IMG/VR virus record: IMGVR_UViG_3300044981_000204
Location: 56,022 to 120,021 of that record
Reading direction: 5' to 3' (one strand)
Origin: a virus
DNA length: 64,000 nucleotides
The translations under genes were made by a program, and so were the position numbers. Below are positions 1 to 64,000 of the stretch, piece after piece; positions within the stretch are counted from its first letter, which is position 1, and every line of letters starts with the position of its first letter. The notes under the pieces were generated by a model. The model saw only the letters and a program-made list of their open reading frames with translations. It made no database searches and was not told the DNA's origin.

Positions 1-795
1 GCTACGATCTCGCTGGGTGCGGGATCCTGCGCTGCATCCGGCCTGATGTGGCTCGGGGCGAAATCGGACGGATCGCTCCAACTGGATGCCAACAGCAGCG
101 TCACGTTCTCCAACGTCACTGTCTCAGGCATCACGAAGGTGTCTAACTCCGCGACCACAAACCCCCCCGACCTAAAAGCGCTGTACAAGATCGCGTGCGG
201 CAACAACGCCGTGCCAACCGCGGCCGACCACTTCGACGTTGCCCCATTCACTGATTTTAGGGCCTTCCTCAGCATGCGCAACATTGGCGGGGGAACCTAC
301 GTGATCGCGACCGAGGACGCCTTGGGTAAGGTGACCGTGGACCTAGACCCCACCAAGGCCACCAACCTCATCACCCAAACTTGCGTCATCCGCTTTGGTA
401 AGGACAACGGGTCGGCGCTCGTGACGGGGGACATCCAACCCCAGAAGTCCGACTGTCAAGCCGCTGTTCCGTCCACGGTGAACGTCATCATAGTTAAGGC
501 GAATGCGGGAGCTTCAACGGTCCAACTGGGATATAGGCACTCGACGGGCGGCTCCCCTTCTACTACTAGCTATACTTCTGCTGTGATGACGCCGACCACG
601 GTCACCAACGTAACAGACAAGGTTGTGTGCGCAAATGCGGGCGGCACCTCGATCACGATCGACGGAGTGTCGGTCACGTGCGGCACCCTCGCTACGCAGG
701 TTTGGAACGCTGGGGACTCCATAGAGACGGTCGGTGGTGCGGCGGACGCCACTACCGCAAGGCTCGTCATCTTTGTCCAGTATTCGGTGAACTAG
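1..795 (+). CDS. Partial virion/surface-like protein (5' end outside window)
   Basis: The frame is open from base 1 and stops with TAG at 793-795, so the gene starts upstream of the window; the first in-window ATG is at 46. About 264 residues are visible, rich in Thr, Ser, Val and Gly and poor in Lys, as in beta-rich phage surface proteins. No domain or catalytic motif is recognised. The next gene starts at the very next base, so the two are probably translated together. A structural role is inferred from composition and position only. Confidence 0.6.
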   Translation, partial: ATISLGAGSCAASGLMWLGAKSDGSLQLDANSSVTFSNVTVSGITKVSNSATTNPPDLKALYKIACGNNAVPTAADHFDVAPFTDFRAFLSMRNIGGGTYVIATEDALGKVTVDLDPTKATNLITQTCVIRFGKDNGSALVTGDIQPQKSDCQAAVPSTVNVIIVKANAGASTVQLGYRHSTGGSPSTTSYTSAVMTPTTVTNVTDKVVCANAGGTSITIDGVSVTCGTLATQVWNAGDSIETVGGAADATTARLVIFVQYSVN

Positions 796-3700
796 GTGCA
801 CAAACTAATCCTTCTTATTGCTGTGACTGGGCCCCTTTGGGCGACTAGTCCTCGAAACGTACGCGGCAGTGCCACAGCTCAGCAGTATGTTCTGGACTTC
901 GACGTGGCTGTACCAACAGATGTGCTCACTTGCACTGTGGCGGTCTACGTAGATTCTGCAAGATCTACCATGATTGTTGATTCCAACGCGGCCGTAGAGA
1001 CCAACGCGCAGAAGTGCAACAGGGGGCTTTTGAGGTCCGATCTTTCGTCAATAGTCAGCGGCACGCACGTGCAGTTCATAGTCGGTCGACGGGCGACGAT
1101 GAAGAGCCAAGCAACAAACCTCCTAGCCTCGCTGTCGCTCTCACCCTCAACCCATTACTATGGCACGATTACGTCCGGAGGTGGTTCGGTGAACTTCGAG
1201 TTCGTCACGCTCAACATAGCGACGGGGCACAACTTCCCAGAGCAACCGCTATATGACTCGACGAACACCAACGTCCACGGTCTCCAATACCCTAACATGG
1301 TGGGTGGAGGACTTGTCACTGACCCTGTGACGGGACTGCAGGTTGCAATGGTTCCTAGCGCTCGCAACGACATGGCCAACTCGGGGCCCGTCGCCCTGGG
1401 TACCACGGCGATAGACGTCACGGGGGGCAAGTGGACCAACGTACAGAACTGCGGCACAAACAACTCCTCAACCTGCTCATCCACCGGGGCTGGTGCCACG
1501 GACTACTTGTTCGTGCCGCTTCCGAACATAGCCAATTATTCGGGGTGGAACCCTCAATATGTGGTGCAGGACATAGTCTTCTACATCTACTGCTCATCGC
1601 CCACAACTCAGCAGACTCTTAGGGTTTGGCTCACTCGCGACAGCAGTCAAACGGCAGATAGTGGCAATTTTTTCTCCGCCACGTGCCCCGTAGGATCTAC
1701 GTCAACGACGACGATGTCCGACACAACCAACGGTTACCCACACCCGTGGTTCAGTCAGTGGGCTCCGTCGACTAAGTGGATAAAGCCAGAGGTCGTTCCC
1801 GGGGCGGGGTCAGTCACTACGTCCAGCACCGCAGTAACGCGCGTGTCGGGAGATCCATTCATCACGTCGGTGCCGTCCGGCTCCAAGATCCTGATAAATG
1901 GCTCTTACTACACCATCTCTAGTTTTACCGATAGCTCTCACCTAACCCTGACAGGGTCAGCTGGCACGCAGTCGTCGCCTGTGGCATACCGCATGGCGGC
2001 CTCGGGGCTTCGCATCGCCAACGTGACTGGGACAGACAACGTCACCCTTAGCATCGGCTACAACGCCGCTACCACCACTCAGCCTGGCTACAGCACGTAC
2101 AACGCGGACAAGCCAACCTGCAACCTTAATAGCACTTCGATCACCCACGACGCGTCAGGAGCCCCGATACCTGCTACCCCCGGGTACCTATGCTCGGACC
2201 TCGAAGGTTCCGTGTACCTGTACGTGCCGCAGAACGCAGACGGAACGGCGCGCCTCGAGATGCGGCCCCTCTCGCGCCTGACGTTCACGCCCGGGAGCCA
2301 CGTCGATATGAATGGCGACGGAGCAAACCCGTTTGGGAACGGCACCAACGTGCTGTTTGGCGGGTGGGATTCGACCGACCCCCTAACGCTGTACGGTTGG
2401 GTAGCTTACTACGGAGGTCGGCCAATAGTGAGGGCCCACTACGACACTACGATCAGTTCGGACTGCGCGAACTTCAAGGCTTATTCCAGTGGTCCTGCCA
2501 ACGGATTCTCCGTCGGGTTGATCAACCCAGACTGCTTCTTGTACACGGTCATTACGCCAGCTCTTTCCATCCCTAGCAAGGCCGGCCGCTCCCAGGTGAT
2601 AGCCGCCTATCCCACCGGCATCAACCAGTTGGGCCAGCAGGTTGGTGCCGCCCACCCGATCATGGGGGACGTTGGTTGGTTCCTCTACTTCGGCGACGGG
2701 TCGGGACTTGGCGTGGTTGGTTCCGCGGGGTGCATGCCGATGTTTTCGGAGACCGAGGGATTCAGCCTCAACGCGTGCTTCGACCTCAACACAGGGGTGC
2801 TCAAATCCTTGGTAGATAGCTTCAGCACGTGGCCGGCGATCGGCGGGGGTTCGCACGGGTGGAACGCACTAGCGGTCGGGGGGCTCACTTGGACCGAGGG
2901 AGGAGACCCTCCGGTGTTCGACGGATACAACCCCCTCATCCCGTTCAATCGACCCTTTCAAGCTGCCGTCTCACAGGTGAACCTAGCCGGCTTCGGCAGC
3001 CCCCCGAGCTGGACGTCCACCACCACGCTCCCATCCACCACTCAGCTAACATGCCCCCCGTTCACCGACCCAAAGGTCGCCACCTACTTTGGTGCGTACT
3101 CCGGCACCAACAACTGCGTACAGGTCCGCCTCAGCAGTCCCCTGTGCTCCCACGTTCCAGCGCCTAATGCTTCAGGTGGGGGGTATGACTTCGCGGGCGG
3201 AAAGTCAGAATCGCAAGCTTACCCGTGCAGCACTCCCGGGTTCGGGGTGTCCTCCTCGTCCCCTGACGCTACTGGGTGGTCCAAGTTGTGGGACATCTTC
3301 CCAGGCATGTGGCTTTGGGACATGGTTGGGACTCCCACCACCGGCGATAAGTATGGTGAAAACTTCGTCGTGGCAGCGGCGCCAACGTATAACGCAGCTA
3401 ACAGCATCGACGTGTGGCTTCTGCGGTCGGTGAAGGCGAAGTACATGGTGCCTCGCAACGGGCCCACTCAGACTGATCCAGTCTGCGACGACTCGGGCGC
3501 GTCCTACGCCAACCACGCCAACGGTTGGACCCTGTCAGTCTTTCCGCCGTTCGCCTGCGGCTTCGTGGGTTACTGGTACGACGTAAACGATCCAACAGCT
3601 CAGATGTTCTGGGGAAATACCCAAACTGGGCACGGGGTCATAGGCAATGGGTCCGTAGCCAACACGTTCACGGCCATAAGCTATGGCAATAACGGGTACT

Positions 3701-4881
3701 ACTACGAGGTCCCGAACCAACCAGCGGGGGCGGACCCGAACGGGTTCATCAACGCCATCCCTGGCACGTTCATACCTACGGTGGTGAAGTTTTCTAACTA
3801 CTCGGGAACGTTCAATGGGTCGAGCATAGGCGGCACACAGTCCTATGGCAACATGACCTCGGCCACCACAGTGGCGGGGCCAAACGACAGGAAGTTCATC
3901 GACAATCGCGCGATCAACCCGACCCTAGGCATACTTGCTGAGGTTACTTCGGCTTCGGGTTGCTTCACCCCCCCGGGAGCGGCGGCACTACCAGCACCGC
4001 TTGCCGGAACGTCTCAGACGTACCTCTTGGCCGACGCCACGTCGACGGTGGCCCCCACCGACCCGCACAAGAGCACATTGACGGGTTGGGCTGGGTCGCA
4101 CTACCTCAAGGACTACTCCAGCCCGGCGACGGGAAACGTTTTTGGCGACGCTCAGTCGTTCGGTTACTGCTTAGCTTGGCAGGCGGGGGAGTGTAGGTCC
4201 GGTTCGTCTGCTGGCAGCGCATATGTCAGCGTGCCCCTAGCCGAGAGTCCGAACTCGTGCATGCAGTCGGACCAAAACTCGATGGCGGTGCCGGGGTTGT
4301 TCAACCTTGCGTCGATCGCCGGACAAACCCTTCAAGCTGACCCGTATGCGTTCGACCCAAACCAGTTATTTGCTAGGAAGCTCGGGTTCGGGCTCAGGGC
4401 TCCCGGGATGCAGTACTCGTATCAGCACACGTGGGGCATGCCCGATGGCAAGGCCATAATGGGGAGGGTGGACTGGGCCGATGGCGTGGTGTCGGGACTA
4501 TATTTGGCCGGAATACCTTCGTGGCCGAACCCGAGCAGTTCTACCTCTGGAGACTACCAAAAATATGAGATCTCCCTAGGACCTGGTCCGTCGGGATCTA
4601 ACGCTAGAGCCTTGTTGGGGTACGACGAGGATGGTTCGACGCCCTCTGCTCTGTACTGCGCGTCGAGGAAGGATGCTTGCTCAACTGAGGCGACAGGATC
4701 CAACCCCTTCGCCTTCATTGGTACGTCGGGGGAAAGAACACTCGAGGCGTGCGCCGGAGGGTGCACGCTCACCGTGCCCATCATACCGGGTAGGGTGGCA
4801 TACTATCAGGTCCAGAGACTGGATGCCTCCGGGGTTTTGGTACTTTCCTCGGGCCCCATCACGGCCGTTGCCGCGCCGTAG
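796..4881 (+). CDS. Large beta-rich protein, 1361 aa, putative tail fibre or other virion/surface protein
   Basis: Starts at a GTG directly after the preceding TAG. The N-terminus (Met-His-Lys, then a run Leu-Ile-Leu-Leu-Ile-Ala-Val ending near Ala-Thr-Ser) resembles a signal peptide, which is unusual for a virion protein. The rest is Gly/Ser/Thr/Asn/Pro rich with scattered Cys and many aromatic residues. The last ~60 residues (a Cys pair, then VQRLDASGVLVLSSGP) resemble the end of a fibronectin-like beta sandwich. No enzyme motif is seen. Size and neighbours suggest a tail fibre, spike or secreted adhesin; none of these is proven. Confidence 0.6.
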   Translation: MHKLILLIAVTGPLWATSPRNVRGSATAQQYVLDFDVAVPTDVLTCTVAVYVDSARSTMIVDSNAAVETNAQKCNRGLLRSDLSSIVSGTHVQFIVGRRATMKSQATNLLASLSLSPSTHYYGTITSGGGSVNFEFVTLNIATGHNFPEQPLYDSTNTNVHGLQYPNMVGGGLVTDPVTGLQVAMVPSARNDMANSGPVALGTTAIDVTGGKWTNVQNCGTNNSSTCSSTGAGATDYLFVPLPNIANYSGWNPQYVVQDIVFYIYCSSPTTQQTLRVWLTRDSSQTADSGNFFSATCPVGSTSTTTMSDTTNGYPHPWFSQWAPSTKWIKPEVVPGAGSVTTSSTAVTRVSGDPFITSVPSGSKILINGSYYTISSFTDSSHLTLTGSAGTQSSPVAYRMAASGLRIANVTGTDNVTLSIGYNAATTTQPGYSTYNADKPTCNLNSTSITHDASGAPIPATPGYLCSDLEGSVYLYVPQNADGTARLEMRPLSRLTFTPGSHVDMNGDGANPFGNGTNVLFGGWDSTDPLTLYGWVAYYGGRPIVRAHYDTTISSDCANFKAYSSGPANGFSVGLINPDCFLYTVITPALSIPSKAGRSQVIAAYPTGINQLGQQVGAAHPIMGDVGWFLYFGDGSGLGVVGSAGCMPMFSETEGFSLNACFDLNTGVLKSLVDSFSTWPAIGGGSHGWNALAVGGLTWTEGGDPPVFDGYNPLIPFNRPFQAAVSQVNLAGFGSPPSWTSTTTLPSTTQLTCPPFTDPKVATYFGAYSGTNNCVQVRLSSPLCSHVPAPNASGGGYDFAGGKSESQAYPCSTPGFGVSSSSPDATGWSKLWDIFPGMWLWDMVGTPTTGDKYGENFVVAAAPTYNAANSIDVWLLRSVKAKYMVPRNGPTQTDPVCDDSGASYANHANGWTLSVFPPFACGFVGYWYDVNDPTAQMFWGNTQTGHGVIGNGSVANTFTAISYGNNGYYYEVPNQPAGADPNGFINAIPGTFIPTVVKFSNYSGTFNGSSIGGTQSYGNMTSATTVAGPNDRKFIDNRAINPTLGILAEVTSASGCFTPPGAAALPAPLAGTSQTYLLADATSTVAPTDPHKSTLTGWAGSHYLKDYSSPATGNVFGDAQSFGYCLAWQAGECRSGSSAGSAYVSVPLAESPNSCMQSDQNSMAVPGLFNLASIAGQTLQADPYAFDPNQLFARKLGFGLRAPGMQYSYQHTWGMPDGKAIMGRVDWADGVVSGLYLAGIPSWPNPSSSTSGDYQKYEISLGPGPSGSNARALLGYDEDGSTPSALYCASRKDACSTEATGSNPFAFIGTSGERTLEACAGGCTLTVPIIPGRVAYYQVQRLDASGVLVLSSGPITAVAAP

Positions 4882-4916
4882 TTTGCCGTATGTTGCCGCG
4901 CGCCCCAATGGCCCGT

Positions 4917-4945
4917 TCACTTCCCACAAACTTTGCGCTATAATG
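4917..4945 (+). promoter_or_regulatory. Putative + strand promoter
   Basis: A TATAAT box at about 4940-4945 is preceded 17 bases upstream by TTCACT, a weak -35 match. A GGAGG Shine-Dalgarno and the GTG at 4963 follow. It is the best sigma-70-like promoter on the + strand and sits in an 81-base gap. Confidence 0.45.
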
Positions 4946-4962
4946 GTGCTGGAGGAACCTAA

Positions 4963-5778
4963 GTGTCGACCCAATCTCCAACGCTAAGTACAAAAGACCC
5001 GCAACTACTCAACAAGGTGTTGGCGCTGTACCCAGCGCCGCAGCTCCCAGACCTATCGCAGACCATCAAGGTCTCAAACCCCAAGGAGGGAGGCGAACTA
5101 ACCCCCGAGATGTCCCAGTTCGTGGACTCAAACGGGCCTGGTTCTGCCATATTCAACCAGAACTTCAACCAGGCTGTGGAGTACGAGATGCGGGTCCCCA
5201 ACTCACAAGCTTACGACGACTTCAACAATAGGCTGCACCAGTGGTGGTCGTCCTTGAACACCGACCACTCGCAGTTCTTCCCGAATCCCCCGCGGTACAA
5301 GGTGCTTGATCCCGCCCAGTACGTGCAGTGGTGGTCGCTGCTGCTCAGCAACATCACGCAGAACTTCATGGGGGCCGGGATACCCGACGTGAATCCGCCG
5401 CACTTCTACCTAGTCGATGCTCCCACGCCTGTTGTTCCCACTATTTCCGATTCTCCTGCTGTTCCAGCCGCCTCGGCGTCATCGCCGGTAGGAAATTACA
5501 TCGGCTCCGGACTCTGGGCGGCCACGGACATGGCCCGCCTATTTCCCGACGGCGAGCCGTGGCCGGCCCCTGACCAGAACTCACCCACTGGCTGGTTGAA
5601 GCTAGTCTCGTACGTGTCGCCGTTTACCTTAGCCGTCGGCGTCCAGTACTGGGAGGTGGGGCCCGCGCCAGCATCAGCGACCACGGCCGCTAGCCTACAG
5701 GCGGCGCTGCAGAACGTGTTGAATACCGCGCCAAAATCGGCTCCGGACGCCGTCAAGTCGGCTTTGACGACCACTTAG
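4963..5778 (+). CDS. Hypothetical protein, 271 aa
   Basis: GTG start chosen because GGAGG lies seven bases upstream. The N-terminal half is polar with several Trp-Trp pairs; a Pro/Ala/Ser linker (about residues 150-175) leads to a second region rich in Trp, Ala and Thr. No signal peptide, membrane segment or known motif. It is co-directional with the virion-like genes on both sides, so a structural or assembly role is likely but unproven. Confidence 0.6.
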   Translation: MSTQSPTLSTKDPQLLNKVLALYPAPQLPDLSQTIKVSNPKEGGELTPEMSQFVDSNGPGSAIFNQNFNQAVEYEMRVPNSQAYDDFNNRLHQWWSSLNTDHSQFFPNPPRYKVLDPAQYVQWWSLLLSNITQNFMGAGIPDVNPPHFYLVDAPTPVVPTISDSPAVPAASASSPVGNYIGSGLWAATDMARLFPDGEPWPAPDQNSPTGWLKLVSYVSPFTLAVGVQYWEVGPAPASATTAASLQAALQNVLNTAPKSAPDAVKSALTTT

Positions 5779-5798
5779 TCGGCGCAGAGGAATCCTGC

Positions 5799-6476
5799 AT
5801 GATTAGGCCAATGATCTTGTTGCTTGCGCCGTTGGCCCTAGCGGTGTCGCAGCCCACGGTGCAGCCCGGTGGCGTTCGCCATGTGACCGTCTCATTCAGC
5901 GCCCAGGGGGCGTTGGGGTCCTCCCTCACCGGGTTGAGCTTCACGGGCTATAGTGCCACGGTGTGCAGTGCAGATGGCCAGGGCATCGACGTGGGCGGTG
6001 GGAGGGTTTGGCAGGCGGCTGAGTCCTTGGGGTTGAGGCTCGTCACGCCCCACGTTGCCTCTCTAGCCGCAACACAAGCTAAGGCCAGATCAAAGTGGCA
6101 GATAATGGCCGTGTTGGGTGCTGAGCTGATGTTCGACATGGCCGTAGTAGCTGGCGCAGACATCGTTCACGTGAACCCTGCTAAGGTCGTTGGCAAGGTT
6201 TGGCGAATCACCCCAATCATCCTCAATAAGAAGCTGGGGGATTGGAACGCTCAGCAGGCCCTGGTCCACCCGGACCTGGTCTCATCCTTCGGAGACCTTG
6301 CCCTGTACCCGGACCACATCATCAGCGTGTCGTCCGGCGGAAACTGCCCACAGAGGCTGTTCCTCGCATCTTCGGGAGGACCGGATGGTGGCTCGGTGGA
6401 TCTGCAGATAGCTGTGCTGCCACCAGCAGTGGTGTTCGCCCCCACCCCACAAGCTGCTCCCGTTCTCGGGAAATAG
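5799..6476 (+). CDS. Secreted-type hypothetical protein, 225 aa
   Basis: ATG start. Residues 1-16 (basic Met-Ile-Arg, then a Leu/Ala core, then Ala-Val-Ser) look like a cleavable signal peptide. Two hydrophobic stretches near residues 100-120 could be membrane-associated. No domain recognised. It is the last + strand gene before the convergent junction. A second export-type signal in this small module suggests that some of these proteins act in the host envelope. Confidence 0.55.
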   Translation: MIRPMILLLAPLALAVSQPTVQPGGVRHVTVSFSAQGALGSSLTGLSFTGYSATVCSADGQGIDVGGGRVWQAAESLGLRLVTPHVASLAATQAKARSKWQIMAVLGAELMFDMAVVAGADIVHVNPAKVVGKVWRITPIILNKKLGDWNAQQALVHPDLVSSFGDLALYPDHIISVSSGGNCPQRLFLASSGGPDGGSVDLQIAVLPPAVVFAPTPQAAPVLGK

Positions 6477-6500
6477 TTCGCCGAGATTTCTCAACAAAAA

Positions 6501-6519
6501 TTGACATAGTATATATCAA
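6501..6519. promoter_or_regulatory. Imperfect palindrome TTGACATAGTATATATCAA
   Basis: AT-rich 19-base dyad in the 124-base gap between convergent genes. A closely similar dyad (TTGAC...TATATCAA) lies at 42596-42615. It could be an operator or a promoter; TTGACA is present but a well-spaced -10 is not obvious. Confidence 0.35.
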
Positions 6520-6541
6520 TTTCAATTGGTTGGTTTCGGAA

Positions 6542-6578
6542 GGATATTCCTCTCATTCGGAGGGAATGGCCCAAGTTG
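6542..6578. repeat. Intergenic repeat, copy 1 (partner at 63007-63043)
   Basis: Aligned without gaps to 63007-63043, 28 of 37 positions are identical, in blocks GGATATTC, TTCGGAG and TGGCCCAA. Both copies are intergenic and 56 kb apart. Function unknown. Confidence 0.5.
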
Positions 6579-6600
6579 ACGTCCCTTGTCACCCGGCCCG

Positions 6601-8088
6601 TCAATTTTGGGTGCCCTGGGCCGACACCCCCAGCAACCACTGCCAGTTAGAAGCCACCACATCGTCGGACAGCTTCTTCTTTGCCTTGAGCACCCGGATT
6701 ATCTTATCATCGACTGTGCCCCGGCAGCGTAGGTCGACGTAGACGACCGACTTAGTTTGCCCGATTCGGTGCGACCGATCCTCGCTCTGAGACCTGTGCT
6801 CTAGGTTGTAGCTATTAGAGTAGTACACCACTAGCTCTGGCTCGATCCACGTGTTTCCGAATTTTCCGGTGTCGGGGTTGGCGACTATCCACCGCACTGG
6901 TGAGCTAGGATCTTGGATGTTTCGCGTGGCCTCGCGCCTCTCGTCCTTGGTGGTCTCGCCGTAGTAGTGGGAGACCGAATCTGCCCCAAATTTTTCTGAT
7001 ATTGCTGCAACTATCTGCCTGATGTTGTACCTGTAGGTCGCCCATATGATGGCCTTTCCACGGCATTGTGTGAGCAGTTCCATCAGTTGCTCCATCCGGT
7101 CGTTCGGTTCCCCGAACGGCACCTCGTCCATGTGGTCCGGCTTTATGAAGCCGCAGCTAATTTGATGGAGCCTCAGCAACTGCGTCATGACCATGTTGGC
7201 GGTCACGTTCTGGGACTCGCTCAGCTGGATGAAGGCGTCCTCGCGCATCCTGCAGTAGGCTTCAGCCTGACGTGGGCCCATCTCGACGTCGATGCTCTGG
7301 TAGATCTTTGGGGGGAGGTCGAGGCAGTCCTCCTTCTTTACGATGAATGAGAACTGACCCATAAGCCGCTTCAATGTGTCGAGGTCGCGATACCCGACGA
7401 CGTGCTTGAATGATCGATTGCCGAACTTTTGGTCTTGCATCACCGCGAAGCGGTTGCGGAACGAGAAGTAGTTTCCGTACCCCAGTATGTTGTGCCTGAG
7501 GAACTCGGCCTGACTATATAGGTCGAGCGGGCCATTTGGCATCGGGTTGCCGGAGCACACTCGACGGTACTCAGCATACTTTCCCACGTTCGTGAGGATC
7601 TTAGTGCGCTTGGCGCTGGGGTTCTTGATGGTCGTCGACTCATCCACCGTGAGCATGCATGGGTACCGCTTCATGAAGGCCACGACCTCGTCCACGGCCC
7701 TCTCGCTGTTCATGGCCTCGACGTTGACGACGAGGGTCCTGAGGAAGTCGCCCTCCTCGTGGAGGTTCTTTAGGGATTTCTGCTCCTCCTTGTTGGCGTA
7801 CGAGGACCAGTACGCCACCTTGGTTGGCACGGCCTCGGAGGTGTGGGCGGGAATCTGTTCTTCGGGCCAGCATAGGTACATACCCTTCGGGGCAACAACC
7901 ACGCTCCCCCTGATCTTCCTGTTTAGGTAGAGGTGGCCAGCCGTGTCGATGACGACCTTCGACTTCCCCGTCCCCTGGTCCATGAACAGAGCAAATGCAA
8001 GCCTGTCCCTGGATAGCCTCCAGGCATCGAGCTGGTGCTTGTAGGGTTTGGTCTTGAACGGGTACTCGGTGTAGGTTACCTCACCCAT
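6601..8088 (-). CDS. SNF2-family (superfamily 2) helicase/ATPase
   Basis: 495 aa. Walker A is MDQGTGKS near residue 36, the DEAH-like box is VDEST near 150, and a C-terminal motif VI EDRSHRIGQ is typical of SNF2 proteins. Length fits the two-RecA-domain core without accessory domains. Such proteins in phages are annotated as DEAD/SNF2-like helicases and are thought to remodel replication forks or protein-DNA complexes. It is the last gene of the long - strand block, downstream of a small protein and a LuxR-type regulator. Confidence 0.9.
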   Translation of the reverse strand: MGEVTYTEYPFKTKPYKHQLDAWRLSRDRLAFALFMDQGTGKSKVVIDTAGHLYLNRKIRGSVVVAPKGMYLCWPEEQIPAHTSEAVPTKVAYWSSYANKEEQKSLKNLHEEGDFLRTLVVNVEAMNSERAVDEVVAFMKRYPCMLTVDESTTIKNPSAKRTKILTNVGKYAEYRRVCSGNPMPNGPLDLYSQAEFLRHNILGYGNYFSFRNRFAVMQDQKFGNRSFKHVVGYRDLDTLKRLMGQFSFIVKKEDCLDLPPKIYQSIDVEMGPRQAEAYCRMREDAFIQLSESQNVTANMVMTQLLRLHQISCGFIKPDHMDEVPFGEPNDRMEQLMELLTQCRGKAIIWATYRYNIRQIVAAISEKFGADSVSHYYGETTKDERREATRNIQDPSSPVRWIVANPDTGKFGNTWIEPELVVYYSNSYNLEHRSQSEDRSHRIGQTKSVVYVDLRCRGTVDDKIIRVLKAKKKLSDDVVASNWQWLLGVSAQGTQN

Positions 8089-8089
8089 G

Positions 8090-8311
8090 CTACTCGATAC
8101 TCCTCGTGAACTCCTCCACGAATTCTTCCAGCAGCACGTCCTCTATGAGCTGTCCACGCGTCATTCCCCTTAGTTCGCGATAGACCGACGATCGTGTCAT
8201 TGAGTCTCCCTCGGCCAAGCATAGGCGGAGCTCGTACATGGTGCTGTCGCCCAACTCCTTAGCGCGTTCGGCGATGGCGTAGACTAGGGAGTTGGAGTCA
8301 GTGTGCTTCAT
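8090..8311 (-). CDS. Small hypothetical protein, 73 aa
   Basis: The frame is open to 8353, but the ATG at 8309-8311 is preferred: it overlaps the stop of the upstream HTH gene by 14 bases and is followed by a coherent protein (starting MKHTDSNSLVYAIAERAKEL). AGGAGG lies 13 bases upstream, a little far. The content (AERAKELGDSTMYELR, then SVYRELRGM) resembles a short helix-turn-helix. It abuts the SNF2 gene with one base between. No family recognised. Confidence 0.6.
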   Translation of the reverse strand: MKHTDSNSLVYAIAERAKELGDSTMYELRLCLAEGDSMTRSSVYRELRGMTRGQLIEDVLLEEFVEEFTRSIE

Positions 8312-8594
8312 GTTGGTACTTGAGCCTCCTAACATGCTGCTCAAGCGTTTCACCTTCCGACAAGCGGTCGAAGCAGTCGTCCAATAGTTCCACCACCCCG
8401 TGCCTAATGGCTAGGTGCGTGAGGCCTACCGAGGTGGTGACCTTAGTCTTCTTCATGAGGTTGAACTTGTGTGCCTCGGCGGTCTTGATGGAGCAACCAA
8501 TGATGGCCGATATCTCCTTCACGGTGTGGCCGAGGGCGGTATATGCCAACACCTCTAATTCGCGCGCTGTCAAGGTAATCGACTTATGGCCCAT
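8298..8594 (-). CDS. LuxR/GerE-type helix-turn-helix regulator
   Basis: 98 aa. Residues ~8-62 match the GerE fold: LTARELEVLAYTALGHTVKE, then a recognition helix in SIKTAEAHKFNLMKK. There is no receiver or autoinducer domain, so this is a stand-alone DNA-binding module followed by ~30 residues of helical tail. Likely a transcription regulator within the replication block; target unknown. Confidence 0.85.
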   Translation of the reverse strand: MGHKSITLTARELEVLAYTALGHTVKEISAIIGCSIKTAEAHKFNLMKKTKVTTSVGLTHLAIRHGVVELLDDCFDRLSEGETLEQHVRRLKYQHEAH

Positions 8595-8613
8595 GGTCTA
8601 ATTGTACCTCCCA

Positions 8614-10122
8614 CTACAGCTCGAAGTGCAGGTCCGTCCTCGGAGAAACAACTTGGAGGGTCTCTATGCAGCGAGTGGTCCCCACATACCAGACCCTTAA
8701 CTCATCGTCCAGGGACTGCTCCATGTTCTTGAAGCACCGTAGCGACATATCAGTAAGTAGTAGGACATTTTCTGCTTGTCCACCCTTGGCGCTATGGATG
8801 GTGGATATCGATATTCGGGGGGTGGATAGTAGCTTTTCGCCCCTTCGCCTAACAGCTAAGAAGTAGTCCCTTTCTACGGGCGAGATTTTGGAGAGGGACT
8901 CATGCCATATGGCGGTGGTCCCAAGGCCCAGCCCCTGGAGCTCCACTATTCCGTACTGCCTAGACTCCTCGTCCGACCTTAGCTTTGACACTAGTGCAGG
9001 AGTAACCCACCTTCCGTCCACATACTTGAGGCACGCCAGCACCTGCTCGGCCGAGCAGTCCCTGCCCCGCCTAAGATCCTCCCACGTCCTTATGGCCTTG
9101 AGGGTAGGCGACTTGAGGGGATCTCGGTTGATCGAGTTGAAGCTAAATCCTTGTTGGAGGCAATAGTTTTCTAGTTCAGTCAGTAGGTAGCCGTTGCGCG
9201 CAAGCAACATCCAGGTTCCGGACGACAGGTCCACGTCCCCCACGTCACTGTGCCAGTGGATCGCCCCCTCCTCGGGCCTCGGCTTGAACGACTGGGGGCG
9301 CTTGTGCTGCATCTTGGCTGCTATCGACTCGGCTAGTCGGTGCACTGACGCTGGTATCCTCCAGCTCTGATCGAGTTGGATCTGCTCCCCCTTCAGGTAT
9401 ATGAACGCGTCGACGTTCGCACCACTCCATGAGTATATGGCCTGTCTATCGTCTCCCCCCACAATCGTATGTGCCGAGTTGGAGGCCAACATTTCCACCG
9501 CCCTCCACTGCAGGGAGCTCGTGTCTTGAACCTCGTCGACCACTAGTAGGTCTAGCTTGGGCAGCGAACTTAGGGGAGACATGATGAACTGCTCAATCAT
9601 GTCCGTGTAGTCCCTAACCCCCCTCGACCTCTTATACGCAACCAGCGACCTAGAGAACCTCTCCAACTCGAACCAATCTATGTCCTCGCTGGCCCTCTCC
9701 CATGTCGTTCTTAGCGGCTCTAGGCGATTTCTCGCTAAACCGTCCAAGAACATCATGCGGTCGGCCGCTCCCATGCCGTAAACCTCGTCGTCCGAGGCCC
9801 CCTTCCCGTGGAACTCCATCCCTAGCATCTTACCCAACTCGTTGGTGTGCTGCCACGAGAAAGTCCTGTCCCGCGACATCCCAAGGTGTCGGAACGCAAA
9901 CGAGTGCCAGGTCCTGAAGTGCGGGAAGTCGTCCTCCGGAAGGGAGAACCTAACAGATGCACGCTGGCGGGCTTCCTCAACTGCCTTCTTGGTGAATGAT
10001 GTGTAGCCTATCCTGTGGGGCTTGATCCCGGAGGCCAGGGCCTGCTCCACGTATCCCAGCAGCCTAGTGGTTTTACCGGACCCAGGTCCCCCCACCACGA
10101 CGGTCGTCCTACTTGGGTCCAC
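8614..10122 (-). CDS. UvrD/Rep-like superfamily 1 DNA helicase
   Basis: 502 aa. Walker A GGPGSGKTTR at the N-terminus, motif Ia GYTSFTKKAVEEA, Walker B/motif II LLVVDEVQDTSSLQW near residue 195, motif III GGDDRQAIYSWSGA, and a late motif ISTIHSAKGGQAENVLLLT. Shorter than bacterial UvrD (~720 aa), with reduced 1B/2B domains, as in phage and RecD/Dda-like forms. 3'-5' unwinding is expected from the family. Its start overlaps the upstream HTH gene by 14 bases. Confidence 0.92.
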   Translation of the reverse strand: MDPSRTTVVVGGPGSGKTTRLLGYVEQALASGIKPHRIGYTSFTKKAVEEARQRASVRFSLPEDDFPHFRTWHSFAFRHLGMSRDRTFSWQHTNELGKMLGMEFHGKGASDDEVYGMGAADRMMFLDGLARNRLEPLRTTWERASEDIDWFELERFSRSLVAYKRSRGVRDYTDMIEQFIMSPLSSLPKLDLLVVDEVQDTSSLQWRAVEMLASNSAHTIVGGDDRQAIYSWSGANVDAFIYLKGEQIQLDQSWRIPASVHRLAESIAAKMQHKRPQSFKPRPEEGAIHWHSDVGDVDLSSGTWMLLARNGYLLTELENYCLQQGFSFNSINRDPLKSPTLKAIRTWEDLRRGRDCSAEQVLACLKYVDGRWVTPALVSKLRSDEESRQYGIVELQGLGLGTTAIWHESLSKISPVERDYFLAVRRRGEKLLSTPRISISTIHSAKGGQAENVLLLTDMSLRCFKNMEQSLDDELRVWYVGTTRCIETLQVVSPRTDLHFEL

Positions 10123-10315
10123 GGTCCTTTTCCTTCCTAGACGCGTTCCACTCGCCGTTGACTATCTTGCATATGGTAGACTTGCAAACGTCGAAGTGCC
10201 TCGCCGTGCTGGCCAAGCCGTGCTTCTTCCTGTATTGCTTTATGAGGTCGCGGAGGCCGCGGGTCTTGCCGTAGGTCCTCATGTGTGGCTTGCGCTCGTA
10301 TATGCCCCTGGGCAT
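10109..10315 (-). CDS. Small HTH protein, 68 aa
   Basis: Basic protein; the middle (LRDLIKQYRKKHGLASTARH, then VCKSTICKIVNGEW) looks like a helix-turn-helix of the kind that recognises DNA through the STICKIV helix. Its ATG shares a base with the stop of the primase gene and its 3' end overlaps the UvrD-like gene, so the three are a translational chain. Possibly a repressor or replication accessory factor. Confidence 0.65.
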   Translation of the reverse strand: MPRGIYERKPHMRTYGKTRGLRDLIKQYRKKHGLASTARHFDVCKSTICKIVNGEWNASRKEKDRGPK

Positions 10316-11841
10316 TAGAACGGCTCCACCTTCCCAACTACCTCCTTGGGCACGTCGAACGGCTGTGTTTGCTTATTGAAGGACCTCAGAGACCAGAGGT
10401 TGGTGCCGCGTCCCTTAAGGTTCTTGAATGTGTGGTCTGCCCCCACGTCCCGGAGCATGGACGCTATCTTCTGCCTCTTGAAGTCGGTCAGCTTCATGTG
10501 CGTCAGGAATGTTTGCAGGTCCTGCAACCTGAAGTACGTCCTGCTGCCCTCGGTATACGGCTTGCCGAGCACCACCTCCTCAAGGGATATGGCCTGCGCG
10601 CGCCCAGTGCAGAACTTCTCCACGGCCTCCCAGAACTGGCCCTCCGGCGAGGAGTCCTCCGACGCCTCTATGATGGTTATCCCGTCCATAGCGTGCTGGA
10701 CAGCCGCCTGCCAGTTCACGGCAGAAGGCATCGGCGGCATCAAGTTGAGGGACTCCATGCACTTCCTCTGGAAGCGCCTTGGGTCCTGCAGGTCCTCGGT
10801 GGCTAGCTCCATCCTGGTGCCGTCTATCTCCCAAAACCAGACCGGGGGCCTGGTGTTCAGCTTGCTTAATCCACCCAGCGTGGGGAACTTGCCGTTTGCC
10901 CCGCTACCTACGCCGAACTTCCTCGTCCTGCAAAGCGTCGCGTTGCAGTGGCTGCATATTGGTTCCCTAGAACAGCTATAGGTGTAGTCCTTCTTCCTGA
11001 GCGACTTTGAGACCCCCTGGACCTCGGAGGCGAGGAGCGGGGGACTCATATACTTATAGTTGTACTGGTCGAGGGCCCGCTCCCAGTCGTCAGGTTGAGA
11101 CAGCTTAAGGTAGACGCCAATGTTGTAGAGGCCGTTGTTGCGCGACCCCGTCGGGTAGCCAACCTGCGACAGGGCCTGCAGGCACGGGGGACCATCCTCG
11201 AACTCCGACTCGAGGACTAATTTGGAGTTGAACCACTCGGGCGACTGCCTGCACTCGTCGGCATACCTTAAGAACTGTTCGGGAGTTAGGGCGTTTCCCT
11301 CCATGTCCACGGCGTAGCGCATACCGCGGACTCCGCTGAAGTAGGGCACATTGATCCAGCTCCCAACGTCTGACTGCTCGACCAGGATGTGGGACTGCTT
11401 CGGGAAGATCTCCTGTTTACCGTAGCCGAGCAAAGACGCTACCTCACCAAGCTTTATCCTCATGGCCGAGGCAGGGATCGGCTGTCTGGAGAAGCAGTAG
11501 AGGTGGGCTCCCCCCGACTTGGTGCGGCAGACGACCAAAGGGATGTTGCTCCGCTTTAGCTTAACAACCAGGGTTCGATGGTCGAGGTTATAGATGTCGA
11601 CGTCTATGGCGCCAAAGACGCACGTGCTGTCCTCACGTATGGGAACTATGCCCAGGCCGTGGCCTCCCGCCAGGTGATCCTCCCACAGAGCCAAAGTGAC
11701 CGGGGCCCGCTTGGTCTGAGCGACGCCGACTTTTTTGCCGTCATCCCGTGAGCTGTTCACATCGTAGGTGCCGTAGGCGGTGCTCATGCCAGCAAATAGC
11801 TGGTTGAACTGTTCAGCTAACGATGTAGTGGTGCTACTCAT
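10315..11841 (-). CDS. Archaeo-eukaryotic primase (AEP) family protein
   Basis: 508 aa. N-terminal AEP core: the metal-binding FGAIDVDIYN near residue 95 and the following SGGAHLYCF (sGxH motif) near 130 are diagnostic; the arrangement is like the primases of TOTE conflict systems and related phages. A Cys/His cluster (CSREPICSHCNATLC) near residue 285 probably binds zinc. The C-terminal ~150 aa are helical, ending in VEPF, which weakly resembles an SSB-type tail. Expected to make primers for the family A polymerase downstream. Confidence 0.85.
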   Translation of the reverse strand: MSSTTTSLAEQFNQLFAGMSTAYGTYDVNSSRDDGKKVGVAQTKRAPVTLALWEDHLAGGHGLGIVPIREDSTCVFGAIDVDIYNLDHRTLVVKLKRSNIPLVVCRTKSGGAHLYCFSRQPIPASAMRIKLGEVASLLGYGKQEIFPKQSHILVEQSDVGSWINVPYFSGVRGMRYAVDMEGNALTPEQFLRYADECRQSPEWFNSKLVLESEFEDGPPCLQALSQVGYPTGSRNNGLYNIGVYLKLSQPDDWERALDQYNYKYMSPPLLASEVQGVSKSLRKKDYTYSCSREPICSHCNATLCRTRKFGVGSGANGKFPTLGGLSKLNTRPPVWFWEIDGTRMELATEDLQDPRRFQRKCMESLNLMPPMPSAVNWQAAVQHAMDGITIIEASEDSSPEGQFWEAVEKFCTGRAQAISLEEVVLGKPYTEGSRTYFRLQDLQTFLTHMKLTDFKRQKIASMLRDVGADHTFKNLKGRGTNLWSLRSFNKQTQPFDVPKEVVGKVEPF

Positions 11842-11853
11842 CGTTGCTTACTT

Positions 11854-12513
11854 TCACCTTTCCTCGTATCTTTTCAACCTGTTGGGAAGATTTTTTCCAT
11901 GGTTAATATACCAGCAGGTCCAGCAAGCACATCTACCGCTACTTGGATTTACATAGGTGTTTATTTCATCAAGTTGGTGGCCGTGTTTACATTGCTGTTT
12001 TCGTACAATTTGCTTGTGAATAGGAAGGGGTGTTGTTAATATGGCGTATGGTTTTAGCTTATCTGGAAGATTGAGGCCTTTGCTAATATAATGACAAGTT
12101 AAACACACCCGCATATTGTCTGATGGACGAATGTAGGTGTTTACCTCGTTAAATGGATGGCCTCGTCGGCAGGATTGCTTCTTTACGCGCCTATAGCCAC
12201 TTGCGCCACCTCCGCCAAGGGTCATGTTGTAACCCCCCGGAACAAACGTATTTAGTTCCAAAATCCATCGAACTTCTTTAGTGTTTAGTTCTTCACGTGA
12301 ACTTGCTTCATCAATGATCCGCAAAATGAAGGCCTCTTTTCCATATTTGCAGATAACATGGCAAAGAATCTCTGTAGCACCTATTCGAGCACGACGGCGA
12401 TGATGCTTCCACCTTTTTTTAAGCGAACCAACAGTCTGTCCAATGTACTGTTCTCCAGTAATCGTGTTCAATATGGCGTAGATGATTCCAAAGGGTTTTG
12501 AAATTTGACCCAT
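11854..12513 (-). CDS. GIY-YIG homing endonuclease, 219 aa
   Basis: The frame is open to 13086, but the upstream part only shadows the SSB gene; the ATG at 12511-12513 gives a protein beginning with the GIY-YIG domain (GIIYAIL, then EQYIGQTVGSLKKRW with its Arg). The C-terminal half has two CxxGH...CxxC-like repeats (RRGHPFNEVNTYI and KHGHQLDEINTYV), the DNA-binding modules of SegA/I-TevI-like nucleases. It is markedly more AT-rich than its neighbours and sits between SSB and primase, so it is probably a recent mobile insertion. Confidence 0.93.
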   Translation of the reverse strand: MGQISKPFGIIYAILNTITGEQYIGQTVGSLKKRWKHHRRRARIGATEILCHVICKYGKEAFILRIIDEASSREELNTKEVRWILELNTFVPGGYNMTLGGGGASGYRRVKKQSCRRGHPFNEVNTYIRPSDNMRVCLTCHYISKGLNLPDKLKPYAILTTPLPIHKQIVRKQQCKHGHQLDEINTYVNPSSGRCACWTCWYINHGKNLPNRLKRYEER

Positions 12514-12530
12514 TTGCGCCCTTTTTTCAA

Positions 12531-12562
12531 GGCGCCGCACTAGTCGACTTAGCTGCGGCGCC
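12531..12562 (-). terminator. Strong hairpin after the SSB gene
   Basis: GGCGCCGCA and TGCGGCGCC form a perfect 9-bp stem with a 14-base loop, just after the SSB stop and before the homing endonuclease start. No clean U-run follows, so it may be an attenuator or an mRNA 3' end stabiliser rather than a full terminator. Confidence 0.45.
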
Positions 12563-12575
12563 AATTCGGCCGGGG

Positions 12576-13445
12576 CTAGAACGGCACCTCCTCCTTGTCG
12601 GTGGGGGCTTCTTCGAAGTCCTGTGGGGGAGCGGACACGCGGATGCGGCCGGCGACCGCGTCGACCGAGAACGCCTTGGCCATCTTGTACAGGTCCACGG
12701 ACTGGACCTCGCCCTCGGAGACTATCCTCCACCCAAACCAGTCGTAGCTGTCCTTGGTTTGTCCGACCGTGGTCAACCGGTAGACGTGGCTGTACGACGG
12801 GGGGTTGTACGCCCGACCCTGCGCGTCCTTCTTCATGATAGTGCGCATGGTCGTGTTCCAGGTCCTGGACGCCTTGAGCTGGGTCGAGTACATGGAGATG
12901 ATCCCGTACTCCGGGAACCCCTCGTCGTGCACGTGCAGTATGAAGTGGTACGCCGTGTCCACGACGATGTCTCGGGTTGCCTCGTCGAACATGCGGCCGC
13001 GGGGGTCGACCTTGAACGTCTTTAGGATGGGGTCCGTCTCCTTGTAGGAGCACACCAACCCGCCGCCGTCGTCGCGGTTCTTCCACCTTACGGCCAACTT
13101 GTTGTAGGCGCAGGGGACAACTGGGATGCCCTCCTCGCCGGGGTACAGGGCCCCAGTGACCGTGTTCATGATCATGCCGGCCTCGGCTCCCTTGATGAAC
13201 TTGGAGTTGGCCCTGCTGACCTGGGGGCTTCCCTTCTGCAGGATGGTGAGGAAGGGCACCGCGAAGTCGTTGGCGCCCAGGTTCTGGAGACCGCCTCCGG
13301 CGTCCTCCATGAACAGTTCTGATAGTGGCCGGTCGACCTGGCCGTTGCCAGCGGCCGTCTGGAGCGCGGTACCTTGGTTGGCCGGCTCCGCCGCGACTGG
13401 CGGCGGGGGCGCGGCGGTTTCTGCCGTGGTCTGGTGCTTTGCCAT
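12576..13445 (-). CDS. Single-stranded DNA-binding protein-like (acidic C-tail)
   Basis: 289 aa. An Ala/Pro-rich leader (~35 aa) precedes a beta-rich core, and the protein ends DKEEVPF, the acidic-hydrophobic tail used by bacterial and phage SSBs to recruit partners. The core (GMIMNTVTGALYPGEEG, then VPCAYNKLAVRW) matches a common phage protein of SSB type found beside primase and polymerase. The name rests on tail and context, not on a recognised OB fold. Confidence 0.7.
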   Translation of the reverse strand: MAKHQTTAETAAPPPPVAAEPANQGTALQTAAGNGQVDRPLSELFMEDAGGGLQNLGANDFAVPFLTILQKGSPQVSRANSKFIKGAEAGMIMNTVTGALYPGEEGIPVVPCAYNKLAVRWKNRDDGGGLVCSYKETDPILKTFKVDPRGRMFDEATRDIVVDTAYHFILHVHDEGFPEYGIISMYSTQLKASRTWNTTMRTIMKKDAQGRAYNPPSYSHVYRLTTVGQTKDSYDWFGWRIVSEGEVQSVDLYKMAKAFSVDAVAGRIRVSAPPQDFEEAPTDKEEVPF

Positions 13446-13490
13446 GCTGTTCTACTTTCTCCTTCTGCTTTGTTTTAATTCTAAGAAATG

Positions 13491-13823
13491 TTAACTACCA
13501 CTGAGCAATCTTCTGCTCAATATTGAGAGTGCTTGCTTCTCCTGCTTTGTTAAGCCCTCTTCTGGAACAACGTCTTGTACGAATCCAGCCACGCGTCCAG
13601 GCTGGTATGGGGCCAACAGACCACATATTTCTGCAAATCTAGACCTAATTATGCCAGCAACACACTGTTGACATAGGTCGGAGTGCTGCCACTTTGAAGG
13701 AAACTTGATGTGTATGGAGATATCCGAAGAATCTCCGATGGTAGTCCCGTAGGCGCGGTTGGCGACTGGATTTTGCGGCGTAGTCAATGCTCCGCAGCTA
13801 TCGCACTTTTGAACATGAGCCAT
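13491..13823 (-). CDS. Zinc-ribbon-like small protein, 110 aa
   Basis: CDSC near residue 7 and CQQC near residue 51 are spaced like a zinc ribbon. The C-terminal third (EEGLTKQEKQALSILSRRLL) is helical. The gene looks more AT-rich than its neighbours. No specific function; perhaps a DNA- or protein-binding accessory. Confidence 0.6.
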   Translation of the reverse strand: MAHVQKCDSCGALTTPQNPVANRAYGTTIGDSSDISIHIKFPSKWQHSDLCQQCVAGIIRSRFAEICGLLAPYQPGRVAGFVQDVVPEEGLTKQEKQALSILSRRLLSGS

Positions 13824-13826
13824 CGA

Positions 13827-14069
13827 TTACTCCTTCTCCTCGAAATATCCAGCGTAGACCCTTCGCATCATTCGCTTGTCCTTGCCGTGGACGTGGACTA
13901 GATTGTCCGTAGAATACCAATGGCGGTCGTCGCCGGCGAATTGAACTAGGCCCTCATCCCTGTCAAGCTTAACTACCACGTGCTTGAATCGAGAGTCTCG
14001 CTCCCCTGGGGAGTTTAGCACGTCACCAACCTTCACTTTCTTATTTAGCAATGATCTGATCCTGGCCAT
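13827..14069 (-). CDS. Hypothetical protein, 80 aa
   Basis: Basic, probably beta-rich domain with KVKVGDVLNSPG and a HWYSTDNLVHVHGK segment, suggestive of a small SH3- or KOW-like barrel, but no family is recognised. Three bases separate it from the Zn-ribbon gene downstream. Confidence 0.55.
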   Translation of the reverse strand: MARIRSLLNKKVKVGDVLNSPGERDSRFKHVVVKLDRDEGLVQFAGDDRHWYSTDNLVHVHGKDKRMMRRVYAGYFEEKE

Positions 14070-14072
14070 CGA

Positions 14073-14234
14073 CTACTCCAGTCCTACCCACCGCCTAGGT
14101 AGGTCCCTAGGCTCCCCTGGCCATGCTCTCGGGAGAGTCCAGTCGTGAAATCTCCAAGCCCACAGTCTGCCAAAGGATAGGCCGATTAGGGGATGGGCCA
14201 CGAGGTGGTGCACAAGCTGCCAGAATAGTCGCAT
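14073..14234 (-). CDS. Small hypothetical protein, 53 aa
   Basis: ATG at 14232-14234 to TAG at 14073-14075. The protein starts MRLFWQLVHHLVAHPLIGL and continues WAWRFHDWTLPRAW, a Trp/His-rich pattern seen in short uncharacterised phage proteins. A weak AAGG lies upstream. It fills the gap between two longer genes exactly, three bases from the next start. Confidence 0.6.
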   Translation of the reverse strand: MRLFWQLVHHLVAHPLIGLSFGRLWAWRFHDWTLPRAWPGEPRDLPRRWVGLE

Positions 14235-14247
14235 TTCAGCTAATCCC

Positions 14248-14835
14248 TTACTTAGGTAGTGAGATCGTCGCGACCTTCTCGACGTAGATCGAGAAGACGT
14301 CGGTCGGCGTCGGTAGGCCGTCCTCTAGCCTCCGCTTCACGAAGGCCTTGAGGGTCGACGGGTGGACCGACCTGCTGTTGCTGTAGCTGTACCCGTGCTT
14401 CTTGAGCACCTCCATCAGGGCAGAGGCCTCGTCGTCCTGGCCTTTGCCAAATGGCACCTCCACCTTGTTCTTTATGATCCCATCGTTGTCCGTCTCCTTG
14501 AGCCACTCGAACGCCCTCTCCTGGTTCTCCTGGGTGATCCCGGCGTGGATCTTCTCCTCGATCGAGACGACGAACCCATTTGTTAGTACGAATTTCCGCA
14601 TGCCCATGGACTCGACCAAGGTGGGTAGGTCGCCTTTCTGCACCTTGGCTAGCTGGGACCTGGCGTCCTCCAGCTCCCTCTCCTTGTCCGAGACCAGCTT
14701 CAGGAGCCTGAGCTGCTCGTTCGCCAGCTGGGCCACCGTGGCCAGCTCCTGGTCGCTGGGGACCCGCGACCTTGCTTCTTCTGCGTCCGCCGCCATCAGC
14801 GCGGAAAGGTCCTCGCCCATGTTGTCTGCCTCCAT
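14248..14835 (-). CDS. Coiled-coil hypothetical protein, 195 aa
   Basis: Residues ~25-75 form a coiled coil (ATVAQLANEQLRLLKLVSDK and onward). The C-terminal part is a mixed domain with VLTNGFVVSIEEKI and a basic FVKRRLEDGLP region. It resembles phage proteins encoded near SSB and nucleases that may bridge recombination proteins, but no name can be given. A CCGTGTTAATAT promoter-like element lies at 14854-14865. Confidence 0.6.
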   Translation of the reverse strand: MEADNMGEDLSALMAADAEEARSRVPSDQELATVAQLANEQLRLLKLVSDKERELEDARSQLAKVQKGDLPTLVESMGMRKFVLTNGFVVSIEEKIHAGITQENQERAFEWLKETDNDGIIKNKVEVPFGKGQDDEASALMEVLKKHGYSYSNSRSVHPSTLKAFVKRRLEDGLPTPTDVFSIYVEKVATISLPK

Positions 14836-14853
14836 ATGGTTGATTGCATTACA

Positions 14854-14865
14854 ATATTAACACGG
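14854..14865 (-). promoter_or_regulatory. CCG-N3-TANNAT promoter-like motif
   Basis: CCGTGTTAATAT on the - strand, 19 bases before the start of the coiled-coil gene. It belongs to the motif family described in the findings. Confidence 0.4.
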
Positions 14866-14885
14866 GGTTTGTCGGGGGGCTCGGG

Positions 14886-15326
14886 TTAGCCCACACCAGG
14901 GCGGTTGAAGATTGCCAAACTAAGCTCGAACCAGTTGAACGGCTTCCTACAGCTGTAGAGGGGTAGCGGGAGGTCGTCGGCATCCACGTGGAACGATTTT
15001 CCCTCCTTCACCACCGAGTGGGGGGCTAGGACCACGTCCACTGCTCGGTAGAGCATCGCCTGATCGTCCCTGCGAGCTAGGACTAGGACCCTCCCCCCAA
15101 CCCTGTCCCTCTCCACCACCCACGACCTTTGGCTGGACCTGAAGTAAAGCCTCCTACCGTGGAAGATCTTCAGCTCGATCCAGACCTCCTGGCCCCGTCG
15201 ACAGCCGTTCACGTCGCTGATGCCCGTTCCCGCGACGTTCTCTATGCGGCACAAGTGGGTTAGGTCGTCCGAGAGGCCCGTTCGGACCTGTTGCCAGAAA
15301 TAGGACTCGGTCACCTGTTGACGCAT
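14886..15326 (-). CDS. PD-(D/E)XK nuclease, phage resolvase/VRR-NUC-like
   Basis: 146 aa. A conserved Glu in the first helix (ESYFWQQV), then GISDVNGCRRGQEVWIELK: Asp followed by Glu-x-Lys is the catalytic core of PD-(D/E)XK nucleases. The arrangement GxxD...ExK fits the small phage Holliday-junction resolvase/VRR-NUC group. Probably trims or resolves DNA during replication and recombination. Confidence 0.75.
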   Translation of the reverse strand: MRQQVTESYFWQQVRTGLSDDLTHLCRIENVAGTGISDVNGCRRGQEVWIELKIFHGRRLYFRSSQRSWVVERDRVGGRVLVLARRDDQAMLYRAVDVVLAPHSVVKEGKSFHVDADDLPLPLYSCRKPFNWFELSLAIFNRPGVG

Positions 15327-15327
15327 C

Positions 15328-15624
15328 TTATGGTCCCCAAGCCATGATAGCTCTTATTTCTTGGTCCTCGTACCTAGCCACGCCATAGCTTAGTTCAGTC
15401 AAACCCACCAACCGTCCATGAGAGAGCTGGTTCCAGTGCTTGAACAACCTACCTCCAGGCGGGACCAGGCACCGGCCGACCGGTCGGGGAGGTGGGAACG
15501 GCTCCACCTGGCTCATCATACCGGCGACCCGCCGACGCCAGTCGTACTCGTGGCGGCAGGACCCTGACCCAGAGCAGACTGAAGCTAGCTCTTGGGGAGG
15601 TAGGTTGCAGGTGACACAGTTCAT
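15328..15624 (-). CDS. Small Cys-containing hypothetical protein, 98 aa
   Basis: The ATG at 15622-15624 is chosen over the longer frame because GGAGG sits seven bases upstream and the start overlaps the homing endonuclease stop as ATGA. Begins MNCVTCNLPP, with a second Cys pair (CSGSGSC) that could bind zinc. The RBS lies inside the 3' end of the homing endonuclease gene. Confidence 0.65.
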   Translation of the reverse strand: MNCVTCNLPPQELASVCSGSGSCRHEYDWRRRVAGMMSQVEPFPPPRPVGRCLVPPGGRLFKHWNQLSHGRLVGLTELSYGVARYEDQEIRAIMAWGP

Positions 15625-16463
15625 ATTGCTACCTCCGCAACTGCTAAAATCTTTTCTGCGATAAGCCTTTTTCTTTCGAGGGAAGGCCCTTTTCTTCCCC
15701 AAACAGTTTTAATGAGCTTTAAGGCATTCTTATGGTGGACCGCACATTGGAATGTCGTAGTGCAGCTGCTGCTCGATACGATGTTAGGCCTAAACCCAGT
15801 CACGTTATCGACGTACTCCGTAAAAGCATACACTACTGCGCGAGTGCCACAGGTTTGAACCAATGGATGACGCCAGTCGTGTCCTCTGATGCCGATAGCC
15901 CCATCTCCATCGAGCTGTCCTCGCCAGAAATCAGCATTGAAGCTTAATTCCGGTGGAACTGTTGCATCATATGACTTCTTGGGGGTGAAACCTAATTCAG
16001 TTAAACGGGCACCTAGTTTGTGGGCAACTATCATTATGCCCGTTACTTCACCTTTTTGACCCCATCCATTGTTAGGCTTCGTGCGGATCGAATCTTCGTC
16101 CGCCCCTATGAACCTAACGAAGTTTACTACTTGATCAGAATCTTTTGACGCAAGCCAAAGTGACAGAAGGTGGGCACCATCTCGCCTATATGACAACGAG
16201 CCGTCAGCAAGTAAAAACCCCACCCAATAAGCTGCTTCATCACTTATTGGAGAATTGAAGGTGTCGTGCCGCACATTCTTGTGCTTCCAAGCAATCCTAA
16301 TAGTAGGGGTCTTGTGCAAATTACAACGCTTCGGTCCTCCTGGGTGTGTCTTCTCTAGAGAGTTGCTCCAGTATCTAAAGAATTTCTCACCACAAATATT
16401 GCAGAAGAACTCTAAATTAGGCAAGTTCCACCGCCTCTTTTGCGGAGCCCCAACTGTCCCCAA
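15621..16463 (-). CDS. LAGLIDADG homing endonuclease
   Basis: Up to 280 aa. Two LAGLIDADG-type motifs, AAYWVGFLLADGSLS and FWRGQLDGDGAIG, show a double-motif monomer. An N-terminal Cys pair (FCNICGEK) is a probable zinc finger. The listed start is a TTG inside the last codons of the polymerase; a second TTG at 16422-16424, at the polymerase stop, is equally possible. More AT-rich than surrounding genes. The polymerase is not split, so the element is free-standing. Confidence 0.9.
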   Translation of the reverse strand: MGTVGAPQKRRWNLPNLEFFCNICGEKFFRYWSNSLEKTHPGGPKRCNLHKTPTIRIAWKHKNVRHDTFNSPISDEAAYWVGFLLADGSLSYRRDGAHLLSLWLASKDSDQVVNFVRFIGADEDSIRTKPNNGWGQKGEVTGIMIVAHKLGARLTELGFTPKKSYDATVPPELSFNADFWRGQLDGDGAIGIRGHDWRHPLVQTCGTRAVVYAFTEYVDNVTGFRPNIVSSSSCTTTFQCAVHHKNALKLIKTVWGRKGPSLERKRLIAEKILAVAEVAI

Positions 16464-18444
16464 TCGCCGCGTCAGCCACCACAGGTATCTCTAACTGCAC
16501 GCAGGTCTCCATCACTTGCTTATACAGCCTAACCTCATTAGCGTCAGTCACGGAAGCACAAGCTTCATCATGAACGATTAGCCCCGGAACATGCCCATGG
16601 TCGTAGTACAGCACGTGAAGAGCCTGCTTCAACTGATCTGAAGCGGATCCTTGTATCAGCGAATTGCCGGCCTTATGGGTCCCGAACCTTTGGAGCCTGC
16701 GCCCCGGCCATTGCTGTTCTGCTTGCAGTCTCGGCAACCCCCTATACGCATGGTTTCTATCTTCCTTTGACTCTGGGACTGGTTCAAACAGGTTGAATCG
16801 CCGCCTTCTGCCTAAGATCGTGGTGATGTAGCCGCGCTCCTGCGCCACGGTCATGGCCTTCGTGGCAAGTCCCTTCACGAAGGGAAGGGCTGCATGGTAC
16901 ACTGACAAGATCTCCTGTCCCTCAGGGATTGAGACATTGAGCTGCCTGCACAGTTTTTGCAGACCCATCCCGTAAGAAATCCCGAGCGAGATACTCTTGA
17001 TCTGCTTCCTCTTGAAGGTCCTTCCCGAAGCCTTGTTGACGATGTCCGTAGTGAATTGGTGGTAGTCCAACTTAGGGTTGGCCCGAAATGCTTCAACAGT
17101 TGCATCAGCTCCAGGCAAGTGGCATAGGCTGGCAAAGTGAACGTTGAGGCGAACCTCTTGTTGTGAGTAATCGAGTTTCCCGAACAGTTTCCCCTCATCG
17201 GCAATGAACAGTTTACGAACCTCTTCTGCCCACACCGGGCTGTCCTTCCCCCACAGGTCGTCGTCGTGACGAGCTGGTACTTGTTGGAGATTTATATGAC
17301 TAGAGGAGAATCGCCCGCTCCTCGTTCCTTGCCCATCCTGGCGGAGTTGATGAAACTGGCAGTGTATCCTACCGTTGATGTTCTCCTTGATGATGTCGCC
17401 CACGAGGAACTCGTCCCGAAGAGTGCAAAGCTTCTTCTTCTTGAGGATGATCCTGGACAGGGGGTCCTTCTGCAGGCCGAACCACTCCGCGACGAAGGAA
17501 GCGTTCCCCAAAGCAGTGTACTTCAAATTGGCCGCGACGTTGAGCTCCGGCATCCTTGCTCCCAGCACCTCATACGCGCGCGTCAGGTCCTTACCCGAGT
17601 CCAAGTTCGGGTCGAATCCCACCAACTTCTTAATCTCGAGGGAGTACTTGTCTATCTCCTTGGTGAGGACCTTGCACAGTGCCTCGGCCTTCTCGAGGTC
17701 CACCCTAACTCCCTGTATGCGCATCCTAAGGAGGATTGGAACCAGCGAGGACTCGAGGTTGAAGATGCTGCGGAGGTTTTCGGCATCTATAAACTTTGAT
17801 TGCTTCTCGTAGATCCTTCTAGGCCTGTCCACGTCCCCCTCGGCATAGGCGCCGACGTACTCTGGGGGAAGCATCCAGAGGTCCTTCTTTGGGTCGAACG
17901 ATATGGGGCGCCTGCAGGCTCGGTCCTTGTACCCGCTGATGTACCTTGACGCAGCCTCCCGGAGCAACTCCTCCTCCTTGCCCTCGCCGAGGTACTTCTT
18001 GGAGAGGACCTCGAGGCTGTAGCCCTCGGCCGTCTCCTCGTCGAGGAGAGGCTCAGCTATTTGGACATCCCTCCTGACCACATCGTCGTGGAACTTGACG
18101 TCTTCGAACCACAAAGATTCTTCGTCGTAGAGCAAATTCGCTCCGTACAACTCTCCCCGAAAGTGCTTTACTTGATCGTGCAGCCAGTCAAAAACCGCAT
18201 TGGGTGCTAAGTTTTGGCCTTGTGCGTGCCTAACTGGGTAGTAGCCGGAGAAGCCCTCAACGTGGACCGCGACGCCGCAGATGAAGCTCTCCCCCCGAAG
18301 AAAACCTGGGCCTTTTTCTTGTAAGTGTGGGTCTCGAGTCTCGCAGTCCAGCGACCACCACTTAGCCTCGCTGATGTTGGGGAAGGAGTCCGGAGGCCTC
18401 CAGCTAGACTCCGGCATCAGCTCTGGAAAACAAGGTTGCAGCAC
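16417..18444 (-). CDS. DNA polymerase, family A
   Basis: 675 aa. 3'-5' exonuclease domain: Asp and Glu of SLDCET, GANLLYDEESL, then YAEGDVDRPRRIYE. Polymerase motifs: A (KLDYSQQEVRL), B (KQIKSISLGISYGMG) and C (IVHDEAC). The end, in AIGDSW, matches where Pol I-type enzymes end, so the protein is complete despite the adjacent homing endonuclease. Start is GTG at 18444 (GAGG upstream) or ATG at 18415-18417. Expected to be the phage replicase. Confidence 0.95.
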   Translation of the reverse strand: MLQPCFPELMPESSWRPPDSFPNISEAKWWSLDCETRDPHLQEKGPGFLRGESFICGVAVHVEGFSGYYPVRHAQGQNLAPNAVFDWLHDQVKHFRGELYGANLLYDEESLWFEDVKFHDDVVRRDVQIAEPLLDEETAEGYSLEVLSKKYLGEGKEEELLREAASRYISGYKDRACRRPISFDPKKDLWMLPPEYVGAYAEGDVDRPRRIYEKQSKFIDAENLRSIFNLESSLVPILLRMRIQGVRVDLEKAEALCKVLTKEIDKYSLEIKKLVGFDPNLDSGKDLTRAYEVLGARMPELNVAANLKYTALGNASFVAEWFGLQKDPLSRIILKKKKLCTLRDEFLVGDIIKENINGRIHCQFHQLRQDGQGTRSGRFSSSHINLQQVPARHDDDLWGKDSPVWAEEVRKLFIADEGKLFGKLDYSQQEVRLNVHFASLCHLPGADATVEAFRANPKLDYHQFTTDIVNKASGRTFKRKQIKSISLGISYGMGLQKLCRQLNVSIPEGQEILSVYHAALPFVKGLATKAMTVAQERGYITTILGRRRRFNLFEPVPESKEDRNHAYRGLPRLQAEQQWPGRRLQRFGTHKAGNSLIQGSASDQLKQALHVLYYDHGHVPGLIVHDEACASVTDANEVRLYKQVMETCVQLEIPVVADAAIGDSWGSAKEAVELA

Positions 18445-18807
18445 CTATAGCCTCGGGTGCTCGGGAGGGTCGCCATCTTCGCGTGGATCTTCTTCACGTT
18501 TCGGAGCACCGCACGCTGAACAAGGATAACTGAGACAGGCCTTGCCGCACATCCAGCATGTTGGCGGCTCGTCACAGAAGTCAGAAGTCTTCTTGAAGCT
18601 TTCCTCATCAACCTCGCGTCCTGAGCTTTTTAAGGTGGACCTTTGCATCGTCTCGGGATTTCTTGGTGGTTCGCTAGACAAGTAGCTTTCCTCATGGTGC
18701 CTGAAGTTGTTTGCCCCGTCGTTCGCCGCGAAAGTTTCGTGCGGGCAGATGGTCCACCTGTAAGCATCGTCGAAGTACACTAGGCAGTCGGCACATTGCA
18801 CTATCAC
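18445..18807 (-). CDS. Cys-rich hypothetical protein, 120 aa
   Basis: CADC near the start and CWMCGKACLSYPCSACG near residue 90 suggest two zinc sites. The middle is polar and low-complexity. It directly precedes the polymerase gene with no spacer, so the two are probably co-translated. No function assigned. Confidence 0.55.
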   Translation of the reverse strand: MIVQCADCLVYFDDAYRWTICPHETFAANDGANNFRHHEESYLSSEPPRNPETMQRSTLKSSGREVDEESFKKTSDFCDEPPTCWMCGKACLSYPCSACGAPKREEDPREDGDPPEHPRL

Positions 18808-18813
18808 GGTTGT

Positions 18814-19389
18814 CTACCTCACCCCGCTTGACCCCAGCACCAGTGTGCTGCCGTCGGGTTGAATCTGTTCCCATGTTCGAAACCAGCTCCTGACCAGCGT
18901 CCCTACCCTGTCGCGCTCTGGCAGGTGGTGCCTTGTCCAAAGCTCCTTTGCCTCTGGGTGCGGGTACTCCTCCAGGAACACGATCCTAAGCGCCGAGGTG
19001 CTGAGGAGCATCTTGGTGCAAGAGGTGCAGGGGGACGTCGTGGTGTAGACGGTGTTGATCTTGGAGGTGTCGGGGCAGCGAAGGATCGCTGAAACTTCGG
19101 AATGGACCGCCAGGCAGCCGTCTAAGTCGGTTCCTGAAATGGCATGGGCTGCGGGGCACTCGTTCGCGGCATCTTCGCGGCAATGGGGCCAACCGCTGCT
19201 TGTACCATTGTGTCCTGTTGAGAGTATGAATTTGTGGTCGTCAATCAAAACTACGCCAACTTGGCGCCTGATGCAAGTGCCGCGGGTGGCGACTTCGCAA
19301 GCGATGTTCATAAAGAATTTGTCCCAGCTAGGCCGAAACATATGATTTAAACTTTTAAATTTTCGTTGAATCGCTCCAGGGTCATTCAT
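18814..19389 (-). CDS. dCMP deaminase family protein
   Basis: 191 aa. Cytidine/deoxycytidylate deaminase signature: CLAVHSEVSAI (zinc His and catalytic Glu) and TTSPCTSCTKML (PCxxC). Additional His/Cys residues (GWPHCREDAANECPAAH) resemble the second zinc site of phage T4-type dCMP deaminases. It would convert dCMP to dUMP, feeding thymidylate synthesis. Starts within an ATGA overlap with the upstream HD gene. Confidence 0.92.
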   Translation of the reverse strand: MNDPGAIQRKFKSLNHMFRPSWDKFFMNIACEVATRGTCIRRQVGVVLIDDHKFILSTGHNGTSSGWPHCREDAANECPAAHAISGTDLDGCLAVHSEVSAILRCPDTSKINTVYTTTSPCTSCTKMLLSTSALRIVFLEEYPHPEAKELWTRHHLPERDRVGTLVRSWFRTWEQIQPDGSTLVLGSSGVR

Positions 19390-20357
19390 TTAGCACCATT
19401 AGCAAATTCATCCTTCTGCCACGGCCCGACCCAAAGCTGCCCCTCCAGCTCCTTGCTCCAAGCCCCTAGCCCCTCGGGGCTGATCCCGTCCTTGAGCACC
19501 CTGTCGCAGATGGCCATCTTCGAGTCGATCATGTCGCATAGGTGGAACGCTATAGCCTCCCTCATGAGTGGAACCCTCGGGCTACCCCACGCGAGTGCCC
19601 CGTGATGCGAGGCGATCAAGTGTAGTATAGCTATGCGCAGTTCGCCGGGAAACTCGCCTAGGTCGTCCATGGCCGTTGCAACCTCCACCATACCTATGGA
19701 TATATGGCCCAGGAGCGACCCCTCGATCGTGTATCCTATACCCATGGAGTACGACATCTCCTTTACCTTGCCTATGTCGTGCAGGATGCAGGCCGCAACC
19801 ATCAGGTCTCTGTTGAGGTTGTATCGGTCACTGAGCATTAGTGAGGTCTTGCACAGTGAAAGCGAGTGCTCCAGTAGGCCGCCGAGGTAGTTGTGGTGGA
19901 TTGACTTGGCGGCGGGAGCTAGGCAGAACTTCTCCTTGTTCTTTTTGAGTATGTTAAACAGCAGCGTCCTGATGTAACCGCCCTCAACTCCGCCAACTAT
20001 CTGCATTAGTTCGGAGAACATCTCCTCCGGCTCCCTCTCCGACCTCTGGAAGAAGTCCACCGGGTCCACGGGATCGTCCGCGCCGACCTGGCGAATTTGG
20101 GACACTGCGACTTGCTTTTGCCCAGCCCACTCCGAGACCTGGCCCCTCACCTTTACGAAGGTCTTCTGGAACGTCGATGGCTCGAGGCCCTGGGGGACCT
20201 CCCAGAGCCTTGCGTCGACCTCCCCCGTCTTATCAACCAGTTTGAAGCACCAGTAGTCGGTATCCTTCTTCGACTTGCGTACCTGCGGTAGGTCGACTAC
20301 TAGGAAGTATGAAACGACCTCGGAGTTCACCTCAAGGTCCTTTACGTAGGTCTTCAT
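19386..20357 (-). CDS. YhaM-like OB-fold/HD-domain 3'-5' exonuclease
   Basis: 323 aa. An N-terminal OB-like domain (WCFKLVDKTGEVDARLW) is followed by an HD domain: LLEHSLSLCK, ACILHDIGKVKEM, GHISIGMVEV and HLIASHHG. This is the architecture of the YhaM/CBF1 family of 3'-5' exonucleases. In phages it is found among DNA metabolism genes. ATGA overlaps join it to genes on both sides. Confidence 0.82.
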   Translation of the reverse strand: MKTYVKDLEVNSEVVSYFLVVDLPQVRKSKKDTDYWCFKLVDKTGEVDARLWEVPQGLEPSTFQKTFVKVRGQVSEWAGQKQVAVSQIRQVGADDPVDPVDFFQRSEREPEEMFSELMQIVGGVEGGYIRTLLFNILKKNKEKFCLAPAAKSIHHNYLGGLLEHSLSLCKTSLMLSDRYNLNRDLMVAACILHDIGKVKEMSYSMGIGYTIEGSLLGHISIGMVEVATAMDDLGEFPGELRIAILHLIASHHGALAWGSPRVPLMREAIAFHLCDMIDSKMAICDRVLKDGISPEGLGAWSKELEGQLWVGPWQKDEFANGAK

Positions 20358-21256
20358 GGCTCATTTCCTATGCTTGGCCACGTAAGGGTGAACGCGTTCT
20401 CGTTGAACGTGGGCGCGTAGCAAGAGGGAGTCGACTCGATTAGGTCGGTCAACCACCCATACCCCGTGTAGTTCTTCTTGTCCTTTAGTCCCTCGAGGTG
20501 AAGCAGGAGGTTGTCGGGACTCCTGAACTCGTCCACGTCTAGTGGTGAGTACTTGTCAGCCCTGGTCATGGGCTGATTTTTGAGCACCGCCCAAGCCTGG
20601 TCCTTGTTGGACTCGTACAGGTGTTGGCTTCCTGCGGTCAGCCTAAGGCTGCCAAGCCCCACGTCGTTGAGGTCTCGGCACCTCTGCCTGATTGTGAGTA
20701 GTATGTAGGCCGACAGCATTGAGATGTTGAACCAATCGTACACGATGCCCAGCCACGCGTCGCTGGACCGCATTGTGGCGACGCAGTGCATCCTTCTGCG
20801 ACTCCCATCATCAGACCTCCTGATCAAGAACTGGTACGACAGTGTGCACGGGACGTCCTTGCTGGGCCTTGGGTTCTCCCTCCAGACGCTTATAACCGCT
20901 TGCCTAGTGTCGTTGTCAGCGACTAAGCAGTCGCACGCGTACCTCAGCTGCTCCACGACCTTGACCCCGTACGCCCCGTCGAACCTTCGACCGTCGTCCG
21001 AGAAATTGGCTATGGTCTTGCTGTAGGGTGCTATGGACGCAACGTCGTTGCGGCCCGAGAGTATCCACCAGGCTTCTGCACATAGGAACCTCCTCCCCAG
21101 CTTGCGATCGGCGACCGTCACCACTGGTCGGAGCATGTCGACCTCGGTAGTGTGGGCAAGGAGCTCGAGGCACGGCACGCCCCTAGGGGCCACCAGATCC
21201 CCTGAGTCCAGCAATTTGGCTAGAAGACGGAGCCAGGCGGAGTTTGCGTCTGTCAT
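20354..21256 (-). CDS. Thymidylate synthase-fold enzyme, possible dCMP/dUMP hydroxymethylase
   Basis: 300 aa from the ATG at 21254-21256, which overlaps the kinase stop as ATGA; the longer frame is a shadow of that gene. Catalytic Cys in DVPCTLSYQFLIR, then RSSDAWLGIVYDWFNISML and LRLTAGSQHLYE. In E. coli ThyA the position after the LGLPF run is Asn177, which reads the uracil ring; by hand alignment it is Asp here, the change reported for T4-type dCMP hydroxymethylase. A second, ThyX-like gene lies 1 kb away. The fold is sure, the substrate is inference. Confidence 0.75.
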   Translation of the reverse strand: MTDANSAWLRLLAKLLDSGDLVAPRGVPCLELLAHTTEVDMLRPVVTVADRKLGRRFLCAEAWWILSGRNDVASIAPYSKTIANFSDDGRRFDGAYGVKVVEQLRYACDCLVADNDTRQAVISVWRENPRPSKDVPCTLSYQFLIRRSDDGSRRRMHCVATMRSSDAWLGIVYDWFNISMLSAYILLTIRQRCRDLNDVGLGSLRLTAGSQHLYESNKDQAWAVLKNQPMTRADKYSPLDVDEFRSPDNLLLHLEGLKDKKNYTGYGWLTDLIESTPSCYAPTFNENAFTLTWPSIGNEP

Positions 21257-21924
21257 GGCCCAACTCCTTCTTTTGCCTGCGGCCAAGATGGCCGGCACAT
21301 CTCCCTCAGTAGGAGGTCCTTTACTTCTGACCAGACCTGGTCTATGGACAAGTCGTCGACGAGGATCGGGGACCACCCCGGCCTGTGCTGGTATAGCTCG
21401 AAGTACGCGCATATGACCCTCGACTGAGCGTCTACCTTGTTCCAGTCTTTCTGCTTTTGGTGTGATCCTGAATCAGGCCTCGCGTTGGCTCTTCCGAGGA
21501 GGACCGCCGGGTCCCCGTACAAAAAGATCGTTAGATTCGGCCAAGCTCCCTTCTTCTTGTCGTACAGCTCCATGGCGTCGTCGTCGTGCTCGCGGCCACG
21601 AGCGTAGGCGAATTGGCTCAACCACCAGCGGTCCGACACGACAACCTTTCCTTCGTCCATGGCCGGCTTAACTAGCTTGTGCCAGTTCTGGACGTGGCCG
21701 GCGAGGAATACCAGGTCTAGTACGCACGGCGCCATGTCGCGCGGCGGGACGACCTCGTACATGATCTTCTTCAGCGATTCGCCCAGGGGCGAGCCCCCGA
21801 GGTCCTGGGTCCTTACCACCTTATCATCCCCCAGCAACTGGCAAAGGTAGTCCACGACCCTTGCGACCTGGGTGGTCTTGCCGGCGCCGTCTATGCCCTC
21901 CAACACCACTAGTTTTCCGCTCAA
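21253..21924 (-). CDS. tmk: Thymidylate kinase (dTMP kinase-like)
   Basis: 223 aa. P-loop LEGIDGAGKTTQ at the N-terminus, DR motif VVSDRWWLSQFAYA near residue 95, and a LID region rich in Arg/Lys. Length fits bacterial Tmk (~210 aa). Expected to phosphorylate dTMP, and perhaps a modified deoxynucleotide if the neighbouring enzyme is a hydroxymethylase. Overlaps the next gene by ATGA. Confidence 0.9.
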   Translation of the reverse strand: MSGKLVVLEGIDGAGKTTQVARVVDYLCQLLGDDKVVRTQDLGGSPLGESLKKIMYEVVPPRDMAPCVLDLVFLAGHVQNWHKLVKPAMDEGKVVVSDRWWLSQFAYARGREHDDDAMELYDKKKGAWPNLTIFLYGDPAVLLGRANARPDSGSHQKQKDWNKVDAQSRVICAYFELYQHRPGWSPILVDDLSIDQVWSEVKDLLLREMCRPSWPQAKEGVGP

Positions 21925-22118
21925 AGCAAGACCTCCCCCACGAATGCCACGTTGATCTTGAACACGGACAGCTCACCGTGCTCGGGGAGCATGGAGTCTC
22001 GGACCTTTACCGCTAGGTCGAGGTCCTCGAAGAGGGAGATCGCGTCCTCCTCGTTTCCTATGGGCCGCCCCGGCGTGCCGTCCGGCAACTTCTTAGCGAT
22101 GAAGTATCCACTGTTCAT
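21921..22118 (-). CDS. Small hypothetical protein, 65 aa
   Basis: Start ATG at 22116-22118 (a GTG at 22127 in frame is less likely). Acidic, begins MNSGYFIAKKLPDGTPG, with a hydrophobic VFKINVAFVGEVLL end. A CCGATGTACTAT promoter-like motif is at 22133-22144, just upstream. Overlaps the kinase start by four bases. Confidence 0.5.
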   Translation of the reverse strand: MNSGYFIAKKLPDGTPGRPIGNEEDAISLFEDLDLAVKVRDSMLPEHGELSVFKINVAFVGEVLL

Positions 22119-22130
22119 GTGGTCCAATTA

Positions 22131-22391
22131 TCATAGTACATCGGGCGCGGCGGTCGGGGTCGGGGAAGTCTTGAGCTGGTTTCGTCTCTCGGCTATGAGC
22201 AGACCAAGCTTGATCCCAGTCTCGCATCCTGCGGAAATTTTTGGGTCTTGGTTGGTGTACTTCCCCATGACCGTTATGATCCTATTCCATCGAGGCCAGG
22301 TATAGTCAATGTTGGTGAGTTCTAACTCACGGAACTTTTTGAAGGCCCACTCGAGCTCTTCGGGAGTTATTGTCGCTTGCTCTGGGGTCAT
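22131..22391 (-). CDS. Hypothetical protein, 86 aa
   Basis: Start ATG at 22389-22391 with AAGG five bases upstream. Helical and mixed-charge (TPEELEWAFKKFRELELT), ending in a Pro/Ala-rich tail. Its last codons contain the promoter-like motif for the next transcript. Not recognised. Confidence 0.5.
   Translation of the reverse strand: MTPEQATITPEELEWAFKKFRELELTNIDYTWPRWNRIITVMGKYTNQDPKISAGCETGIKLGLLIAERRNQLKTSPTPTAAPDVL
22133..22144 (-). promoter_or_regulatory. CCG-N3-TANNAT promoter-like motif
   Basis: CCGATGTACTAT on the - strand, 15 bases upstream of the small gene that leads into tmk, the TS-like enzyme, the HD nuclease and dCMP deaminase. It could drive this thymidylate sub-operon. Confidence 0.4.
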
Positions 22392-22398
22392 GTTGACC

Positions 22399-23283
22399 TT
22401 ATATCTTGCTGAACTCCGGCACGTACTCACTGAGCCCGTCTCCCGTGTCGACCTTCTTAAAGTCCTGGAAGAGCTTCGGCCACCGGCGCATGGCGTCCTC
22501 CGCCACCATCCCGAACACGATCCGAATCTCCTCCTCGGCGTGCTTACTGGTCCTCTGCTCGATGATCCACCTGAGGGAACGAAGGTTGAAACTCATGCCG
22601 ATGCCGGTGGCGAGGCCCAGCGGCGCGACGCGCCGGAAGGCACTGGTCAAGCGCTTCTTTAGGTCGAAGTCCTTGATGTTGTCGATGTCGTAGTACTTCG
22701 CTAAGAAGTGCTGCGTCCACTCCATGACGTATATTGCGTACTCAAAGGCATCCTTTGGGGTCAGTTCGACTGACCTTGGGTTCTCTTGCTCAAGGATCCC
22801 AATTGGAAGGGGACCAAACGTCCTATAGGGCCTCGTCTCCTTGGAGATTATAGGAGGAATCCAAAACTGAATATCTGTTAGGCGAACGTAGCGCAGGGAC
22901 TCCTGGCTCCTCTCGTTCCCCACCCAGTTGCGTACCATCTCATGCGTGAACACCCTACTCACGTCCTCGAACGCGTAGTGCACGTGCCCGTGCGCAGTCA
23001 CGGACCCGTGGCGGCTCTTGATTATGTTGAGGTGGTACTGCTCGCTGTCCTTGCGGACCTTAGTGACGTTGGGGTTGAGGCCAGGAGCATATGACTTATA
23101 GCAGCGGCGCGCCAGCAACTCAATGAGTCGCTCGATATCGGAGCCGTCGACGTGCTCCATACACGAGAGGGCCTCCTCGCCGCCGATGTGGCGGAGCCAC
23201 TGCGTGACGCCGGGATCGTCGTCGGAGCCTAAGTGCATCTTGGGCTGGCCGAGGAAGAATACCTTGGGTGTCACTGCAGTCAT
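22399..23283 (-). CDS. ThyX-like flavin-dependent thymidylate synthase
   Basis: 294 aa. The ThyX signature region is present as HEMVRNWVGNERSQESLRYV; the SQESLRYVRL end matches one ThyX subgroup closely, but the canonical Arg-His-Arg triad is Arg-Asn-Trp. C-terminal helices RVAPLGLATGIGMSFNLRSL, then RWIIEQRTSKHAEEEIR, fit the dUMP/FAD-binding half. ThyX makes dTMP from dUMP with FAD and methylenetetrahydrofolate. The altered triad could reduce or change activity. Confidence 0.75.
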   Translation of the reverse strand: MTAVTPKVFFLGQPKMHLGSDDDPGVTQWLRHIGGEEALSCMEHVDGSDIERLIELLARRCYKSYAPGLNPNVTKVRKDSEQYHLNIIKSRHGSVTAHGHVHYAFEDVSRVFTHEMVRNWVGNERSQESLRYVRLTDIQFWIPPIISKETRPYRTFGPLPIGILEQENPRSVELTPKDAFEYAIYVMEWTQHFLAKYYDIDNIKDFDLKKRLTSAFRRVAPLGLATGIGMSFNLRSLRWIIEQRTSKHAEEEIRIVFGMVAEDAMRRWPKLFQDFKKVDTGDGLSEYVPEFSKI

Positions 23284-23612
23284 TCGTCCGTCCTCCTCTT
23301 GTTGAACTTACCATATTTACTCAATATCAAGTACATTCGGAGCCTTCCTTCTGCATTCGACGAGTGTATAGCTACCCCTAGCTTTGGCCACGAGTTGTTT
23401 TGCTCCATCCACAGAACGACGGCTAAGCCAGTCCTCCTCCGCTCCCAGTCGTCGTCGGCGGTCGCGTCGCCGTCCGCGTCCCAAATCACATCGTGGTCGA
23501 GGGAAGCCTCATCCACCTCACCGGTCTTGAGAAGTGCAACCGCCTCGCCAACTGTCTTGGCAGGAGTCCAACCAAGGGGAGCAGGACGAAGGTCGTCGAG
23601 CCAGAGCTTCAC
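23280..23612 (-). CDS. Cyclic-phosphate processing receiver-like domain protein (cREC)
   Basis: 110 aa from the GTG at 23610-23612 (GTGA overlap with the upstream stop). KLWLDDLRPAP at the start, EASLDHDV in the middle and VAIHSSNAEGRLRM near the end match the stand-alone receiver-like cREC family, predicted to act on cyclic nucleotide phosphates in RNA end processing. No histidine kinase partner is present, as expected for this family. Confidence 0.7.
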   Translation of the reverse strand: MKLWLDDLRPAPLGWTPAKTVGEAVALLKTGEVDEASLDHDVIWDADGDATADDDWERRRTGLAVVLWMEQNNSWPKLGVAIHSSNAEGRLRMYLILSKYGKFNKRRTDE

Positions 23613-24226
23613 AACAAGTCCACTAAACTTGCTGGTTCCCACCCCTCCGGCTTAACCACGTCGATCTTGTGCTTCCTGATCGACCTCGGGTCGTCTGCCG
23701 ACTCGGCGCGGACCTTCTTCATGTTGGCGCCCTGCACCCGAGCCCAACCAGCGTCGAACGGGAATCGATGTAGATAGGCGGTGCCAAGAGCCACATACGC
23801 TAGGTCTATCAGCGCGTCGAAGGCCTTCTCCACGTTGAAAGGTGTTTCTACCTCCCGGTATATCTTGGGATCATTTGCTTGAGACTTACCATATGACATA
23901 CCCAGAGCTTCCACGTACTCATGTAGTTCTTCCAGCATGAACTTGATCCTGAACTTGAGCACGTCGTCCGGGAGCGCGTGCCCCGGGTCAGTCGTCGCCT
24001 CTAGCCCGAACTTCTCGTGGAACCTCGAAACGTCCCTGAACAGCTGCCCAGGAACTTCCTCCTGCGCCAACTCGATCATCTTCTGCAGCATCCTCCTGAC
24101 CTGGTCTTGGGTCTGCTTAGACGAGTCCTCGACCATCTTGCGCAGGATGGCCGCCTCGTGGGAGTTGGGGTCCCTGGCCCGGCGAACGAACTCATCGTGC
24201 TGGGGTGAGCCGGGAAGCGGTATCAT
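23609..24226 (-). CDS. MazG/phosphoribosyl-ATP pyrophosphohydrolase-like NTPase
   Basis: 205 aa from the ATG at 24224-24226 (ATGA overlap with the tiny gene upstream). The C-terminal half has the all-alpha NTP-pyrophosphohydrolase pattern: IKFMLEELHEYVEALG (EExxE) followed by AFDALIDLAYVALGTAY (ExxD-type helix). The ~80-residue N-terminal extension is helical. Probably hydrolyses nucleoside triphosphates to monophosphates to shape the dNTP pool. Confidence 0.78.
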   Translation of the reverse strand: MIPLPGSPQHDEFVRRARDPNSHEAAILRKMVEDSSKQTQDQVRRMLQKMIELAQEEVPGQLFRDVSRFHEKFGLEATTDPGHALPDDVLKFRIKFMLEELHEYVEALGMSYGKSQANDPKIYREVETPFNVEKAFDALIDLAYVALGTAYLHRFPFDAGWARVQGANMKKVRAESADDPRSIRKHKIDVVKPEGWEPASLVDLL

Positions 24227-24363
24227 TCGGGATCCCCCAGACCGTCCGGAACTTCCTCGTCGGTTGCGGGGCACTTAGGGACCTTGTCCCAGTACTCCTC
24301 GGCCAAGCCGCAGTTGTTGCAGTAAAAATCGCCCGGGGTGGGTCGCTCATGGGTTGTGTTCAT
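24223..24363 (-). CDS. Tiny zinc-ribbon protein, 46 aa
   Basis: ATG at 24361-24363 with GAGGAGG six bases upstream; TGA at 24223-24225 overlaps the next ATG. Sequence begins MNTTHERPTPGDFYCNNCGL and has a single later Cys (KVPKCPATDEE), so it may form part of a zinc knuckle. Acidic. Perfect SD and tight coupling support it. Confidence 0.65.
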   Translation of the reverse strand: MNTTHERPTPGDFYCNNCGLAEEYWDKVPKCPATDEEVPDGLGDPE

Positions 24364-24374
24364 GGACTTCCTCC

Positions 24375-24809
24375 TCAGTACTTCTTACCAGACTTCCTTT
24401 CGGTGCTCTCGACCGCGGCCATGGCTAGTGCCGCCACCTTGACCATCCTCGACCTGAAGTCGGCAAGGTTCGTGCCCTTCCGCATGGCGCTATCGAGCTC
24501 TTCACGCGATCCCGGAAGCACTAGCACCGACCCCAGCTGCCTCCTGATGAACCCAAGGAACTCCACGTACGTGTGCTCGTCGTTGTGGCGAGGACCTCCC
24601 CACTGTTGGTCCTGGGCCTTCCTCTCCCTCATGACCTCGACGATGAACCTCCTTTTGGCAGCATCGATGGGAGCAGGGCTTGGAGGAAGTTTCGGTACTC
24701 CCGAACCCCCAGCTGGGGGAACCGCGAACCGCTCATCTTCTTCATCCACGATTGGTCGGTGGCCTCTAGCGGTTGATATTCGAACGTGCTCGTCGCGGGC
24801 CTCACCCAT
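24375..24809 (-). CDS. MazG-superfamily-like phage protein, 144 aa
   Basis: Start ATG at 24807-24809, overlapping the upstream stop by eight bases. After a disordered Pro-rich N-terminus comes VMRERKAQDQQWGGPRHNDE, then FLGFIRRQLG and FRSRMVKVAALAMAAVE, a pattern common in phage proteins of the all-alpha NTP-pyrophosphohydrolase type. Probably part of the dNTP housekeeping set. Confidence 0.6.
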   Translation of the reverse strand: MGEARDEHVRISTARGHRPIVDEEDERFAVPPAGGSGVPKLPPSPAPIDAAKRRFIVEVMRERKAQDQQWGGPRHNDEHTYVEFLGFIRRQLGSVLVLPGSREELDSAMRKGTNLADFRSRMVKVAALAMAAVESTERKSGKKY

Positions 24810-25134
24810 TCCCTCGGTCCCTCCTATTTTTAAGCGCCGACGATATGGCACTTAGGAAGTCGTCCACCGCCGAGTCGATCGCCTCAACCAGCGAGGGCTT
24901 AGTGGCTGAACGCACGACCACCTTTCCCCTGCCGTACTTCTCCTCATACCTCACGAGGGAGCAGTAGTACTGGTCGCCCGGGACCATCGACAGCACTATG
25001 CCCGGCGACGTGTCGTCGGTGGGGTACATCTTGGTGAGGACCCCTAGGGACTTCTGGAGTCGCAGTAGAGGGGCGTCTGACGGTAGCTTGCCGTCGACCT
25101 TCTTACTAACTAGCTTTTTCTTCGTCTTTAGCAT
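24802..25134 (-). CDS. Hypothetical protein, 110 aa
   Basis: Basic N-terminus (MLKTKKKLVSKKV), then a mixed domain with GIVLSMVPGDQYYCSLV and a helical end. Overlaps genes on both sides by a few bases, so it is co-translated with the two MazG-like genes. No family recognised. Confidence 0.5.
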   Translation of the reverse strand: MLKTKKKLVSKKVDGKLPSDAPLLRLQKSLGVLTKMYPTDDTSPGIVLSMVPGDQYYCSLVRYEEKYGRGKVVVRSATKPSLVEAIDSAVDDFLSAISSALKNRRDRGNG

Positions 25135-25433
25135 AAGTCCATCATGAACCTGATCGCCATCGCCGCCACCTGCGCGGCCTCGACGCGCATCTTGGGCTTA
25201 GTCGAGTTCTTCGGAAAAGCCTTGACCTCGTCCCAGAGTTCGTCCAACTCCTCGAGTATCACGGCCCACCCCTCATGGACCGAGTTGAACCTCTCCCACC
25301 TCAAGGCTTTTTGCAGCTCCAAGACCACCTCAGCTAGGCACGGCTCGATGGTTAGGTCGTCGACGAGGGACCGCCTATTGGAGCTGCTCCTCGCCGAGCA
25401 CTCGGCGCAAGAACCACAGCTGCAGGAAGCCAT
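25128..25433 (-). CDS. MazG-like protein, 101 aa
   Basis: Cys-rich start (MASCSCGSCAECS) then a compact all-alpha domain: GWAVILEELDELWDEV (EExxE) and RVEAAQVAAMAIRFM. It is the third putative NTP-pyrophosphohydrolase in 2 kb. The N-terminal Cys cluster may add a metal site. The start codon abuts the stop of the preceding gene. Confidence 0.7.
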   Translation of the reverse strand: MASCSCGSCAECSARSSSNRRSLVDDLTIEPCLAEVVLELQKALRWERFNSVHEGWAVILEELDELWDEVKAFPKNSTKPKMRVEAAQVAAMAIRFMMDLC

Positions 25434-26095
25434 TAGAACGGGACCTCGTCGATTGGGTCAGCAGCCGGAGTCATTCCAAGTTGGACCAGCTCCGGTTCCG
25501 CCTGCATCCTTAGGTCCATGTTCCCCGTCGGGGTGGCCAAACCGGGGTTGAAGACCTCTTGCAGCTTACTAACGGGAGGTGGAGGAAGGTCAACTTGCCC
25601 GTGCTCCGTGCACCCGAGCCACTCAACCAACCCCTCCAGCTTGGAGGCGTACCTCACTTCCTTGGTCCAAAAGAAGACGTTCGGCCTCCCGCCAACCGCG
25701 ACCACGTTGACGCCCCTCCCTATAGCTATCCCGAGCTCCACGTGATAGCCACCACTAGACGAGGGCTCGTCCGAGAGGAGCACGACTGTGTCGGACCTTA
25801 GCACGTCCTCAACATCCACGTTGCCCCAGTGAGACTCATACTCGATCCACGGTCCCGATAGTTCGCTGGTCGGCTTGTCTGAGAAGTCCTTCCTGAGCCA
25901 TGAGCTAGTCACCGTGAACCCAGCGTCCTGCAGCTGCAGGGCGAACCTAGCGGCCTTCCCCTGGTTGGGGAGGGGAGCGGCCACGTAGATGTTCTTGGGC
26001 GGGACTGGGAACAGCCAGAGGCGGTCGTCCTCCTTCGCTTGTAGGGACAAGGGAAGGGGGCTTGACAGGAGCTTTAGCGGGAGTCTGTTAGCCAT
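25433..26095 (-). CDS. Nucleoside 2-deoxyribosyltransferase-like protein with SSB-type C-tail
   Basis: 220 aa from the ATG at 26093-26095. NIYVAAPLPNQGKAARFA opens the Rossmann-like fold; LRSDTVVLLSDEPSSSGGYH leads to VELGIAIGRGVNVVAVG, with the expected catalytic Glu. The family cleaves or transfers the glycosidic bond of deoxynucleosides. A ~50-residue linker follows, ending DPIDEVPF, strikingly like the tail of the phage SSB (DKEEVPF). This may recruit the enzyme to the replisome partners of SSB. Confidence 0.75.
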   Translation of the reverse strand: MANRLPLKLLSSPLPLSLQAKEDDRLWLFPVPPKNIYVAAPLPNQGKAARFALQLQDAGFTVTSSWLRKDFSDKPTSELSGPWIEYESHWGNVDVEDVLRSDTVVLLSDEPSSSGGYHVELGIAIGRGVNVVAVGGRPNVFFWTKEVRYASKLEGLVEWLGCTEHGQVDLPPPPVSKLQEVFNPGLATPTGNMDLRMQAEPELVQLGMTPAADPIDEVPF

Positions 26096-27102
26096 ATTCC
26101 TTCTTTTTTGCAAGAGTACAGTGGACCGTTCTCAAGCCTCGGGAGGCAGGAGTCGGTGTGCTGGTGTGAGTACCCCGAGAGCTGAAACCAGTCCTTGTGC
26201 TGGGACCAGGGGGTGGGGGCTTGCTCAAGCTTTGAGAATATACGCTCTTGGGCTTGGTCGTCCGAACTTAATTTCTTTTTAGTCAGGTGCCAGAGGCAGT
26301 TCCTGGCATGGGCGGGGAACAGCGGGGCGAAGACCACAGACAGCACGTTCGTGTCGTAGTAGTTCCTTAGCGCGGAGAAGATCGGTCGAAGGTCAGTGTC
26401 TGCAATCTTTTTTCCGGAGTCCTTGTCGTAGGTGGTGACGCAGGACAGTTGGTCTTGATAATCGGAAATTGAAGCAAACGTACCGTAGACTCCCTCGATC
26501 TTGTAGTTGAGGTCTTCAAGCAAGGAGCCAAGGGCATTGAATGTGCATTCAGACAAATGGTTGGCAGCCGCCGACCCGTTGTAACAAGGGGTCGAGATGA
26601 AGTAGTGGCAGTCGGGGGAAGTGGTAGCTTGGAAGTGCTGGAGCATCCGGCGACAGTGGGACGGAGTGACGTGCTCTAGGACCTCGAAGCAAACGAGTAC
26701 GTTGGGTAAAGCAAGAATGCCGCCTGTTCCCCCAACATATCCATCTTCCCTAATGCCGACATCTTCGGGCTCAAGATCACAGAAGTCGGTCTCCCACCAC
26801 ATCTTGATTGGGATCTTCTTATCTTGTAGCATCTCGGGGATGCTAACCCTATTGGCGTCGACCCCAACGTACTGCCTTGGGGTCATCTTATTGACGTACA
26901 GCAACTTAGCGAGAGGGAGTTCCTTTCCACACCCAACGTCAAGAACCAGGGCGTCCCTGTACCTATGGCCCTGGTTGAGGTACTTGGCCACGTGGGACCA
27001 CCTAAATGAGTGAGCAATGTAGTCCCTGTGGAGTAGTCCTCGCTCTTCGGCAGAGTCTAGGGACAAATACGTCTTATCTATTTCCCTGTTAGGATTCCTC
27101 AT
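26074..27102 (-). CDS. Class I SAM-dependent methyltransferase, 342 aa
   Basis: Motif I ALVLDVGCGKELPLAKLL, then YVGVDANRVSIPEM and LVCFEVLEHVTPSHCRRML: a type-11/UbiE-like Rossmann methyltransferase. The C-terminal ~130 residues have no recognised domain, with several His/Cys. Substrate unknown; DNA, nucleotide, sugar or small molecule are possible. It is first downstream of a good promoter-like motif at 27207-27218. Confidence 0.8.
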   Translation of the reverse strand: MRNPNREIDKTYLSLDSAEERGLLHRDYIAHSFRWSHVAKYLNQGHRYRDALVLDVGCGKELPLAKLLYVNKMTPRQYVGVDANRVSIPEMLQDKKIPIKMWWETDFCDLEPEDVGIREDGYVGGTGGILALPNVLVCFEVLEHVTPSHCRRMLQHFQATTSPDCHYFISTPCYNGSAAANHLSECTFNALGSLLEDLNYKIEGVYGTFASISDYQDQLSCVTTYDKDSGKKIADTDLRPIFSALRNYYDTNVLSVVFAPLFPAHARNCLWHLTKKKLSSDDQAQERIFSKLEQAPTPWSQHKDWFQLSGYSHQHTDSCLPRLENGPLYSCKKEGIWLTDSR

Positions 27103-27206
27103 GAAGTTTTAGCTATCCGTAATTTAGTGGTGAAAGTCATCGACTACTTTTCGTTTCTTTTTCTGCGTTGGCTTGTGGAGTTTCCACAAACAGGGCGTGA
27201 ATTTTC

Positions 27207-27218
27207 ATTATATGTCGG
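27207..27218 (-). promoter_or_regulatory. Promoter-like CCGACATATAAT
   Basis: The best -10 match in the - strand set (TATAAT) with the shared CCG three bases upstream. No clear -35. It lies in the 140-base gap before the methyltransferase gene. Confidence 0.5.
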
Positions 27219-27242
27219 AAAATGGGCCGTGGTCCAGGGGTG

Positions 27243-27707
27243 TTACTGTTGTGTTGCTAGTTCCCGAAGAAACTTTGACACGATGTCCCGATTTTCACGT
27301 CGATTGTACCAACGATTGATGCCGGAGGGATGCGGCACTACGCACATCTTCTGCGAGAGCACGTCCGCGTAGTTCTCCGGGTTCAGCAGTCGATAGAACT
27401 GCAAGTACTGGAAGTTCTTGGCCCCGAACGCCCTCGCCACGTTGGCGCCTAGCAGGACTACGGTCCTCCCGCGGAGTTGGGGAACCTTGCGTCGCGCGGC
27501 GGCCATCGCCACCAAGATGGGAAATCGGTCGCCACCTACGCCCTTGCCTGGCCACTCGTCCAGGACGTTGAGGAAGTCGTGCTGCTCCAGCATGTCCTCC
27601 TGGGTGGTATCGAGCAGCTCCGCTAGGAACTTGCCGCAGCGGCCGGAGAAGGGTCGGAGGGGGTCGGAGTCCCTGCTCGGTGCTTGACCAATGAAAAGGA
27701 TCTTCAC
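27243..27707 (-). CDS. Uracil-DNA glycosylase superfamily protein
   Basis: 154 aa. N-terminal ILFIGQAPSRDSDP followed by FSGRCGKFLAEL, and C-terminal VVPHPSGINRWYN, fit the UDG fold (family 4/Mug-like): the GxAP loop binds phosphate and HPSG is the second catalytic motif. Function as a base-excision enzyme is plausible; in phages with altered bases such proteins may instead act on modified bases. Confidence 0.72.
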   Translation of the reverse strand: MKILFIGQAPSRDSDPLRPFSGRCGKFLAELLDTTQEDMLEQHDFLNVLDEWPGKGVGGDRFPILVAMAAARRKVPQLRGRTVVLLGANVARAFGAKNFQYLQFYRLLNPENYADVLSQKMCVVPHPSGINRWYNRRENRDIVSKFLRELATQQ

Positions 27708-28267
27708 CTTAGGTCCAATTCCCAGGAAGCCCTCTGCTCAAGTATCGAGCGCGTGTTCGCATCGACCCTGAGGACCCACGGTTGCGGGTGTAACCGCATT
27801 AGCTCGTTGGTCTCCGGGTGCCTCTCCTCGTGGTAGGTCCACCGCTTTATGAAGAACTCAACCACCTCGTCCTTGGTCGCGGCCCTGTCGTCGAAGAGGT
27901 TGATCTCACGCAGCGGGAAGTCACCGGGCGCGTCCCAGAGCCTGTCAACGTATGCCACGGCTCGTGGCCTTACCAACTTCGGCGTGGCATTGACGAAGAT
28001 CCTTGAGCCAACGGCGGGGATGTACAGGGGGTTGTAGGTATCCTCACGCCAGTCCGAGTGGAGCAGATCCTGGTCATCGTCGCCTAACCCGGTGTCTTCA
28101 TCCTTTGGGCCTATGCTGAATGGCGTCACGCCGTCCCGCGAGTTCCATAGGTACTCCACGACCTTAGCATCCTTGCTCTGGTACTTCATCAGGCAGTAGG
28201 CCTCGAGGTGGTTGTGCTCGGGGATGCGAGAAACTGGCCCCACATCTGGAGGTCTTTTGTGCGGCAT
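27704..28267 (-). CDS. Hypothetical phage protein, 187 aa
   Basis: Starts ATG at 28267 right after the terminator U-run, with no Shine-Dalgarno, so it may be leaderless or poorly translated; an internal ATG is at 28187-28189. Motif HNHLEAYCLMKYQ near the N-terminus and WNSRDGVTPF are typical of an uncharacterised phage family. Overlaps the UDG gene by ATGA. Confidence 0.6.
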   Translation of the reverse strand: MPHKRPPDVGPVSRIPEHNHLEAYCLMKYQSKDAKVVEYLWNSRDGVTPFSIGPKDEDTGLGDDDQDLLHSDWREDTYNPLYIPAVGSRIFVNATPKLVRPRAVAYVDRLWDAPGDFPLREINLFDDRAATKDEVVEFFIKRWTYHEERHPETNELMRLHPQPWVLRVDANTRSILEQRASWELDLR

Positions 28268-28309
28268 ATAAAAAGCTCCGGTCCCCCGACCCCTAGGTCG
28301 GCGGACCGG
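28268..28309 (-). terminator. Rho-independent terminator
   Basis: On the - strand a GC-rich stem (CCGGTCC...GGACCGG extended by CGACC/GGTCG) with a short loop is followed by GCTTTTTA. It ends the transcript of the Lys/Ala-rich DNA-binding-like protein upstream. This is the clearest intrinsic terminator in the window. Confidence 0.8.
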
Positions 28310-28331
28310 AACAGTCTTGAAGGATCCCGAC

Positions 28332-28760
28332 CTAGGCGGCCTTCTCCTTCTCCTTGCCCTTGGCCGACTCCTTCTTGCCCTCGGTCTGTGGAGCGGCCGG
28401 AGCGGCCGGAGCCGTCTTGCTGCCGTCCTTGGCCGGCGCGGCCTTGGCCTCGGCCTTGGGCTTGTCCGGCACTTCGACCTCGACCTCGGTCGTCACCTTG
28501 TCCTCCTTGAGGATGCCGGCCTGCATGAGCTTGGGACGATAGAACCCGAGGATGCGCTCAGCTGTCTGATTGGTCTTGAGGCCCCCCTGCTCCGGAGGAC
28601 GCTTCAGCTGCGCCAAGAGCGCCTCGCGCTCCATCTTGCCCCCGGCCGCAGTGATCGTGTCGATGATCAGCTTGGACTGCGGGGGGCACTTCGTGTTTTC
28701 CTCCAGCTTCTTCAAGATGCTGTAGTACGTCTTAGTTTCTTTTCGTTTCTCAATCGCCAT
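28332..28760 (-). CDS. Repeated-family protein A: C-terminal module plus Lys/Ala-rich tail
   Basis: 142 aa from the ATG at 28758-28760 with AAGGAG upstream. Residues ~25-82 carry the shared module (PPQSKLIIDTITAAGG, then LKTNQTAERILGFYRPKLMQ, then AGILKE), likely a winged-helix-like DNA-binding unit. The last ~55 residues are Lys/Ala/Pro/Glu-rich and disordered, as in histone-like or nucleoid proteins. Related proteins are at 38.4, 41.8, 48.3, 50.0 and 61.5 kb. Function unknown. Confidence 0.65.
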   Translation of the reverse strand: MAIEKRKETKTYYSILKKLEENTKCPPQSKLIIDTITAAGGKMEREALLAQLKRPPEQGGLKTNQTAERILGFYRPKLMQAGILKEDKVTTEVEVEVPDKPKAEAKAAPAKDGSKTAPAAPAAPQTEGKKESAKGKEKEKAA

Positions 28761-28983
28761 GTTGTTGGCTCTCCTTGTGCTGAAATTGGGCTTTCCCCTA
28801 CACTCCCATAGTAGCATACTTCTGTTCGTCGCGAACGGGGAGTTGGTTGAAACCACCATATTCCCGATTCTTAGGTTGTTGGCCAACCTCTCAACGAGGA
28901 GAAGGTTGGGTCGACCGCCAACCTGGGCAATCCCCAGTGGTCGGGGGGTGTCGGGAGTAACACCTAGGACCAACCAAAGGGGC
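28761..28983. other. Intergenic region with leader and hairpins
   Basis: 223 bases. A TGCTACTATGG element (extended -10-like) lies around 28808-28818 on the - strand. CAACCT...AGGTTG and GGTTG/CAACC inverted segments near 28870-28930 could fold. The frame of protein A stays open through it but the start and SD argue against coding. Confidence 0.4.
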
Positions 28984-29172
28984 CTAACTTGGCCAAACCT
29001 TGTTGGTCGCTCTCGGCGAGGTCGGGGCGTCGTCGGACCTTGGGTCGCGCGGACGACCCGGGGCGTAGGTGGGAGCGGCCGGCAGCCGCCCCTCTCGCTT
29101 CACCTTGGCCATCTTCAGCCGGTGCTGCCTTGACAGCTTATCCTTCCTGAGGTCGCGGTCGTCGTTTGTCAT
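28984..29172 (-). CDS. Small basic hypothetical protein, 62 aa
   Basis: Start ATG at 29170-29172 gives MTNDDRDLRKDKLSRQHRL, then KMAKVKREGRLPA; a longer start at 29217 is possible. Strongly basic, probably RNA- or DNA-binding. No good SD for the short form. A promoter-like TGGTACAAT is at 29260-29268. Confidence 0.45.
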   Translation of the reverse strand: MTNDDRDLRKDKLSRQHRLKMAKVKREGRLPAAPTYAPGRPRDPRSDDAPTSPRATNKVWPS

Positions 29173-29259
29173 GTCTTTGCGAAGGTGGCCCCGACCGCCT
29201 AGGATCGGGGCCCGCACAAGTTGGAAGGAGTCGGGGCCCCGCCGAGCACCGACGGCTCC

Positions 29260-29268
29260 ATTGTACCA
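29260..29268 (-). promoter_or_regulatory. Extended -10 TGGTACAAT
   Basis: Same TGGTACAAT core as at 32571, 37811 and 50491, followed by GGAGCC. It precedes the small basic gene. Confidence 0.4.
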
Positions 29269-29298
29269 TCGATAGTTGTGGCGCGGTCGGGGATTGTG

Positions 29299-30381
29299 CT
29301 AGCTCGTGGCTTCCACTAGCTGGAGTGCCCTACCAAGGGCCTCCTTCTTTTGGGCCGCCTTGGGGCCGAACCAAGAGCTATAGAGGGCGTTGTCCCTGTC
29401 CCTTCCCGACAAGTGGTCGAGGTAGTAGCTCACCGCGTTGTAGGCTCCCCAGGCAGTCCCCCTGGAACTTTCCAGGTCCGCGCCGGGTTGGCTGGATACG
29501 GCCCTGTACGTGTCGAACGCCACGCGCTTCAGCTTCTGGGGATCCAGCTTCGGGGCATTCGCCGCGACCAGCTGCGTCGCTTGGTCGCGCTCGGGCTGTC
29601 GGTAGAAGCCCTTGCCGAACTGCTCCGTTACCAGGTCCTTCTGGAAGATGTCCGCTATGTACCTAACCACGACCTCGTCGCTGATCTTGGTAGACGCTAG
29701 GGTCTTCGCCTTCTCCTCGAAGGCCTCGAACAGCTCGGTCGCGATGCCTAGGGTGGTCAAGGCCTCTTGCTCAACCTCCTCGTCGAACGCGCGGATGTGT
29801 GGCATCCGGAAGCCTCGGCCATACGTAGATTCGTTCATGGCCATCGCGAAGGTATTGCTGCAGATGACGCGCACGGTGACGAACTTGATCACCAGCGCTT
29901 TGCCCCAGACGTGGGGCAGCGAGAACAAGAGGTAGCCCCATACCTCGTCCCCTCCGGGAAGGACGAACGACGACATCAGCTTGGCGAGGACCCAGACCTG
30001 CCTACCTCCCTGCAAGGCCCCGGCGGTCTCCATCACCATCTTGCCGGCGTCCGTGAACTTCTTGAAGAAGTCGAACGCGGTCGAGTTCTGGGTGACGACG
30101 TAGTCCTTCCCCGCTGGACCGAAGATGCGGTTGTCGAGGTCCCTGACCAAGGAGAAATGCTCGGTGACGGGGATAACCTTGCCGCCCAACCTGACATAGT
30201 CCTCCAACGTAGGAGATTCCCCGATGCCCCCCATGGTGTCGGGGCACCACTGAGGCCTCTTGCTCACGGTCCATCCAAGCTTTGAGGCGATGATCATTTC
30301 CTCAGGCGTCGAGTTGTGGTCTATGGGGTGCCCGAGTCCCTGCCAAGGGGTGCGTTGGGCGAAAGTTTCTGGTAAAGACAT
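29299..30381 (-). CDS. DUF932/TIGR03299-like phage/plasmid protein
   Basis: 360 aa from the ATG at 30379-30381 (AGGAG ten bases upstream). TPWQGLGHPIDHNSTPEEMI at the start, a middle CSNTFAMAMNES and the end FDTYRAVSSQPGA...GTAWGAYNAVSYYLDH are typical of this family, common on phages and plasmids, with unknown biochemical role. It is transcribed separately from the genes upstream: a palindrome/terminator at 30433-30448 intervenes. Confidence 0.82.
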   Translation of the reverse strand: MSLPETFAQRTPWQGLGHPIDHNSTPEEMIIASKLGWTVSKRPQWCPDTMGGIGESPTLEDYVRLGGKVIPVTEHFSLVRDLDNRIFGPAGKDYVVTQNSTAFDFFKKFTDAGKMVMETAGALQGGRQVWVLAKLMSSFVLPGGDEVWGYLLFSLPHVWGKALVIKFVTVRVICSNTFAMAMNESTYGRGFRMPHIRAFDEEVEQEALTTLGIATELFEAFEEKAKTLASTKISDEVVVRYIADIFQKDLVTEQFGKGFYRQPERDQATQLVAANAPKLDPQKLKRVAFDTYRAVSSQPGADLESSRGTAWGAYNAVSYYLDHLSGRDRDNALYSSWFGPKAAQKKEALGRALQLVEATS

Positions 30382-30432
30382 GTTGATGTTTTCTCCTAGG
30401 TACCACATTATGACGGAAAAAACAAACTAGTT

Positions 30433-30448
30433 CGGGGAATTTTCCCCG
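30433..30448 (-). terminator. Palindromic hairpin CGGGGAAAATTCCCCG
   Basis: Perfect 16-base palindrome followed on the - strand by AACTAGTTTGTTTTTTCC, a T-rich run, in the gap after the 52-aa gene. Probably an intrinsic terminator; a role as an operator for the DUF932 gene is the alternative. Confidence 0.6.
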
Positions 30449-30469
30449 GTTTTATGGGCCGTCATTTTA

Positions 30470-30628
30470 CTAATTCAGACTGAACCAGAACATCGCCCTC
30501 CATCCCCGACCAACCGCGAACTGGCCAGCGCAATAGCCCCTGCAGAACTTGCACCCGCATGGAAGGAGCCAGTTGATTAGGACGTATGGCCTTGCCCTAG
30601 ATAGGCTAATTGCTTGGCGGTCGGTCAT
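30470..30628 (-). CDS. Tiny Cys-rich protein, 52 aa
   Basis: ATG at 30626-30628, TAG at 30470-30472. LINWLLPCGCKFCRGYCAGQ holds four Cys in nine residues, probably a zinc site; the flanks are basic and aromatic. Lies just before a terminator. No strong SD is visible. Confidence 0.5.
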   Translation of the reverse strand: MTDRQAISLSRARPYVLINWLLPCGCKFCRGYCAGQFAVGRGWRAMFWFSLN

Positions 30629-30690
30629 GAGTGGCACGCGCAGTGGCACCCGGGAACAACGCCTTGGTAGAATTTCTCATAGGGGCAGCC

Positions 30691-30819
30691 TCAAGCCTCA
30701 CAACCTTCCCCGATCTTGCAGGTTGGCCTCTGCTCGGGCGGCGCGTTGCCGAGGGACCAACAGACGCGTCCCCACCACCCCAAGAACAACCCAACGATAA
30801 GCCACATAACGTACGGCAC
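30691..30819 (-). CDS. Tiny membrane protein, 42 aa
   Basis: GTG at 30817-30819 with AGGAGG eight bases upstream (formed by the last codons of the previous gene). VMWLIVGLFLGWWGRVCWSL is one transmembrane helix; the tail is polar with two Cys. Position two genes from the M15 peptidase group makes a lysis-associated role conceivable. A GTG at 30828 could add three residues. Confidence 0.55.
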   Translation of the reverse strand: MPYVMWLIVGLFLGWWGRVCWSLGNAPPEQRPTCKIGEGCEA

Positions 30820-30824
30820 TATGC

Positions 30825-31142
30825 TCACCTCCTTGCGCTAATTCTTGCCACGGCATCGATGCAGACGTCGGACCACTTGAGGTGCCCGACCATGCTAGCT
30901 AATTTAATGCGAACCGCTCTCCTTACCTCCTCGATCCTTTGGGCGGAGGTGCCGTATGAGTAGCTCGTGCAGTAACTGCAGTTGTAACCCTTGTCGGCTG
31001 CCGAACTAAGGACGTCGTCCAACCCCCTTGACTCTTGGGTTACCTGCAGAGTGGGGGACACCAGGAAGAGGAACTTCTCCCCCGAAAGCTCGGAGCACCT
31101 GTGGGCGTCTTCCACCTCGACAGCTAGCCACGTGGCTAGCAA
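30825..31142 (-). CDS. Hypothetical protein, 105 aa
   Basis: Start at 31142 overlaps the upstream stop. Contains KGYNCSYCTSYSYG and a helical C-terminus (IEEVRRAVRIKLASMV). Its 3' end supplies the SD for the membrane protein. Unrecognised. Confidence 0.5.
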   Translation of the reverse strand: MLATWLAVEVEDAHRCSELSGEKFLFLVSPTLQVTQESRGLDDVLSSAADKGYNCSYCTSYSYGTSAQRIEEVRRAVRIKLASMVGHLKWSDVCIDAVARISARR

Positions 31143-31378
31143 CCGACTTCCTTCTCCTGCTCTAAGTAGGCGGCATAGACCGCCTCGTCGTCCTTTTTCT
31201 GCTGCTCCAAGTACTCCGCGTGCTTCACCTGGTCTATCCCCGTGAACTCACATCCTTCGCACCCCTCGCCGCCGCATCCTTCGTGGTACAAGTCCTCCGG
31301 CAGTTCTCCCTTGAATTGATCTTCACCGTAGTTGCCGGTGATGTACCTGTCGAGGGCGTGGGACATGGTCCTATCCAT
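31136..31378 (-). CDS. Small acidic phage protein, 80 aa
   Basis: ATG at 31376-31378 with AGGAGG six bases upstream. MDRTMSHALDRYITGNYGED is a start seen in many phage small proteins; then CGGEGCEGCE, a Cys-Gly cluster that could bind metal. Ends in a Glu/Lys-rich helix. Confidence 0.6.
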   Translation of the reverse strand: MDRTMSHALDRYITGNYGEDQFKGELPEDLYHEGCGGEGCEGCEFTGIDQVKHAEYLEQQKKDDEAVYAAYLEQEKEVGC

Positions 31379-31475
31379 GAGGTTCCTCCTAGACCAAAGT
31401 GGCGATGAAGCGCCAAGCTGACGTGGTGACTGGAAAAGCACGAGCGGTCCGGATCACCTTTCTTCCTCGGCTTTC

Positions 31476-31658
31476 TCAGTTATCGATCGGTTCCCTTCGC
31501 ATGTACTCCTCAAACGGCGGTGGAACTTCCCCGCGCTGGTGGAAGCAGCACATGCTCGACTCCGGCCAGTTTGACTTGTACTCGCAGTCTGGCACCGCGC
31601 AGTTGGGCCACGAGTCGCTCAACCCATCCGTGAAGACCTTAAGTTCTTCTTGGGTCAT
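31476..31658 (-). CDS. Small Cys-containing protein, 60 aa
   Basis: ATG overlaps the M15 peptidase stop as ATGA. AVPDCEYKSN and ESSMCCFHQRG give three Cys and one His, a possible zinc finger. Probably co-translated with the peptidase. Confidence 0.5.
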   Translation of the reverse strand: MTQEELKVFTDGLSDSWPNCAVPDCEYKSNWPESSMCCFHQRGEVPPPFEEYMRREPIDN

Positions 31659-32215
31659 ACCTCGTACCTATCGGCCATCAGCCCCTCCACGTCCCCCCAC
31701 GAGTCGCAGTACCCCCTCACCATGAGGGGTGTCTGCTTGGGGCTCAGCTGGGCGTGGTGGTGCCTCCCGCCCGGCGTCCATCCGCTATTCTTGTAGGCGT
31801 GGTAAAGTCCCACGCGCTGGCACGCCTCCACCACGGAGGCCATGAGCGAACCCTCCCACACCAGGCGACCCCGCACGACCGGGCACAGGTCCACCGCCTC
31901 CCCGTGCTGGTGCCAGTCCTGGCCGGGCAGGTGGGCAGCCCCGCGAGGCCCAAGCCCCGCCCACTCGTCCCTCAACATGGCGGCTAGCCGGGGCGCGCCT
32001 GCCATCATCTTCCTAGCGTCGGCTAGCTCAACGAGGGACCTAGGTCTGCACCAGGCCCTCGCCTGGGCCAGTGGTCCCCTGACCGTGGTACTGACCCATA
32101 CCTCGACCTTGTTGGGGTCGGTCCTTAGCCGCTCGATCAACTCCTCCAGCTTCTCCTGGAGCTCAGGAAGTAGGAGCAGCGTGTCGCGGGACTCAACGTC
32201 CGGTGGAAGCTTCAA
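31655..32215 (-). CDS. M15-type peptidoglycan peptidase (endolysin candidate)
   Basis: 186 aa from a TTG at 32213-32215; the frame is open further to 32257. DWHQHGEAVDLCPV carries the zinc His and Asp of the SxHxxGxAxD motif, and GGRHHHAQL supplies the third ligand region. TTVRGPLAQARAW resembles the upstream substrate loop of VanY/L-alanyl-D-glutamate peptidases. Probably the lysis enzyme, cutting cross-links in the cell wall; no export signal is seen, so a holin or similar would be needed. Confidence 0.75.
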   Translation of the reverse strand: MKLPPDVESRDTLLLLPELQEKLEELIERLRTDPNKVEVWVSTTVRGPLAQARAWCRPRSLVELADARKMMAGAPRLAAMLRDEWAGLGPRGAAHLPGQDWHQHGEAVDLCPVVRGRLVWEGSLMASVVEACQRVGLYHAYKNSGWTPGGRHHHAQLSPKQTPLMVRGYCDSWGDVEGLMADRYEV

Positions 32216-32540
32216 GCAGCGGGTTATCCTCCCCCGGCCCCACGTTGACCGACTCAAGCTGCCGCTGGCTCACGGCGAACTGCCTCAGGAGTGCCTCTAT
32301 CTTTGGATCTATCTCAGACCACTCGAACAGGTCCCCCTTGGTGGCCATGAGGAGGTACGGAAACACGTGCACCTGCACAACCCCCCTGACCTCGAGCACC
32401 AACCGCCCAAAGGCCCCGACCTCGTCGACGTCGCCCCTGCCTCCCCTCTCGGGCCCGGACGAGAGCTCGAACCTTGTGTGGTACACCTTCACGTTGGGGT
32501 CGTGCGTTGCTTGGATCGCTATGTCTGCCATCGTGGACAT
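32193..32540 (-). CDS. Hypothetical protein, 115 aa
   Basis: Begins MSTMADIAIQATHDPNVKVY. Alternating hydrophobic strands (VEVRGV region, LVLEVRGVVQVHVFPYLLMA) suggest a beta domain. A promoter-like CCGTGGTACAAT at 32571-32582 and a GGAGGAGG SD precede it. Overlaps the peptidase gene. Confidence 0.5.
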   Translation of the reverse strand: MSTMADIAIQATHDPNVKVYHTRFELSSGPERGGRGDVDEVGAFGRLVLEVRGVVQVHVFPYLLMATKGDLFEWSEIDPKIEALLRQFAVSQRQLESVNVGPGEDNPLLEASTGR

Positions 32541-32570
32541 GGGGGCTGGAGTCCTCCTCCACTCAATGAC

Positions 32571-32582
32571 ATTGTACCACGG
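32571..32582 (-). promoter_or_regulatory. Promoter-like CCGTGGTACAAT
   Basis: Identical 12-mer to those at 37811 and 50491. A second, similar TGGTAAAAT lies 35 bases upstream. It would drive the 115-aa protein and the M15 peptidase. Confidence 0.5.
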
Positions 32583-32607
32583 AACAAATCTTGAGGGACC
32601 GGGAATT

Positions 32608-33201
32608 TTACCACGGGTGTCGGGGGTCCGGCTTCCGGACGACGAACTCTATCGCACATTCGGCGTTGGACTCAGCTGTTTGGTCCCTGCCCAACTTAGC
32701 GGGGTCCCATCCCTCGGTCAGGAGTTGGACCATCTCCACGTCCACTGGGAGCTTCCAAAGCATGTGGTGGACGTTTATCGACCCGGGTATCACCGGCATG
32801 GCCCTCATCGTGAACGAGTGCTTGTGGTCCGGGTTGAACCCGCTTGGCCATTGCCCCTGCTCATACAGTAGTTCTTCGGGGACCGTCACCACTACGAAGC
32901 CCCCGGGTCTGACTACCCGGACCCAGTTGACGAGCGCCGCCCTGGGGTCCCTGAGGTGCTCCAAACAATGGCTGCTGTGCAAGAAGTCGAACTCGTCGTT
33001 CTTGACCTCCGGCAAGAACTGCGCGTCCTTGTGGCCCAGCTCGATGTCGTAGGGGATCACCTCCTCGACCCATGGCCAGTCCTCTTTCCTCATAGGATCA
33101 GCCCCGCACCCCACGTCGATGCCTCGTCCCCTGAACCATCGGTAGCAGAACGTCCAGTCCGTCCTGCGCCTCGTCTTTGCCTTGCTTTGTTCTTGGCACA
33201 T
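32608..33201 (-). CDS. Class I SAM-dependent methyltransferase, 197 aa
   Basis: GRGIDVGCGADPMRKEDW is motif I, VIPYDIE the post-I acidic strand and LHSSHCLEHLRDPRAAL motif II; the VRPGGFVVVTVPEE strand follows. Type-11 methyltransferase as seen in sugar and lipid modification clusters. With the glycosyltransferases upstream, it may methylate a glycan; this is inference. Confidence 0.82.
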   Translation of the reverse strand: MCQEQSKAKTRRRTDWTFCYRWFRGRGIDVGCGADPMRKEDWPWVEEVIPYDIELGHKDAQFLPEVKNDEFDFLHSSHCLEHLRDPRAALVNWVRVVRPGGFVVVTVPEELLYEQGQWPSGFNPDHKHSFTMRAMPVIPGSINVHHMLWKLPVDVEMVQLLTEGWDPAKLGRDQTAESNAECAIEFVVRKPDPRHPW

Positions 33202-33206
33202 GTTAG

Positions 33207-33473
33207 CTATCCCACGACCTCGCCCGATGCTTCGGGCATCTCGTACCCCACAAATGTGAACCTCTCCACCGTGCGCCCGTCTACGACCTCGGGAGTTAGG
33301 AACCCCTTCTCACCCTCTAGCGGCCTCGCCCTGAGCCTCAGCCCCGCGCGGCCCTCGTTGCCGGTCAGGGGGACGTAGAGGACCAGCTTCTCGTCCCTCT
33401 CAGTGTGCTGTGCTATTCCTATGACCTGGTAGTATTCTCCCTTGTGGTGCCTATATATCCCTGTGACCACCAT
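33207..33473 (-). CDS. DUF1653-like protein, 88 aa
   Basis: GIYRHHKGEYYQVIGIAQHT and VLYVPLTG match the DUF1653 pattern (a short beta domain of unknown role). The C-terminal half (LTPEVVDGRTVERFTFVG) extends it. Sits between two methyltransferases in the sugar operon. Confidence 0.7.
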   Translation of the reverse strand: MVVTGIYRHHKGEYYQVIGIAQHTERDEKLVLYVPLTGNEGRAGLRLRARPLEGEKGFLTPEVVDGRTVERFTFVGYEMPEASGEVVG

Positions 33474-33476
33474 GAT

Positions 33477-34136
33477 TCACCTCCTGTTCATCTTCCTTAC
33501 TAAGCTAAAACCCCTGGGACCATCCAAGTGGACCCGGTACTCCTCTTCGGCGTCCACCTCCGGCACTATCCAACCCTCCGCGCAGCTATCGTGGTACACG
33601 TACACCGCACCCGGCTTCACGAGGAACTTCTCCTGGGCCCTCGAGGCGTACGAGCTATCTATGAATACCAGGTCAGCCATAGGGAGCTCTCGCAGCTCCA
33701 ACGACGGGCAGCACCTTATCTCCACCGGGAAACCCGCACAAACCTTCTTGGCGTAGGCCACCATGGCCTCGTCCACGTCTGACGAGACCACCCGACCAAA
33801 GCCGTTGGTCCAGCACCCGGCGCCAAGGGCGCGAGCCATTAGTCCGACGTTAGTCCCGGTCTCCACGACGAGCCTTGGCTTGAGCTGCACGACCATGGTG
33901 AACATGTGCGCCAGAAGTTCCAGCTCTCCTTGGATCAGCTCTTGGGGCATTGGATAGGGTTCACCATTGAGGACTCCAATGTGCCAGGGGTTTGGGTGGT
34001 GTTCTGTCTTGGGGACGTCCGAGTATTGGAGGTTCACGAAGTGGGAGTTTCCGAATGTTGGGCACGGCTCCAACTGGTCTACAGCTATAGCGGCCGCGAA
34101 CCCAACCCTCAAGCGGCGTAGGAATTCAAGGCTCAC
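33477..34136 (-). CDS. O-methyltransferase/cephalosporin hydroxylase-like, 219 aa
   Basis: GTG at 34134-34136 overlaps the glycosyltransferase stop as GTGA; the longer frame start is less likely. LVVETGTNVGLMARALG is the SAM motif, VVSSDVDEAMVAYA and LVFIDSSYASRAQEKFLV follow, and VYVYHDSC is the late acidic motif. This is the pattern of the CmcI/rhamnosyl O-methyltransferase type. Likely modifies a sugar made by its neighbours. Confidence 0.72.
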   Translation of the reverse strand: MSLEFLRRLRVGFAAAIAVDQLEPCPTFGNSHFVNLQYSDVPKTEHHPNPWHIGVLNGEPYPMPQELIQGELELLAHMFTMVVQLKPRLVVETGTNVGLMARALGAGCWTNGFGRVVSSDVDEAMVAYAKKVCAGFPVEIRCCPSLELRELPMADLVFIDSSYASRAQEKFLVKPGAVYVYHDSCAEGWIVPEVDAEEEYRVHLDGPRGFSLVRKMNRR

Positions 34137-34966
34137 CTTGGGAACTCCAGTTGGTGCTCGGGCAACATCCAATCGTCGAGCTTTGCTAGCTCCCCATCCT
34201 GGAGCCTTGCCACTATCCTGTAGCTCCCCGAGGACTTCCCGTCGCTATAGACGAGCCCAAGCTGGGTCTCGTCGAAAGATTCGGGACTCTCGTGGACGCC
34301 CCCCTCCCTCCCGATGTTTTGGCACCTCGAGAGGACCGGGTGGAGGGCCCTCCTTTGCTCGAGCCTCATGGCATATGATAGGGAGAAATCCCAACCCGTC
34401 GGGGCCACCCTCTTCCTGTGCCAGGAGGATTTTATGAACGGCCACTGCCACCTGGTCGCGCACCACGCGAAGGGGGAGGTGATTATGCCCGACTCGGCCA
34501 ACATCTCGGGGTCGTCCGGCATGCCCCCGGGGTTTGACCCACGACCGAACTCTCGGTGGTTGCACATCGACATCAGCGTGTAGTCAGACAGCGGACCGCC
34601 GTGGGACTCGTGGAACCACGAGGAGAGCCTCAGGGCGTCGGGCCTGAGGCAGGCGTCGTCCTCAAGGGCGAGGTTTAGGTCTGACCCGTGCTCCTCGAAC
34701 GCCCTCTGCATGGCTACTAGCGGGTTTCCCGCGACCCCGAACTTGCACGAGTTCTCATACACGTGGCACCCGGCTATCCCCTGGCTCGACGTGAAGTACG
34801 CCGCTTCGTCCGCGACCCTAAGGACGCTTGGGTTGCCCGGGTCCACGCAGATGATCACCTCTTCGAACATAGGAACGCTCTCAGAAACCAGCGCATCCAG
34901 GAGGGACTGCATCACCATGGATAGGTACTGGGGTCGGTTGTGGGCGACGACCGTCACGGTCCTCAT
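34133..34966 (-). CDS. Glycosyltransferase (GT-A fold, GNT-I/GT2-like)
   Basis: 277 aa from the ATG at 34964-34966, in an ATGA overlap with the kinase stop. VTVVAHNRPQYLSMVMQSL and EVIICVDPGNPSVLRVADE start the GT-A fold; LNLALEDDACLRPDAL is the Glu-Asp-Asp metal motif typical of GNT-I-like enzymes. A later WDFSLSYAMRLE helix fits the acceptor region. Donor unknown; the heptose genes beside it suggest a heptose or related nucleotide sugar. Confidence 0.78.
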   Translation of the reverse strand: MRTVTVVAHNRPQYLSMVMQSLLDALVSESVPMFEEVIICVDPGNPSVLRVADEAAYFTSSQGIAGCHVYENSCKFGVAGNPLVAMQRAFEEHGSDLNLALEDDACLRPDALRLSSWFHESHGGPLSDYTLMSMCNHREFGRGSNPGGMPDDPEMLAESGIITSPFAWCATRWQWPFIKSSWHRKRVAPTGWDFSLSYAMRLEQRRALHPVLSRCQNIGREGGVHESPESFDETQLGLVYSDGKSSGSYRIVARLQDGELAKLDDWMLPEHQLEFPR

Positions 34967-35799
34967 CTGCTGATCAACCTTTTCGCCACTATCTGGGCCA
35001 CGGACCTGTCCATCGGGGCATCTAGTGGATAGGCGTCGTTCCACACTGGCGCGAACGTGAGCGAGTGTGCGACCGCAGAAGCGGCAAACCTCATAGAGAT
35101 ATCGAGGGACCTCGACACCCGGTCGCGGCCCTCGACGTCGAAGAGGGCACAATACGACGCAACGAACGAGGCGAACGCCGTGTCTCCCGCGCCGGCCACG
35201 TTCTTTACCTTGCCGGCGAATGACCTAACCGACGCTATGTGGATACCTAGTCCGTAGGCGCTAGCCCCGCCCTCACCTCGCTTGATGACGCACAACTTTG
35301 CAGTGCTGTAGGCATCCTTGTGGTTGTAGAATTCTGCATAATTCGGGAACATCCCGTCGACCCAGCCGCTCCAGTTCTCGGGACGCACCTTGCAATCCAC
35401 GAAGGTCGGAAGCTCCAACAGGCGCACGTGGTCTACGACGGACCTATCTATTGATCCCTTCCCATAGTCGGACACCAGAACAGCGCAGCACCCTTGAGCG
35501 GCGCCTATAAGCTCCGGTATTAGGAGAGGCTCCAACACCTCGTCGACGTCGAACCTCGCAACGACGCCGTCGTCGTCCACCAGCCTCGACTTCACGATCT
35601 TACCACTAGCTTGGGAGACCAGGCGGACTTCCGCCCCCATCGCCTCGAGGTTCTCCGCGACGTTGCCGGCGCCGCCGGGGAGGTCGATGGTCCTATTGAC
35701 GCTAAGGAGCGGGGACCTATGGCTTTCCGGGTTCAGCCTCTTAATGGACCCAACGTGGTACCTGTCCACCATCAGGTCTCCCACCACTAGGAACCTCAA
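34963..35799 (-). CDS. HldE-type heptose 7-phosphate kinase domain (PfkB fold)
   Basis: 278 aa. LVVGDLMVDRYHVGSIKRLN, then PGGAGNVAENLEAMGAEVRL, and the PfkB signature NVAGAGDTAFASFVA match the N-terminal kinase half of HldE/RfaE. The adenylyltransferase half is absent, so it is a stand-alone kinase. In bacteria this makes D-glycero-D-manno-heptose 1,7-bisphosphate, the substrate of the GmhB-like phosphatase encoded directly upstream (ATGA overlap). Confidence 0.85.
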   Translation of the reverse strand: MRFLVVGDLMVDRYHVGSIKRLNPESHRSPLLSVNRTIDLPGGAGNVAENLEAMGAEVRLVSQASGKIVKSRLVDDDGVVARFDVDEVLEPLLIPELIGAAQGCCAVLVSDYGKGSIDRSVVDHVRLLELPTFVDCKVRPENWSGWVDGMFPNYAEFYNHKDAYSTAKLCVIKRGEGGASAYGLGIHIASVRSFAGKVKNVAGAGDTAFASFVASYCALFDVEGRDRVSRSLDISMRFAASAVAHSLTFAPVWNDAYPLDAPMDRSVAQIVAKRLISR

Positions 35800-36341
35800 G
35801 ACTTCTTCTCCTGGTCCGCTACGGCTAGAGCCGCCGCCAAAAAGTTCGGGAAGTATGAGTGCTCGAGGGGGCTAAGGTCGGACCTGACCTTCTTCCGGTT
35901 CAACTTCGGGATTCCGGCCGCCTCGGCGGCCAACGAGTCGGTCTCAGAGTCGCCGACCATATAACTGCGCCCTAGGTCTATGTTGAGGTCCCTAGCCGCA
36001 TCTAGTATCATCCCGGGCTTAGGCTTGCGGCACTCGCAGCCGAAATCTGGCCGATGTGGGCATAGGTAGGTTGCCGCAACGCGCACTCCGCAGGCCTCGA
36101 CCAATAGGTCGTTTAGGCGGTCTGTTTGTTCAGAAAAATCCTCAATGGAGATAAAGCCAAGGCCAATGCCGCCCTGGTTGGTCACCACTATCGGCACCAA
36201 CAATTGCGCCGCAAGGACGACCATGCCATCGGCCACGGTCGGGAGGAGCTCAACCTCGTCGGCGGTGTTGGCTGGCCTACCTCCATAGGCCCTGATTAGG
36301 GTTCCGTCCCTATCCAAGAAAACTGCCCTTATCTTGTCCAT
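35796..36341 (-). CDS. GmhB-like heptose-1,7-bisphosphate phosphatase (HAD)
   Basis: 181 aa from the ATG at 36339-36341. VFLDRDGTLI (HAD motif I), PIVVTNQGGIGLG, and a zinc site CPHRPDFGCECRKPKPGM, the GmhB hallmark, then MVGDSETDSLAA (motif III). GmhB removes the 7-phosphate of heptose bisphosphate on the way to ADP-heptose. The isomerase (GmhA), nucleotidyltransferase and epimerase (HldD) are not in the window, so host enzymes would have to complete the pathway. Confidence 0.88.
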   Translation of the reverse strand: MDKIRAVFLDRDGTLIRAYGGRPANTADEVELLPTVADGMVVLAAQLLVPIVVTNQGGIGLGFISIEDFSEQTDRLNDLLVEACGVRVAATYLCPHRPDFGCECRKPKPGMILDAARDLNIDLGRSYMVGDSETDSLAAEAAGIPKLNRKKVRSDLSPLEHSYFPNFLAAALAVADQEKKS

Positions 36342-37798
36342 AGATTCGCCCCGCTCCTCGACCAATACTTCAGCTGAAACAGCACTGCCGACATCGGCTG
36401 GTCCCAGTTCCTGGGCTCTTTTTGCCTAAAGATGTTGACGCTGTCGTACCATTCGGTGGTGATCTTGTCCAGGCCCCACCGCCACTCTGGCGGATTCCCC
36501 ACCAACAAGCAAACTGGCAACCCTAGGCCCCCCGCAAGATGCGCGGCCGATGTGTCGCAGCTAACCAATAGGTCCATGTGGGTCAGCACAGCTGCAGTAT
36601 CGTCGTAGTTCCTCAGGTCCTCGCCTAGGTCGACTATCCTATCACATAGGTCCTCGGGAAGGGCCTTGAGCTGCTTGGATGGTTCCGCCACCTGCAGGGA
36701 GTACAGCTGCACGCCGTCCACCTGCAGGAGCTTTAAGAACTGGGCAAGCGGTAGGCTCCTAGCCGCGTCGTTGCCGTGCTTCGGGTCCCCGGCCCAGACC
36801 ATGGCTACCTTCCTACTTTTGCCATCCCACCGAGAATTTACGCGATATTTCCAGACCTCACTAAGTCTTCCCGGGTCGTTCGACGCGAGTATGTGGGGCT
36901 CCCTCCGGCAGTTCTCGGGGGAGATCTTCAGCACCCTCATTATGCCAAGGAGGGACGAGTGGTGGTCGTAGTCGACCTTCATCCTTTCGTTGAAGCCCAC
37001 GGCCTCATCGACGCCAGACACCCTCGACATCAACGAGGTCAGGTCTTGGGGAACTAAGAACACCAGCTTGCCGAACTTTCCTAGTTCCTTGGCTTCTGCT
37101 AGGTACCTAGAGAATTGGATAGCGTCTCCAGCTCCCTGGTCGGAGACGACCAACAGCGTCTTACCCTCGCACGTCTGGCCGGACCAGGAGTCCGACATCC
37201 CCAAACCGCGCATCTTCTCGTTGCGGTTGTAGCTTAGGCAGTACTCGTACTGGGGCCACCCTCCCGCCCAATCGCCGTACGTCATCCTTATTAGGGCTTG
37301 GTTGAGCAGCATATGCGTGTCGCTAGGACTGAGAGCTAGCCCGCGCTCGTTCCACTCGTTCGCCTCGGCGAGTCGACCCTGGTCGTAGCATAGGATGGCC
37401 ATGGACGACATGGCTGGGTAGTTCTGTGGATCTTCCTTGATGGCGTCGTTGAGGAGCTGCTTGGCTTCGTCCAACTTCCACAGTTTCCGAGCGACCTCCG
37501 CGAGCGCGATGCGCGACCGGATGTTCGAGGCGTCCATCCTCGAGACCTCCCTGAACATCCTGTATGCGCTGTCGAACTGACCCATTGACGAGTACAAGGC
37601 CCCGAGGTTGTACACGCTGGGATGGTTCTTCGGGTTTAGGTCTACTGACCTCTTGAAGCACTCGAACGCTCCTTCGGCGTTCTTCACCTGAACGAACTGA
37701 TTACCTACGGCGAAGAGGAAGTTGCTAACGTCCTCGAGCACTCCCCTCTCCATGCGGACGTACTTAGCCTTGTCCTCCGCCGACCTCTTCTTCCTCAT
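36329..37798 (-). CDS. TPR protein fused to a GT9-like (heptosyltransferase-type) glycosyltransferase
   Basis: 489 aa from the ATG at 37796-37798; the frame is open to 37990 (ATG with AAAGGA upstream), so the start is uncertain. Three to four TPR units (FECFKRSVDLNPKNHPSVYN, then LGALYSSMG; LLNDAIKEDPQNYPAMSSMA) are followed by a GT-B domain: LLVVSDQGAGDAIQFSRYL, KVAMVWAGDPKHGNDAARSL and LLVSCDTSAAHLAGGLGLPV. The last motif is typical of GT9 ADP-heptose transferases and of TPR-O-GlcNAc-transferase-like proteins. First gene of the sugar operon. Confidence 0.85.
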   Translation of the reverse strand: MRKKRSAEDKAKYVRMERGVLEDVSNFLFAVGNQFVQVKNAEGAFECFKRSVDLNPKNHPSVYNLGALYSSMGQFDSAYRMFREVSRMDASNIRSRIALAEVARKLWKLDEAKQLLNDAIKEDPQNYPAMSSMAILCYDQGRLAEANEWNERGLALSPSDTHMLLNQALIRMTYGDWAGGWPQYEYCLSYNRNEKMRGLGMSDSWSGQTCEGKTLLVVSDQGAGDAIQFSRYLAEAKELGKFGKLVFLVPQDLTSLMSRVSGVDEAVGFNERMKVDYDHHSSLLGIMRVLKISPENCRREPHILASNDPGRLSEVWKYRVNSRWDGKSRKVAMVWAGDPKHGNDAARSLPLAQFLKLLQVDGVQLYSLQVAEPSKQLKALPEDLCDRIVDLGEDLRNYDDTAAVLTHMDLLVSCDTSAAHLAGGLGLPVCLLVGNPPEWRWGLDKITTEWYDSVNIFRQKEPRNWDQPMSAVLFQLKYWSRSGANLWTR

Positions 37799-37810
37799 CG
37801 TAGTGGTTCC

Positions 37811-37822
37811 ATTGTACCACGG
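37811..37822 (-). promoter_or_regulatory. Promoter-like CCGTGGTACAAT
   Basis: Twelve bases upstream of the preferred TPR-glycosyltransferase ATG. If it is the -10, the transcript would be almost leaderless; if the longer start at 37990 is used, the element is internal. Confidence 0.4.
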
Positions 37823-37990
37823 GGAGTGCTCGTTGTCTCGGGGTTTGGCAACTGACCCGTGTACTTGGAGCCAAACACGTGGTATGATATTCTTGGTGCC
37901 ACAAAGGCAGTCCCCACCACCGAGCACCGAACCAAGAAGCTGCAACATCTTCGCGCACCTAAGCCACGTATTGGCGTTGGCAAAGTCCAT

Positions 37991-38361
37991 TTTCCTTTAT
38001 ATCCAAGGACTTAGGCGAGCTTGGTATCGGCGCGAATTGGTTCAAAATTGGCTCATGCAAGGAGCGTCGCGGTTAGGTATCAACCACCTAGTCATCAGTA
38101 TATTGGAAGATTGACGCCAATTTTGTGCAGCAATTTCAAGTAACCCACTCGAGTTGTGCCAATATCCCAATAACCCATAGAGCGCGCGTACACGTAAGGC
38201 GCACATTCTAAAACAACTTCAACTTTGCCCAACATCCAATATCCTTCCAATATCTTACCAATATCTCCAATAACAGGGGGCTAATCCCTCGCGCAAAGAA
38301 GAGTTCCTTTGATTTTACCTCCGTACGTAGCGTTACGCGTGCGCGCGGGCGCGGGAGGAGC
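37991..38361. other. Long intergenic region with iterons (candidate origin/control region)
   Basis: 371 bases without a gene and more AT-rich than the flanks. It holds the phased CCAATATC repeats listed separately, an inverted copy in GTATATTGGAAG near 38098-38110, and a GC alternating stretch (CGTGCGCGCGGGCGCGGG) near 38338-38356 just before the next gene. Confidence 0.5.
38159..38276. repeat. CCAATATC direct repeats, 11-bp phased
   Basis: Perfect CCAATATC at 38159-38166, 38236-38243, 38247-38254 and 38258-38265, plus CCAATAAC variants at 38167 and 38268. The last three perfect copies start exactly 11 bases apart, so a protein would meet them on one face of the helix. This is iteron-like, as at replication origins or strong operators. 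Confidence 0.65.
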
Positions 38362-38955
38362 TTATTCCCTCATCCTTAGGTTCTCGAACCTAGGGCTGTG
38401 CTCATATTCCTCGTACGAGACCTTTTCCATGATGCCCGCCTCCTGCAGCCTCTTCCTCAGGACCATGAAGAGCTTCGAGACACCCTGCTCAGTCCTGAGC
38501 TCACGCTCCCTGAGTTCTAGGGCCTGGGTCGCCTCGGCGAGGGTCCAGATCTCCCTTCCGTCGTCTACCAATATGCGGAGGATCGCCTTGGACTGGGGGC
38601 ACTGCCTCTTGACGACGGCGTCCATGGCCCGGTCCTCCCCAGGATGCCAGCACAAGTATAGCAGCTCTACCCTGCTGGACCACCTCTTCTTCTTGACCCT
38701 GGGTCGGTCCTGGGGTTGGGGCTCCGCAGATATGAGCAGGACCTGCCACAGCCGCCTCGCGGCATCGAGCACGTCGACGGAAGGAACGACGGAAGACCCA
38801 AGGAGCTTGGACCTGAGGTGGTCCAAGCTGCCGGAGTCCGACTGCCTAGCTAGCTCCTCCGGCGAGGAGAACGTCGCGGCGTCGCCTGGTGCCTCTTCCC
38901 TGCTGGGGTACGCCTTGAGCTCTCCGGAACTAAGCAGGGAGATGACTTGCCCCAT
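38362..38955 (-). CDS. Repeated-family protein F
   Basis: 197 aa from the ATG at 38953-38955 (AGGAGG upstream). Residues ~115-185 contain CPQSKAILRILVDDGREIW, then LRTEQGVSKLFMVLRKRLQE, then AGIMEK, the module shared with the proteins at 28.3, 41.8, 48.3, 50.0 and 61.5 kb. The N-terminal half has no recognised domain. As the first gene beside the iterons it could be their ligand, but this is only positional. Confidence 0.6.
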   Translation of the reverse strand: MGQVISLLSSGELKAYPSREEAPGDAATFSSPEELARQSDSGSLDHLRSKLLGSSVVPSVDVLDAARRLWQVLLISAEPQPQDRPRVKKKRWSSRVELLYLCWHPGEDRAMDAVVKRQCPQSKAILRILVDDGREIWTLAEATQALELRERELRTEQGVSKLFMVLRKRLQEAGIMEKVSYEEYEHSPRFENLRMRE

Positions 38956-39247
38956 TCCTAGGCCTCCTATTCGAGATGTTTGCTGATATGGTCCATGCGC
39001 AGATCTCATCCCTCTTCCTTGGTCGGCGCACCACGGGCTCCACGACGACCTCCACCCTTCCCTCGGGAATTAGGTCTGCGGCAACTAGCCTCACCCTGGT
39101 GGCCATGGATGAGGCCCTCGTGGAGGTGGTCACTGCGCCGAACGACACGGACAGGTATCCTGGTCTCGGGGACAATAAGGGCCTCCTAGTCAGCCCAGAC
39201 TCGACCAACCAGTAGCACAACAAATCAGCCATTTCCCTAGTCCTCAT
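38930..39247 (-). CDS. Hypothetical protein, 105 aa
   Basis: ATG at 39245-39247 shares a base with the stop of the upstream gene (TAATG). Contains DLLCYWLVESGLTRRPLL and a beta-like VRLVAADLIPEGRVEVVVEP. Overlaps protein F by 26 bases. Unrecognised. Confidence 0.5.
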   Translation of the reverse strand: MRTREMADLLCYWLVESGLTRRPLLSPRPGYLSVSFGAVTTSTRASSMATRVRLVAADLIPEGRVEVVVEPVVRRPRKRDEICAWTISANISNRRPRNGASHLPA

Positions 39248-39828
39248 TAATTCTCCTGCAAGTTAGCGTCGACGACCGAACTCGACACGACCGCATCGGC
39301 CACGATCTCTTCCAACAACCCAAGGGACACCAGGTGCCTCCTCCACTTCCGGAAGTGGTGGTCGTACGGGTCTGCCCGAACCTGCCTCATCCTGAACGTG
39401 GCATAGTGCCGCCTCATCGCCATCCTTGCCTCGGCAGGAGTGAAGTCCCGGAGCCCCGCCGCGTATAGTGCTCGGACCACGGCGACCCCCTCGGGCTTGC
39501 ACACGTGGTCTATGTTCCAGGAACCGTCCCATGTGAGCTTGTACCTGACGACCTTCTTCCTGACCGAGCCCCCCAGGAAGCCAAAGACCTCAGGCCCAGA
39601 CGGCAGCGGTTCGCCGCGGAGCACCACGGGCGTCCGCGGGTGCAGCGAGAAGAACCCGTCACCCGGGGCAGATGAAGCGACCGATATGACCGTGCCGGGG
39701 GACTGTGCGAACACCTTGATGATGCGGTAGTCTGCGGTGTTGGGCATAGGTCGGTTGTTGAGGGACACCTGCTCAGGGTGTGCCGGCCGGAAGTGGGAGC
39801 CAACCGTCATGGTGCCGAGGAACCGCAT
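39247..39828 (-). CDS. Hypothetical protein, 193 aa
   Basis: Possible distant relative of the repeated family: near residue 160 it has DHHFRKWRRHLVSLGLLEE, similar to the end of the shared module. The N-terminal half is beta-rich (VISVASSAPGDGFFSLHP, TPVVLRGEPLPSGP). No assigned function. Confidence 0.5.
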   Translation of the reverse strand: MRFLGTMTVGSHFRPAHPEQVSLNNRPMPNTADYRIIKVFAQSPGTVISVASSAPGDGFFSLHPRTPVVLRGEPLPSGPEVFGFLGGSVRKKVVRYKLTWDGSWNIDHVCKPEGVAVVRALYAAGLRDFTPAEARMAMRRHYATFRMRQVRADPYDHHFRKWRRHLVSLGLLEEIVADAVVSSSVVDANLQEN

Positions 39829-39837
39829 AGTGCTACC

Positions 39838-40266
39838 CTATGGATCCTTGATCAAGATGGACACAGCCAACTGGACGTCGTGCCACTGCAACCCCACGTC
39901 GGGATCGGGCATAACAAGCTGCTTGGAGAACTCCCCCAAATCGGTTGGTTCGTCGTCCACCACCACGAACGCGCCAACCTCGTTGCGAGCGAGCCAGTAG
40001 CCGACCTCAGCTCCTCGGTCGTCGTCCTCAGACTCGCCCGACTTGTCGAGCACCATCCCCCTGTAGCCCCAGCCCTTAAGCAAGGACGTGAGCTGTTGAA
40101 CGGTTCGCCCGATCCTCCAGTTGCTGATCACTACCACGCTTGCCCCCGTTAGTTGAACTATGGCGTTGAGGTTTGAGATAGCGCCCGCGCTGGGGACCTT
40201 CGTTGGTTTGCAACCCGCATACGGTAGAAGAACACCGTCGAAGTCGAGGAACAGGACCTTAGTCAT
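39838..40266 (-). CDS. HAD-like (Swiss Army Knife RNA repair type) protein 1, 142 aa
   Basis: ATG at 40264-40266, overlapping the upstream stop by eight bases. VLFLDFDGVLLPYAG is HAD motif I (DxD); VVVISNWRIGRTVQQL and AFVVVDDEPTDLG give motifs II/III. The SNWR signature marks the small HAD family predicted to act in RNA end repair. Tandem with a paralogue. Confidence 0.7.
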   Translation of the reverse strand: MTKVLFLDFDGVLLPYAGCKPTKVPSAGAISNLNAIVQLTGASVVVISNWRIGRTVQQLTSLLKGWGYRGMVLDKSGESEDDDRGAEVGYWLARNEVGAFVVVDDEPTDLGEFSKQLVMPDPDVGLQWHDVQLAVSILIKDP

Positions 40267-40717
40267 AACCAATCCTCAGTTTTTTGAGGGTCAACATCCT
40301 AATTACCTTGCTAGCGTCGGACCAGATCATCCCCCACGTCGGGTTGACCAGGACCAGCCTCTCCTCGAGTGGCCCCAAGCCCTTCGGGTCGTCGTCGACG
40401 ATCGCGTAGGATTCGACCTGAACCTTCGAGTCCACGAGCCATTCCGCTATCTCCCTCCCGCGGGAATGGTCCCCGTCTACGGGGGTAGCGCCAACTATTG
40501 AACCAGCGAACCCCCACCTCTTGAAGATCTCCGCGAGGTCTTCGTTAGATTTACCGATCCTCCAGTCGCTGGTGACCACCACCTGGGCTGGAACGACGTC
40601 GCAGATCAAGTTCAGCATCGCTATGGCTTCACCGCTCACCGTTGCCGGGCGCTGTTTCTTGTTGGGGCCAGAAAACTTAACAAGTACGCCGTCTATGTCG
40701 CAGAATATGATCTTCAT
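40259..40717 (-). CDS. HAD-like (Swiss Army Knife RNA repair type) protein 2, 152 aa
   Basis: ATG at 40715-40717 in an ATGA overlap. IIFCDIDGVLVKFSG, VVVTSDWRIGKSNEDL and YAIVDDDPKGLG mirror the neighbouring paralogue, so the pair arose by duplication. Phosphatase-type chemistry is expected from DxD and DDD. With the cREC protein at 23.3 kb it hints at RNA 2',3'-phosphate processing. Confidence 0.7.
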   Translation of the reverse strand: MKIIFCDIDGVLVKFSGPNKKQRPATVSGEAIAMLNLICDVVPAQVVVTSDWRIGKSNEDLAEIFKRWGFAGSIVGATPVDGDHSRGREIAEWLVDSKVQVESYAIVDDDPKGLGPLEERLVLVNPTWGMIWSDASKVIRMLTLKKLRIGYD

Positions 40718-41487
40718 ACTTGTACGCACACCTTCGGCTCATCCTCGGTGCCACCCGCCTCCAGAAATAAGCAGCTCTCCCTTCCCTTGAGCCTGACGGG
40801 CCTTCCGGCTTCCTTCTCGGCCGCGACCACTTGCTTGACTTCCTCGAGCTTCTCCGGGGAGCGCCACTGCAGTGCCCTGACCATCGCCGCGGGGAGGTCT
40901 CTCCTAGCGTCGTCCTCGACCATCTCCACTATCTCTCGCGCGAGCTGCGTCTTCAGCTCTATTATGCCCTGGTCGGGCGCAAGTAGGACGACCTTGTCGA
41001 CCCAGGTCTCGAGCGCGCTCCAGACCAGGTACGGGACCCTTTTGTCTGCTTTTAAGGAATCCCTTAGCTTGCCCGCGAACACCCTGAGCTGCTTCACGGG
41101 GCACTTGAGGATGGGGTTCAGGCACTCCTCGACGGCCGCCTCGAACCTATCTGCCTCGTCCTTGTCGTGGGCCATTGCGAGCCCTACTATCAGCTCGTGC
41201 CACTTCCCGACGAACTCGTCCACGTCTATCGGCACTTTTTTCTTCCTTCCCGAGCGAAAGCACTCCTCGCTCCCGATCCATATCCAGCACCCGAGCTCCC
41301 TCGCCCACTTAACTGCGGAAAGGGACAGTCGGTGATGCGGCGGCGTGTTGCCCTCTGCGAAGTGGAGCCTACCTATTTCGTAGGTGGCCAACAGCCACGT
41401 GCGGAGACCGGTCGCCTTGAGTTTTTCTTCCGCGACTCTTTCTGCCTCTTCGGTCGTCGGGGTGTGCTCAAGCGTCCAGTCTACCAC
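40714..41487 (-). CDS. Hypothetical protein, 257 aa
   Basis: Helical, charged protein (EEAERVAEEKLKATGLRTWL; EIVEMVEDDARRDLPAAMVR) with Trp-rich centre (LGCWIWIGSEECF). No motif recognised. Overlaps the HAD gene start by ATGA and the next upstream gene's end by 20 bases. Confidence 0.5.
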   Translation of the reverse strand: MVDWTLEHTPTTEEAERVAEEKLKATGLRTWLLATYEIGRLHFAEGNTPPHHRLSLSAVKWARELGCWIWIGSEECFRSGRKKKVPIDVDEFVGKWHELIVGLAMAHDKDEADRFEAAVEECLNPILKCPVKQLRVFAGKLRDSLKADKRVPYLVWSALETWVDKVVLLAPDQGIIELKTQLAREIVEMVEDDARRDLPAAMVRALQWRSPEKLEEVKQVVAAEKEAGRPVRLKGRESCLFLEAGGTEDEPKVCVQV

Positions 41488-41851
41488 CTACCACCCCCAA
41501 AGCTTCTTCCCTGGTTGGGTACCTCAACCCCGTGTCCACGAACCTGTTCCTTCTCTTGTCGCCCACTATCACAGAGAACTTCCGATCCACTCCGTCGAAC
41601 ATCACCATGTAGCAGTTGTCCGGGTCGGACCTCCACCTCATCAGCGGGTCTAGGGGAACTACGGCAACTTTTTCCTTCGCCGCAGAAGAAGCGGCCGAGA
41701 TGCTAGGCCAGGATCCGCACTCGGTGGCCTTGTTGTCGGGGGAGGTCAACACAGACGTGAACTCTTGCCCGTCCTCGGAAAAGATGCGGATCACCCAGAT
41801 CCCCTGGGAGGTGTGCGAGTACTCGGTGGTCCAGGGGGTGCCGCCCATCAC
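41468..41851 (-). CDS. Hypothetical protein, 127 aa
   Basis: Beta-rich with TSQGIWVIRIFSEDGQEFTS at the N-terminus and CYMVMFDGVDRKFSVIVGDK later. Start ATG overlaps family protein E by ATGA. Unrecognised. Confidence 0.5.
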   Translation of the reverse strand: MMGGTPWTTEYSHTSQGIWVIRIFSEDGQEFTSVLTSPDNKATECGSWPSISAASSAAKEKVAVVPLDPLMRWRSDPDNCYMVMFDGVDRKFSVIVGDKRRNRFVDTGLRYPTREEALGVVGGRLDA

Positions 41852-42495
41852 TCGCCCTCGCTGACGTGCCCCTCCTCGACCAACCGCTTCCTGTAGAAGT
41901 TCCAGATCTGCAACGGTTTTTGCTTGGTCTTTAGCTGCTCCTCGCCCTCGGTAAGCACCACTTCGATGCTCGCCTCCGTGAAGCTGTCTCGTCCCGTCGC
42001 AGCTAGTAGGTCGAGGACCACCCTCGCCTGCCTCGGCAAGTTTTCATACGCCCTTATCAAGGCGGCCCCCTCGTGGTAGTGGAGGTCGTACCGATTTTCT
42101 TGGGCCCTCTTGGTTGCCGCGTGCCCCGTGACGTTGGCGAATTGGGTCGTGTCCACGTAGTTTAGGATTTCTTCCTCCGTTGCCATGCGGTACTCCCCAA
42201 CCACGCCGTCGGGCCGACCGCGCCACCCCTCGTCTATCCGCTTCTCGTGTGTGAAGCACTCACCAGCTAGGAGCGCTTCCCTAACCCTTGCCGCTAGCCA
42301 GTTCTTCATCCATGGGTTCTGCGCGAGCTGGTCGCAGGCCTCCTCTAGGTCGAGCACCAGAGTCGGAGAACCCATGAGCGAGTAGGAGTCGGGCCACCTG
42401 TGGACCACCACCTTGTTCGACATCCTCCTGCGGTCCTCGCCAGGAGGCGACGTAGCCGGAGCGCCGTTCCCTATCGGGGACTCGTCCATATTCAT
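41848..42495 (-). CDS. Repeated-family protein E
   Basis: 215 aa. The last ~65 residues contain PRQARVVLDLLAATGRDSF, then LKTKQKPLQIWNFYRKRLVE, then EGHVSE, the shared module. The N-terminal 140 residues are unique (SYSLMGSPTLVLDLEEACDQ...). A good promoter-like CCGATGTATAAT lies 18 bases upstream, so this is a transcription start point. Confidence 0.6.
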   Translation of the reverse strand: MNMDESPIGNGAPATSPPGEDRRRMSNKVVVHRWPDSYSLMGSPTLVLDLEEACDQLAQNPWMKNWLAARVREALLAGECFTHEKRIDEGWRGRPDGVVGEYRMATEEEILNYVDTTQFANVTGHAATKRAQENRYDLHYHEGAALIRAYENLPRQARVVLDLLAATGRDSFTEASIEVVLTEGEEQLKTKQKPLQIWNFYRKRLVEEGHVSEGE

Positions 42496-42512
42496 GAAGT
42501 TTTCCTGTACTT

Positions 42513-42524
42513 ATTATACATCGG
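42513..42524 (-). promoter_or_regulatory. Promoter-like CCGATGTATAAT
   Basis: Perfect TATAAT with CCG three bases upstream, ahead of family protein E. Confidence 0.5.
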
Positions 42525-42595
42525 CCACACCACTTGTTCTCGGGAATCAAACAATGTGCTTGCTTCCTGATCTCGGAAGAGGTGACACAAAAAAT

Positions 42596-42615
42596 TTGAC
42601 CATGTCATATATCAA
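42596..42615. promoter_or_regulatory. Imperfect palindrome, second copy of the TTGAC...TATATCAA dyad
   Basis: TTGACCATGTCATATATCAA lies in the AT-rich 223-base gap 42496-42718, which also repeats AAATT/CCAAATT. Resembles 6501-6519. Candidate operator. A short + strand frame at 42602-42736 overlaps it but has no SD. Confidence 0.35.
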
Positions 42616-42718
42616 ATTAACAAATTTGGTTACACCTTGGAACGGACCCGTTGCGGAGTGGGTGACCAAATTGACTACCTTGGACAACAATTTGCCCAAA
42701 TTTTGGCCCCCAAAAACA

Positions 42719-43075
42719 CTACCCAAGGGGCATTGAGCAGACGCTGAATATCCTGAGCCTTTCTCGGAACCACTCGGAGTAGTTGTGCGATTGGGCGTAC
42801 AGGTACGTCCTTACGCAGTAGTCGACCGCGACTGGGTATGTCGGAAAAACAGTCGCTCCCGAACCATACATCAGGACGTTGTCGTTGGCTGGCGACAGGG
42901 CTAGCGGCCGCAGGCCGCACACCACCCACCCGAGGAATCCCTTTTCTTGCTCCGCGCGGGAGACCGCGCCAACCACTAGGATGTTGCTGATCGCCTTGAC
43001 TGCGACCTCGTCGCGAGTGAAGGGCAGCCTCTCGTCGTCGGTGAACGGAACAACTTCTTCCATGGTCCTTAGCAT
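42719..43075 (-). CDS. Hypothetical protein, 118 aa
   Basis: ATG at 43073-43075 (AAAGGGG upstream), overlapping the previous gene by seven bases. Acidic start MLRTMEEVVPFTDDERLPF, then AVKAISNILVVGAVSRAE and YPVAVDYCVRTYLYAQ. Unrecognised. Confidence 0.5.
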   Translation of the reverse strand: MLRTMEEVVPFTDDERLPFTRDEVAVKAISNILVVGAVSRAEQEKGFLGWVVCGLRPLALSPANDNVLMYGSGATVFPTYPVAVDYCVRTYLYAQSHNYSEWFRERLRIFSVCSMPLG

Positions 43076-43239
43076 TCTTTCCCCTTTTTCTCCGCTTTGT
43101 TTAGCTCGTTGACCTTCTTCTCGCCACATCGCCGGCAGAACTTGCCGCACGAGTTGTTGCGGTTGTTCACCACTTCCACGGTAGCCCTCGCCACGTTGCA
43201 TCGGGTGCAGCGCACTTCTATGTGCCTCAAGTATGCCAT
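43069..43239 (-). CDS. Tiny zinc-ribbon protein, 56 aa
   Basis: ATG at 43237-43239. VRCTRCNVARATVEV and SCGKFCRRCGEKKV form a CxxC...CxxC ribbon in a strongly basic protein. Probably nucleic acid- or protein-binding. Confidence 0.65.
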   Translation of the reverse strand: MAYLRHIEVRCTRCNVARATVEVVNNRNNSCGKFCRRCGEKKVNELNKAEKKGKEC

Positions 43240-43243
43240 GCTA

Positions 43244-43651
43244 CTAAAACAAGAACCCTTGCCCCTTCTCGTCGACCCACATCTTGGGCTCCTGCCTGGG
43301 GAGCTCTTTCCACATTGGACGCAGCAATTCTACGCACTCCTGTGGGCTTAACCCGCACATCTCCGATAGGTGCTTGGCCGTCAGTGGCGTCTGCTCCGGC
43401 GGCCAGGCCACGGGCCCAGGCTCCGGCCGAGGTCCCCCCGGAGGGGGCACCTCGGTTTGTTGCACTAGAGTAAACTCTCGCGCGCCCCGCTCGATCCTGA
43501 GCCTCTCCAGCGGGGAGTGGCAGTCGTCCGGGGCATGGCCCCACGCCCTCGCGACGCTAGGGTCGCGCATCGACTCCGACCACGACTCCCGAGTGAGCTC
43601 GACGTGGTCGTGGGTTCCGTCGAACAATACCTTGTGCAGAACTAGCGCCAT
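43244..43651 (-). CDS. Hypothetical protein, 135 aa
   Basis: Starts MALVLHKVLFDGTHDHVEL; a Pro-rich linker near residue 75 separates it from a helical end (LSEMCGLSPQECVELLRPMW) that looks like a small winged-helix or death-like fold. No family assigned. Confidence 0.5.
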   Translation of the reverse strand: MALVLHKVLFDGTHDHVELTRESWSESMRDPSVARAWGHAPDDCHSPLERLRIERGAREFTLVQQTEVPPPGGPRPEPGPVAWPPEQTPLTAKHLSEMCGLSPQECVELLRPMWKELPRQEPKMWVDEKGQGFLF

Positions 43652-43653
43652 GG

Positions 43654-43926
43654 CTACATCCCGTGCAGGTAGTCGTAGAGGCGGATCATTTCCGCGTCTT
43701 CAGGATCCGAGGAAAGGCCCAACGTCTCCGACTTCCCTGAGCACTCCAAAAAACCTAGCTCACAATCTCCGGCGCTAACGGCTTCTATGGTGGAGTCGGG
43801 CCAGTGCCTCTGCAGCGCGAGCCTGAAGTACCTCTCGACTAGCTGGTGAACTAGCTCGTTTGGGAAGATGACGGGAACTAGCTTTTCTATGCCGGCGATC
43901 CTCGCCTTGAACATGACGTACTTCAC
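43654..43926 (-). CDS. Hypothetical protein, 90 aa
   Basis: GTG at 43924-43926 overlaps the DUF2786 stop as GTGA; the longer frame (start 43992) would overlap that gene by 70 bases. YVMFKARIAGIEKLVPVIFP suggests a beta start, followed by a helical ELVHQLVERYFRLALQR. Unrecognised. Confidence 0.5.
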   Translation of the reverse strand: MKYVMFKARIAGIEKLVPVIFPNELVHQLVERYFRLALQRHWPDSTIEAVSAGDCELGFLECSGKSETLGLSSDPEDAEMIRLYDYLHGM

Positions 43927-44678
43927 CGCTCGACCTGCCTTTGGTTCTGTCCTATCGGCAAATTTTCCGCGTCCCTTCTTCCGCGACGCCACCCCTCGTC
44001 GTTGCGGAGGCCTCTCCCGCCTAGTCCCGAAGCCTTGGTGGTGAAGTTCTTCATGTAGGTTCTGGTCGTTTCCAGCGCGTCGGTCAGCCTTACCATGGCA
44101 AGGTTGGTGGAGGCGTAGGTTCGTCGCGCCCTCTCCTCCTCTTCCCTGTACCGCTCCGCGAGCCTGTGCGTGAACCCCTCAAGGTACGAGGTGCGGAACC
44201 CTCTCGCTGCTTCCACGTCTCCCGCTCGCCTGCACTCGTGGAAGAACCTGACATATTCCCGGTCCGCCAGGTTGTCTGCCACTCGTACGAGGTACAGGAA
44301 GACCTGCTCAGCGGCGTCGAGGTCGGACCCTCGGCCGTAGAACCAGAGGTGGGAGCTTCCGCGGGTGACCGCGAACGTGCAAAAATACGCTCGACACGCT
44401 AGGTCTGCCAGCGTCTCCTGCCACCCCACCCTGCACCGCCGAACGGTTATGCCAGCAGAGTGGAAGTCGACCAACCTACGCGACATCGGGTCGACCTCAT
44501 CCTGCTCACGTTGCTGGATCTCGCTAAGCTCTATCTTGTGGATCGACAGGAGCTCCTTGATCTTGGCCGCGAAGGCCAGCGCCTCGGCCTCCGACCCGAT
44601 GAGTTCTGCAGACTTCTGCTTGGCGTAGGCCTTCTTGAGCTTGTCGAGGATCCTACCTCGTTCGGCCTGGTCCGTCAT
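43923..44678 (-). CDS. DUF2786 domain protein, 251 aa
   Basis: N-terminal RILDKLKKAYAKQKSAELIG, then SEAEALAFAAKIKELLSIHK matches DUF2786; the middle (VGWQETLADLACRAYFCTF, DAAEQVFLYLVRVADNLADR) fits the domain usually following it. Function unknown; found in many phages and actinobacteria. The basic Gly/Arg-rich C-terminus is extra. Confidence 0.72.
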   Translation of the reverse strand: MTDQAERGRILDKLKKAYAKQKSAELIGSEAEALAFAAKIKELLSIHKIELSEIQQREQDEVDPMSRRLVDFHSAGITVRRCRVGWQETLADLACRAYFCTFAVTRGSSHLWFYGRGSDLDAAEQVFLYLVRVADNLADREYVRFFHECRRAGDVEAARGFRTSYLEGFTHRLAERYREEEERARRTYASTNLAMVRLTDALETTRTYMKNFTTKASGLGGRGLRNDEGWRRGRRDAENLPIGQNQRQVER

Positions 44679-45127
44679 TCCTCACACCTCTCTAGGAGCA
44701 GGACTGGCACCTGTAGGAAGCGGGCGTACCTCACAGTGGACCATGTGCCGGACCTAAGGACCTCGACCATCCACAGCGGGGCTACTATGAGTAGGTCCTT
44801 GCCCGATCGTACGACGTCTCGGTTCCTCTCCAGTGGTGGCAGCCCATCGGCGACGTGGTCGGCGTCCGGCGGGATGACTACTCGCGCGCTCGCGGTGGAC
44901 GGATGGACCGATATGAACAGCGAGCTTCCGCAAACCCGGCGGGCAATGGCGTGGCACTCGGCGTCGGCGCCGACACACCCGCCGTGGGAGAGCGAGAATA
45001 TGCTATTTTTGTGGTCTAGCAGGAACTGCTCCAGCTGGGCTTTTTGTGCCTCGGACATGCCTTCCCTGGTTCCGGAAAACGAGATCATGGCGTTTTGGGG
45101 AAGCAGCACGTTTGTTTCCTTACTCAC
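44675..45127 (-). CDS. SLOG/DprA-like Rossmann protein, 150 aa
   Basis: ISFSGTREGMSEAQKAQL, then SLSHGGCVGADAECHAIA (GGxxGxD), VHPSTASARVVIPPD, LERNRDVVRSGKDLLIVAPL and SGTWSTVRYARFLQVPVLLL match the SLOG superfamily (nucleotide or nucleic-acid ligand binding). Some members act in nucleotide-signal immunity or cytokinin-like nucleotide processing; here the ligand is unknown. Confidence 0.72.
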   Translation of the reverse strand: MSKETNVLLPQNAMISFSGTREGMSEAQKAQLEQFLLDHKNSIFSLSHGGCVGADAECHAIARRVCGSSLFISVHPSTASARVVIPPDADHVADGLPPLERNRDVVRSGKDLLIVAPLWMVEVLRSGTWSTVRYARFLQVPVLLLERCEE

Positions 45128-45609
45128 ATTGATGGATCGAACCTACCCATGATGTAGGTCGGACGCCTCTCGCTCATCGGGGGACAGACCGCCAAGATCC
45201 GCCAACCCTCGTCCAATTTAGCCTGCAGGTAGCTGGTGCAAGCATCTTCCAGCACCGCCACACTGTTGATGTTCAGCAGTGAGAAGTTCGGGACGTGGAC
45301 CTGGACCACGGAGCCACTCAACAGCTGTTGCTTGACCAGGTACCCGTCAGCCTCAAGGGCTTTCAGCCGCTCCTCCAACCCTAGCTTCGAGAAGAAGCCG
45401 CAGGCCTTGTAGGGACTTATGTCGGCAGTTAGCCCGGTGGCGTCCAGCAGGACGACGAGCTGATCCAGGTTTACCACTCCCTTGGCCCCGTACATGTACT
45501 CGCCGGACCTTTCGGCGCTGGGGAACAGCTCCTTGAGCATGTTGAGCTTCTCATCTGAGAGGTTCTTGGCAGCTTCCGTGAACCCCGAGATACTAGCAAT
45601 TATCAGCAC
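45124..45609 (-). CDS. Hypothetical protein, 161 aa
   Basis: GTG start at 45609 inside the end of the preceding gene. Helical with possible winged-helix (VNLDQLVVLLDATGLTADIS, EERLKALEADGYLVKQQ) and a C-terminal strand region. No match to the repeated family is convincing. Overlaps the SLOG gene by ATGA. Confidence 0.5.
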   Translation of the reverse strand: MLIIASISGFTEAAKNLSDEKLNMLKELFPSAERSGEYMYGAKGVVNLDQLVVLLDATGLTADISPYKACGFFSKLGLEERLKALEADGYLVKQQLLSGSVVQVHVPNFSLLNINSVAVLEDACTSYLQAKLDEGWRILAVCPPMSERRPTYIMGRFDPSM

Positions 45610-45805
45610 TAGGCGCCTCCTTGGGCAACTTCGCCTCTTCGACTAGGATCCGGTATATCTTCTTGCCATCGTGGAAGTCGGGGTCTCGCGCTGAAATGGC
45701 CTCGTCGAGGGTCTGGTACTCATAGTCGGCAGAATTGCCTGCCATCTCTAGCGCGTTGTCTTCGTCCCTAGCAAATATGTAGAATTCCACGTACTCATCC
45801 TCCAC
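45593..45805 (-). CDS. Small acidic protein, 70 aa
   Basis: GTG at 45803-45805, five bases after AGGAGGT. EDEYVEFYIFARDEDNALEM and a DPDFHDGKKIYRILVEE strand suggest a small alpha/beta protein. Unrecognised. Confidence 0.5.
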   Translation of the reverse strand: MEDEYVEFYIFARDEDNALEMAGNSADYEYQTLDEAISARDPDFHDGKKIYRILVEEAKLPKEAPSADNC

Positions 45806-46370
45806 CGCCCACCTCCTGCCCGAACTGTGCCAGCACCTTGGCAGCTTCGGTCCGCTCAAGGTACTGTTGCCGCACCTGGGGGTTGTTGAACGTCACTATG
45901 TGCGTCGCGGTTCCCCCGTCGAACTTCTTGAAGGGTTTTATGGGTCGCACGACCGCTATGAGGCTGCGAGCGTATAGCGTGTCCTTGATCAAGACGTGGG
46001 ACGCGGCGATGTTTTCCAATTGGGGACCCACCGCCAAGGCGGCTACCTCCGCCGGAAGCGTTGGCTGCATCGCCAGCGACCAGGGCTTTAGGTTAACCCC
46101 CCTGAAGAACACGGCCTGGCGCGGCTTGCCGAGGCTGCCCAACACCTGCCTAGACTCGCGCTTGAACTCGAAGACGTTCTCGAGTATGTCGTACATCCTA
46201 GCCGCGGACATCAATTCCCTGTCGTTGCACGGGAAGTGGCGGAAGTAGGCACTGCTGATCGTGGTTCCGCGCACCCCTAGGTCGTCGCCCTCGTCGCACT
46301 CCTCGACCAAGAAGCGCAGGACGCTCTGCTCCTGCCTCTTCTTTCTCTCGTCCCTCTCGGCCCTAACCAC
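45795..46370 (-). CDS. Hypothetical protein, 191 aa
   Basis: Charged N-terminus (MVRAERDERKKRQEQSVLRF) then a domain with FFRGVNLKPWSLAMQPTLPA and HIVTFNNPQVRQQYLERTE. Ends Gly-rich. Overlaps genes on both sides by a few bases. Unrecognised. Confidence 0.5.
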   Translation of the reverse strand: MVRAERDERKKRQEQSVLRFLVEECDEGDDLGVRGTTISSAYFRHFPCNDRELMSAARMYDILENVFEFKRESRQVLGSLGKPRQAVFFRGVNLKPWSLAMQPTLPAEVAALAVGPQLENIAASHVLIKDTLYARSLIAVVRPIKPFKKFDGGTATHIVTFNNPQVRQQYLERTEAAKVLAQFGQEVGGGG

Positions 46371-47403
46371 CCCGAACCTCCACTAGTTTTTCTTCCTTAG
46401 CCAGTTCTCCGCACACCAGCGTGGGCTCTATCCACAGCTGCTTTCTTAGGGACTTGCCGGGGCCGTGGGGCTGGTTGGTGAAGTGCCCCCGCCTCCAGTG
46501 CATCCTTGGCGAGGCGTGGGTGCCCCCGCGTGGCTCGGACTTAGGCCGGTAGTGCTGCCCAACTATGTTCGGCGACCAGACCCTAGGCCACGGCTTGTTG
46601 TTTTTCTGCGGAACCTTGTGGTGCACCGACTCGGGCGTGAAGAGGGTCGGCCTCGAGGCCATGGCAAGCAGCGTCCCGAACAGGACCACGCCCAAGTCCT
46701 CGAGGAAGGAAGAATCCTCCGACGTTAGGTCGGAGTCGAGCAGGCATCCCGAAACGATGGAGGGGATGGTTTCCTCGTCACCTAGGTAGAACAGGTTCCG
46801 GAGCTTTAGGGTTGGTCGGTACTCGGTCGAGAGGTTCGAGTCGTACCACACGGGAACGTCGCCATACGGAAGGCACGCGACCATCGCGAACGCCCCCTTG
46901 GTGGTTATCTCCACGTCGCACATGCCCTTGGAAGGCACGTCCCACACGGGCTTCTTGTAGGTTCCCGCCACTATGCGGGACCAGATCATGAACGCGACCT
47001 CGCCGTCCTTAGGGTGCGTCAGGCCGCCGTGCGGCAGCACGAGCACGCCGTGCTCGTACGGCAGTCGCATGTTGACCCAATCGATGTCCCCGTCGAAGTC
47101 GGTCCTCTGCACAGCTCTCATCAGGTCCGGGGCCAAGAATAGCAGCGGCACCGACCTATCCTGCAGGTACCTCACGGCGGGGTACATTAGCTTGAACGCG
47201 TTCCCGGTCTTCTCTATGCCCCCCAGCGAGTGCGTTTGGTACAGCCCGGTGCAGAGCAAGGCGCCGATGTCCTTCGGCGAGATGTACCCTCGGCACTCCA
47301 CGTACCTGCGCGGGTAGAGGGACGCCATGGCGATCGGGAACTTCTCCCGCAGGTCCAACGAGAAGTTGTGGAACCACGGCGGGAGGCAAGGGGCAGGAAC
47401 CAC
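46363..47403 (-). CDS. Hypothetical protein with RGHFTNQPHGPGKS motif, 346 aa
   Basis: The C-terminal SPRMHWRRGHFTNQPHGPGK, then SLRKQLWIEPTLV resembles a conserved tail (WRRGHxRxQxxGPGR...WIEP) seen in uncharacterised bacterial and phage proteins. The N-terminal 250 residues are globular with FMIWSRIVAGTYKKPVWDVP. GTG or GTG-adjacent start. Role unknown. Confidence 0.55.
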   Translation of the reverse strand: MVPAPCLPPWFHNFSLDLREKFPIAMASLYPRRYVECRGYISPKDIGALLCTGLYQTHSLGGIEKTGNAFKLMYPAVRYLQDRSVPLLFLAPDLMRAVQRTDFDGDIDWVNMRLPYEHGVLVLPHGGLTHPKDGEVAFMIWSRIVAGTYKKPVWDVPSKGMCDVEITTKGAFAMVACLPYGDVPVWYDSNLSTEYRPTLKLRNLFYLGDEETIPSIVSGCLLDSDLTSEDSSFLEDLGVVLFGTLLAMASRPTLFTPESVHHKVPQKNNKPWPRVWSPNIVGQHYRPKSEPRGGTHASPRMHWRRGHFTNQPHGPGKSLRKQLWIEPTLVCGELAKEEKLVEVRGG

Positions 47404-47407
47404 CTGA

Positions 47408-47659
47408 CTACTGCTCCCTCATTAGGAGGTCTACCGCTCGCCTTATTGAGTTGGATAGCGATTGCGCCCCTGAATGGGCCGAGGATAGTTCCTCCAACAA
47501 CCGCTTATGCAGCACCTTCGCTGCGTTCCTGACCACCCGGCTGTCGCTACCTCTTCCGGAGGTGACGAAGTTCCAGCAACTTAGGCAAGCTGCTCCTACC
47601 AAGGACGCCCCGACCTCGTTCGCGCATCCGGGAACCACGCACCTACTTGTGCCTGCCAT
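47408..47659 (-). CDS. Small zinc-finger-like protein, 83 aa
   Basis: ATG at 47657-47659. SRCVVPGCANEVGASLVGAA, then CLSCWNFV gives four Cys in a ribbon-like arrangement; the rest is a basic helix pair. Probably DNA- or RNA-binding. Confidence 0.55.
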   Translation of the reverse strand: MAGTSRCVVPGCANEVGASLVGAACLSCWNFVTSGRGSDSRVVRNAAKVLHKRLLEELSSAHSGAQSLSNSIRRAVDLLMREQ

Positions 47660-47912
47660 GTGGAACCTCCGTTCCGTCCGCAGCAACCGCCTTGTCACCG
47701 GCGCCCTTATAGGGAACGAGCTCCTCCTGCGCCTGGGCGACGGAGGTCGTTATGGACACGTCCCCGTCCGGTCCGGCGCTGACCCTAGCTTCGAGCTTGG
47801 TCACCTCGCCGCCGTGCATGAGGAGGTTCAACAGCTGCTTGTCGCGGGAGTTCTCGGGGACGAGCCTCACGACCGAGGTGCCGTTCTCGAACTTGAACTG
47901 GGCCCTCACCAC
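47643..47912 (-). CDS. Hypothetical protein, 89 aa
   Basis: Two adjacent GTG codons at 47912 and 47909 could start it. TSVVRLVPENSRDKQLLNLL and DGDVSITTSVAQ suggest a beta/alpha domain. Overlaps the zinc-finger gene by 17 bases. Confidence 0.5.
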   Translation of the reverse strand: MVRAQFKFENGTSVVRLVPENSRDKQLLNLLMHGGEVTKLEARVSAGPDGDVSITTSVAQAQEELVPYKGAGDKAVAADGTEVPHGRHK

Positions 47913-47913
47913 C

Positions 47914-48294
47914 TCACGCCTCGTCCATCTGCGACGCCCTCACCTCGTAGCGGTGGCTGAACTCAGCGGACGCCTTGCAGGCGGGGCAAAAGACCTTCCC
48001 AGTCGCCATTATGCCGTAGTAGTGAACCTGGCGCTTTTTGCCGGGCGGGCGGAACTCGTCCCATCTCTCGAGGTCGTACTCGAGCTCGAGCTCTTCCGAG
48101 CACCCGTCTATGTGTTCGACGGGCGAGTCGAAGTCGACGTCGAAGGACGCGGTCTGGAGGTCGGTGCCGCACTCCGCGCAGGAGTTGACTATCTCTATCG
48201 TGCCCGAGACCTCGGCGCCCTCGATGGACAGGTCGCCCGTTGGCTCAGATCCTGAGTCAAGTCCCACGAACTTCTGACAGTCGCCGCACCTCAT
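47914..48294 (-). CDS. Double zinc-ribbon protein, 126 aa
   Basis: MRCGDCQKFVGLDS and VNSCAECGTDLQTASF form one Cys pair set, KVFCPACKASAEFSHRYE another. Acidic middle. Probably a zinc-stabilised binding protein. Starts by ATGA overlap with family protein B. Confidence 0.62.
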   Translation of the reverse strand: MRCGDCQKFVGLDSGSEPTGDLSIEGAEVSGTIEIVNSCAECGTDLQTASFDVDFDSPVEHIDGCSEELELEYDLERWDEFRPPGKKRQVHYYGIMATGKVFCPACKASAEFSHRYEVRASQMDEA

Positions 48295-48899
48295 CCGGCC
48301 ACCGCGCCGACTGCGGGGGAGATCTTGATGAACCCGTTGTCTACCAACTTGGACCTGTAGTAGAGCATGATTCGGACTGGATCCTGGCGGGTTCGCAGTC
48401 TTTCTGCTGACTTGGGCTCCTTAAGCCTTGATTCGAGGAGTGTCGAGCTGAACGACGTCGCGCCGTTCTCCTTGGCGATCTCCGCCATCATGAGCAGGAG
48501 CTCCCTCGCCTGGGGCGCGAGGCTCCCGATGGCCTTCTCGTCGAGGACCGGGAGAAGCTCTATGGTCTCCGGGACCTTGGAGCGCCTCGCGCCCGCGGCA
48601 GGGCGCGAGGACGGCTCGGCGCTCGGCTTGACGGCGCCGCCGTACTCTGGCAGCTTGCCTATTTGATAGAACACGCTCTCCTTGGCGACCTCGCGGGCCT
48701 TGAACTTCTTCAGCGGCACCCCGGCCACGGCCGAGTACAGCTCGTTGAGTTCCTCGATGGGCATCACCTCTATCTGCTCTCGCGTCGCGAGCTCGCTGCC
48801 CTCGGGCAGCTTCGACGGGTCGCTCGTTCGGAAGTGCCTACCGTTTATCCTAGCCACGACGAGCGGCGCGGTAGGCGCCGCAGTTGGATTGTTGTCCAT
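48291..48899 (-). CDS. Repeated-family protein B
   Basis: 202 aa. N-terminus with RINGRHFRTSDPSKLPEGSE and IEELNELYSAVAGVPLKKFK; C-terminus PQARELLLMMAEIAKENGAT, then LRTRQDPVRIMLYYRSKLVD, then NGFIKI, the shared module. The N-terminal section resembles a phage domain that follows helix-loop patterns; overall function unknown. Confidence 0.6.
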   Translation of the reverse strand: MDNNPTAAPTAPLVVARINGRHFRTSDPSKLPEGSELATREQIEVMPIEELNELYSAVAGVPLKKFKAREVAKESVFYQIGKLPEYGGAVKPSAEPSSRPAAGARRSKVPETIELLPVLDEKAIGSLAPQARELLLMMAEIAKENGATSFSSTLLESRLKEPKSAERLRTRQDPVRIMLYYRSKLVDNGFIKISPAVGAVAG

Positions 48900-48926
48900 G
48901 TTCGTCCTTCTCCCTTGTGTTGTTCG

Positions 48927-49148
48927 CTACTTGCCCTGGTCTATCTGCGCGAAGGGGGGCTTGACGGTCCTGACCAAGACCTCCACCTGTTCCACCACCT
49001 CGACCGAGGCGGTAGCTAGTTGCACCTTGTTGAGGGCTCTGAACTCCTCGGCCGCCCAGCGGTCCACCCACCGGCCGTCCCCGGAAAACACCGCTTGCCT
49101 GGGCGGGTTTAGCTCAACCCCCCTCAGCTTCGCCACGTACTTTTTCAA
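48927..49148 (-). CDS. Small hypothetical protein, 73 aa
   Basis: TTG at 49146-49148 with GGAGG five bases upstream; the longer open frame only shadows the next gene. KKYVAKLRGVELNPPRQAVF, then WAAEEFRALNKVQLATASV. Unrecognised. Confidence 0.55.
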   Translation of the reverse strand: MKKYVAKLRGVELNPPRQAVFSGDGRWVDRWAAEEFRALNKVQLATASVEVVEQVEVLVRTVKPPFAQIDQGK

Positions 49149-49168
49149 TGCTACCTCCGCCGTAGTTC

Positions 49169-49384
49169 CTACGTAACCATCTTCGCGACGTTGGCGTCGA
49201 GCTGGCATTTGGGGCAGACCTGCTCTACCAGGTGCTTGATCCTGGTCCCGGTCAGCGTCGGGAACGCGGCCGAGTGGGGAACCCCCTTCGACCTGGCCTC
49301 CAGGCCCGAGGCTGGCACCTCGAACTCGTCGATGTCGCCGCACTTGCGGCATTTTATCTGGACCCTGGTCGTTCGCTCGGCCAC
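49169..49384 (-). CDS. Zinc-ribbon protein, 71 aa
   Basis: IKCRKCGDIDEFEVPASGLE and QVCPKCQLDANVAKMV hold two CxxC pairs. Basic start. Likely a zinc-ribbon domain protein. Confidence 0.62.
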   Translation of the reverse strand: MAERTTRVQIKCRKCGDIDEFEVPASGLEARSKGVPHSAAFPTLTGTRIKHLVEQVCPKCQLDANVAKMVT

Positions 49385-49387
49385 GAG

Positions 49388-49705
49388 CTAGTCCTCGTCC
49401 TCGTCGAAGTCTCCGTCATCCTGGACCTCGTCCTCGTCGAAGTCTCCGTCATCTTGGTCCTCGACCCCGTCCTTGGGCTCGCAAACCTCCATGAGGGCGC
49501 AGAGCAGGTTGTTGTAGTCGCCCGACGTGCACTTGTCGAGCACCGCGTCGACGTCTTCCTTGGGCCACCGCTCTCGCTGCGCTTGGCGCTTGAACGCGCC
49601 CATGAGGGCAAAGGCGTTGCCGTCCAGTCCCACTAGGTTTAGGTCCACCTTCTTGCCTGATGTGAGGACCTCCTCGAAGGTCCTCTTGGTCGCTACTTCT
49701 TGCAT
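49388..49705 (-). CDS. Phage protein with repeated acidic tail, 105 aa
   Basis: ATG at 49703-49705 (AGGAGG seven bases upstream). GNAFALMGAFKRQAQRERWP, then VLDKCTSGDYNNLLCALMEV is a common phage helical domain of unknown function. The C-terminus is a tandem duplication of VQDDGDFDEDE-like units, encoded by an imperfect repeat at 49388-49455. The tail may bind basic partners. Confidence 0.62.
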   Translation of the reverse strand: MQEVATKRTFEEVLTSGKKVDLNLVGLDGNAFALMGAFKRQAQRERWPKEDVDAVLDKCTSGDYNNLLCALMEVCEPKDGVEDQDDGDFDEDEVQDDGDFDEDED

Positions 49706-49718
49706 GGTTCGTCCTCCT

Positions 49719-49973
49719 TTACCCATCTTTGGACCGCAGGTCGATCCCGAGGTCGCACAGCTCGGACCACTCGGTCGAGTCCATCAGGCTCGCCCCGGAT
49801 AGGAACTTGTTCCTGAGTTCCCCCAGGAGGCGGTCGACCCTTCCCAGGCATGCCAACCTAACGACGGCCTTTTCTTTCTCAAGGAGCGGCTGGGCCTTCT
49901 GCGACCCCAGCTTCTTCGCCAGGGCCAAGAACGAGCCGCCCGCTTCTTCGAGCTGCTGGATGTAGCGGTGCAT
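49719..49973 (-). CDS. Helical hypothetical protein, 84 aa
   Basis: Starts MHRYIQQLEEAGGSFLALAK; a long amphipathic helix with Lys/Glu pairs, then DSTEWSELCDLGIDL. Three bases from the next gene. Unrecognised. Confidence 0.5.
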   Translation of the reverse strand: MHRYIQQLEEAGGSFLALAKKLGSQKAQPLLEKEKAVVRLACLGRVDRLLGELRNKFLSGASLMDSTEWSELCDLGIDLRSKDG

Positions 49974-49976
49974 GCC

Positions 49977-50444
49977 CTAGGCCCACCTCAGGCAGTCGGC
50001 GTTCAGGAGCGTGGACCGGTAGTACTGAAGTAGGCGCACCGGGCTCTGCCTCGTGCGGATAGCCCCGCGAGCTGCGCCGGCGGCGACCAGGTCGAAGACG
50101 TCGGGCTCGGGGATCTCGGCCACCCTAGTGATCTTCCCGGTCTTGGGGTCTTTCTTGTCGACCCCGTACTTCTGCATCACCGCTGGGTCGAAGAGGACCT
50201 GCTGCAGTTGCGCCACCTGGGGTGTGCTGTGCCACCGCGGCGGCTGCTTCAGCAGCGTGTACACCACGTTTGGCCTAGGCTTGCTTCCGGACGCCACCCG
50301 CCTGGACTCTCGACCGGCCTTGGCTGCCTCCAGCTTCTCTGTTAGCTCGTCCACCATCGACATCGGCGCGGCTGCCGCAGCCGGAGCGCCGAGGACGGGT
50401 TCTTTCGCGACGGCGGCGGCCGCCGACTTTTGCTTCCTTGCCAT
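49977..50444 (-). CDS. Repeated-family protein C
   Basis: 155 aa from the ATG at 50442-50444 (AAGGAG upstream). An Ala/Lys-rich disordered N-terminus leads to VVYTLLKQPPRWHSTPQVAQ and the shared end IRTRQSPVRLLQYYRSTLLN, then ADCLRW. Closest relative is protein D at 61.5 kb. Its promoter CCGTGGTACAAT lies at 50491-50502, followed by a small GC hairpin in the leader. Confidence 0.62.
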   Translation of the reverse strand: MARKQKSAAAAVAKEPVLGAPAAAAAPMSMVDELTEKLEAAKAGRESRRVASGSKPRPNVVYTLLKQPPRWHSTPQVAQLQQVLFDPAVMQKYGVDKKDPKTGKITRVAEIPEPDVFDLVAAGAARGAIRTRQSPVRLLQYYRSTLLNADCLRWA

Positions 50445-50490
50445 AGTGCTTTTCTCCTTTGTGCCGGGCACCGCCCGGCCTCATACTACC

Positions 50491-50502
50491 ATTGTACCAC
50501 GG
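50491..50502 (-). promoter_or_regulatory. Promoter-like CCGTGGTACAAT
   Basis: Same 12-mer as at 32571 and 37811. Between it and the gene lies a CCGGGC-GGT-GCCCGG leader hairpin. Confidence 0.5.
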
Positions 50503-50578
50503 TCCTGTGCCCTAGGGTGCGGATATGTGTGTTCCGGGTTGCCCGAGGGCATATTCCCGATCAAAATTTCCTCAATCG

Positions 50579-50818
50579 CTATGGGTTGGGGCCCTTGGGC
50601 AGGACGCGTCGAGACAACTCCCCTATCTTATCGTCGAGATGGTCGAGCAGCCCAACCCACCGCAGGTACACCTTCGCGGGCACAAGCACAGCTAGCGGAG
50701 GCCCCACGTCCCCGTCCACGAGCTCGACGGCGTCCCCCATCATCCCTAGGTCGAGGGCCGACATCTCCCTGAGGTCGTCCAGGCGGAGCCGGACCATCGG
50801 CTTATCCCAAGGGTTCAT
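50579..50818 (-). CDS. Hypothetical protein, 79 aa
   Basis: Starts MNPWDKPMVRLRLDDLREMS; a strand-rich middle (PPLAVLVPAKVYLRWVGLLD). ATGA overlap with the upstream tiny gene. Unrecognised. Confidence 0.5.
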   Translation of the reverse strand: MNPWDKPMVRLRLDDLREMSALDLGMMGDAVELVDGDVGPPLAVLVPAKVYLRWVGLLDHLDDKIGELSRRVLPKGPNP

Positions 50819-50976
50819 TTGACCCAGATAGCGGTGAACCTAACCCCGTTGTTGAGGGCGGTGACCGTGAACCCGAAGGGGGCGGCCAATAGCTGGTACC
50901 CTAGCTCGTAGAGCTTGTTCAGCTCAACCTCCAGCGTCGAGGCAAGCTCGCACGAGACGACCTTGAACTCGTGCAT
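50815..50976 (-). CDS. Tiny protein, 53 aa
   Basis: ATG at 50974-50976, TGA at 50815-50817. MHEFKVVSCELASTLEVELN, then KLYELGYQLLAAPFGFTV: a compact alpha/beta unit seen in short phage proteins. AGG upstream. No function assigned. Confidence 0.6.
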   Translation of the reverse strand: MHEFKVVSCELASTLEVELNKLYELGYQLLAAPFGFTVTALNNGVRFTAIWVK

Positions 50977-50977
50977 C

Positions 50978-51103
50978 CTACTTACCTCTCCTGATCAGGG
51001 TAACGCTGTTCCCGTTCGGCTTGACCCCGCACTTGGAGCACCTAAGGGTCTTGTTGGACACGATGCGCCCGCATCGGTCGTGTATGAGCCATTTCTTCCT
51101 CAT
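50978..51103 (-). CDS. Tiny zinc-ribbon protein, 41 aa
   Basis: ATG at 51101-51103 after leader R0 (GGGAGG 12 bases upstream). MRKKWLIHDRCGRIVSNKTL then RCSKCGVKPNG: basic with one Cys pair plus one Cys. Tight spacing to the next gene supports it. Confidence 0.55.
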   Translation of the reverse strand: MRKKWLIHDRCGRIVSNKTLRCSKCGVKPNGNSVTLIRRGK

Positions 51104-51121
51104 GGTCTTGACGATCCTCCC

Positions 51122-51217
51122 GACTCCAGGCCCAATGACCCAGTAACCGCCAGCTAGGAGAATTCATCCACCGACGTGGAAATAGCGGTTTGATTCCCTG
51201 CTATTGAGCCTGGGGTC
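51122..51217 (-). promoter_or_regulatory. Structured leader R0
   Basis: GACCCCAGGC (51208-51217) pairs with GCCTGGAGTC (51122-51131). It begins two bases after the upstream stop with TAGGTCCTCCGGACCCC and ends beside the SD of the 41-aa gene. Contains a CCAC-GTCG-GTGG hairpin. Confidence 0.5.
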
Positions 51218-51225
51218 CGGAGGAC

Positions 51226-51408
51226 CTATTGCGGATCCATCTCGAACATGTTCTTTGCCCTTACCTCCGAAATGTCGAGGAACAACGCAGCCGATTTTAC
51301 GGCATGATCCGGGTATGGGGCCGTGCTCTTCCAGTATACTTCCGCCAGTACCTTCAACAGTCGCTTGTGGCGGGCCTCCTGCGCCTTGTACTCGCTGGGC
51401 TTCATCAT
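51226..51408 (-). CDS. Small helical protein, 60 aa
   Basis: ATG-ATG at 51408/51405 after GGGAGGAATCACC. MKPSEYKAQEARHKRLLKVL, then AALFLDISEVRAKNMFEM: basic helix then HTH-like end. Sits between leaders R1 and R0. Confidence 0.5.
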   Translation of the reverse strand: MMKPSEYKAQEARHKRLLKVLAEVYWKSTAPYPDHAVKSAALFLDISEVRAKNMFEMDPQ

Positions 51409-51421
51409 GGTGATTCCTCCC

Positions 51422-51496
51422 GACTCCCGCCTCCCGGGTCCGGCCCCGCGAGCTGTGTCGCGGTGCGAGTTCGGCCTTGTCCTGGAGGCGGGGGTC
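51422..51496 (-). promoter_or_regulatory. Structured leader R1
   Basis: GACCCCCGCCTCC pairs with GGAGGCGGGAGTC; the internal CGCGA...TCGCG hairpin is perfect. Starts with TAGGTCCCCCGGACCCCC after the upstream stop and ends in GGAGTCGGGAGGAATC, giving the SD. Near-identical ends to R0 and R2. Confidence 0.55.
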
Positions 51497-51504
51497 CGGG
51501 GGAC

Positions 51505-51651
51505 CTACCGCAGGCTCTTGTTGAGTACCTTCAGCACCCCTCGCGCCGTAGTGGCTTCCTGCAACTCCTTCGCCAAGCCTGGCTTTCCTTGGAGCTTGAG
51601 GGCCTCGATGGCCCTCATTCGCATCGGGGCGTCTTTCTTGATTTTGATCAT
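51505..51651 (-). CDS. Tiny basic protein, 48 aa
   Basis: ATG at 51649-51651 directly after leader R2 (GGGAGGATTC). MIKIKKDAPMRMRAIEALKL, then TTARGVLKVLNKSLR: a basic amphipathic helix. Below usual gene-finder limits. Possible RNA-binding peptide. Confidence 0.55.
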   Translation of the reverse strand: MIKIKKDAPMRMRAIEALKLQGKPGLAKELQEATTARGVLKVLNKSLR

Positions 51652-51661
51652 GAATCCTCCC

Positions 51662-51729
51662 GACTCCCGACCCAGGCGCCCCAACAGCTGCAGCAGGTCA
51701 ACTGCTGCTAGGAACCGGGGTCGGGGGTC
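51662..51729 (-). promoter_or_regulatory. Structured leader R2
   Basis: GACCCCCGACCC pairs with GGGTCGGGAGTC; inside, GCAGCAG-TTGAC-CTGCTGC is a 7-bp hairpin. Ends GGGAGTCGGGAGGATTC then ATG. Confidence 0.55.
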
Positions 51730-51774
51730 CGAAGTTCGATCCAGCGCTACCGGACCGACGTGTCGGACGGGGAC

Positions 51775-51852
51775 TTATCTGGGCCCCCTGCCAGCATCTG
51801 TTATGGTGACGATGTCCAACCCTCCGTTTTTGTCGTGCGCCCTGATGTTCAT
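51775..51852 (-). CDS. Very small protein, 25 aa
   Basis: ATG at 51850-51852, TAA at 51775-51777. MNIRAHDKNGGLDIVTITDA, then GRGPR. No clear SD. Tentative; kept because it fills a gap between structured leaders and reads as protein rather than leader. Confidence 0.3.
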   Translation of the reverse strand: MNIRAHDKNGGLDIVTITDAGRGPR

Positions 51853-51907
51853 CCTGCAGAGATGAAGGAGTGCAGGGTCTTGCCGAAAATCACGAAGAAA
51901 AAGTCGC

Positions 51908-51961
51908 GGGGGCCGGGTCGCCGCAATGGCTGCTAGTTGACCGCCTGAAACCTCGGCCCCC
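51908..51961 (-). promoter_or_regulatory. Hairpin element with 8-bp outer stem
   Basis: GGGGGCCG at 51908-51915 pairs with CGGCCCCC at 51954-51961 around a ~38-base loop; a T-rich stretch follows on the - strand. Could end the 85-aa gene's transcript or be another leader of the R type. Confidence 0.35.
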
Positions 51962-51987
51962 AATCCGTCAAACTGACGGAATATCGA

Positions 51988-52245
51988 TCACGTTGAAGCC
52001 CAAACTCGGTTCTCGTCGAACCAGTCCCACAGCCGCTCCAGCGACGCGTTGAACCAGTCCAATTCGTTCGCCGTGGCGGCGTTGTCCAGCTTGTCGAGGA
52101 GCGGCTTCGCCCCGAGCGCGAGGCCCCCGGGCAACTTCGCGACCTCCCCGCGTATCCCCTTGGCTGCCCTGACCATGTCCTCCTGCGACTCGCCGTCGAC
52201 GTCGAGGTACCGCCTTATGCTGACCTTGTATAGCCACCTTGCCAT
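51988..52245 (-). CDS. Hypothetical protein, 85 aa
   Basis: ATG at 52245 with GGAGGA upstream. MARWLYKVSIRRYLDVDGES, then RLWDWFDENRVW: mixed alpha/beta with Trp-rich end. Unrecognised. Confidence 0.55.
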   Translation of the reverse strand: MARWLYKVSIRRYLDVDGESQEDMVRAAKGIRGEVAKLPGGLALGAKPLLDKLDNAATANELDWFNASLERLWDWFDENRVWAST

Positions 52246-52268
52246 GGTGTTCCTCCTCCACTATAAAA

Positions 52269-52478
52269 TCACCTAGCGCTGATCCATTGCCAGCTCCCGA
52301 GGACGTCCATCCTGTAGCTGCCCAGCATGTCGTGCTTGCGCAGGTGGTGCTCCCACGAGCCCCGAGGAGGCTTGCTGGGCCAGAGGTGGAAGATCCTCAG
52401 GCCCACTTCTTCAGCTATCTGCAGAGCGTGGTTCCTGTCCCCCACCTCGCGCTCTAACCCCTTGTACCTCATCCACAT
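52269..52478 (-). CDS. Hypothetical protein, 69 aa
   Basis: Start ATG at 52476-52478 (a second ATG two codons later). MWMRYKGLEREVGDRNHALQ, then IAEEVGLRIFHLWPSKPPRG. The open frame continues upstream but that part shadows the tiny membrane gene. Unrecognised. Confidence 0.5.
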   Translation of the reverse strand: MWMRYKGLEREVGDRNHALQIAEEVGLRIFHLWPSKPPRGSWEHHLRKHDMLGSYRMDVLGSWQWISAR

Positions 52479-52489
52479 GGGCCTGGAGC

Positions 52490-52585
52490 TCAGTGACCGG
52501 AGTCGGAGACCAGCAGCAGCCAGACTATCCCGACCCCGATAGCGATGATCAGGAGTTCCACCAGCGCGCGACCGACCTTCCTCAA
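52490..52585 (-). CDS. Tiny membrane protein, 31 aa
   Basis: TTG at 52583-52585 with GAGGTGGGAAG just before it. LVELLIIAIGVGIVWLLLV is one transmembrane helix with a Lys/Arg N-terminus and short polar C-terminus. Second such protein in the window; could be a lysis regulator or membrane-active peptide. Tentative because of its size. Confidence 0.4.
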   Translation of the reverse strand: MRKVGRALVELLIIAIGVGIVWLLLVSDSGH

Positions 52586-52649
52586 CTTCCCACCTCATCA
52601 AATACCTTTACGAGCCATCGAATTTTCGGGGATTCTGTTGCCAGGCTCC

Positions 52650-53014
52650 CCTAGGGCCCCGCTACGCGCGGCCTATTAGGCCGCGTACGCCAGGACCAGG
52701 GGTTGAACCCGGGGCCTGACTGGCATGGTGACTACCTTTTTGGCGGCACCTGTGGTTTGCTACGTTCCAGGGCAACCTGATGCTAGGTCGACCCGCGGCG
52801 TTCGCCTGCCGATTGCCTCCAGCGCCCCTCACTGCCACGTCGAAACCAATTCGCCCCCACCGAGGGAGTGATGGCACACGTCTTGATGTCCTGCAAGATA
52901 ATTGCGCTCATGCATAGTGTGTTGCCCCATCACTGCCCTGGTGGAGGCGCCGGGGATCGAACCCGGGTCCGCGATAGCTACTCACGCCTTCATCAGCAAA
53001 ATCAATCCCTCACT
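52650..53014 (-). ncRNA. ssrA: Circularly permuted (two-piece) tmRNA
   Basis: On the - strand the acceptor piece comes first: TTCGATC T-loop within CCGGG/CCCGG stem and a 3' end CGCCTCCACCA (CCA at 52939-52941). An ~80-base spacer follows, then the 5' piece starts GGGGGCG (52852-52858) and continues AATTGGTTTCGACGTGG, the tmRNA 5' hallmark. GGGGGCG pairs with CGCCTCC over seven positions with one G-U. CAAAAAGGTAGTC precedes a frame from 52729: Thr-Met-Pro-Val...Leu-Ala-Tyr-Ala-Ala and two stops (TAATAG) within a GCGGCCT/AGGCCGC hairpin. Outer ends are estimates. Confidence 0.82.
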
Positions 53015-53018
53015 CAAT

Positions 53019-53303
53019 CTATTGTACATCGGAGATTTGGCGGTGCACAGGAATGTTGCTGAGTTGTTCCCGATACTCTTGCGGGTGCAGCAGGCAAAAC
53101 GCCGGGAGTCCCGCGAACGTTCCTGGCAGAGTAGTGGCGCACACGTTGCCCTCATAAGTGATACTCCTGCTGTCACCAACGAAGTAGCCGAACTGATCGC
53201 GGATCCGCCCCGGGACCACGATCCCGTCCCAGGTACCTAGTTCGAACTCATGGCTGAGTTTACATCGAAACAGGACCCGGTCTCTGTGCTTGAGCCAGAG
53301 CAT
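53019..53303 (-). CDS. Hypothetical protein, 94 aa
   Basis: MLWLKHRDRVLFRCKLSHEF, then ITYEGNVCATTLPGTFAGLP and FCLLHPQEYREQL: a basic alpha/beta protein. Its last codons (GTA CAA TAG) coincide with the promoter-like CCGATGTACAAT that precedes the tmRNA. Unrecognised. Confidence 0.55.
   Translation of the reverse strand: MLWLKHRDRVLFRCKLSHEFELGTWDGIVVPGRIRDQFGYFVGDSRSITYEGNVCATTLPGTFAGLPAFCLLHPQEYREQLSNIPVHRQISDVQ
53021..53032 (-). promoter_or_regulatory. Promoter-like CCGATGTACAAT before the tmRNA
   Basis: Fits the CCG-N3-TANAAT family; a start ~7 bases further on would begin the pre-tmRNA near 53014. It overlaps the end of the 94-aa gene. Confidence 0.45.
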
Positions 53304-53308
53304 AGACC

Positions 53309-53389
53309 TTACCTCGGCACCCTGCGCACGTGCTCGTGCGGCCGCTGCTTCCCGTCCTTCCCCTTCCGCCCCATGTGGTGGGTCGTCAC
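53309..53389 (-). CDS. Tiny basic peptide, 26 aa
   Basis: GTG at 53387-53389 in a GTGA overlap, TAA at 53309-53311. HHMGRKGKDGKQRPHEHVRR: His/Arg/Lys-rich. No SD of its own; translation would depend on coupling to the previous gene. Tentative. Confidence 0.35.
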   Translation of the reverse strand: MTTHHMGRKGKDGKQRPHEHVRRVPR

Positions 53390-53481
53390 GTTCTCACCAC
53401 GCCCTCTACCGTGCAGGTGTTCTTGAACTTGGTCCGCGGCCTGCGGCCGAGGTCTCGGATCCTGCTATTTGCCCTTGCCAC
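53386..53481 (-). CDS. Tiny basic peptide, 31 aa
   Basis: GTG at 53479-53481 with GGGAGG five bases upstream, so the start is better supported than its size suggests. NSRIRDLGRRPRTKFKNT is strongly basic, as in RNA-binding peptides. Confidence 0.4.
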   Translation of the reverse strand: MARANSRIRDLGRRPRTKFKNTCTVEGVVRT

Positions 53482-53623
53482 TATTGCCTCCCTTTTCCAC
53501 GGCCTCGAGGAGCTTCAAGGCCTCGTCGGCCCTATCGGCTGCCTCGGCAACCGTCAAGTTCTTCCTATCGATGTGGAAGAAGAACACGTCCACCCAAAAA
53601 CTGACCTGTTTCTCTTTTCTCAA
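53465..53623 (-). CDS. Small helical protein, 52 aa
   Basis: TTG at 53621-53623 with AGGGAGG upstream. KQVSFWVDVFFFHIDRKNLT, then ADRADEALKLLEAVEKGGNS: strand then amphipathic helix. Overlaps the 31-aa peptide by 17 bases. Confidence 0.5.
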   Translation of the reverse strand: MRKEKQVSFWVDVFFFHIDRKNLTVAEAADRADEALKLLEAVEKGGNSGKGK

Positions 53624-53843
53624 TCTAATGAACCTCCCTAGGTAGCCCGCCGAGGGACGTCAGGTATGGGCGGGCTGGGTTTGAACCAGCGTAGGACGCA
53701 GGAACATTGGAAGGTCCCTCCCCACCCTGCAAAGTGGGGTTTAAGATACGCCCCGGGGATGAATCGCCGTGGCGCCGCGTGCACCACCACAGTACGACGA
53801 ACCTCTTCCCAACCGCACAGCACTCAGCGGGCTGCCTAGGGAC

Positions 53844-53864
53844 AGGGGGTTGCGGGAACCCCCT
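53844..53864 (-). terminator. Perfect hairpin AGGGGGTT...AACCCCCT
   Basis: 8-bp perfect stem with a 5-base loop, directly after the 111-aa gene stop. A U-run is absent, so it is a probable 3' end element rather than proven terminator. The rest of 53624-53875 contains a T-arm-like hairpin but no gene I trust. Confidence 0.4.
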
Positions 53865-53875
53865 GGTTGGTTGCC

Positions 53876-54211
53876 TCAGTTCCTCCGCGGCCTGGCCGCG
53901 TGCTCCCGAAGCTGCCACGCCTTGACCAGAAGCAGGCGGTCGGCCTGGTCGCCCTCGAGGAACATGAGGAGTCCCTCCTCACCGGTGAACCCGAAGACGT
54001 CCTCGCCGCTGTAGTCGCCGCGGCCGCCCCACAGCCTCAGGTACCCCGACCCGTCGGGGCCCACGTTGATCCGAACCTCCTCGCCGCTGCCGGGTCGGCA
54101 GACCTGCGAGTTGAACTCCCTCAGGAGCCGTATCGCTCGCTCGTGGGCGTTCTCGCCGACGGGGCGTTTGACCGCGTCGTCGTGGTGCTTTTTGCTTCCG
54201 TTCTCAGCCAT
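53876..54211 (-). CDS. Hypothetical protein, 111 aa
   Basis: ATG at 54209-54211 (GGGAGA upstream) and CCGAGGTATGGT at 54231-54242. NAHERAIRLLREFNSQVCRP, then VFGFTGEEGLLMFLEGDQAD: likely a small alpha/beta phage protein. Unrecognised. Confidence 0.55.
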   Translation of the reverse strand: MAENGSKKHHDDAVKRPVGENAHERAIRLLREFNSQVCRPGSGEEVRINVGPDGSGYLRLWGGRGDYSGEDVFGFTGEEGLLMFLEGDQADRLLLVKAWQLREHAARPRRN

Positions 54212-54272
54212 CAATTTTCTCCCTATGCTTACCATACCTCGGAACAACACGTTTTTTACCTGATTTGAACAG

Positions 54273-54680
54273 TTAGTTGTTCTTCGCTCCCGCCGCCTTC
54301 CTCACGGCGGCCAGCTCACTCCTCAGTGACCCTAGCAGAGCGTCGAACTTCGGGTCCGACTCCCGCAGGACCCAACCCAGGGTGCTGTAGATGATCGCGG
54401 TCAGCGCATTGCGCTCCTGCGGCTCGCCGCCTAGCGCTGAGGCGGCCAGCAGGAAGCCGACGTCGGAGCGGGCAGAGCGGAGCTCCTCCTCGGGCCTCAC
54501 GGCGGGAGTTTGCTGGCACCTGGCAACTTCTACTAGGTTGCCGAGGACCGACTCTAGTTCGGCGATCATGCCCTCGTTGCGGTCGAAGTTCTTGGAGCAA
54601 GTGGTGGCGCCCTTGAGTGCCTCCAACCGATTGCGTAGGTTCTGCACCAGTTCGGGAAGCGTCGCCACTGCCTCACTCAT
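54273..54680 (-). CDS. Hypothetical protein, 135 aa
   Basis: Helical throughout (TLPELVQNLRNRLEALKGAT; EEELRSARSDVGFLLAASAL), probably coiled coil. Start overlaps the upstream stop by eight bases. Unrecognised. Confidence 0.55.
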   Translation of the reverse strand: MSEAVATLPELVQNLRNRLEALKGATTCSKNFDRNEGMIAELESVLGNLVEVARCQQTPAVRPEEELRSARSDVGFLLAASALGGEPQERNALTAIIYSTLGWVLRESDPKFDALLGSLRSELAAVRKAAGAKNN

Positions 54681-55161
54681 AGTCCGCCAGGCACCCGTAG
54701 CCGTCCTCGACGTCGGGTGTATTTTGCTCCCAGTATTCGTAGCGGCGCTCCAGGAGGCTGAAGAGCCACTGGAACGGCTTGATCAGGCGGTCGTTCTCGA
54801 AGAACTTCTTGCCGCCCCAACTGCGGAAGTGGACCGTCGCCCACCACGCTATGCAGGTCCCCACCTTGATGGTCAGGCGCCCGCAGCAAATCTGCCAGGT
54901 CTCGCCAGCGTACGAGTCGACGGGCTCGCCGGTCGGCCAGCGGCCCATCGGCTCCGCGTGGGTCCGCTCCCTAGTGCAGCAGATCGGCCCCAACCTCACC
55001 GAGCGGCCGCGGTACGGGGCGAACCAGGGCCGCTTGGCCGTGGTGGCCTCGACGTAGGCGGCCTGGCAGCGCAGGCACGTTGTGTCGACGTAGCCGGAGT
55101 CGTAGTCCACTGGGGGGTTTACTATCAACTTCTTGCAGCCCTGGCAGTTGAACTCCTTCAT
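54673..55161 (-). CDS. Cys-rich hypothetical protein, 162 aa
   Basis: ATG at 55159-55161 (AGGAGG upstream). MKEFNCQGCKKLIVNPP and TTCLRCQAAYVEAT form a zinc ribbon; CC pairs follow at GPICCTRE and QICCGRL. The C-terminus (FRSWGGKKFFENDRLIKPFQ) is aromatic-basic. Unknown function. Confidence 0.6.
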   Translation of the reverse strand: MKEFNCQGCKKLIVNPPVDYDSGYVDTTCLRCQAAYVEATTAKRPWFAPYRGRSVRLGPICCTRERTHAEPMGRWPTGEPVDSYAGETWQICCGRLTIKVGTCIAWWATVHFRSWGGKKFFENDRLIKPFQWLFSLLERRYEYWEQNTPDVEDGYGCLADYE

Positions 55162-55168
55162 AATCCTC

Positions 55169-55465
55169 CTAACCCAAGCACCCGCAGCCAATCAACTGTC
55201 CCCCGCACCTCGGGCACCGCTCCGCGTCGCAGCCGAGGTGGTGCGCGGCGCCGACCCTTACGTTGCAGTCGTGGCACGCGGGCGGGGGGTCCTCGCCGAC
55301 CTTCCAGCCCTCCTTGGGGTTGCCGTAGCCGACCCGGACGAAGTCCTCGCCGCGGATGGTCAGCAGCTCGACTCCGCACGAGCCGCCCGGCGACATCAGC
55401 CCAAAGCAGGCGGAGCACAGCGCATGTTGGACCTCCCTAGCACAAGGATTTCCTCCTTCAATCAT
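55169..55465 (-). CDS. Cys/His-rich protein, 98 aa
   Basis: CSACFGLMSPGGSCGVELLT at the N-terminus, and ACHDCNVRVGAAHHLGCDAE, then RCPRCGGQLIGCGC at the end. At least nine Cys and two His suggest two zinc sites. A recurring type in phage genomes, function unknown. The listed ATG overlaps the previous gene; the true start could be slightly downstream. Confidence 0.6.
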   Translation of the reverse strand: MIEGGNPCAREVQHALCSACFGLMSPGGSCGVELLTIRGEDFVRVGYGNPKEGWKVGEDPPPACHDCNVRVGAAHHLGCDAERCPRCGGQLIGCGCLG

Positions 55466-55946
55466 GGGCGCCGCACTTGGAGCACCTTCCCGCGGGGAAG
55501 ACCCCGTAGGAGTACTCGTGGTCGCAAGGCACCTTCCCCACCGGCGCGATAGACGCTAAATTGGCCGCGTCCTCTGCTCCTGTTGGATCGTTGGTCCAGA
55601 AGAATTTTCGGACCATCGCCTCTAACGCTTGTCTGGTGCCGACATACTCGACCTGCTCATAGTTGCCGAAGTTGCCTCGGATGGCCCTGTGGATGTTCGA
55701 CGCGTCCAGCCACCCCTGGAAGTACTCCTCCTTGAGGTCCGCGGTGTCGAGCTCGACCCTGCAAAGGGTCGCGCCGACGGCGGCGAGGCCCTGGTCGTGA
55801 AGGACCGATTTGCAGAAGTCGACGACGGCAGGCTCGCAGGATTGATCCCTCAGGGCGTTGATGCAGTAAGCGGTGTGCTCCGGGACCATCATGCCGATCT
55901 CCTCGGCGTAGGACTCCAGCTGCTCGTCCTTCTCAGGCGCCGACAT
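55458..55946 (-). CDS. Hypothetical protein, 162 aa
   Basis: ATG at 55944-55946 (AGGAGG four bases upstream; ATG at 55949 also possible). Helical acidic domain (LESYAEEIGMMVPEHTAYCI), then CRVELDTADLKEEYFQGWLD and a C-terminal CDHEYSYGVFPAGRCSKCG zinc ribbon. Unknown role. Confidence 0.6.
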   Translation of the reverse strand: MSAPEKDEQLESYAEEIGMMVPEHTAYCINALRDQSCEPAVVDFCKSVLHDQGLAAVGATLCRVELDTADLKEEYFQGWLDASNIHRAIRGNFGNYEQVEYVGTRQALEAMVRKFFWTNDPTGAEDAANLASIAPVGKVPCDHEYSYGVFPAGRCSKCGAHD

Positions 55947-56218
55947 CATTCCTCCTCCTAACTCGTTCGGCCCAGGCAGCAACGTCCTCGTCCCACGCCC
56001 TGAGCGCGGCTCGGTAGTGCTCGGGCTCCACCCTGACCGACGTGTCGTCGATGACGTAGGACCCATGGGGGACGACCCTTTTAACGGCGGTGATGAGCGC
56101 CTTGCAGGCAGCGATGAGCGCCTGCGCAGGGACGCCATTGGAGGGGATGGTCAGCCTCGGCCAGTCCCTCGAGTGGTCACCCCAGCAGCCCGGGGTAGCA
56201 GTCGCAGGTCAGTGGCAT
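55933..56218 (-). pseudogene. Frameshifted small gene (Cys-start family)
   Basis: ATG at 56216-56218 reads MPLTCDCYPG then stops after LLG; one base further the frame continues CWGDHSRDWPRLTIPSNGVP...VRVEPEHYRAALRAWDEDVA to TGA at 55933-55935. The break is near 56187 in a CCCCGGG run, implying one extra base, a true frameshift or a sequencing error. As one protein it would be ~95 aa. Confidence 0.5.
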
Positions 56219-56259
56219 TCAGCAGTCCTCCCATGTCAGTGGCATTCAGCAGTCCTCCC
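56208..56259. repeat. Tandem 25-bp duplication of a start region
   Basis: GTCAGTGGCATTCAGCAGTC plus CTCCC occurs at 56208-56232 and 56235-56259. On the - strand it duplicates the end of one gene (...EDC stop) plus SD and ATG of the next, so two identical starts lie in series; the outer one encodes only MPLTWEDC. Confidence 0.75.
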
Positions 56260-56354
56260 GCTCCCTCGGGTTGGTCGGGTCCGACCCCTCCCAGTACTCC
56301 TTGGCTAGCGAGGCGAGCTTCCCCGTCGGCGGAGAAGGGTTCCAAGAACGTCAC
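56246..56354 (-). pseudogene. Frameshifted small gene
   Basis: GTG at 56352-56354 in a GTGA overlap reads VTFLEPFSADG; after a GGGG run the adjacent frame continues KLASLAKEYWEGSDPTNPRE, then REDC and TGA at 56246-56248. Joining them needs removal of one base. Natural decay, frameshifting or an assembly indel are all possible. Confidence 0.45.
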
Positions 56355-56950
56355 CCTGGCCCCCTCAGGGAGAGCACAGAGCACCCGAACTCGACCACCA
56401 GCGCTATGGCGGCTCGGTAGGTCGACCAGGGTTGACACTCGGTATGTTCGGCCAACTCGTCTGGGTCCTCGGACCTGAGCCAGTAGCCTATGTCTCGGAC
56501 GAGGCACCCGACCCCCACCTTCGTGGGGGAGTTTGGGTAGACCGGGTAGGGGTGGCACTGGACCTGGAGGGGGGTTCGGGTGCAGGTGACCAGGTCGCCG
56601 AGCTGGACCCCGTTGCCGAGCACGACCCCGTCGCCGACCACAGCCCCGTTGCCGAGCACGGCCCGGTCTCCGACCACGGCCCCGTCTCCGACCACGGCCC
56701 GGTCGCCGACCACGGCCCCGTTGCCGAGCTCGGCCCAGTTGCCGAGCTCGACCCAGTTGCCGAGCTCGGCCCCGTTGCCGACCACAGCCCCGTTGCCGAG
56801 CACGGCCCAGTTGCCGAGCACGGCCCGGTCGCCGACCACGGCCCCGTTGCCGAGCTTAACTTTGAACCCTATCTTGATCGTCCTACCGTTTGTCAGCTTT
56901 CGCCAGCCTAAGTTATCCTGAGCAGCCGCCATGATCTCATCTACCGTCAT
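56351..56950 (-). CDS. Left-handed beta-helix (hexapeptide-repeat) protein, 199 aa
   Basis: ATG at 56948-56950 (GGAGG 11 bases upstream). Residues ~27-125 are about 16 hexapeptides of the form VVGDGA/VLGNGA/ELGNWV, the LbH repeat of acyltransferases, followed by CTRTPLQVQCHPYPVYPNSP and a helical end. No catalytic His is obvious in the repeats, so an acetyltransferase is uncertain; a structural spike-like helix is another option. DNA of the helix is an 18-bp degenerate tandem repeat. Confidence 0.75.
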   Translation of the reverse strand: MTVDEIMAAAQDNLGWRKLTNGRTIKIGFKVKLGNGAVVGDRAVLGNWAVLGNGAVVGNGAELGNWVELGNWAELGNGAVVGDRAVVGDGAVVGDRAVLGNGAVVGDGVVLGNGVQLGDLVTCTRTPLQVQCHPYPVYPNSPTKVGVGCLVRDIGYWLRSEDPDELAEHTECQPWSTYRAAIALVVEFGCSVLSLRGPG

Positions 56951-57030
56951 GTGTTCATTGGCCTCCATGTGCCGCCATGTGTTCGTTGTACTTCATATGA
57001 TGGAATATGTTCGTTTGACTCCCTAGTTCG
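56948..57030. repeat. CAACGAACACATGG-type direct repeats, block 1
   Basis: On the - strand, variants of CAACGAACACATGG occur three times here and twice in the block at 57308-57370; both blocks end in GTCGAACTAGGGA. They lie in the leader of the hexapeptide gene and upstream of the 66-aa gene. Candidate protein-binding sites. Confidence 0.45.
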
Positions 57031-57050
57031 ACATCCCATCCCATCCCAAG

Positions 57051-57251
57051 TCAGTGTCCCTCCGCTTTGACCACCACGGCTGCCCATCGCTCATATTTCT
57101 CGCTCTGATTGTCGGGTTCGAACGGGTTGAATTGATGTTCGGCGGCCTCTTTGAGCGCTTTGAGAAGTTCAGGCGCGGCTCGATGCAGCGGACAGTGTCG
57201 CACGAAATACCGCATAGCCGCGTCACATTCGACAGAACACGTGCAACTCAC
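57051..57251 (-). CDS. Small hypothetical protein, 66 aa
   Basis: GTG at 57249-57251. SCTCSVECDAAMRYFVRHCP, then LHRAAPELLKALKEAAEHQF and WAAVVVKAEGH: the C-terminal pattern is common in phage small proteins. Several Cys at the N-terminus. SD weak. Confidence 0.5.
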   Translation of the reverse strand: MSCTCSVECDAAMRYFVRHCPLHRAAPELLKALKEAAEHQFNPFEPDNQSEKYERWAAVVVKAEGH

Positions 57252-57549
57252 GACCGCACCGCCCTTGCGCCGCTCACCAAGCCATGGTTCCAGAAGGCCT
57301 TAACTTGCGCCATATGTTCGTTGCACGCCATATGCCACCATGTGTTCGTTGGACTTCCCTAGTTCGACAAAACCGCGCCCGGGCCTCGACCATCTCTAAC
57401 ATGACGTGGAGGGCGGGCGCGGGGGCGGGGGCCTTTTTCAGATGTATCAGATTACATTTGCCTGAAGCAGAGACGCTACCGCCCAACCAGTTACATGGCG
57501 CTACCATCTAACAGATGTGGCCGCAACCACGACTTCCTAAGTGCCATAT
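57252..57549. other. Intergenic stretch
   Basis: No convincing gene. It holds the second CAACGAACACATGG repeat block (57308-57370), a G/C run near 57410-57435 and low-content sequence. An open - frame at 57274-57507 lacks an SD and looks unlike its neighbours. Confidence 0.35.
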
Positions 57550-57702
57550 CGTCGGCTGACGAAACAGCGATGGGTTCCGGACTCGGGGAACCGGCGAACC
57601 CGCGAACTTCGTGAGGCGGCAAGCACTCGCTAGATCGGCAGGTTTGCTGGAGCGGATTCGCGCGGAACCCCGACTCAGGAACCCATCTTAAAGCAGCCGA
57701 CG
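57550..57702 (-). ncRNA. Candidate structured RNA
   Basis: Nested complementary arms: CGTCGGCTG/CAGCCGACG (57550-57558 with 57694-57702, perfect 9 bp) enclose GATGGGTTCC/GGAACCCATC (57569-57578 with 57678-57687, perfect 10 bp), which continues as CTCGGGG-like pairs. A promoter-like CCGACATACAAT lies 37 bases upstream (57739-57750). No ORF of note inside. It resembles a stand-alone folded RNA or long leader; not a known family to my eye. Confidence 0.55.
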
Positions 57703-57728
57703 CCAGCGAGGTAGGCTTGCCAACTACC

Positions 57729-58139
57729 TCACAAGACCATTGTATGTCGGGTTTTGCCTGCGGTAAACGGGAAAGATCCCGCGCTGGTCAGGGGGTTTGG
57801 GGTGGGGGCGCCGACAGTAGGACAGGGGCAGGCGACCCGGCCTTGAGCAGGTCGACCAACTGCTCCCTTAGCCTCGAGTCCTCCTCGCGCAGGGTGCCGT
57901 GGTATCCAAAGAGCAGCTCTGCGAACCTGTCGTAGGTGTCCGACGACGTCGCCCCGCTCGCGTAATCCGCGGCGACGCCCATGGCGCGGTCTATTGCCGC
58001 GTGCAGCAGGCCGTCGGACATTGGTATGGTCGTTAAGGTAGTTCTCCAAAAAACCTCTTACGTTTTCCGCGTCAGTCGAGTCCTCCACGTTGACCCGCAC
58101 CTCGATTATGGCCGTAGTGCTGGCTGTTTTTTCGGACAT
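57729..58139 (-). CDS. Small protein whose frame runs on past its plausible end
   Basis: ATG at 58139: SEKTASTTAIIEVRVNVEDS, then TDAENVRGFLENYLNDHTNV look coding, but the frame then stays open through the whole next gene as Arg-rich out-of-frame sequence to 57729. The real 3' end is probably near 58010, with a lost stop or a one-base error. Confidence 0.4.
   Translation of the reverse strand: MSEKTASTTAIIEVRVNVEDSTDAENVRGFLENYLNDHTNVRRPAARGNRPRHGRRRGLRERGDVVGHLRQVRRAALWIPRHPARGGLEAKGAVGRPAQGRVACPCPTVGAPTPNPLTSAGSFPFTAGKTRHTMVL
57739..57750 (-). promoter_or_regulatory. Promoter-like CCGACATACAAT
   Basis: Followed by GGTCTTGTGAGG, a leader shared almost exactly with 62011-62029. It precedes the structured RNA candidate. 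Confidence 0.5.
57788..58021 (-). CDS. Hypothetical protein, 77 aa
   Basis: ATG at 58019-58021. SDGLLHAAIDRAMGVAADYA, then YDRFAELLFGYHGTLREEDS and a Pro-rich end. Helical, plausible phage protein. An upstream ORF overlaps it in another frame with no stop. Confidence 0.55.
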   Translation of the reverse strand: MSDGLLHAAIDRAMGVAADYASGATSSDTYDRFAELLFGYHGTLREEDSRLREQLVDLLKAGSPAPVLLSAPPPQTP

Positions 58140-58148
58140 AGTGTTTTT

Positions 58149-58466
58149 CTAAGTAACGCTAGTGAGGGGAATCACGACCTCGCACACCTTCTTGCCGTCA
58201 TTGAGTCGATACTGGTATATGGCTCCCTCGGAGGAGTAACAGAAAATCTCCAACTTGAGCTCTCTTGGTATAGTCACATCCTCGCAATCGTTTTCAAGAA
58301 TAAGTACAAGCTCAATTTTTTGGGGGTCCACGAGATCGCGGCACATCACGTTGTAGGAGACCTCTAAGCCGTTGAACCTGACCTCTTCGACGGTTCCTAC
58401 CCTATCTGGGCACGAAACCTGTCGGACGACGTCGTTCTTCATGAAGCGGTACTGTATTTGTGGCAT
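58149..58466 (-). CDS. Hypothetical protein, 105 aa
   Basis: ATG at 58466 with GAGG five bases upstream and CCGAGGTAGTAT at 58487-58498. MPQIQYRFMKNDVVRQVSCP, then KIELVLILENDCEDVTIPRE: a beta-rich domain. Unrecognised. Confidence 0.55.
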   Translation of the reverse strand: MPQIQYRFMKNDVVRQVSCPDRVGTVEEVRFNGLEVSYNVMCRDLVDPQKIELVLILENDCEDVTIPRELKLEIFCYSSEGAIYQYRLNDGKKVCEVVIPLTSVT

Positions 58467-58508
58467 AATACCTCGCTTTGGGATTAATACTACCTCGGGT
58501 TTTGGATC

Positions 58509-58655
58509 CTAGACCGGGGAACTTACGTCGTCCACTTTTGGGTGGACTGAGACCCTCGATCCCAACCCAACGACTCGAGCGCCGCCCTCGCGGCCGATCT
58601 CGCCAGACTTAAAGCCGGGGTGGTCGGAGCAAATGATTCTGTAGTATTTTGCCAT
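58509..58655 (-). CDS. Tiny protein, 48 aa
   Basis: ATG at 58653-58655, TAG at 58509-58511. MAKYYRIICSDHPGFKSGEI, then RVVGLGSRVSVHPKV: beta-rich. Flanked by hairpins on both sides, like the other tiny genes here. Confidence 0.5.
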   Translation of the reverse strand: MAKYYRIICSDHPGFKSGEIGREGGARVVGLGSRVSVHPKVDDVSSPV

Positions 58656-58713
58656 TTAAATTGGATCCCGGAATTTCGGGGATCTGGCGAGCTGGGAGTC
58701 TGGAGGCCGGGCC

Positions 58714-58759
58714 GGGGCCGGGGCCGGGGCCGGGGCCGGGGCCGGGGCCGGGGCCGGGG
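58714..58759. repeat. (GGGGCC) hexanucleotide repeat
   Basis: Seven perfect GGGGCC units plus GGGG, with two imperfect units before it, in the gap after the 74-aa gene. On the + strand it can form G-quadruplexes; the - strand transcript would be C-rich. A GATCCC...GGGATC hairpin follows (58663-58684). Confidence 0.75.
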
Positions 58760-58763
58760 TCCC

Positions 58764-58988
58764 TCACCTTACCTCGATCCCACGCTCGAGTGCGACCTTT
58801 AACTCCTCGAGGGAGTAGCTGGTGACTTTGGCCGTGGTGCGGTCCTCGGACAGGTCTACTCGGTAGGCCCCCTCTATCATGCTGTTCTCAATCATGTAGT
58901 TCAGGACCTCCAAATCATCGACCTTCCCCAACGACCTCGCCACGAGGGCCGATCCCCTCAGGTCTTTTTGGCGGAGTTCTATCTTCAT
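58764..58988 (-). CDS. Small protein, 74 aa
   Basis: ATG at 58986-58988; the longer open frame is non-coding in look. MKIELRQKDLRGSALVARSL, then DDLEVLNYMIENSMIEGAYR and VTSYSLEELKVALERGI: a compact alpha/beta protein. GAGGA 12 bases upstream, TGCTAGGAT promoter-like box near 59011-59020. Confidence 0.58.
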   Translation of the reverse strand: MKIELRQKDLRGSALVARSLGKVDDLEVLNYMIENSMIEGAYRVDLSEDRTTAKVTSYSLEELKVALERGIEVR

Positions 58989-59095
58989 AATGTGGTTCAA
59001 TCCTCGGACCATCCTAGCACGGGGTCTGGGGTGGGGGGTCCACAAAATGTAACACTTTGCCGCCCGCGGCGACTCCCGCCTCCCGATTCCAGCCC

Positions 59096-59809
59096 CTAGA
59101 AATCCACGTGCCCGTACTTGTCGTGGGAGACCGGAACCCCGACCAGGTCCGAGGCAACTTCGAGGCACTTCGCCTCGGCCCGGTGTAGGGAGTCCCAGGC
59201 GATGCCGCGGTACTGCTCCATCATCCTCCGGATCCCGGCCTCCAGCTCCCCGATCCTGGCGCCCTGCGCCTTGAGCATGTCGTCGAGGAACGACCAAGCG
59301 GACTCCAGCTCCCCGATCCTTTGATCCCGCTCCTGGACCAGGGCTATCTTCCCCCTAGCACTTTGAGCCCAAGCGTCCCTCTGCTTGATCGCCTGATCCA
59401 GGCTCCCCTCCAACTCCCTGATCCTTTCCGCCTGGGCCTCCACCATCGCCGCCTTGGCGTCCCTCGACTCCACCAGTTGCCGCGACTGGGACCTCTCGAC
59501 TTCGAGGTGTAGCTCCAGCTCCCCGACCTTAGTCTTCAATTCCAAGTGCCTCACCCGCTCGCGCACAATGAGGTCCTCAAGTTCCCTGATCCTGGAGCCA
59601 AGGACTCCGCCCCTTGCCGCATCAGCCGCAAGGCTCAGGTCAAGTCGAACATTGTTGTTGATCGCCTCCGCCGCGGGACGGAGGAAGGCTTTGCTCAAGT
59701 CGTCAACACTTAGCGGCTCGCTAGATCCTGCTGGTTCCTGACTTGGCTTGTGTTCTATGGCGTCCTTGTGCCGACGCAACCTATCGAGGCTCCGGTATTC
59801 TTCATCCAT
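59096..59809 (-). CDS. Long coiled-coil protein, 237 aa
   Basis: ATG at 59809 after GGAGGAG. Residues ~70-215 are heptad-like with repeated RIRELEG/RIGELEA units separated by ~35 residues. DNVRLDLSLAADAARGG-type segment near residue 50 recurs in a 16-codon ORF just upstream (59846-59896). Likely a structural or scaffolding coil. Unrecognised. Confidence 0.6.
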   Translation of the reverse strand: MDEEYRSLDRLRRHKDAIEHKPSQEPAGSSEPLSVDDLSKAFLRPAAEAINNNVRLDLSLAADAARGGVLGSRIRELEDLIVRERVRHLELKTKVGELELHLEVERSQSRQLVESRDAKAAMVEAQAERIRELEGSLDQAIKQRDAWAQSARGKIALVQERDQRIGELESAWSFLDDMLKAQGARIGELEAGIRRMMEQYRGIAWDSLHRAEAKCLEVASDLVGVPVSHDKYGHVDF

Positions 59810-59892
59810 GCGAACTCCTCCCGGGCTCCGCGCCCTATTCAGTTGTCAATGGTCTGCCGCATCTGCCGCGAGGGCTAGTTTTAAGTCCACGC

Positions 59893-60134
59893 TCATGCCC
59901 GCCCTCCTGCCGCCTTCTTCAGCGGCTCGATCATCCTGAACCCGTCCCCGTCGACCGCGAGCTTGGCGCCCATGCGGTTGTCGACGAGCCGGACATCGAA
60001 GATCTCGGGCGCCCTCGCCAGGACCTTGGCGACCGCAGCAGCAAGCTGCAGGTTTCGACCCTGGCACGGTGGACCTTGCCGCCGGCCCACGTCGAGTACT
60101 CCACGTCGTAGGCCCACTGGACTTCTTCAGCCAC
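59893..60134 (-). pseudogene. Frameshifted small gene
   Basis: GTG at 60134 (AGGAGG seven bases upstream) reads AEEVQWAYDVEYSTWAGGKV, then HRARVE; the adjacent frame continues NLQLAAAVAKVLARAPEIFD, then VRLVDNRMGAKLAVDGDGFR to TGA at 59893-59895. One extra A in the GAAAC run near 60060 would join them. Intact it would be ~80 aa. Confidence 0.55.
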
Positions 60135-60173
60135 GTTGACGCCTCCTAGTTGGGGACTTGGGTCCCGGGTTGA

Positions 60174-60235
60174 ACTATTCAGTTGTCAAAGGTCTCGCAG
60201 GTTCCCGCCAATTCGAGACCTTGCAAGGTTCCGGC
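60174..60235 (-). promoter_or_regulatory. Hairpin leader R6
   Basis: AAGGTCTCG and CGAGACCTT form a 9-bp stem. The flanking CTATTCAGTTGTCAA also occurs at ~59832, before the coiled-coil gene, so the element is duplicated. Lies in the leader of the frameshifted gene. Confidence 0.45.
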
Positions 60236-60266
60236 GCGCGGGATGGGTGGCTGCAGAGACAAGTAT

Positions 60267-60375
60267 GGGTCCCTTCAACCCGAGGTCCAGCGAACCGTTC
60301 TCCCTAAGGGTTTGCCAGCCGAAGGAGGAGCGCTTCGATGAATGGTCCGTACTGGACCTTGGGTTCAAGAGACCC
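60267..60375 (-). promoter_or_regulatory. Structured leader R7
   Basis: Arms 60267-60290 and 60352-60375 (24 bases each) are complementary at 21 positions; CGAAG...CTTCG and CCCTTAGGG hairpins lie between. With R6 it fills the 350-base gap 60135-60484. A TGGTAGTATGGTCTCGT promoter-like element (60421-60440) and a GTTCCCC...GGGGAAC hairpin precede it. Confidence 0.55.
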
Positions 60376-60484
60376 ACTTCAACAAACTCCTCTAAATCCA
60401 GGCGACTGGCAATTCGCCCTACGAGACCATACTACCACATGTTCCCCACTCGGGGAACGCGCTAGGTTGCCTCCTCGGCAACAT

Positions 60485-60655
60485 TTATTTCCTGTACCCG
60501 CTCCTGGTCCACCCGGGCCTGCCCCTCTTGCTCCACCGCCGCTTGAGGGCCTTCCTGCACCTCTCGCAAGTGACCTGCCGCCGCGACGAGGTCACGACGC
60601 GGACCTTGGTGCCGCAGTCGGCGAACGCGTAATGGATCTTGTGCTTCCTCGCCAT
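60485..60655 (-). CDS. Tiny basic Cys-containing protein, 56 aa
   Basis: ATG at 60653-60655 sharing a base with the upstream TGA. MARKHKIHYAFADCGTKVRV, then VTCERCRKALKRRWSKRGRP: strongly basic with a CxxC pair; likely a zinc-knuckle nucleic-acid binder. GTTGCC-GAGGA-GGCAAC hairpin follows its stop. Confidence 0.6.
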   Translation of the reverse strand: MARKHKIHYAFADCGTKVRVVTSSRRQVTCERCRKALKRRWSKRGRPGWTRSGYRK

Positions 60656-60876
60656 CACTCCTCGATCACCGCGTGTAGTTTGCTAGTCGGACACGCGCAC
60701 TCCACGCCCGTCTCGTGCTTGAAGAACAGGTTCCGACTCCCGTTGTAGCGCCACCTGCCGCCCTTGTCCAGCGACAGCGCGATCTTCTTGCACGACCACC
60801 TCAGGTTCGGGTGGTCCTCGCACGTGAGTGGCACGTGGGTGCCGTCGATGCCGTCGTCGAACTCCTGCTGCGTCAT
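60655..60876 (-). CDS. Small protein, 73 aa
   Basis: ATG at 60874-60876, ATGA overlap with the next gene's stop. MTQQEFDDGIDGTHVPLTCE, then DHPNLRWSCKKIALSLDKGG and VECACPTSKLHAVIEE: four Cys, compact. Unrecognised. Confidence 0.58.
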   Translation of the reverse strand: MTQQEFDDGIDGTHVPLTCEDHPNLRWSCKKIALSLDKGGRWRYNGSRNLFFKHETGVECACPTSKLHAVIEE

Positions 60877-61106
60877 GCCTTTCTCCGACGCCAAGTATCG
60901 GGGCCAACTTCATCATAGCCCCGCTCATCCATAGAGAACATCTCTAAGCGTTCCCCTATGGGCTCGAGCAACTTGCATAGCTGATCATATGCCCGATCAT
61001 AGGTTTCCACGTTGGGCGCATCGACCATTGTTCCAGTGAGCAGGTGCAGCTCGTGCGCTCTACCGCGGAGTGCAGCAAATCTTTCTAAAGTTGACAGCTC
61101 TGCCAT
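60873..61106 (-). CDS. Small helical protein, 77 aa
   Basis: ATG at 61106 right after leader R8 (GGGAGGAATC). MAELSTLERFAALRGRAHEL, then YDRAYDQLCKLLEPIGERLE: helical, perhaps coiled coil. Unrecognised. Confidence 0.58.
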   Translation of the reverse strand: MAELSTLERFAALRGRAHELHLLTGTMVDAPNVETYDRAYDQLCKLLEPIGERLEMFSMDERGYDEVGPDTWRRRKA

Positions 61107-61119
61107 GATTCCTCCCGAC

Positions 61120-61194
61120 CCCGGACTCCAGCCGCCATATCCAGGCGTAGCTCCCCTGTCTACGGGAGCATCGCCAATGCTGCTGGAGTCCGGG
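61120..61194 (-). promoter_or_regulatory. Structured leader R8 (cloverleaf-like)
   Basis: CCCGGACTCCAGC and GCTGGAGTCCGGG form a perfect 13-bp stem. Inside, on the - strand, are AGCAT-TGGCG-ATGCT, GCTCCC-GTAGACA-GGGGAGC and CGCC-TGGATAT-GGCG hairpins. The SD of the 77-aa gene follows at once. Confidence 0.65.
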
Positions 61195-61207
61195 CTCGGG
61201 ACGAGCC

Positions 61208-61360
61208 CTACCGCGCCAGCGCCTTCTCCCTCCGCACCCGCTCCAGGTGCTTTTCGCGCTCCTCAGCCGTCTGCGGCAGGTGTCCCCGCCTCAGGAACCT
61301 GCCAACGCTGCCCCTTGGCTCGGCGCCGCAGCAGCATTTCTTCAACTTCTTCAAGAGCAT
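61208..61360 (-). CDS. Tiny basic protein, 50 aa
   Basis: ATG at 61358-61360 with AGGAGG upstream, after leader R9. MLLKKLKKCCCGAEPRGSVG, then REKHLERVRREKALAR: three consecutive Cys in a Lys/Arg-rich protein. Unrecognised. Confidence 0.55.
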   Translation of the reverse strand: MLLKKLKKCCCGAEPRGSVGRFLRRGHLPQTAEEREKHLERVRREKALAR

Positions 61361-61377
61361 TTTAACTTCCTCCTTCT

Positions 61378-61470
61378 CCAGACTCCCTACCCAGGACTTC
61401 CCCGAAGTGGGTCTCATGCACTTTGCGGCATGAGCGAGACCTCGGAACCAGTCCTGAGTAGGGACTCTGG
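61378..61470 (-). promoter_or_regulatory. Structured leader R9
   Basis: CCAGACTCCCTAC-CCAGGACT and its partner AGTCCTGAGTAGGGACTCTGG close an ~90-base element with GGTC...GACC/TCATGC...GCATGA and ACTTC-GGG-GAAGT hairpins inside. A GGACTCTGG-AGA-CCAGAGTCC hairpin flanks it (61463-61483). Confidence 0.6.
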
Positions 61471-61491
61471 AGACCAGAGTCCAGGACTACT

Positions 61492-62001
61492 TCAGTCCCA
61501 CTTGATGTTGCCGGCGGCCATCAAGTGATTACGATAATACGAAAAGATTCTCGCCGGGTCTTGCTTCGTCTGCAGGAGCCCCGCGGCCGCTCCGGCACGG
61601 ACCACGCCAAAGATCTCCTCCTCGGGCATGTCCCGCTTCGGCTGACCGAACAGGATCCGCTGCAAAGCGGAAACTTGTTTGGTTTTATGGAAGGTAATCG
61701 GAGCTTGTAGAAGGTGGTACAAGGGCCTTCCTTTTCCACTTGTCGGCTTAACAACTGGTACCGCGACCGGAGCCTGGGTTGTTGCGGCGAGCGCCGCAGC
61801 TTCCTTCTTGAGTTCCTCGAGCTCCGCGAGCAGCTCCTCGGTCGTCTTCTGCTCCGGCTCCCGGACCTCGGTCTCCCTCACGATGTCCTCGATCGCGGCG
61901 CCAACCATGGCGTCACCGATGGTAGCTTGGATGTCCATCTTCTTCTCCTTTTCGTTGTTACCGCCAACGCGCGCGGCCTTCTTGCCAAATTTTTTGGCCA
62001 T
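61492..62001 (-). CDS. Repeated-family protein D
   Basis: 169 aa from the ATG at 61999-62001. Basic start (AKKFGKKAARVGGNNEKEKK), an acidic helical middle, then the shared end: LQTKQDPARIFSYYRNHLMA, then AGNIKW. Closest to protein C. Leader ACCTCACAAGACCATTGTA region carries the promoter seen also at 57.7 kb. Confidence 0.62.
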   Translation of the reverse strand: MAKKFGKKAARVGGNNEKEKKMDIQATIGDAMVGAAIEDIVRETEVREPEQKTTEELLAELEELKKEAAALAATTQAPVAVPVVKPTSGKGRPLYHLLQAPITFHKTKQVSALQRILFGQPKRDMPEEEIFGVVRAGAAAGLLQTKQDPARIFSYYRNHLMAAGNIKWD

Positions 62002-62010
62002 GTGCAAATC

Positions 62011-62034
62011 ACCTCACAAGACCATTGTAGCACA
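62011..62034 (-). promoter_or_regulatory. Promoter-leader with TGCTACAATGGTCTTGTGAGG
   Basis: TACAAT box with GGTCTTGTGAGG after it, identical over 19 bases to 57727-57744. Drives protein D. Confidence 0.5.
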
Positions 62035-62095
62035 GTTTGGTGCGGAGTTTGCTTGTTTGTGTTCTCCCGCACCATGAATTTGCGGGGTCCTGGTC

Positions 62096-62262
62096 TTACG
62101 TACTTAGGCCGAGGACCCAGCGAAGCTCCTCGATTCGAGAGGAAAGCTCCGCCATCTTGGGCTCGGATCCAACCGGTACCCGTAGTTCTCGAGGCGCTCG
62201 AGCTTGCGGTACTGCGTGACGTAGACCTGCAGCCGAGCGTCGATCTCTTGTTGAGTCCTCAT
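62096..62262 (-). pseudogene. Frameshifted helical gene
   Basis: ATG at 62262 (AGGAGG upstream) reads RTQQEIDARLQVYVTQYRKL, then ENYGYRLDPSP; the neighbouring frame then gives MAELSSRIEELRWVLGLST to TAA at 62096-62098. One missing base near CCCAAG (62157) would join them into a ~55-aa coil. Confidence 0.45.
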
Positions 62263-62269
62263 ACGCCTC

Positions 62270-62416
62270 CTACCTCGGGTTCCACACTATCACCACCCCC
62301 AGCGACTCAAGCTGCCGGACCTCGGCGTCCGTTATCGGGACCCATTCGCTCGACCCGGGCACCCGACACTCGCGGCCGGAGCCGGGGATCGGGGTACGCC
62401 AACGTATCTCGTACAT
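62270..62416 (-). CDS. Tiny protein, 48 aa
   Basis: ATG at 62414-62416 with GGAGG upstream. MYEIRWRTPIPGSGRECRVP, then DAEVRQLESLGVVIVW: beta-rich, phage-type. Its promoter-like CCGCACTAAGAT is at 62450-62461. Confidence 0.55.
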   Translation of the reverse strand: MYEIRWRTPIPGSGRECRVPGSSEWVPITDAEVRQLESLGVVIVWNPR

Positions 62417-62463
62417 GTTCGACCTCCGCTTAGTTTTGCTCACAGAACCATCTTAGTGCGGAA

Positions 62464-62551
62464 TTGGCTCCCGCGGCTCGGTTGTTCCAACAACCAGCAG
62501 GTTCCTGGTCACAAGGACTCCTGCCCACGGCAGCGGAGTCCCGGCTCGCAG
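62464..62551 (-). promoter_or_regulatory. Structured leader R10 between two promoter-like copies
   Basis: GGTTGTT-GG-AACAACC and GGACTCC...GGAGTCC hairpins lie between two similar TANNATGGKTCTGTGAG elements (62441-62461 and 62564-62585). Duplicated promoter with hairpins between. Confidence 0.45.
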
Positions 62552-62609
62552 TTTGCTGTTGTACTCACAGACCCATCATATTACAGATTTGGGTCTAGGA
62601 TTCCGGAAT

Positions 62610-62762
62610 TTACTGCTCGACTTCCTCCTCCGGCAACGAGTCGATTAGGTCCTGGACCTTCTGCGCAGCAGTCTGGGTCATGCGAGCGGTCCACGGGACC
62701 GCGACCTCGCCGATCCCGTCTACCTCGACGCGGATCATCGTAATACACTTTGGTTTGTTCAT
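62610..62762 (-). CDS. Small protein, 50 aa
   Basis: ATG at 62760-62762, TAA at 62610-62612. MNKPKCITMIRVEVDGIGEV, then TQTAAQKVQDLIDSLPEEEV: strands then helix, typical of small phage proteins. CCGACGTATGAT motif at 62769-62780. Confidence 0.55.
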   Translation of the reverse strand: MNKPKCITMIRVEVDGIGEVAVPWTARMTQTAAQKVQDLIDSLPEEEVEQ

Positions 62763-63088
62763 ACTACGATCATACGTCGGATGTGGTGCCTGGTTTCCGG
62801 AATGTTGTTTCCTGGTTCGGGCTTCCGGGCTGGGGAGGCGGGGGGCGGGGGGCGGGGGTCCCGAAAGAGTTCACCCTCCTCGGGCGACCTGCTCTCAGGT
62901 GTTAGTCTAATAGTTCAGCCTAGGCGGCGGACGAGCGTACTCTCGGGCGGTCATCTTGGGTTTGTTTAACATAGTTAGTCCCATTTTTATTTTCCTAGTT
63001 CACCTAGGATATTCGATCCGTTCGGAGCATATGGCCCAAATTGGTCATGTGGACCACATTGGGCCACGATTTGGTCGACCACCAATCC
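62763..63088. other. Intergenic region with repeat copy 2 and a perfect inverted repeat
   Basis: 326 bases. 63007-63043 is the partner of the element at 6542-6578. TGGCCCAA (63032-63039) and TTGGGCCA (63059-63066) are a perfect inverted repeat with GGTC/GACC inside. A GGGGGGC run (62840-62860) precedes. No convincing gene; a 21-codon - frame lies near 62905-62970. Confidence 0.5.
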
Positions 63089-63520
63089 CTACCTCAGTCG
63101 CTCAGCGCCGAACACCCGGACGAGGTCCTCGATCGCGTGCTGCTTCCTCTCCTCGGCGCGCCTGCGGCGCTCGAGGACACCCATCAGCTCCTCGATCCTC
63201 AGCTCCAGGCGCCGGACCTCGGCATCGGCACCGGTCCTCCCCTCGTACGCCGCGATGGCCGCGCCGCAGTCGACCGGCTGGCTGATCTTGACCACCTTGA
63301 CGGTCTCGACCGGCCTCGCCATCCTGGCCGCGGTCTGCTTGCGAGGCGGCCGCGAGGCGATCCTCTGCCTGTGCAGCTCCTCGTTGGTTGTCTCCACCAC
63401 CTCGGCGACGCTGCCGTCATTGTTCAGCTTGGTTAGCTTCGCCGAGAGGCGGATCCTCGCGCCGCGGAGCTTGTAGTTGGACGTGAAGCCATTGTGGCGG
63501 CTTATGTTTATCGGGTTCAT
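63089..63520 (-). CDS. Basic helical protein, 143 aa
   Basis: ATG at 63520 (GGAGAA upstream). MNPINISRHNGFTSNYKLRG then a basic middle and a coiled-coil end (AEVRRLELRIEELMGVLERR). Possibly nucleic-acid-binding. Unrecognised. Confidence 0.55.
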   Translation of the reverse strand: MNPINISRHNGFTSNYKLRGARIRLSAKLTKLNNDGSVAEVVETTNEELHRQRIASRPPRKQTAARMARPVETVKVVKISQPVDCGAAIAAYEGRTGADAEVRRLELRIEELMGVLERRRRAEERKQHAIEDLVRVFGAERLR

Positions 63521-63682
63521 CTAGTTCTCCTTCGCCTTCTTCTTCAACTTCCGCAGCAACCTAATTAACTGCTTTGCTTCCTCTATCGCCGCATCAATCT
63601 GCACCTTGGTTGTTTCTACGGAAAAAGAGCCAATCGTTTGATATAGCTCCTTCGCCCCATAGTACACGGTCATCGCATCCAT
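63521..63682 (-). CDS. Small helical protein, 53 aa
   Basis: ATG at 63680-63682 with GGGAGG eight bases upstream. MDAMTVYYGAKELYQTIGSF, then EEAKQLIRLLRKLKKKAKEN: helical with a Lys-rich end. Adjacent genes on both sides within a few bases. Confidence 0.6.
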   Translation of the reverse strand: MDAMTVYYGAKELYQTIGSFSVETTKVQIDAAIEEAKQLIRLLRKLKKKAKEN

Positions 63683-63683
63683 G

Positions 63684-64000
63684 CTAATTGCCTCCCCTTA
63701 TTTTTATCTCCAACTGCCTGATCTTCTCGCTGAGCGCCGCGACCTCCGCGGCCCTCGTGCCTACCACCGGGGCAGTCGCCCTGGCGGCCATCCTCACCAG
63801 CTCCTTCCTCAGCTGGTACTTGCGCCCAGCCTTGACCGAGCGGACCCCCTGGACAGGGGGTTTGCCTAGCTCGGCTTCGACGAGGCCCAACGCGTCCGGC
63901 GCCCAGCAGGCGAGGTCCTTGGCGCCGCAATCGTAACACCACCACGTGAAGCCGCTAAACTGTGGGTCATAGGCTCGATAGATATTTAGCCCGGTGAGGT
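63684..64000 (-). CDS. Partial gene at window edge, zinc-ribbon plus coiled coil
   Basis: The frame stays open to the window end, so the 5' end is outside. Visible: FTWWCYDCGAKDLACWAPDA (three Cys), then KAGRKYQLRKELVRMAARAT and a coiled-coil end VAALSEKIRQLEIKIRGGN. A TTG at 63890 is an internal alternative start. Unrecognised family. Confidence 0.6.
   Translation of the reverse strand, partial: LTGLNIYRAYDPQFSGFTWWCYDCGAKDLACWAPDALGLVEAELGKPPVQGVRSVKAGRKYQLRKELVRMAARATAPVVGTRAAEVAALSEKIRQLEIKIRGGN

Follow-up and report, generated by a model that had tools for sequence, protein, structure and literature searches.

A permuted tmRNA gene in a long intergenic gap

The minus strand of the window (the whole 64,000-nucleotide stretch analyzed here, with which a virus record of 120,021 bases ends) carries a complete permuted tmRNA gene at about 53057..52624. 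Judging from its sequence, we consider it probable, at roughly 85%, that a tailed phage here carries a functional two-piece tmRNA gene, circularly permuted and of the alphaproteobacterial type. The gene occupies a long gap between small same-strand ORFs (53303..53019 and 52601..52269). When Rfam models were run with Infernal (cmscan), RF04321 (tmRNA_permuted) scored 82 bits (E 3.7e-14, span 53000..52676; cut-off 47 bits). RF01849 (alpha_tmRNA), searched against the region alone, was matched over its whole length (model 1-355, 53057..52624) at 48 bits (E 3.6e-12), slightly under its gathering cut-off of 50 bits. ARAGORN independently called the permuted form of tmRNA, starting at 53031, with the tag AAKKVVTMPVRPRVQPLVLAYAA followed by two stops. 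A first-pass annotation, made from the letters alone, had placed such a gene at 52650-53014. The locus was right but the limits were too short: the acceptor piece runs from about 53031 and the coding piece to about 52628, and an interval ending at 52650 leaves out the hairpin (52651..52628) at the coding piece's 3' end. The nearby sequence yielded neither a sigma-70-like promoter nor an intrinsic terminator, and a repeated 18-mer (D3) that precedes the gene is not a genome-wide promoter motif. The parts of the gene are as follows.

52939..53031, minus strand: acceptor piece, encoded first and forming the 3' half of the mature tmRNA; start at 53031 by ARAGORN, 53000 by RF04321 and 53057 by RF01849, the 5' limit being approximate
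52970..52978, minus strand: acceptor-piece strand of the P2 helix, GCUAUCGCG; 8/9 pairs with 52839..52831
52950..52966, minus strand: T arm CCGGG-UUCGAUC-CCCGG (CCGGGTTCGATCCCCGG); 5/5 pairs
52939..52949, minus strand: acceptor 3' strand CGCCUCC, discriminator A and encoded CCA; 7/7 pairs with 52858..52852, including G3.U70
52859..52938, minus strand: intervening segment of 80 nt, whose long closing hairpin extends the acceptor stem (folding and covariation)
52628..52858, minus strand: coding piece beginning GGGGGCGAATTGGTTTCGACG, encoded second and forming the 5' half of the mature tmRNA (RF04321 and RF01849 alignments)
52831..52858, minus strand: acceptor 5' strand GGGGGCG, loop AAUUGGUUUCGA and P2 3' strand CGUGGCAGU (covariance-model alignments and pairing)
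52679..52747, minus strand: tag frame AAKKVVTMPVRPRVQPLVLAYAA with resume codon GCC at 52747 (ARAGORN; GCAAACCACA-NNN-GCC spacing as in the viral gene L149, described below)
52696..52712, minus strand: T-arm-like hairpin CCGGG-UUCAACC-CCUGG within the tag frame; repeats the true T arm over 21 nt at 81%
52673..52678, minus strand: tandem stops UAA UAG (sequence)
52667..52685, minus strand: stop-bearing hairpin CGCGGCCU-AAU-AGGCCGCG, 8 bp, stops at the top (pair probabilities 0.8-1.0)
52628..52651, minus strand: 3' hairpin of the coding piece, GGGGA-GCCUGGCAACAGAA-UCCCC (DNA: GGGGA-GCCTGGCAACAGAA-TCCCC) (RF01849 match, covarying stem)

The anatomy read by the first-pass annotation was borne out part by part. 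An acceptor piece with encoded CCA (T arm 52966..52950, then CGCCTCC-A-CCA at 52949..52939) precedes a separate 5' piece (from 52858), and the two acceptor halves pair at seven positions as claimed, all seven pairs being standard, with a G.U at position 3 and a discriminator A. A G.U at acceptor position 3 is the alanine determinant. Acceptor halves and T arm fold together (7/7 and 5/5 pairs), the P2 helix has one A-C mismatch, and the T arm is one of only five such 17-mers on both strands of the 120 kb. Folded together, the acceptor stem and the intervening segment reach -50.2 kcal/mol (z -5.6), which none of 200 shuffles equaled. The short frame does end Leu-Ala-Tyr-Ala-Ala, and its two stops, UAA UAG, sit atop an 8-bp hairpin.

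In principle, a permuted call could come from misreading a one-piece tmRNA of standard form or a tRNA-like false positive. RF04321 alone is no proof of permutation, because it passes its cut-off on tmRNAs that are standard by ARAGORN: across 284 genomes from a single phylum, chosen because one of its members had the exact T-arm pattern, this happened 8 times, with a maximum of 57 bits, and the best-scoring loci were of this kind. The decision here falls to part order, T arm, intervening hairpin and RF01849. Only upstream of the 5' piece is there a genuine T arm with CCA, the 80-nt segment with its hairpin separating the two; beyond the coding piece, on its downstream side, no T arm with acceptor strand and CCA was found. 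ARAGORN's call is of the permuted form, and RF01849 is matched over its full length. This is the gene order of permuted two-piece tmRNAs, as had been proposed, and it refutes the one-piece and false-positive readings, whose probability we put close to nil.

Covariation and relatives among permuted genes

We compared the window gene with 16 other permuted tmRNA genes of phages, plasmids and contigs. The phages phiCbK and CcrBL9 (Caulobacter), RcSimone-Hastad and RcRudolph (Rhodobacter), BUCT628 (Acinetobacter) and Lacusarx (Sphingobium) supplied six of them, alphaproteobacterial plasmids three, IMG/VR contigs six and a fecal phage contig one. In permutation tests, which ignore relatedness, although the strands nonetheless differ widely from gene to gene, P2 strands of the same gene paired in fixed register at a mean of 7.1/9 positions versus 4.8 between genes (16 genes in total; 0/20000 permutations), the stem closing the intervening segment covaried in 13 genes (0/5000), and the 3' hairpin stem around a conserved AACAGAA loop covaried in 15 genes (0/3000). 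Across about 15 permuted genes, three separate helices hold their pairing despite sequence change. The 3' loop CCUGGCAACAGAA is common to phiCbK, Rhodobacter phages and alphaproteobacterial plasmids; phage BUCT628 has a similar hairpin in its gene, which is of beta type, so the feature is not exclusive to alpha_tmRNA.

These data bear on the possibility that the gene was acquired by the phage from a host and is now decaying and no longer functional. Decay could account for a covariance-model score of 82 bits, below those of many permuted tmRNAs (104-144 for several of them), and for a tag that lacks ANDN and contains an extra hairpin; there is also no close phage relative in which constraint could be tested. 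However, the essential parts are all intact and paired, pairing is compensatory in three helices, the frame is open and closed by tandem stops, and other phage genes score lower still (phiCbK 71 bits, CcrBL9 73), so that we regard loss of function as improbable.

The functional two-piece gene that we favor shares with the alphaproteobacterial two-piece tmRNA (RF01849, RF04321) the permuted order, encoded CCA, G3.U70, an intervening segment, a stop in a hairpin after the tag and the 3' CCUGGCAACAGAA hairpin. It differs in its canonical T loop TTCGATC (GGGCGGT-type in the RF01849 consensus), in its 23-residue tag that starts AAKK rather than ANDN, and in an RF01849 score slightly below the cut-off. 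In pairwise comparisons, where free gapping inflates identities and only the ranking was used, the best score was to L149 (IMGVR_UViG_3300025921_000053, 2654-2966) and the second best to phiCbK. L149 has the acceptor-piece motif GCTGATGANGGCNNRAGTAGC, for which it is the sole other match in all viral contigs, and GCAAACCACA-NNN-GCC ahead of its tag, but its intervening segment is 6 nt and its tag is AKDEPFALPMAA; in 13.4 kb of the L149 contig no proteins similar to those of the window phage were found. PhiCbK likewise carries a permuted gene, with a similar 3' hairpin; unlike the window phage, it and its relative CcrBL9 have tags with AANDNDVV and tRNA genes nearby, and phiCbK carries a GOLLD RNA about 0.5 kb from the tmRNA on the other strand.

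Two further phages are comparable. Marine methylophage Melnitz bears a permuted ssrA related to alphaproteobacterial ssrA, and has a glutamine riboswitch (PMC9004378), whereas no Rfam riboswitch was found in the window. Sphingobium phage Lacusarx has a permuted tmRNA (RF01849, 79.5 bits) in a genome of similar size (130 kb), but there the tmRNA is annotated in the record, is accompanied by 24 tRNA genes and encodes the tag ANDNDVVTAEVRLAA (PMC5648845). ARAGORN called no tRNA genes for the window phage except a doubtful one at 6228..6324. Among viral contigs, 55 matched the T-arm pattern, seven of them with permuted genes; neither a strict permuted-gene pattern nor the exact 5' motif had a match there.

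The statement that tmRNAs are rare in phages proved too strong. Permuted phage tmRNA was described in 2022, with 53 two-piece cases in 18,146 phage genomes, 50 of the 53 from marine or aquatic samples (PMC9004378), and more recur in the phages searched here. The window gene is therefore another, fairly divergent example; what is new is a well-supported, fairly divergent phage tmRNA with an unusually long tag, from a phage for which no close relatives turned up in the searched collections. It supports the view that phages of hosts with permuted ssrA often bring their own tmRNA.

Several of the compared genes have escaped annotation. The permuted tmRNAs of phiCbK, the Rhodobacter phages, CcrBL9 and Acinetobacter phage BUCT628 (the last of beta type) are not annotated at their locations in the published genomes, and in RcRudolph an annotated hypothetical protein overlaps the gene. 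Large alphaproteobacterial plasmids of Bosea, Methylobacterium and Microvirga also carry permuted tmRNA genes.

The tag peptide and a hairpin within its frame

The tag, AAKKVVTMPVRPRVQPLVLAYAA, is long (23 residues) and basic and has no ANDN start; the commonest tag length in a 2025 tmRNA database is 10 (PMC11915505). Its resume codon was set at GCC 52747 because the spacing from GCAAACCACA equals that in L149. It begins AAKKVV where phiCbK reads AANDNDVV, and ends LAYAA; AYAA-type endings also occur in cellular tmRNA tags, e.g., ANHSSQPALAYAA. Such a non-standard tag is a natural variant for asking which residues govern degradation and adaptor binding.

The T-arm-like hairpin within the tag frame is another of the only five such 17-mers on both strands of the genome. 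Since shuffled sequences fold about as well as the region (z -0.9) and the hairpin was noticed post hoc, no conclusion is drawn from it, and it may be due to chance. An origin by tandem duplication was rejected: the 21-nt, 81% repeat is weak, in-frame and not at the position of a leftover 3' half. One might also imagine that the tag is a signal modified by the phage, with the ANDN start gone and an added T-arm copy encoding a basic Pro/Arg segment; such a tag would escape the host tag adaptor and direct rescued chains to another fate, while the in-frame T-arm mimic would slow or regulate tag translation. We hold this to be a long shot.

A standard-form viral tmRNA on another IMG/VR contig (L143, 3300008516_000402) has the tag AKKVVHGHFGAHAMAA, with AKKVV in common with the window tag, and its tag frame also holds a hairpin-forming stretch, GGGCACTTCGGTGCCC.

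Phage setting and proposed mode of action

Carriage by a tailed phage, also part of the first-pass annotation, is confirmed by genes for terminase, portal and an HK97-type major head (capsid) protein on the same contig, which further encodes DNA polymerase, primase, helicases and thymidylate synthases. The proteins are distant from all those in INPHARED (e.g., DNA polymerase 38%, primase 44% at best), no INPHARED DNA matches were obtained at E 1e-5, and searches of IMG/VR with primase and major capsid protein revealed no relatives. The alpha-type tmRNA hints at an alphaproteobacterial host. As a host marker, the T arm was discarded: its exact pattern in GTDB genomes led mainly to Nitrospirota, Planctomycetota, Dormibacterota, Dadabacteria and Myxococcota, and ARAGORN called standard tmRNAs in nearly all of these genomes. 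SmpB (PF01668) had no match in the 120-kb record, which is possibly incomplete; SspB and tyrosine integrase had none either, a provisional absence for the same reason.

The order of parts in the sequence predicts a single transcript with the acceptor piece, the intervening hairpin extending the acceptor stem, and then the coding piece. By analogy with known two-piece tmRNAs, host RNase P and tRNA 3' processing would remove the intervening segment, leaving two RNAs that the acceptor stem and the P2 helix hold together. Charging would be by host AlaRS via G3.U70, and host SmpB would carry the RNA to ribosomes stalled on broken mRNA; with no SmpB match on the contig, the RNA would need SmpB and processing from the host. 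Translation would resume at GCC 52747, so that the stalled chain receives Ala-AAKKVVTMPVRPRVQPLVLAYAA, and release at UAA would be followed by a host protease reading the ...AA end. The phage would most likely profit by having ribosomes recycled and kept available amid mRNA degradation during infection. The first-pass suggestions that the RNA could retag stalled host or phage proteins, or replace host ssrA, are conjecture.

Alternatively, the RNA may be made to interfere, either by titrating host SmpB or by adding a non-degraded tag that protects phage proteins. The tag lacks the AANDN-type start of the other alphaproteobacterial tags compared, which is the contact of the SspB-alpha adaptor, and no SspB was matched in the record. 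Strong tmRNA inhibition is reported for an RNA similar to the tRNA-like-domain-only RNA of phage DS6A (PMC4131195), and the authors of the Lacusarx paper likewise suggest counteraction of host tagging (PMC5648845). Yet the tag resembles degradable ones in its Ala-Ala end and hydrophobic stretch, and the full coding piece, superfluous for a decoy, is kept; interference thus appears unlikely to us, and ribosome rescue by a functional two-piece tmRNA remains our preferred reading.

Other structured or repeated segments occur in the window. Upstream of the tmRNA gene, 246 nt at 53630..53875 (minus strand) form a closed multibranched fold (z -3.75, 0/200 shuffles) that contains a perfect T-arm-like GCTGGTTCAAACCCAGC; the segment has no credible Rfam match and no INPHARED match, and its fold strength, 12th of 1000 minus-strand stretches scanned in the genome, is not unique. 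Folding is exceptionally strong at 60929..61640 (minus strand; z about -8, 0/20 shuffles), where long hairpins lie partly over small ORFs and no Rfam match was found; its GGGAGGAATCA element recurs elsewhere (repeat D5). The segment 57400..57728 (minus strand) also folds very strongly (z about -5, 0/100 shuffles), with no Rfam match. An exact 28-nt inverted repeat, GCCGACGATATGGCACTTAGGAAGTCGT, is present at 24836..24863 and 57529..57556, 32.7 kb apart, and 18-bp units form a tandem array at 56558..56899 with an open frame on either strand.
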